Assembly: GCA_021295675.1 (NCBI GenBank)
Contig: JAGWBY010000052.1
Span: 39,288-47,023 of the forward strand
Length of the DNA stretch: 7,736 bases
Source: Candidatus Latescibacterota bacterium
GTDB taxonomy: Bacteria > Latescibacterota > UBA2968 > UBA8231
Direction of reading: 5' to 3'
Part shown: piece after piece, positions 1 to 7,736 of the stretch
Layout of the letters: the number at the start of each line of letters is the position of its first letter
How positions within the stretch are numbered: position 1 is the stretch's first letter
Made by a program: the position numbers and the translations under genes
Notes under the pieces: generated by a model
The model's database searches: none
Told to the model about the DNA's origin: nothing
The model's input: only the letters and a program-made list of their open reading frames with translations

Positions 1-547
1 CGACGGCCACGATACGCTGTCCGACGAGCCAGGGCAGTACATCAAGGATATGTACCGTCCGCGTATGCAACATACCGCCATCTACTAGGTTACCGCCGGC
101 TCTGCGCTGAACCGCCGTCATGTACTGAATATCATCGGAACTAGAGGCTAACTGACTGCGTACATACTCTGTGCTCGCCATGAAACGCCGCGTGAAAGCT
201 GTCATTAACAGACATTCTTGTGCTTGGCTGAGAGTGGTCAATTCTTTGGCGTGTGCTACTGTGACTGTCGTCGGCTTGTCGACGAGAACGGGTATGCGCC
301 GTTCTAGCGCGAGCTTGCATTGTTCATAGTGATATTGATTTGGGGTGCTGACGACGACACCGTCCACGAGATCGGGGTCAAGCATGGTCTGGCTTGCGCC
401 CAGACTCTCCGGCAGGTTGTCCAGACGATCCTGCGAGATGTCACAGACTGCTGTGATCTCCACGTCCCTCCGCTGGATGAGATTCGGAATGTGATAATTA
501 GGACAGAAACGTCCCACTCCGATCAGGCCGATTCTGGTCTGTTCCAT
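1..547 (-). CDS. Gfo/Idh/MocA-family NAD(P)-dependent oxidoreductase (C-terminus beyond window)
   Basis: The frame is open from an ATG at 547-545 to the left edge, giving 182 complete codons; the 3' end is missing. Residues 6-13 (IGLIGVGR) form the glycine-rich Rossmann nucleotide-binding loop directly after the start. V34-D36 ends the second strand, VVVSTPNQYHY (64-74) is the typical TPN.xH stretch, and VDKPTT (89-94) replaces the usual EKP, keeping Lys91. The catalytic-domain signature GGNLVDGGML...VHILDVLPWLVG lies at 151-176. When aligned on the following Trp, about five extra residues separate Asp156 from His166 compared with the common D-x3-H spacing. The family oxidises or reduces sugars, inositols and related polyols; the substrate cannot be read here. 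The start overlaps the methyltransferase 3' end by 25 bp and has no clear Shine-Dalgarno, which suggests translational coupling. Family assignment is firm; substrate is unknown. Confidence 0.87.
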   Translation of the reverse strand, partial: MEQTRIGLIGVGRFCPNYHIPNLIQRRDVEITAVCDISQDRLDNLPESLGASQTMLDPDLVDGVVVSTPNQYHYEQCKLALERRIPVLVDKPTTVTVAHAKELTTLSQAQECLLMTAFTRRFMASTEYVRSQLASSSDDIQYMTAVQRRAGGNLVDGGMLHTRTVHILDVLPWLVGQRIVAV

Positions 548-1170
548 TTTGTCAGCACCGGTTTTCGCAAAGTGAAAGACTGGAAGTGCACGCCCTCGGG
601 CTCGACTACGTGGAAATCCAAGACATCGAAATACTCCCGTACGTATCCATGCATCTGATCGTCGGTTCGAAAAGAAAAAAATCGAGGAGGATCGTGCCAG
701 TCGTTAGGCGCTTCGCCCTCAAACGGGTCACCCCCGTACACGCCCAAAAAAAAGAGACCGCCTGGAACTAAGACGTTTCGGATCGCAGCCAGTACGTCAG
801 ATAAATTGACATTCGGGACATGAAGCAGGCAATTCATTGCATAAACTGCGTCGAAAGAACTCAGGGGAAAGCCCAAATTTAGAAAGTCAGCCGAGTAAGC
901 CACGAGACCTTTAGCGCGGCAGCGTGCAACCATTTCCGGTGAAAGATCAGTCACAATTGTTTCTAATCCACCTTTCTGGAAAAACAAGCCATCCTGGCCT
1001 GTCCCGGCACCGATCTCCAGAAGACTCACCTTGCCCTCGGTGCGTACGATACTGAGAAAGTCTGCACGCTCAGTCAGCTTCCACGGGGCTTTCTCACGCT
1101 GGTCGCGGTCTTCTGCGCTACCGTCGTAGGCTACTTGAAGACGAGCGACGACATCTTTGTACTCGAACAT
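523..1170 (-). CDS. Class I SAM-dependent methyltransferase
   Basis: This 215-residue protein has the order of motifs of a Rossmann-type (UbiE/Methyltransf_11/25-like) methyltransferase. Motif I is LLEIGAGTG at 50-58 (SAM glycine loop). Acidic D75 ends strand 2 within IVTDLSPEM. D95 in YSADFLNL matches the adenine-contact position. FDAVYAMNCLLHVP at 106-119 is the motif IV region, and LVPGGLFFLGVYGG at 134-147 is the post-motif strand. The last about 70 residues are specific (WHDPPRFFSFRTDD, 158-171) and do not reveal the substrate. The ATG at 1170 is preceded by AT-rich sequence with no convincing ribosome binding site. The 3' end overlaps the following oxidoreductase by 25 bp, so the two probably form one transcript and modify the same small molecule (inference). 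Upstream sequence ends in AACGTTA, the same heptamer as the R' end of two attC sites further right. Family is secure; acceptor substrate is unknown. Confidence 0.87.
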   Translation of the reverse strand: MFEYKDVVARLQVAYDGSAEDRDQREKAPWKLTERADFLSIVRTEGKVSLLEIGAGTGQDGLFFQKGGLETIVTDLSPEMVARCRAKGLVAYSADFLNLGFPLSSFDAVYAMNCLLHVPNVNLSDVLAAIRNVLVPGGLFFLGVYGGDPFEGEAPNDWHDPPRFFSFRTDDQMHGYVREYFDVLDFHVVEPEGVHFQSFTLRKPVLTKWNRPESA

Positions 1171-1233
1171 TGCTTTTTAACGTTTTGCCGGTTTGCGAAC
1201 AGCGGCCGAGTGTTGCCTCAGTTGCTTACTCCT

Positions 1234-1362
1234 TCAATAGGCCAGCAGCAATGAGAGCGCGATGGTGCAGAGGTAGAAAAACGTCCAGCGCCAACTCCGC
1301 AAGGACTCCTTCAGGTTGAACCAGTTTGCGCGCCAGTCTCTCGTGTTCGGGAGCCCACTCAT
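1234..1362 (-). CDS. Possible 42-residue single-span membrane peptide
   Basis: A short frame starts at ATG 1362-1360 and stops at TGA 1236-1234. The N-terminus (MSGLPNTRDWRANWFNLKES) is polar and tryptophan-rich. It is followed by RSWRW and then a hydrophobic stretch, WTFFYLCTIALSLLLAY, to the C-terminus: one predicted transmembrane helix with a basic flank on the probable cytoplasmic side. By hand count 35 of 42 sense codons end in G or C, in keeping with the GC-rich gene upstream. A competing frame over the same bases (GTG near 1405, about 58 codons, ending LIAAGLLKE) has a less biased third position but a better-placed GGGGA upstream. There is no strong ribosome binding site for the 42-residue frame. 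It lies 51 bp after the secreted-protein gene and could be its partner. No family is recognised, and it may not be translated. Confidence 0.35.
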   Translation of the reverse strand: MSGLPNTRDWRANWFNLKESLRSWRWTFFYLCTIALSLLLAY

Positions 1363-1413
1363 TGAGCTCGACTTTCGCCAGCCAGATGGAGCGAACCAGC
1401 ACTAATTCCCCGT

Positions 1414-2340
1414 TCAGTATGCTACAGCGACGGGCTGCAGGCGGATCTCACTGCCCTTATCCGTCTCTACTTCCACCCGCGCCAGATAGATGCCAGGGCC
1501 GACCAGCTGTCCGGCTCCATCCCGACCGTCCCAGCGGGCCATATGGCGCCCCGCGGCCTGAGCCTCTGGCTGCGCCTGCCATATCCGCCGTCCGTTTAGG
1601 GCATAGATGCCGACCTTTACCGCGGACGCCTGCTGCACCCGGAACAAGGTATACTGGATGGATAACTGGTCGTTGACGCCGTCCCCCTGAGGGGTAAAAG
1701 CGCGGCTCCCCACCTCGAGATCCTCCAGAACTCCCCTTGCCGAGGAGGCCGACGCCACAAGCTCCTCGCTGACATCACCGCCTTCGACCCGCTGCAACAA
1801 GCTCTGTTCCCCGCGGTTGAAGACCTCCCCGCCGAACTCGCCGGCCTCGTCGTAGAGCACTGTTTCCAGCCCAATGCGCAGCCTCTGATCGCCCTCTGGA
1901 CTCAAACGGCGGGGCAAAAATACAACAAAACCGCTTTCCTCGTTCGCGATGCTGTCCGGTTCCACAGTGCCCAATGGCTCACCTATCTCCAGCCAGCCGA
2001 ACTCCGCTTCCGCCGGCGTCATGACCCGCACGACATCGAAGCCGGTGCGATCCGCGCTGGAAAATTCAACGCCAATATCGTACACGAACGACTTTTTCTC
2101 GCCCGCCGGTACGCGCACTCGCCCGCCCTGCGGCTGGTGATCTTCCTCCAGGACCACCTCGCCCACGACCCGATCCGCCAACAGCGGCGCGATCTCGACC
2201 TGCAGCGAATCCAGCCGGGCAAAGTCAAAGAACGCATCCGTCTTTAGCTGCACCCGCAGCTGAAAGTAGCGCCCCCACGGCAGGCGCGGGTGCTGCCCCG
2301 ACTCCTCGAGTGGCACCGACCAGAAACTCCAGTTTTTCAC
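1414..2340 (-). CDS. C-terminal part of a secreted protein with FlgD/CHU_C-like Ig domain (separated by a probable frameshift)
   Basis: This frame of 308 codons begins at a GTG (2340-2338), but the frame is already open from about 2395, where an in-frame TGA closes it. Residues such as NWSFWSVPLEES (3-14) and GRYFQLRVQL (23-32) read like the continuation of a beta-rich extracellular domain, not like a start. Residues 50-200 are further beta-rich repeats without catalytic motifs. From 214 onward AFTPQGDGVNDQLSIQYTL, VGIYALNGRRIW, WDGRDGAGQLVGPGIYLARVEV form an Ig-like domain of the FlgD/CHU_C kind, known from bacterial secreted proteins and sorting C-termini. It overlaps the upstream 432-codon frame by 116 bp. 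In that overlap this frame looks protein-like while the other becomes low-complexity (Gly/Ala/Val), so I infer one original gene of roughly 690 residues (1414-3523) broken by a +1-type shift or a sequencing error. Likely role: extracellular carbohydrate or surface binding (inference only). Confidence 0.78.
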   Translation of the reverse strand: MKNWSFWSVPLEESGQHPRLPWGRYFQLRVQLKTDAFFDFARLDSLQVEIAPLLADRVVGEVVLEEDHQPQGGRVRVPAGEKKSFVYDIGVEFSSADRTGFDVVRVMTPAEAEFGWLEIGEPLGTVEPDSIANEESGFVVFLPRRLSPEGDQRLRIGLETVLYDEAGEFGGEVFNRGEQSLLQRVEGGDVSEELVASASSARGVLEDLEVGSRAFTPQGDGVNDQLSIQYTLFRVQQASAVKVGIYALNGRRIWQAQPEAQAAGRHMARWDGRDGAGQLVGPGIYLARVEVETDKGSEIRLQPVAVAY

Positions 2341-3523
2341 GGAATCCCACCGTCGGCACCGTAGCGCCGCGCGCCTCCAGTCTAGATATGGAACTGATCA
2401 AGGTCGCTCTCGGCACGGAGGAAGTCAGCCGTTCCCACTGTTTCTTGGTCACCTCCACGTGGGCTCCCAGATCGTCAAAGCCGAAGTAAGCCGTCGGAGT
2501 GTCATCGCGACCCGTCCTGATCTCCACCTGGACGCGAACCGGACCGTCCGCGAGGGCGACCAACTGCTCCCCGTCCTTGCGCCACTTGCTCACCTCGAAG
2601 ACCACTCGCCCGAAGTTGGCCTCCCGCCCCAGGTCCACTATCTGCGACTCCCAGGTCGCCGTAGGCGCAAAACCCCGGCCGTAAACCTCCATCTCCGCAT
2701 AAGCCGACTGGACGACGATCGGCTGACCGTCCAAAGTGACTCCGTCGGGGACTTCCAGCAGGCGCAAATAGCGCAAATTCTGCAGCGGGAAGCGGACCTC
2801 GGTGACGCTGTCGCGGTTGGCTTGGCGGTAGGCTAGCTGATTTTCCAGCGGGCAGCAGAAGCCCGCCCCGCGCCATCTGAAGCCCCGCGCCATCTCCTCT
2901 TCCATTATACCTCCCTCGTCCTCGCGGGCTGTCAGGCTGAATGATTTGAGGACATAGTTGAGACGAAAGGGCTGGTCGCTGTCGGGGCTCACCCCCTCGG
3001 GAGGGTAGAACACAAAGCGCTCCACCGGCACCTGTGCGCCCATATCTATCGTGTAATAGAAAGACGATCCCGATGGTGGGCGGCTGCGCGGGTCGGCGAC
3101 CTCGTCCCTGCGCTCGACGTAGGTGGCGGGATCGCCGTCTACGAAGACGAGGAGGTTGGCCTGGTACAAAATGCCATAATTCCCGAGGTTCTCGTCGCGG
3201 CTTTTCAATAGAAAGTTGCCGTGTCCCAGCCACAAACGCGGATGACCCGGGTGGTAAACCGGGTCGAAGGTGAACCTGAAGGGTTGCCAGGGTCCCAACC
3301 GAGGCAAGAGGTTCTCGTCCGGCTTGAGCTCGAAAGGCTGGAGCGCCCCGGCCGCGGTCGAGTCGTCCGTCATCAGGCTGAAATCCGCTACTTCCGTCCA
3401 GGAAACGCCGCCCTCTCCTCCGAGCCGCCACCAATTTTCTTGGGCCGCCCCATGGCTGCAAAACCCTGCAATCCCACCCAGCACGGCAAAGGCCAAAATC
3501 GCCACTTTCGCGTTTATCCGCAC
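2225..3523 (-). CDS. N-terminal part of a secreted, discoidin-like protein (3' end probably out of frame)
   Basis: The 432-codon frame starts at GTG 3523-3521; an in-frame TAG at 3541-3539 excludes any useful earlier start. Residues 1-27 are a classical signal peptide: RINAK, hydrophobic VAILAFAVLGGIAG, then a probable cleavage after SHGAA. The mature part contains FYYTIDMGAQVPVERFVFYPPEG (about 157-179) and a second YAEMEVYGRGFAPTATWESQIVDLG block (about 275-299). These resemble F5/8-type (discoidin) jelly-roll repeats that bind sugars. Beyond about residue 385 the sequence turns into LEARGATVPTVGF and a Gly/Ala/Val-rich tail. That tail looks like an out-of-frame reading of the neighbouring 308-codon frame, so the true C-terminus is probably encoded there. 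The start lies 7 nt after the phosphotransferase stop. Third positions are very GC-rich, unlike that neighbour. Secretion is well supported; the discoidin call is moderate. Confidence 0.75.
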   Translation of the reverse strand: MRINAKVAILAFAVLGGIAGFCSHGAAQENWWRLGGEGGVSWTEVADFSLMTDDSTAAGALQPFELKPDENLLPRLGPWQPFRFTFDPVYHPGHPRLWLGHGNFLLKSRDENLGNYGILYQANLLVFVDGDPATYVERRDEVADPRSRPPSGSSFYYTIDMGAQVPVERFVFYPPEGVSPDSDQPFRLNYVLKSFSLTAREDEGGIMEEEMARGFRWRGAGFCCPLENQLAYRQANRDSVTEVRFPLQNLRYLRLLEVPDGVTLDGQPIVVQSAYAEMEVYGRGFAPTATWESQIVDLGREANFGRVVFEVSKWRKDGEQLVALADGPVRVQVEIRTGRDDTPTAYFGFDDLGAHVEVTKKQWERLTSSVPRATLISSISRLEARGATVPTVGFREKLEFLVGATRGVGAAPAPAVGALLSAAGAAKDGCVL

Positions 3524-3530
3524 CCGAACC

Positions 3531-4523
3531 TCAGGAACCTACAAGGCTTTTTAATCCGCTTTCCAAGTCATCCAGCCATTGCGGCGTTTTGGGGTGAAAG
3601 GCTCCCAACACTTCCCAGAACCAGCACAAACCGGCACCCATGGTGGCTTGTCTGACTTTAAGGTACGTCTCATCTGGTTCTATCCGCACTCCACCTGCCT
3701 CCGCATACCCCGACCAAAACTCCTGCGGATAGTGATCGCGACCATAAATTTCTTGAGGTTCTCGGGTAAACTCTGCTGCGATATGCAGTTGTTCATGTAG
3801 AAGGTCGCCAGTCGCTCCATTCTCAAAATCGTAAATGCCGACTATATGGCCATCATCATCAACCAAAAGATTGTGTATAGTTGCATCTCCCCATAGAAGC
3901 CCTTGAGGACTCGGATTCGGCACGACATCAATCTTGTCCAGCAGATCTTCGATAATGGACAGCTTGGCTTGACAATCTTCGGGCAGGTCAGCTACCAAGT
4001 CCTGATTGTAAAGGAGCTTTCTCCGTATGTCTTCTCGCCATTGGGTCACATCCTGCACGGGTAGAAGACCGTCGGATACTCTCTGTTCATTGATGGCAGC
4101 GACCACTGAGCCAAATTCTTTGAGCAGGCGACACCGCCGATCATCGCTAGTACTGGGCATCTCGAAAAAGTCTCGTCCTTGAGTACCGGGGAGCAGACTA
4201 GAAATCAGATAAGGATATCCGAACGCATCGGTGTCCTCGCATAATAGACTGATCTCCGGGACGGGCAGAGTGGTTGTATCGCGTAACAATGCGGTAATAT
4301 TGAAATCGACCGCTAGCGAGAAGGCTTTTCGATACTTGATCTTGATCACATAGCTGCCGTCGCAACACACGGCCTTATAGACACAGTTGGTTGGATTTGC
4401 TTTAAGTTCAGTCCATTCGATAACCGAGCCGAGCCCCTGTCTAGCAAAAGCCACGGCTCCCTGCTCAGCAGTAAAGGTCGGCTTTTTGGAGGCTTCTATA
4501 AATGCTTGCTTGCTGATCGCCAA
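3531..4523 (-). CDS. APH-family (kinase-like) phosphotransferase
   Basis: This 330-residue protein has the layout of the APH phosphotransferase family (aminoglycoside, choline and homoserine kinase relatives). SYVIKIKYR at 57-65 carries the ATP-binding Lys (K61 or K63). GYPYLISSLLPG at 102-113 is the hinge region. LLWGDATIHNLLV at 209-221 is the catalytic (Brenner) loop with Asp213 and Asn218, Trp replacing the usual His before Gly-Asp. GIYDFENGATGD at 229-240 supplies the metal-binding Asp232. The only sensible start is TTG at 4523-4521, 7 nt after a CGGAG ribosome binding site; there is no in-frame ATG near it. It follows the dioxygenase by 41 bp, so co-transcription is likely. Codon composition is AT-richer than the secreted-protein gene downstream. 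The substrate is unknown: it could be an antibiotic, a sugar or an amino alcohol. Resistance should not be assumed. Confidence 0.87.
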   Translation of the reverse strand: MAISKQAFIEASKKPTFTAEQGAVAFARQGLGSVIEWTELKANPTNCVYKAVCCDGSYVIKIKYRKAFSLAVDFNITALLRDTTTLPVPEISLLCEDTDAFGYPYLISSLLPGTQGRDFFEMPSTSDDRRCRLLKEFGSVVAAINEQRVSDGLLPVQDVTQWREDIRRKLLYNQDLVADLPEDCQAKLSIIEDLLDKIDVVPNPSPQGLLWGDATIHNLLVDDDGHIVGIYDFENGATGDLLHEQLHIAAEFTREPQEIYGRDHYPQEFWSGYAEAGGVRIEPDETYLKVRQATMGAGLCWFWEVLGAFHPKTPQWLDDLESGLKSLVGS

Positions 4524-4564
4524 ATCTACGCTCCGATATACTGTAACTTTCTCGATGTGCTAAC

Positions 4565-5338
4565 CTAGGCTTGTTCGCGCCATATTCGCTTGGCCAACAT
4601 GAACCTAGGCACTTTTGCAGCGTTCTGAGACCGAGCGTGTACGATCAGCGGATGGCAGAGCACGGCATCGCCTGGCTCTCCCGTAAGTTCAACAACCCTA
4701 ACCTTTATATTCTCAATTTCTGCATTCTGCTCCATCAGACGAGCAACTCGTTCGTTCATCGGTCCTGTGTTGTTCCGTAGATCCACCAGCCATGGGTGCG
4801 CTTTGAAGAACGTATTGTGGCCCTCCTTAGCCTCTACACTCCGGCGATGATATCGCAAGAGGAGCTTATGGGCTCCCTCCAGAATAAGCGTTCCACCCCC
4901 TTGCGGTAAGACGTGGGAAATAAAAATAAAGATGAACAGACCTTCTTTCCCATTTATGATTTCCAACGGATCTGAGTCCCAGTGCCATCCCGTCGGAATA
5001 TTCCACATATCGGGGGATTCAGGCATCGTGTGGAGCAAGGTGCCCCAGTGGGTGGGTGATTTCCAGCTCGGACCTAGGAGCTGGGTGATCGCATATGTGA
5101 TCTTCTGGTCGCCAATATTCCAAAGGTCTCGGTTCGCTTGCAGTATCTTGATGAGTCCTTTTGTCGGGCGATTCCAGGTTGAGGAATCTTCGCGATCGAA
5201 GCCGTATCTCTGCTCAAGTATTTCCCATATGTACGTCATCACGCGGTGCGTAAGTGTGCGATCAAAAGCCGATTCGAGGCGGACGTACCCGTTCAGATGG
5301 AAGCGTTCAATGTCCTCTTGAGAGAGAATTTGATTCAT
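4565..5338 (-). CDS. Phytanoyl-CoA dioxygenase (PhyH)-family Fe(II)/2-oxoglutarate oxygenase
   Basis: I place the start at ATG 5338-5336 (MNQILSQEDIERF), giving 257 residues. An earlier start at 5446 would add 36 residues that are only a translation of the attC site. The iron ligands are visible: His119-x-Asp121 in TGWHWDSDP and the distal His234 in LCHPLIVHARSQN. Arg245 lies exactly 11 residues after His234, the spacing between the iron His and the 2-oxoglutarate-binding Arg in human PHYH (H264/R275). The N-terminal helix FHLNGYVRLESAF is also typical of the family. Such enzymes hydroxylate or halogenate small molecules and lipids; the substrate here is unknown. The gene begins about 31 nt after the last attC-like site and precedes the phosphotransferase by 41 bp. 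Assignment to the superfamily is strong. Confidence 0.92.
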   Translation of the reverse strand: MNQILSQEDIERFHLNGYVRLESAFDRTLTHRVMTYIWEILEQRYGFDREDSSTWNRPTKGLIKILQANRDLWNIGDQKITYAITQLLGPSWKSPTHWGTLLHTMPESPDMWNIPTGWHWDSDPLEIINGKEGLFIFIFISHVLPQGGGTLILEGAHKLLLRYHRRSVEAKEGHNTFFKAHPWLVDLRNNTGPMNERVARLMEQNAEIENIKVRVVELTGEPGDAVLCHPLIVHARSQNAAKVPRFMLAKRIWREQA

Positions 5339-5368
5339 CGATGAAGTCACATTTCCTTGGGTATTTTT

Positions 5369-5456
5369 GGCTAACGTTCCCGGCACCCACGAACCGCGCC
5401 GCGCCGCGGTTGGGCGAAGGGGCTTTTGCCCCGAAGCCGGGGGCACGGTGTTATGG
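5369..5456 (-). other. attC-like integron recombination site 1
   Basis: Read on the minus strand, the site begins with R'' CCATAAC (5456-5450) and ends with R' GTTAGCC (5375-5369), the preceding bases being AAC. L'' (GTGCCCCCG) and L' (CGTGGGTGC) can pair with one mismatch when G-T wobbles are allowed. Inside are two hairpins: GGGGC-AAAA-GCCCC and an AACCGC/GCGGTT stem with an enlarged GC loop. R'' with its upstream bases (GCCCATAAC) is the exact reverse complement of the first nine bases of the CHAT cassette, as expected for a cassette's own attC. This is the last attC of the array seen in the window. Confidence 0.82.
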
Positions 5457-6670
5457 GCTGTGGAATAGACGCACTCTTACGATTCCTGGCGGCAACAAGC
5501 GCTCCCCGAAGAAAATAAAATCTACAGGGACTCTGCCGAAGTGGATCAAGTCGCAGCAGATCTCTCCGATCAGTTTAGTCGATACACTCTAAACGGAAAG
5601 GCGCGCACCATCGCAAGGCGAAAATCGTCTCCTTGATCGGTGTAGTGTTCATACAGCGTCTTTCGCGTCACAAAGAGGGCATTGGCAGGAGGTTCTCCCT
5701 CGCGTAAGGCACTAAAAAAACGCTCTATGGTCTTTGTGGAGGATTCGCCGGACTCATTGCTTAGAATCGGAGCGACATAATAGAGGGTGCCCGTCCGATA
5801 CAGGCTGTGGAGGAACCCGCGATGGAGACCCAGTTCGCAAGAATCAAAATAGACAAGCTGGGGAGCCATGTGGACGAACGTCTCAGGGTGAATTGCAATG
5901 TGTGCCAGATCGATGCCGTCGTTTGCATCACCGTGACCACTGATCAGAACAAAATCAGCCGCTGCGATACTTTCCAAATCCTTGGGGTGGACCTCAAGGT
6001 CGTCATAGTAGATCGAACGAGGGAAGAGACGCTTCACCGATAAGAGGGCCCGTTCAGGATCGGACGACTCGTGCGAGATGAGCAGCCCTTTCCACTGGTC
6101 CGAAACCTGGAGAAGCGTATCCGAGTGACTGTGCAGACGATACGTAATGGGCTTGTCGAGAAACAGTGGGCACCCCTGATAATACAGCGCGTCCAGGGGA
6201 TAGGACAGACAGTCCTCCGCCAGCACAAACTCAATGGCCGATGCCGATTTAATCGATGCCTGAATAGGGGCATACAGATCCTGTCCCACTTCTGTGAGCA
6301 AGGTGTGTATGTCTGACCGTCTGATGGCCTTCAGGTCGGTATCCGCGAACAGATCGGCGAAGAATCCGCATATCGAGTCCAGCAGGGCCAATAGGGACGG
6401 CCTCGGGTTCAGCGATTTGTAGATGGCTTTCATCTTAGCGGGGACATTCCGCTGCTCAGGCACAGCATACCTGTGCGTCCCACCATCTAAAGCCGCCTGG
6501 ACATCGAGCACCTGTCGCTTCTGCTGGACATGGATAACCAGCGTCTCTGCACTATTCGAAGCCATTGTACCTTTCTAATCGCTATCTCACGCTCCAACTT
6601 AGCGGGGTCGGATTCCGGTCGAAAGCTTCTTAGAAATCTGCGATTCTACGGTTCTGCCCATGGCCCATAA
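5375..6670 (-). mobile_element. Integron-type gene cassette carrying the CHAT protease
   Basis: The cassette runs from the T after the G of R' in site 2 (6670) to the G of R' in site 1 (5375), 1296 bp. It starts TTATGGGCC after G and ends in an attC whose R'' is GCCCATAAC, so the ends match over nine bases, the signature of a circularisable cassette. It holds one gene, a leader of about 100 bases before it and about 113 bases between the stop and R''. The leader is longer than the 18 nt seen in the neighbouring cassette and could contain a cassette promoter, but I see no convincing -35/-10 pair. Confidence 0.78.
5570..6565 (-). CDS. Stand-alone CHAT-domain protein (caspase-like cysteine protease)
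   Basis: The protein has 331 residues and starts at ATG 6565-6563, with AGAAAGG six to seven bases upstream as ribosome binding site. The C-terminal two thirds match the CHAT fold (caspase/HetF-associated; a clan CD protease relative). LSYPLDALYYQGCPLFLDKPITYRL (120-144) is the family's P-x-[ED]-x-L entry segment. VLISGHGDAND (206-216) gives catalytic His211, and VYFDSCELG (238-246) gives catalytic Cys243, each after a hydrophobic strand as in caspases. SSTKTIERFFSALREGEPPANAL (275-297) is the typical helix after the active site. The first about 95 residues have no recognised domain, and no TPRs or transmembrane segment are present. CHAT proteases in bacteria act in gasdermin activation, type III-E CRISPR (TPR-CHAT) and other programmed responses; a defensive role here is inference. 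Both dyad residues are intact, so the enzyme is probably active. It is the sole gene of an integron-type cassette. Confidence 0.87.
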   Translation of the reverse strand: MASNSAETLVIHVQQKRQVLDVQAALDGGTHRYAVPEQRNVPAKMKAIYKSLNPRPSLLALLDSICGFFADLFADTDLKAIRRSDIHTLLTEVGQDLYAPIQASIKSASAIEFVLAEDCLSYPLDALYYQGCPLFLDKPITYRLHSHSDTLLQVSDQWKGLLISHESSDPERALLSVKRLFPRSIYYDDLEVHPKDLESIAAADFVLISGHGDANDGIDLAHIAIHPETFVHMAPQLVYFDSCELGLHRGFLHSLYRTGTLYYVAPILSNESGESSTKTIERFFSALREGEPPANALFVTRKTLYEHYTDQGDDFRLAMVRAFPFRVYRLN

Positions 6671-6747
6671 CGTTTCCGTGTCCCCGAACCGCGTAGCGGT
6701 TGGGCGAGGGGCCGCACTGCCTCGAGCCGGGGGCACAGGTGTTAGCC
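6665..6747 (-). other. attC-like integron recombination site 2
   Basis: Read on the minus strand, R'' is GGCTAAC (6747-6741) and R' is GTTATGG (6671-6665), preceded by AAC. L'' GTGCCCCCG pairs with L' CGGGGACAC with one mismatch. The interior carries the AACCGC-TAC-GCGGTT hairpin shared with the other two sites, and the conserved CGCCCAACCGC block. The R'' region GTCGGCTAAC overlaps the stop codon (TAA) of the nucleotidyltransferase gene and is the exact reverse complement of the ten bases that begin that cassette. Confidence 0.85.
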
Positions 6748-7353
6748 GACGGTCACACCCTTGCTCTTCATTTGTTCTTTAAAGCTATCAAAGTCCTCAA
6801 CGCCTTGTTCTATCACCGCACGGTATATATCTTGGCTCGTATAAGCCTTGCGATAGCCAGGATCCTTCCAACAGACCTGTTTGATACTGAGAATCTTACG
6901 ACGAAATGAAGGCGTCAGAGACGCTGCGAGTCGTCGGGTGAACTGAAGTTGCCTCTCGCATTCTTGGGAATCAACGGCCCAAATATCGATCTTCCAGGCA
7001 CCTTTCCTCTCGTCTCCAAGATAGACACCCCAATAAAAACCTAGCGGCAAATTCGGTGTCCGATTAATACGTTCATTGCGAAAACTCATTTTTACTGGAG
7101 CTAGGTATGATGCAATCCTACCTCCTAAAGAAAAGAACGATTCCTCAGATAGATATGTCTGTTCGAGATAGATATCGAGATCCTTCCAGGTCATAAGGTG
7201 TAGGGCGTAACTACCCGTGACGTGGGGAGTACCGTAGTCTTCGAGTAAGCTTCTCAACCCTTTGGGTCCAAGGAGTTCATCGGCTTCCTTACGAATTACT
7301 TGATCGCGCTGAACAAGATCTTCAGTCATTACCAAATCCTGAGTGTCGGCTAA
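6671..7353 (-). mobile_element. Integron-type gene cassette carrying a nucleotidyltransferase-fold gene
   Basis: The unit extends from the base after the G of R' in site 3 (7353) to the G of R' in site 2 (6671), 683 bp. It begins GTTAGCCGAC (counting the G of the preceding R') and ends with an attC beginning GTCGGCTAAC, a perfect ten-base inverted match. The single gene fills it almost completely, with an 18-nt leader and its stop codon inside R''. This compact layout is typical of promoterless cassettes. Confidence 0.82.
6742..7329 (-). CDS. Nucleotidyltransferase-fold protein of unknown specificity
   Basis: I choose ATG 7329-7327 as the start (195 residues) because AGGA lies seven bases before it; a TTG two codons earlier would be too close to that site. 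VTGSYALHLMTWKDLDIYLE (37-56) has the GS-x(n)-D-x-D arrangement of the polymerase-beta nucleotidyltransferase fold, with Gly39, Ser40, Asp50 and Asp52. WKIDIWAVD (112-120) offers a third metal-binding acid, Asp115. The rest (FRNERINRTPNLPLGFYWGVYL) looks specific but is not a family I can name. Members of the fold include antibiotic adenylyltransferases (often cassette-borne), MNT antitoxins and AMPylating proteins. The small size (195) is below usual CD-NTases. The gene fills its integron cassette and stops inside the attC R'' box. The fold call is moderate; any antibiotic or toxin-antitoxin function is speculation. Confidence 0.66.
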   Translation of the reverse strand: MTEDLVQRDQVIRKEADELLGPKGLRSLLEDYGTPHVTGSYALHLMTWKDLDIYLEQTYLSEESFFSLGGRIASYLAPVKMSFRNERINRTPNLPLGFYWGVYLGDERKGAWKIDIWAVDSQECERQLQFTRRLAASLTPSFRRKILSIKQVCWKDPGYRKAYTSQDIYRAVIEQGVEDFDSFKEQMKSKGVTVG

Positions 7354-7429
7354 CGGTCCGCGCGTGCCCGAACCGCGCAGCGGTTGGGCGAAGGCCGAAA
7401 GGCCGGAGCCGGGAACGCTGCTGTTATAC
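7348..7429 (-). other. attC-like integron recombination site 3
   Basis: Read on the minus strand, R'' is GTATAAC (7429-7423) and R' is GTTAGCC (7354-7348). L'' GCGTTCCCG pairs with L' CGGGCACGC with one mismatch. Two internal hairpins follow: GGCC-TTTC-GGCC and AACCGC-TGC-GCGGTT. It lies 26 bp after the stop of the DUF402-like gene, so it is that gene's attC. From the rule seen in the other two cassettes, the DUF402 cassette should begin with GTTATAC outside the window. Confidence 0.85.
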
Positions 7430-7455
7430 GATTGCCACCAATAATACTTAAATGG

Positions 7456-7736
7456 TCAGTGTTTATCCCAGTCGCATGGAACAAGAGGGACTGGCCAGTC
7501 GGGATCTGGTTGCCACCTAGACCAGTCCTCGAAGAATGGCCAAGAGCGATTCTTGAGGGCTTCTCCGACGGTGTTGGCCTCCGACTTAGCAAATGAGGCC
7601 TCATCAGCAGATACAATGCCTTCATCCTGAGCCCATTGGAGCTCGTCCTCATCTTTCAGGCACCAAGAGGACAGATCGTCAGCGACTGTCACATCCAGAA
7701 TCAGGTCCCGAGTATCGAACCCGATGGGCGTGCGAA
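7456..7736 (-). CDS. DUF402 / FomD-like phosphohydrolase, C-terminal part (5' end beyond window)
   Basis: The frame is open from the right edge to TGA at 7458-7456; 92 complete codons are visible. An internal GTG at 7692 would give a 78-codon product, but the frame continues upstream with matching sequence (TPIGFDTRDLILD), so the true gene is truncated by the window. The visible part resembles the DUF402 family end. DLILDVTVADDLSSW is the last barrel strands with metal-ligand Asp residues, WCLKDEDELQWAQDEG is the conserved KDEDEL segment, a helix SADEASFAKSEANTVGEAL follows, and a Trp/Pro-rich tail (EDWSRWQPDPDWPVP) is typical. Characterised relatives hydrolyse nucleoside di- or triphosphates or cytidylyl-phosphonates (FomD). 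This copy's substrate is unknown. It sits in an integron-type cassette upstream of the nucleotidyltransferase cassette. Family assignment is good; activity is inferred. Confidence 0.78.
   Translation of the reverse strand, partial: RTPIGFDTRDLILDVTVADDLSSWCLKDEDELQWAQDEGIVSADEASFAKSEANTVGEALKNRSWPFFEDWSRWQPDPDWPVPLVPCDWDKH

Follow-up and report, generated by a model that had tools for sequence, protein, structure and literature searches.

One account derives integrons from the acquisition, by a tyrosine recombinase, of the I2 helix that docks the folded single-stranded attC site; the available part of that account mentions the lack of intermediates (PMC7790495). Clusters of attC sites lacking an integron integrase are termed CALIN in the IntegronFinder definition, as given in the accessible portion of PMC9024848. 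The attC consensus is RYYYAAC ... GTTRRRY, and the portion of PMC3053210 available to us stresses attC diversity. Among tyrosine recombinases, an integron-like subgroup comprises IntI and relatives whose insertion is 'not fully conserved' (PMC8138268, as far as its text was accessible).

The window (the whole 7,736-nucleotide stretch analysed here) contains three attC-type sites on the minus strand. S3 (7348..7429; R'' GTATAAC at 7429-7423, two apical hairpins, R' GTTAGCC at 7354-7348) forms the 3' end of a FomD cassette. S2 (6665..6747; R'' GGCTAAC at 6747-6741, R' GTTATGG at 6671-6665) ends a nucleotidyltransferase-like (NTase) cassette, and S1 (5369..5456; R'' CCATAAC at 5456-5450, R' GTTAGCC at 5375-5369) ends a CHAT-like cassette. 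The first-pass annotation had described three sites of attC layout with single genes between them, all in one direction. Its coordinates and letters are right, and our covariance model R2 matches exactly these three sites, with scores of 88.7 bits for S3 (E 1e-25), 75.3 bits for S2 (E 1.8e-21) and 67.9 bits for S1 (E 4e-19). The attC covariance check that it proposed, made with this model of our own built from non-window sites, gives matches at E 4e-19 or better. The R2 training set comprised 60 sites, all outside the window, that were collected with an earlier model (R1) of 10 sites, S1, S2 and S3 among them. Beyond S1–S3, R2 found one match in the window up to E 1 (10.7 bits, E 0.57), and an Rfam scan of the window returned nothing at gathering scores.

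All three sites lie within 2.1 kb, a CALIN being called from at least two attC sites within 4 kb. The window R' boxes (GTTAGCC, GTTATGG and GTTAGCC) do not match the strict consensus and retain the TAAC/GTTA core alone; we do not regard the strict form as a requirement for attC. Compensatory changes occur at 5 of 21 predicted stem pairs, three in the L''/L' stem and two in an apical hairpin, among 10 sites of which some are near-identical. DNA-folding z-scores of single array sites are unremarkable (-0.8 to +0.5); single-site folding is uninformative because the R'' and R' of an array site belong to different cassettes. Of 64 genomes from the phylum, 29 contain the site family (E 0.001). A pattern scan of genomes returned 24 stretches, of which six are attC-like by eye (L004, L005, L006, L009, L018 and L024) and 18 are not, and the scan of IMG/VR returned 0 stretches.

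Each cassette carries its two complementary ends. In the NTase cassette, the R'' region (6741-6750) reads as the reverse complement of GTTAGCCGAC at 7354-7345, and in the CHAT-like cassette the R'' region (5450-5458) pairs with GTTATGGGC at 6671-6663. Each match extends further: 10 bases in the first and 9 in the second are followed by two mismatched bases and then by three that match again. That R'' is the reverse complement of its own cassette's first bases, as the first-pass annotation had stated, holds for both complete window cassettes and across the family: among 63 neighbouring pairs from 105 sites, own ends match at a mean of 4.67 of 7 bases at positions 4-10, compared to 3.25 for all pairs, and 0 of 10,000 permutations were as high. 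The R'' and R' of one site were also said to differ, which the letters bear out (within-site mean 3.43). No site was omitted from this count, in which 37 pairs passed the position 4-8 filter; an earlier count had omitted 17 of 89 sites, in which no box could be recognised.

The genes of the array and its flank all lie on the minus strand. Cassette 1 (7456..7734) carries a FomD-like gene whose 5' part is cut by the window end (NCBIfam FomD, E 7.6e-18, 64.9 bits, under the cut-off of 320). The FomD-like protein is 98-99% identical in L108 and L109 (both G001), L111 (G002) and L113 (G003). Cassette 2 (6671..7354, R' to R') encodes a 195-aa nucleotidyltransferase-like protein (7329-6742) with its TAA stop inside R''. 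This protein matches no Pfam family above cut-off, and its G39-S40, D50 and D52 residues, which we take to be the nucleotidyltransferase motif, are unchanged across 12 aligned relatives. The cassette is 98.4% identical to its counterpart in G002 across 688 bases. Cassette 3 (5375..6671, R' to R') encodes a 331-aa CHAT-like protease (6565-5570). The window protein has no Pfam match, and 7 of 16 aligned members of its family match CHAT (Pfam accession PF12770, best E 3.8e-9). A PhyH-type dioxygenase gene at 5338-4565 (PhyH, E 3e-05, 24.8 bits, cut-off 22) is a fourth cassette that has lost its attC. The remnant occupies 4565..5374; the cassette is intact with its attC in G001 and G003, and the deletion joint is readable in the window.

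A short joint (4552..4564) between cassette 4 and the chromosome marks the start of a flank common to G001, G002 and G003. Pfam assignments in this fixed flank (2..4523) comprise an APH-fold kinase (4523-3531), a FlgD-Ig protein in two frames (3523-1414), a methyltransferase (1170-523) and a Gfo/Idh protein (547-2). Parts of the flank align at 90-97% with G001, G002, G003 and G046, not every part in each genome. The array is flanked by tRNA-Val on one side and by fixed host genes on the other. PADLOC matched none of five window proteins. Plasmid searches returned no record for the CHAT protein and 11 records at 30-32% identity for the NTase protein.

In four relatives from the phylum (G001, G002, G003 and G046), a single chromosomal locus corresponds to the window. 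The flank is common to approximately base 4564, but FomD, NTase or PhyH cassettes occur in other orders or settings. The FomD site has five different following neighbours (in the window, L004, L005, L006 and L018), and NTase lies before FomD in G002 and after it in the window. Copies of the FomD site and cassette share 97-99% identity, and array-end deletions are present in the window and in G046. The first-pass annotation had proposed an integron-type cassette array, and had named the absence of attC covariance matches together with a fixed gene order in all relatives as evidence against it; we find covariance matches and the same cassettes in other orders.

The window end cuts the first cassette, so the presence of an upstream integrase was judged from the relatives only. 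We detected no tyrosine recombinase (Pfam accession PF00589) at the locus in G001, G002 or G003, and read no integrase among the genes between fixed flank and array in G002 and G003. Because attC-type sites occur at a locus without a tyrosine recombinase in these three relatives, the window array is assigned as a CALIN, in agreement with the earlier suspicion of an integrase-less cluster. G001 and G002 each encode three tyrosine recombinases (XerC-like, XerD-like and a third), none of which reads as IntI, and neither of these two genomes exceeds the IntI cut-off. No intI was found in the whole G001 genome.

Cassette ends of the window family pair across 14-15 bp, within which position 11 is an obligatory mismatch. 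This position is paired in 0 of 33 family cassettes and forms a bottom-strand G·T wobble in 30, compared to 18 paired and 4 wobbles among 33 cassettes of classical arrays (Fisher p 6e-11). The family sample comprises 94 sites from 32 of 56 sources, giving 54 pairs, 34 that passed and 33 after duplicate removal, with L130 (one site) excluded. The 33 control pairs come from five loci (L207, L208, L210, L211 and L212) picked from 20 fetched because sites had been found there; our classical controls overall were VchIntIA (PDB 2a3v) and Comamonadaceae-family, Pseudomonas-genus and G060 loci. Reconstituted sites fold better on the bottom strand in 32 of 33 family cases and in 31 of 33 classical ones. 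In the G060 classical array, which belongs to the same phylum, three of six pairs match their own ends and none has A/G at position 11. In classical arrays the end match covers 8-12 bp and goes no further. We rejected the idea that the extension of cassette ends is new as such, since classical controls pair up to 12 bp; only the mismatch at position 11 and the pairing that continues past it set the family apart.

The signature of the window's cassette ends was otherwise met here beside a sister enzyme of IntI without the I2 helix. This tyrosine recombinase groups with IntI. The I2 insertion of the catalytic domain is absent from the copies in relatives, and residues 180-238 of 2a3v have no counterpart. 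The distance from KDR to HxLRH is 64-65 residues in 12 of 17 I2-less recombinases (those cleanly read by script) and 105-106 residues in 7 of 14 IntI. Against TIGR02249 the I2-less recombinase scores 214.2 bits in two stretches, below the 265-bit cut-off, and the G037 copy scores 215.7 bits against NF040815 (cut-off 220). An N-terminal match to HARP (Pfam accession PF07443) reaches 14.3-18.1 bits in four of six proteins and is absent in two (cut-off 25); a HARP identity is a lead from sequence comparison.

We identified 4,726 relatives of the I2-less recombinase at E 1e-60 and 623 matching plasmid records. The surroundings of 17 copies were examined: seven from this phylum, four from the phylum of G070 and six on plasmids. 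A phage search with one recombinase (P0238) returned none, and 0 of 387 in the phylum of G068 matched at E 1e-70, which proves little. The first cassette begins 85-132 bp downstream of the recombinase at 7 of 14 loci (the doubtful G496 among them), compared to 2 of 140 mononucleotide shuffles, and the other seven loci have no cassette chain. This chain test uses positions 4-9 only and omits G054, G011 and G028, which have too little downstream sequence; its classical side is seven loci. The first box was sought within 3,000 bp for classical and 400 bp for I2-less loci, and distances for G508, G673, G496 and G537 are counted from the match end, not the stop codon. Single-cassette chains were accepted only where none of the shuffles did as well, and the G060 chain dropped out under this rule. 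A stricter test requiring pairing at positions 12-14 gave 6 of 16 I2-less and 1 of 17 classical loci and was dropped as unfair to classical arrays.

The position-11 wobble occurs in 10 of 12 cassettes beside the I2-less recombinase, compared to 2 of 33 classical cassettes; some G037 and G019 rows belong both to these 12 and to the 33 family cassettes. The signature is also present next to I2-less recombinases of two other phyla. All five linked cassettes of Pontibacter have a mismatch at position 11, but only two of them a bottom-strand wobble. The first Chryseobacterium cassette, in which position 11 is paired, is possibly a palindrome artefact. The single G496 cassette has A/C at position 11 and is unpaired at positions 12-15, and is doubtful as a chain member. 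R2 matches four sites downstream of the recombinase in G037, one of which is in its training set, and has no match beside five other copies, all from this phylum. At genome level, site family and I2-less recombinase co-occur no more than expected by chance (in 2 of the 7 genomes with the recombinase; p 0.44). The two are found together only in G037 and in G019, where the copy is broken.

Taken together, we regard the window as a CALIN that occupies a fixed locus on the chromosome of Latescibacterota-like bacteria, its site family probably built by the I2-less sister recombinase rather than by a classical IntI. The sister enzyme is proposed as the builder because the obligatory position-11 wobble typifies arrays adjoining that recombinase and not classical IntI arrays. 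Cassettes would leave as circles, with attC folded on the bottom strand, and be re-inserted into another site at G^TT. The recombinase has probably been lost from the window's genome or reaches it from outside. Such an integron lineage with an I2-less integrase is a candidate drawn from sequence. We lean, with less assurance, towards a broader proposal, namely that a second, sister integron lineage spans at least three phyla. Its integrase would lack the I2 helix, carry an extra N-terminal domain (perhaps HARP-like and fork-binding) and lie co-directional with the cassettes, approximately 85-130 bp before the first. A conserved position-11 G·T wobble would mark the recombining attC strand, and the window would be an integrase-less array of that lineage.

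The array may instead stem from a classical IntI with I2 whose gene was lost later, the position-11 wobble being a group quirk of attC. Classical IntI is known in the phylum (7 of 64 genomes above the TIGR02249 cut-off), the site family is accompanied in G019 by an IntI-type gene (contig C146) and in G048 by an intI that is split across two frames and under the cut-off, and the accessible portions of PMC9024848 and PMC9668308 describe integrase-less CALINs as common in bacteria. We nonetheless consider this origin rather unlikely. The signature is missing from the classical G060 array of the same phylum, it adjoins I2-less recombinases in the two further phyla, and 28 of the 29 site-family genomes, many of them drafts, have no IntI above the cut-off.

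Movement of the cassettes by the host's housekeeping XerC/XerD is very improbable. G001 and G002 own only their XerC-like, XerD-like and third recombinases, yet have shuffled cassettes; this shuffling may be older than integrase loss, and every one of the 64 genomes has Xer-like matches, whether or not it carries the site family. It is harder still to credit that the sites are dispersed hairpin repeats whose gene orders were altered by homologous recombination without a site-specific process. The near-identical FomD copies are long enough for exchange and the array-end deletions would fit, but cassette boundaries fall at GTT, and R'' fits its own cassette start, not the R' of the same site, beyond every permutation.

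If the sister lineage is real, a natural I2-less enzyme adjoining attC-type arrays would be the missing comparison, and the need for I2 would become directly testable. A lineage may then escape surveys whose definition of an integron relies on IntI plus the classical attC model, and arrays like the window would be classed as orphan CALINs. We found no description of an I2-less integron lineage in the literature searched, which was mostly papers outside subscription and excluded preprints.

The window resembles a CALIN, as described in the available text of PMC9024848, in having at least two close attC-type sites, single-gene cassettes oriented one way, no intI nearby and a chromosomal location. 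It differs in the 14-15 bp own-end pairing, the obligatory position-11 mismatch and the two-hairpin apex, and the integrase found beside sites of its family is not a classical IntI. With classical IntI integrons it shares the own-end R''/R' match, the L''/L' stem, the bottom-strand folding bias and the GTT boundary, whereas classical ends stop pairing after 8-12 bp and are paired at position 11 in 18 of 33 cases. Where both are readable, classical IntI has approximately 41 more residues from KDR to HxLRH than the I2-less recombinase, and classical intI is divergent from its cassettes in L135 and L208. Like the integron-like subgroup of PMC8138268, the recombinase described here groups with IntI; unlike here, the accessible part of that study does not tie insertion-less members to cassette arrays. 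The G037 recombinase also scores just under the cut-off of NF040815, 'site-specific tyrosine recombinase/integron integrase' (XerA), and unlike XerA it has an extra N-terminal domain and precedes an attC array.

Accepted genes in the window all lie on the minus strand. In reading order, a FomD-like gene truncated at the end of the window is followed by the attC-type site S3 (7429-7348), a gene for a 195-aa nucleotidyltransferase-like protein (NTase), site S2 (6747-6665), a gene for a 331-aa CHAT-like protein (6565-5570), site S1 (5456-5369) and a PhyH gene. Next come the minus-strand genes of a fixed flank, encoding an APH-fold kinase, a FlgD-Ig protein, a methyltransferase and a Gfo/Idh oxidoreductase. 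The coordinates and sequence letters in the first-pass annotation were correct. The orientation of the array follows from gene-to-site geometry, because the NTase gene starts about 20 bases past its R' and its TAA stop falls within its R''. The FlgD-Ig/CHU_C gene (1414-3523, minus strand) is split into two overlapping frames where the relatives G001 and G003 have one long frame, reflecting either sequencing error or decay. The CHAT-like cassette protein has no Pfam match, although 7 of 16 aligned family members match CHAT, and PADLOC returned no match for it; at a guess, a lone CHAT protease carried by a cassette might serve in defence.

Several observations support the reality of the sites. 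An apical-hairpin pattern found 24 stretches in a one-genome-per-species collection. Six were attC-like by eye, four from Latescibacteria/Latescibacterota records and two from MAGs named Gemmatimonadetes/Gemmatimonadota (G003 and G004), genomes listed in the same phylum as G001. In a 10-site alignment that includes the window's three sites, 5 of the 21 predicted pairs show compensatory changes, three in the L''/L' stem and two in an apical hairpin. The covariance model R1, built from these 10 sites, matches in 29 of 64 genomes of the phylum (E 0.001). With filters off, a second model, R2, trained on 60 sites outside the window that had all been found by R1, matched exactly S3, S2 and S1 in the window. 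At 19 loci with classical integrases, R2 produced only four matches with E up to 1, all weak (best E 0.011). The single chromosome of G001 carries the site family at five separate places, with a second FomD cassette copy near 1.149 Mb.

Circularisation of units and their insertion at R' would require the R'' of each cassette to match that cassette's own first bases. Such a match had been claimed for both complete window cassettes, and both fit. Across 105 sites (63 neighbouring pairs), the own-end match at positions 4-10 averages 4.67 of 7, versus means of 3.25 over all pairs and 3.43 between the two ends of a single site; none of 10,000 permutations reaches the own-end mean.

The arrangement of cassettes varies among relatives. 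In four genomes (G001, G002, G003 and G046), one chromosomal locus aligns with parts of the window contig at 90-97%, as far as roughly base 4564; past this point, cassettes differ between these genomes and the window. FomD (97-99% DNA identity) has different next units in the window and at four other loci (L004, L005, L006 and L018), and the order of the two genes FomD and NTase is not constant, FomD coming before NTase in the window and after it in G002. G001 and G003 carry PhyH as a complete cassette that includes an attC of its own; the window lacks both this attC and the final bases of the array end, such that PhyH directly abuts the fixed flank. In G046 (L122, 1-60), the end of a FomD gene is fused to the fixed flank at nearly the same point, apparently a separate loss of the array's last attC. 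On its other side, the array in G002 and G003 is immediately preceded by a tRNA-Val gene and a terminator-like hairpin (tRNA-Val(gac) and hairpin at L111 15980-16056 in G002).

The own-end match of the site family extends past the R box to 14-15 bp in 33 distinct cassettes. In classical integrons (locus L208 and other arrays), the matching ends also outrun the 7-bp R box, reaching a length of 8 to 12 bp before the match stops. None of the 33 family cassettes pairs at position 11; 30 of them have top-strand A against C or C against A there, a top-strand mismatch that becomes a bottom-strand G·T wobble. In classical cassettes, by contrast, position 11 is paired in 18 of 33 and a bottom wobble in 4 (Fisher p 6e-11), and pairing fades past position 12. 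Mispairs elsewhere favour bottom-strand wobbles 23 to 6 in the family (p 0.002), compared with 20 to 14 in the classical control (p 0.39). Of the rebuilt family sites, 32 of 33 fold better as the bottom strand, similar to the classical 31 of 33, whereas for the outer arm alone the counts are 26 and 16 of 33. The signature is not simply a phylum trait, since the classical integron of G060, a genome of this phylum, lacks it: 3 of 6 pairs there match their own ends, none with A/G at position 11. Sites in that integron (L135) are about 120-124 nt long, and its intI is divergent.

We predict from sequence features that the window's site family probably belongs with an I2-less recombinase, a tyrosine recombinase that groups with IntI but lacks the I2 region, rather than with classical IntI. 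This assignment follows from the shared, discriminating position-11 signature and from direct adjacency in two genomes, G037 and G019. In both, R2-matched sites (3 of the 7 had been in the R2 training set) lie downstream of the recombinase in the same transcription direction. The first cassette's R' lies 128 bp (G037) or 107 bp (G019) past the recombinase end and matches its own R'' with A/G at position 11. Four to five cassettes are chained in G037; the recombinase copy in G019 is broken. R2 found no match near the recombinase copies of five other genomes (G023, G011, G028, G057 and G054). In G057, a 14/15 own-end match with position-11 A/G lies past the recombinase, where the contig end falls inside the site.

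Homologues of the recombinase were identified in 7 of the 64 genomes of the window's phylum (E 1e-40), in 4 of the 396 genomes belonging to the phylum of G070 (whose locus, L013, carries the name Acidobacteria) and in none of 387 from the phylum of G068; 623 plasmid records also have matches (E 1e-30). The six plasmid loci inspected are all from Bacteroidota (two Chryseobacterium, Pontibacter, Rufibacter and two Persicobacter). A chain test scoring positions 4-9 and the L arms only placed a first cassette 85-132 bp past the recombinase at 7 of 14 loci, versus 2 of 140 mononucleotide shuffles. Of 12 recombinase-adjacent cassettes, 10 have a bottom wobble at position 11, one is paired there and one shows neither (p 1e-6 versus classical); positions 12-15 are paired at 0.83, 0.92, 0.92 and 0.75, compared with 0.61, 0.30, 0.21 and 0.15 in 33 classical cassettes. 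The paired case, from Chryseobacterium, may be a palindrome artefact, and the genuineness of the remaining one, from G496, is doubtful. A Chryseobacterium plasmid (L235, 6110-8377) has a long palindrome starting GTTGGGAAAAATCG after the recombinase and again within the array. Pontibacter was missed by the positions 4-9 test; a looser test gave five linked cassettes, with position 11 mismatched in all five and a wobble in two. Against the link with the I2-less recombinase, genome-level association is absent (both in 2 of 7; p 0.44), half of the tested recombinase loci have no recognisable cassette chain, two of the twelve cassettes are suspect and independent arrays are few. As for classical IntI, 7 of the phylum's 64 genomes encode one (TIGR02249 over cut-off), and only G019 among these also has the site family.

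Almost certainly, the window is an integron-type cassette array whose locus lacks an integrase. In G001, a single contig, the tyrosine recombinase profile PF00589 has three matches, one XerD-like, one XerC-like and a third. G002 likewise has three matches, counterparts of those in G001. None of the PF00589 matches in G001, G002 and G003 (3, 3 and 8) lies at the window's locus, and no integrase gene separates the tRNA-Val gene and hairpin from the array start in G002 or G003. The window thus fits the known class of CALINs, attC clusters lacking an integron integrase, as the first-pass annotation had proposed. According to two papers, CALINs are common, and an integrase supplied in trans may mobilise their cassettes (PMC9024848, PMC9668308).
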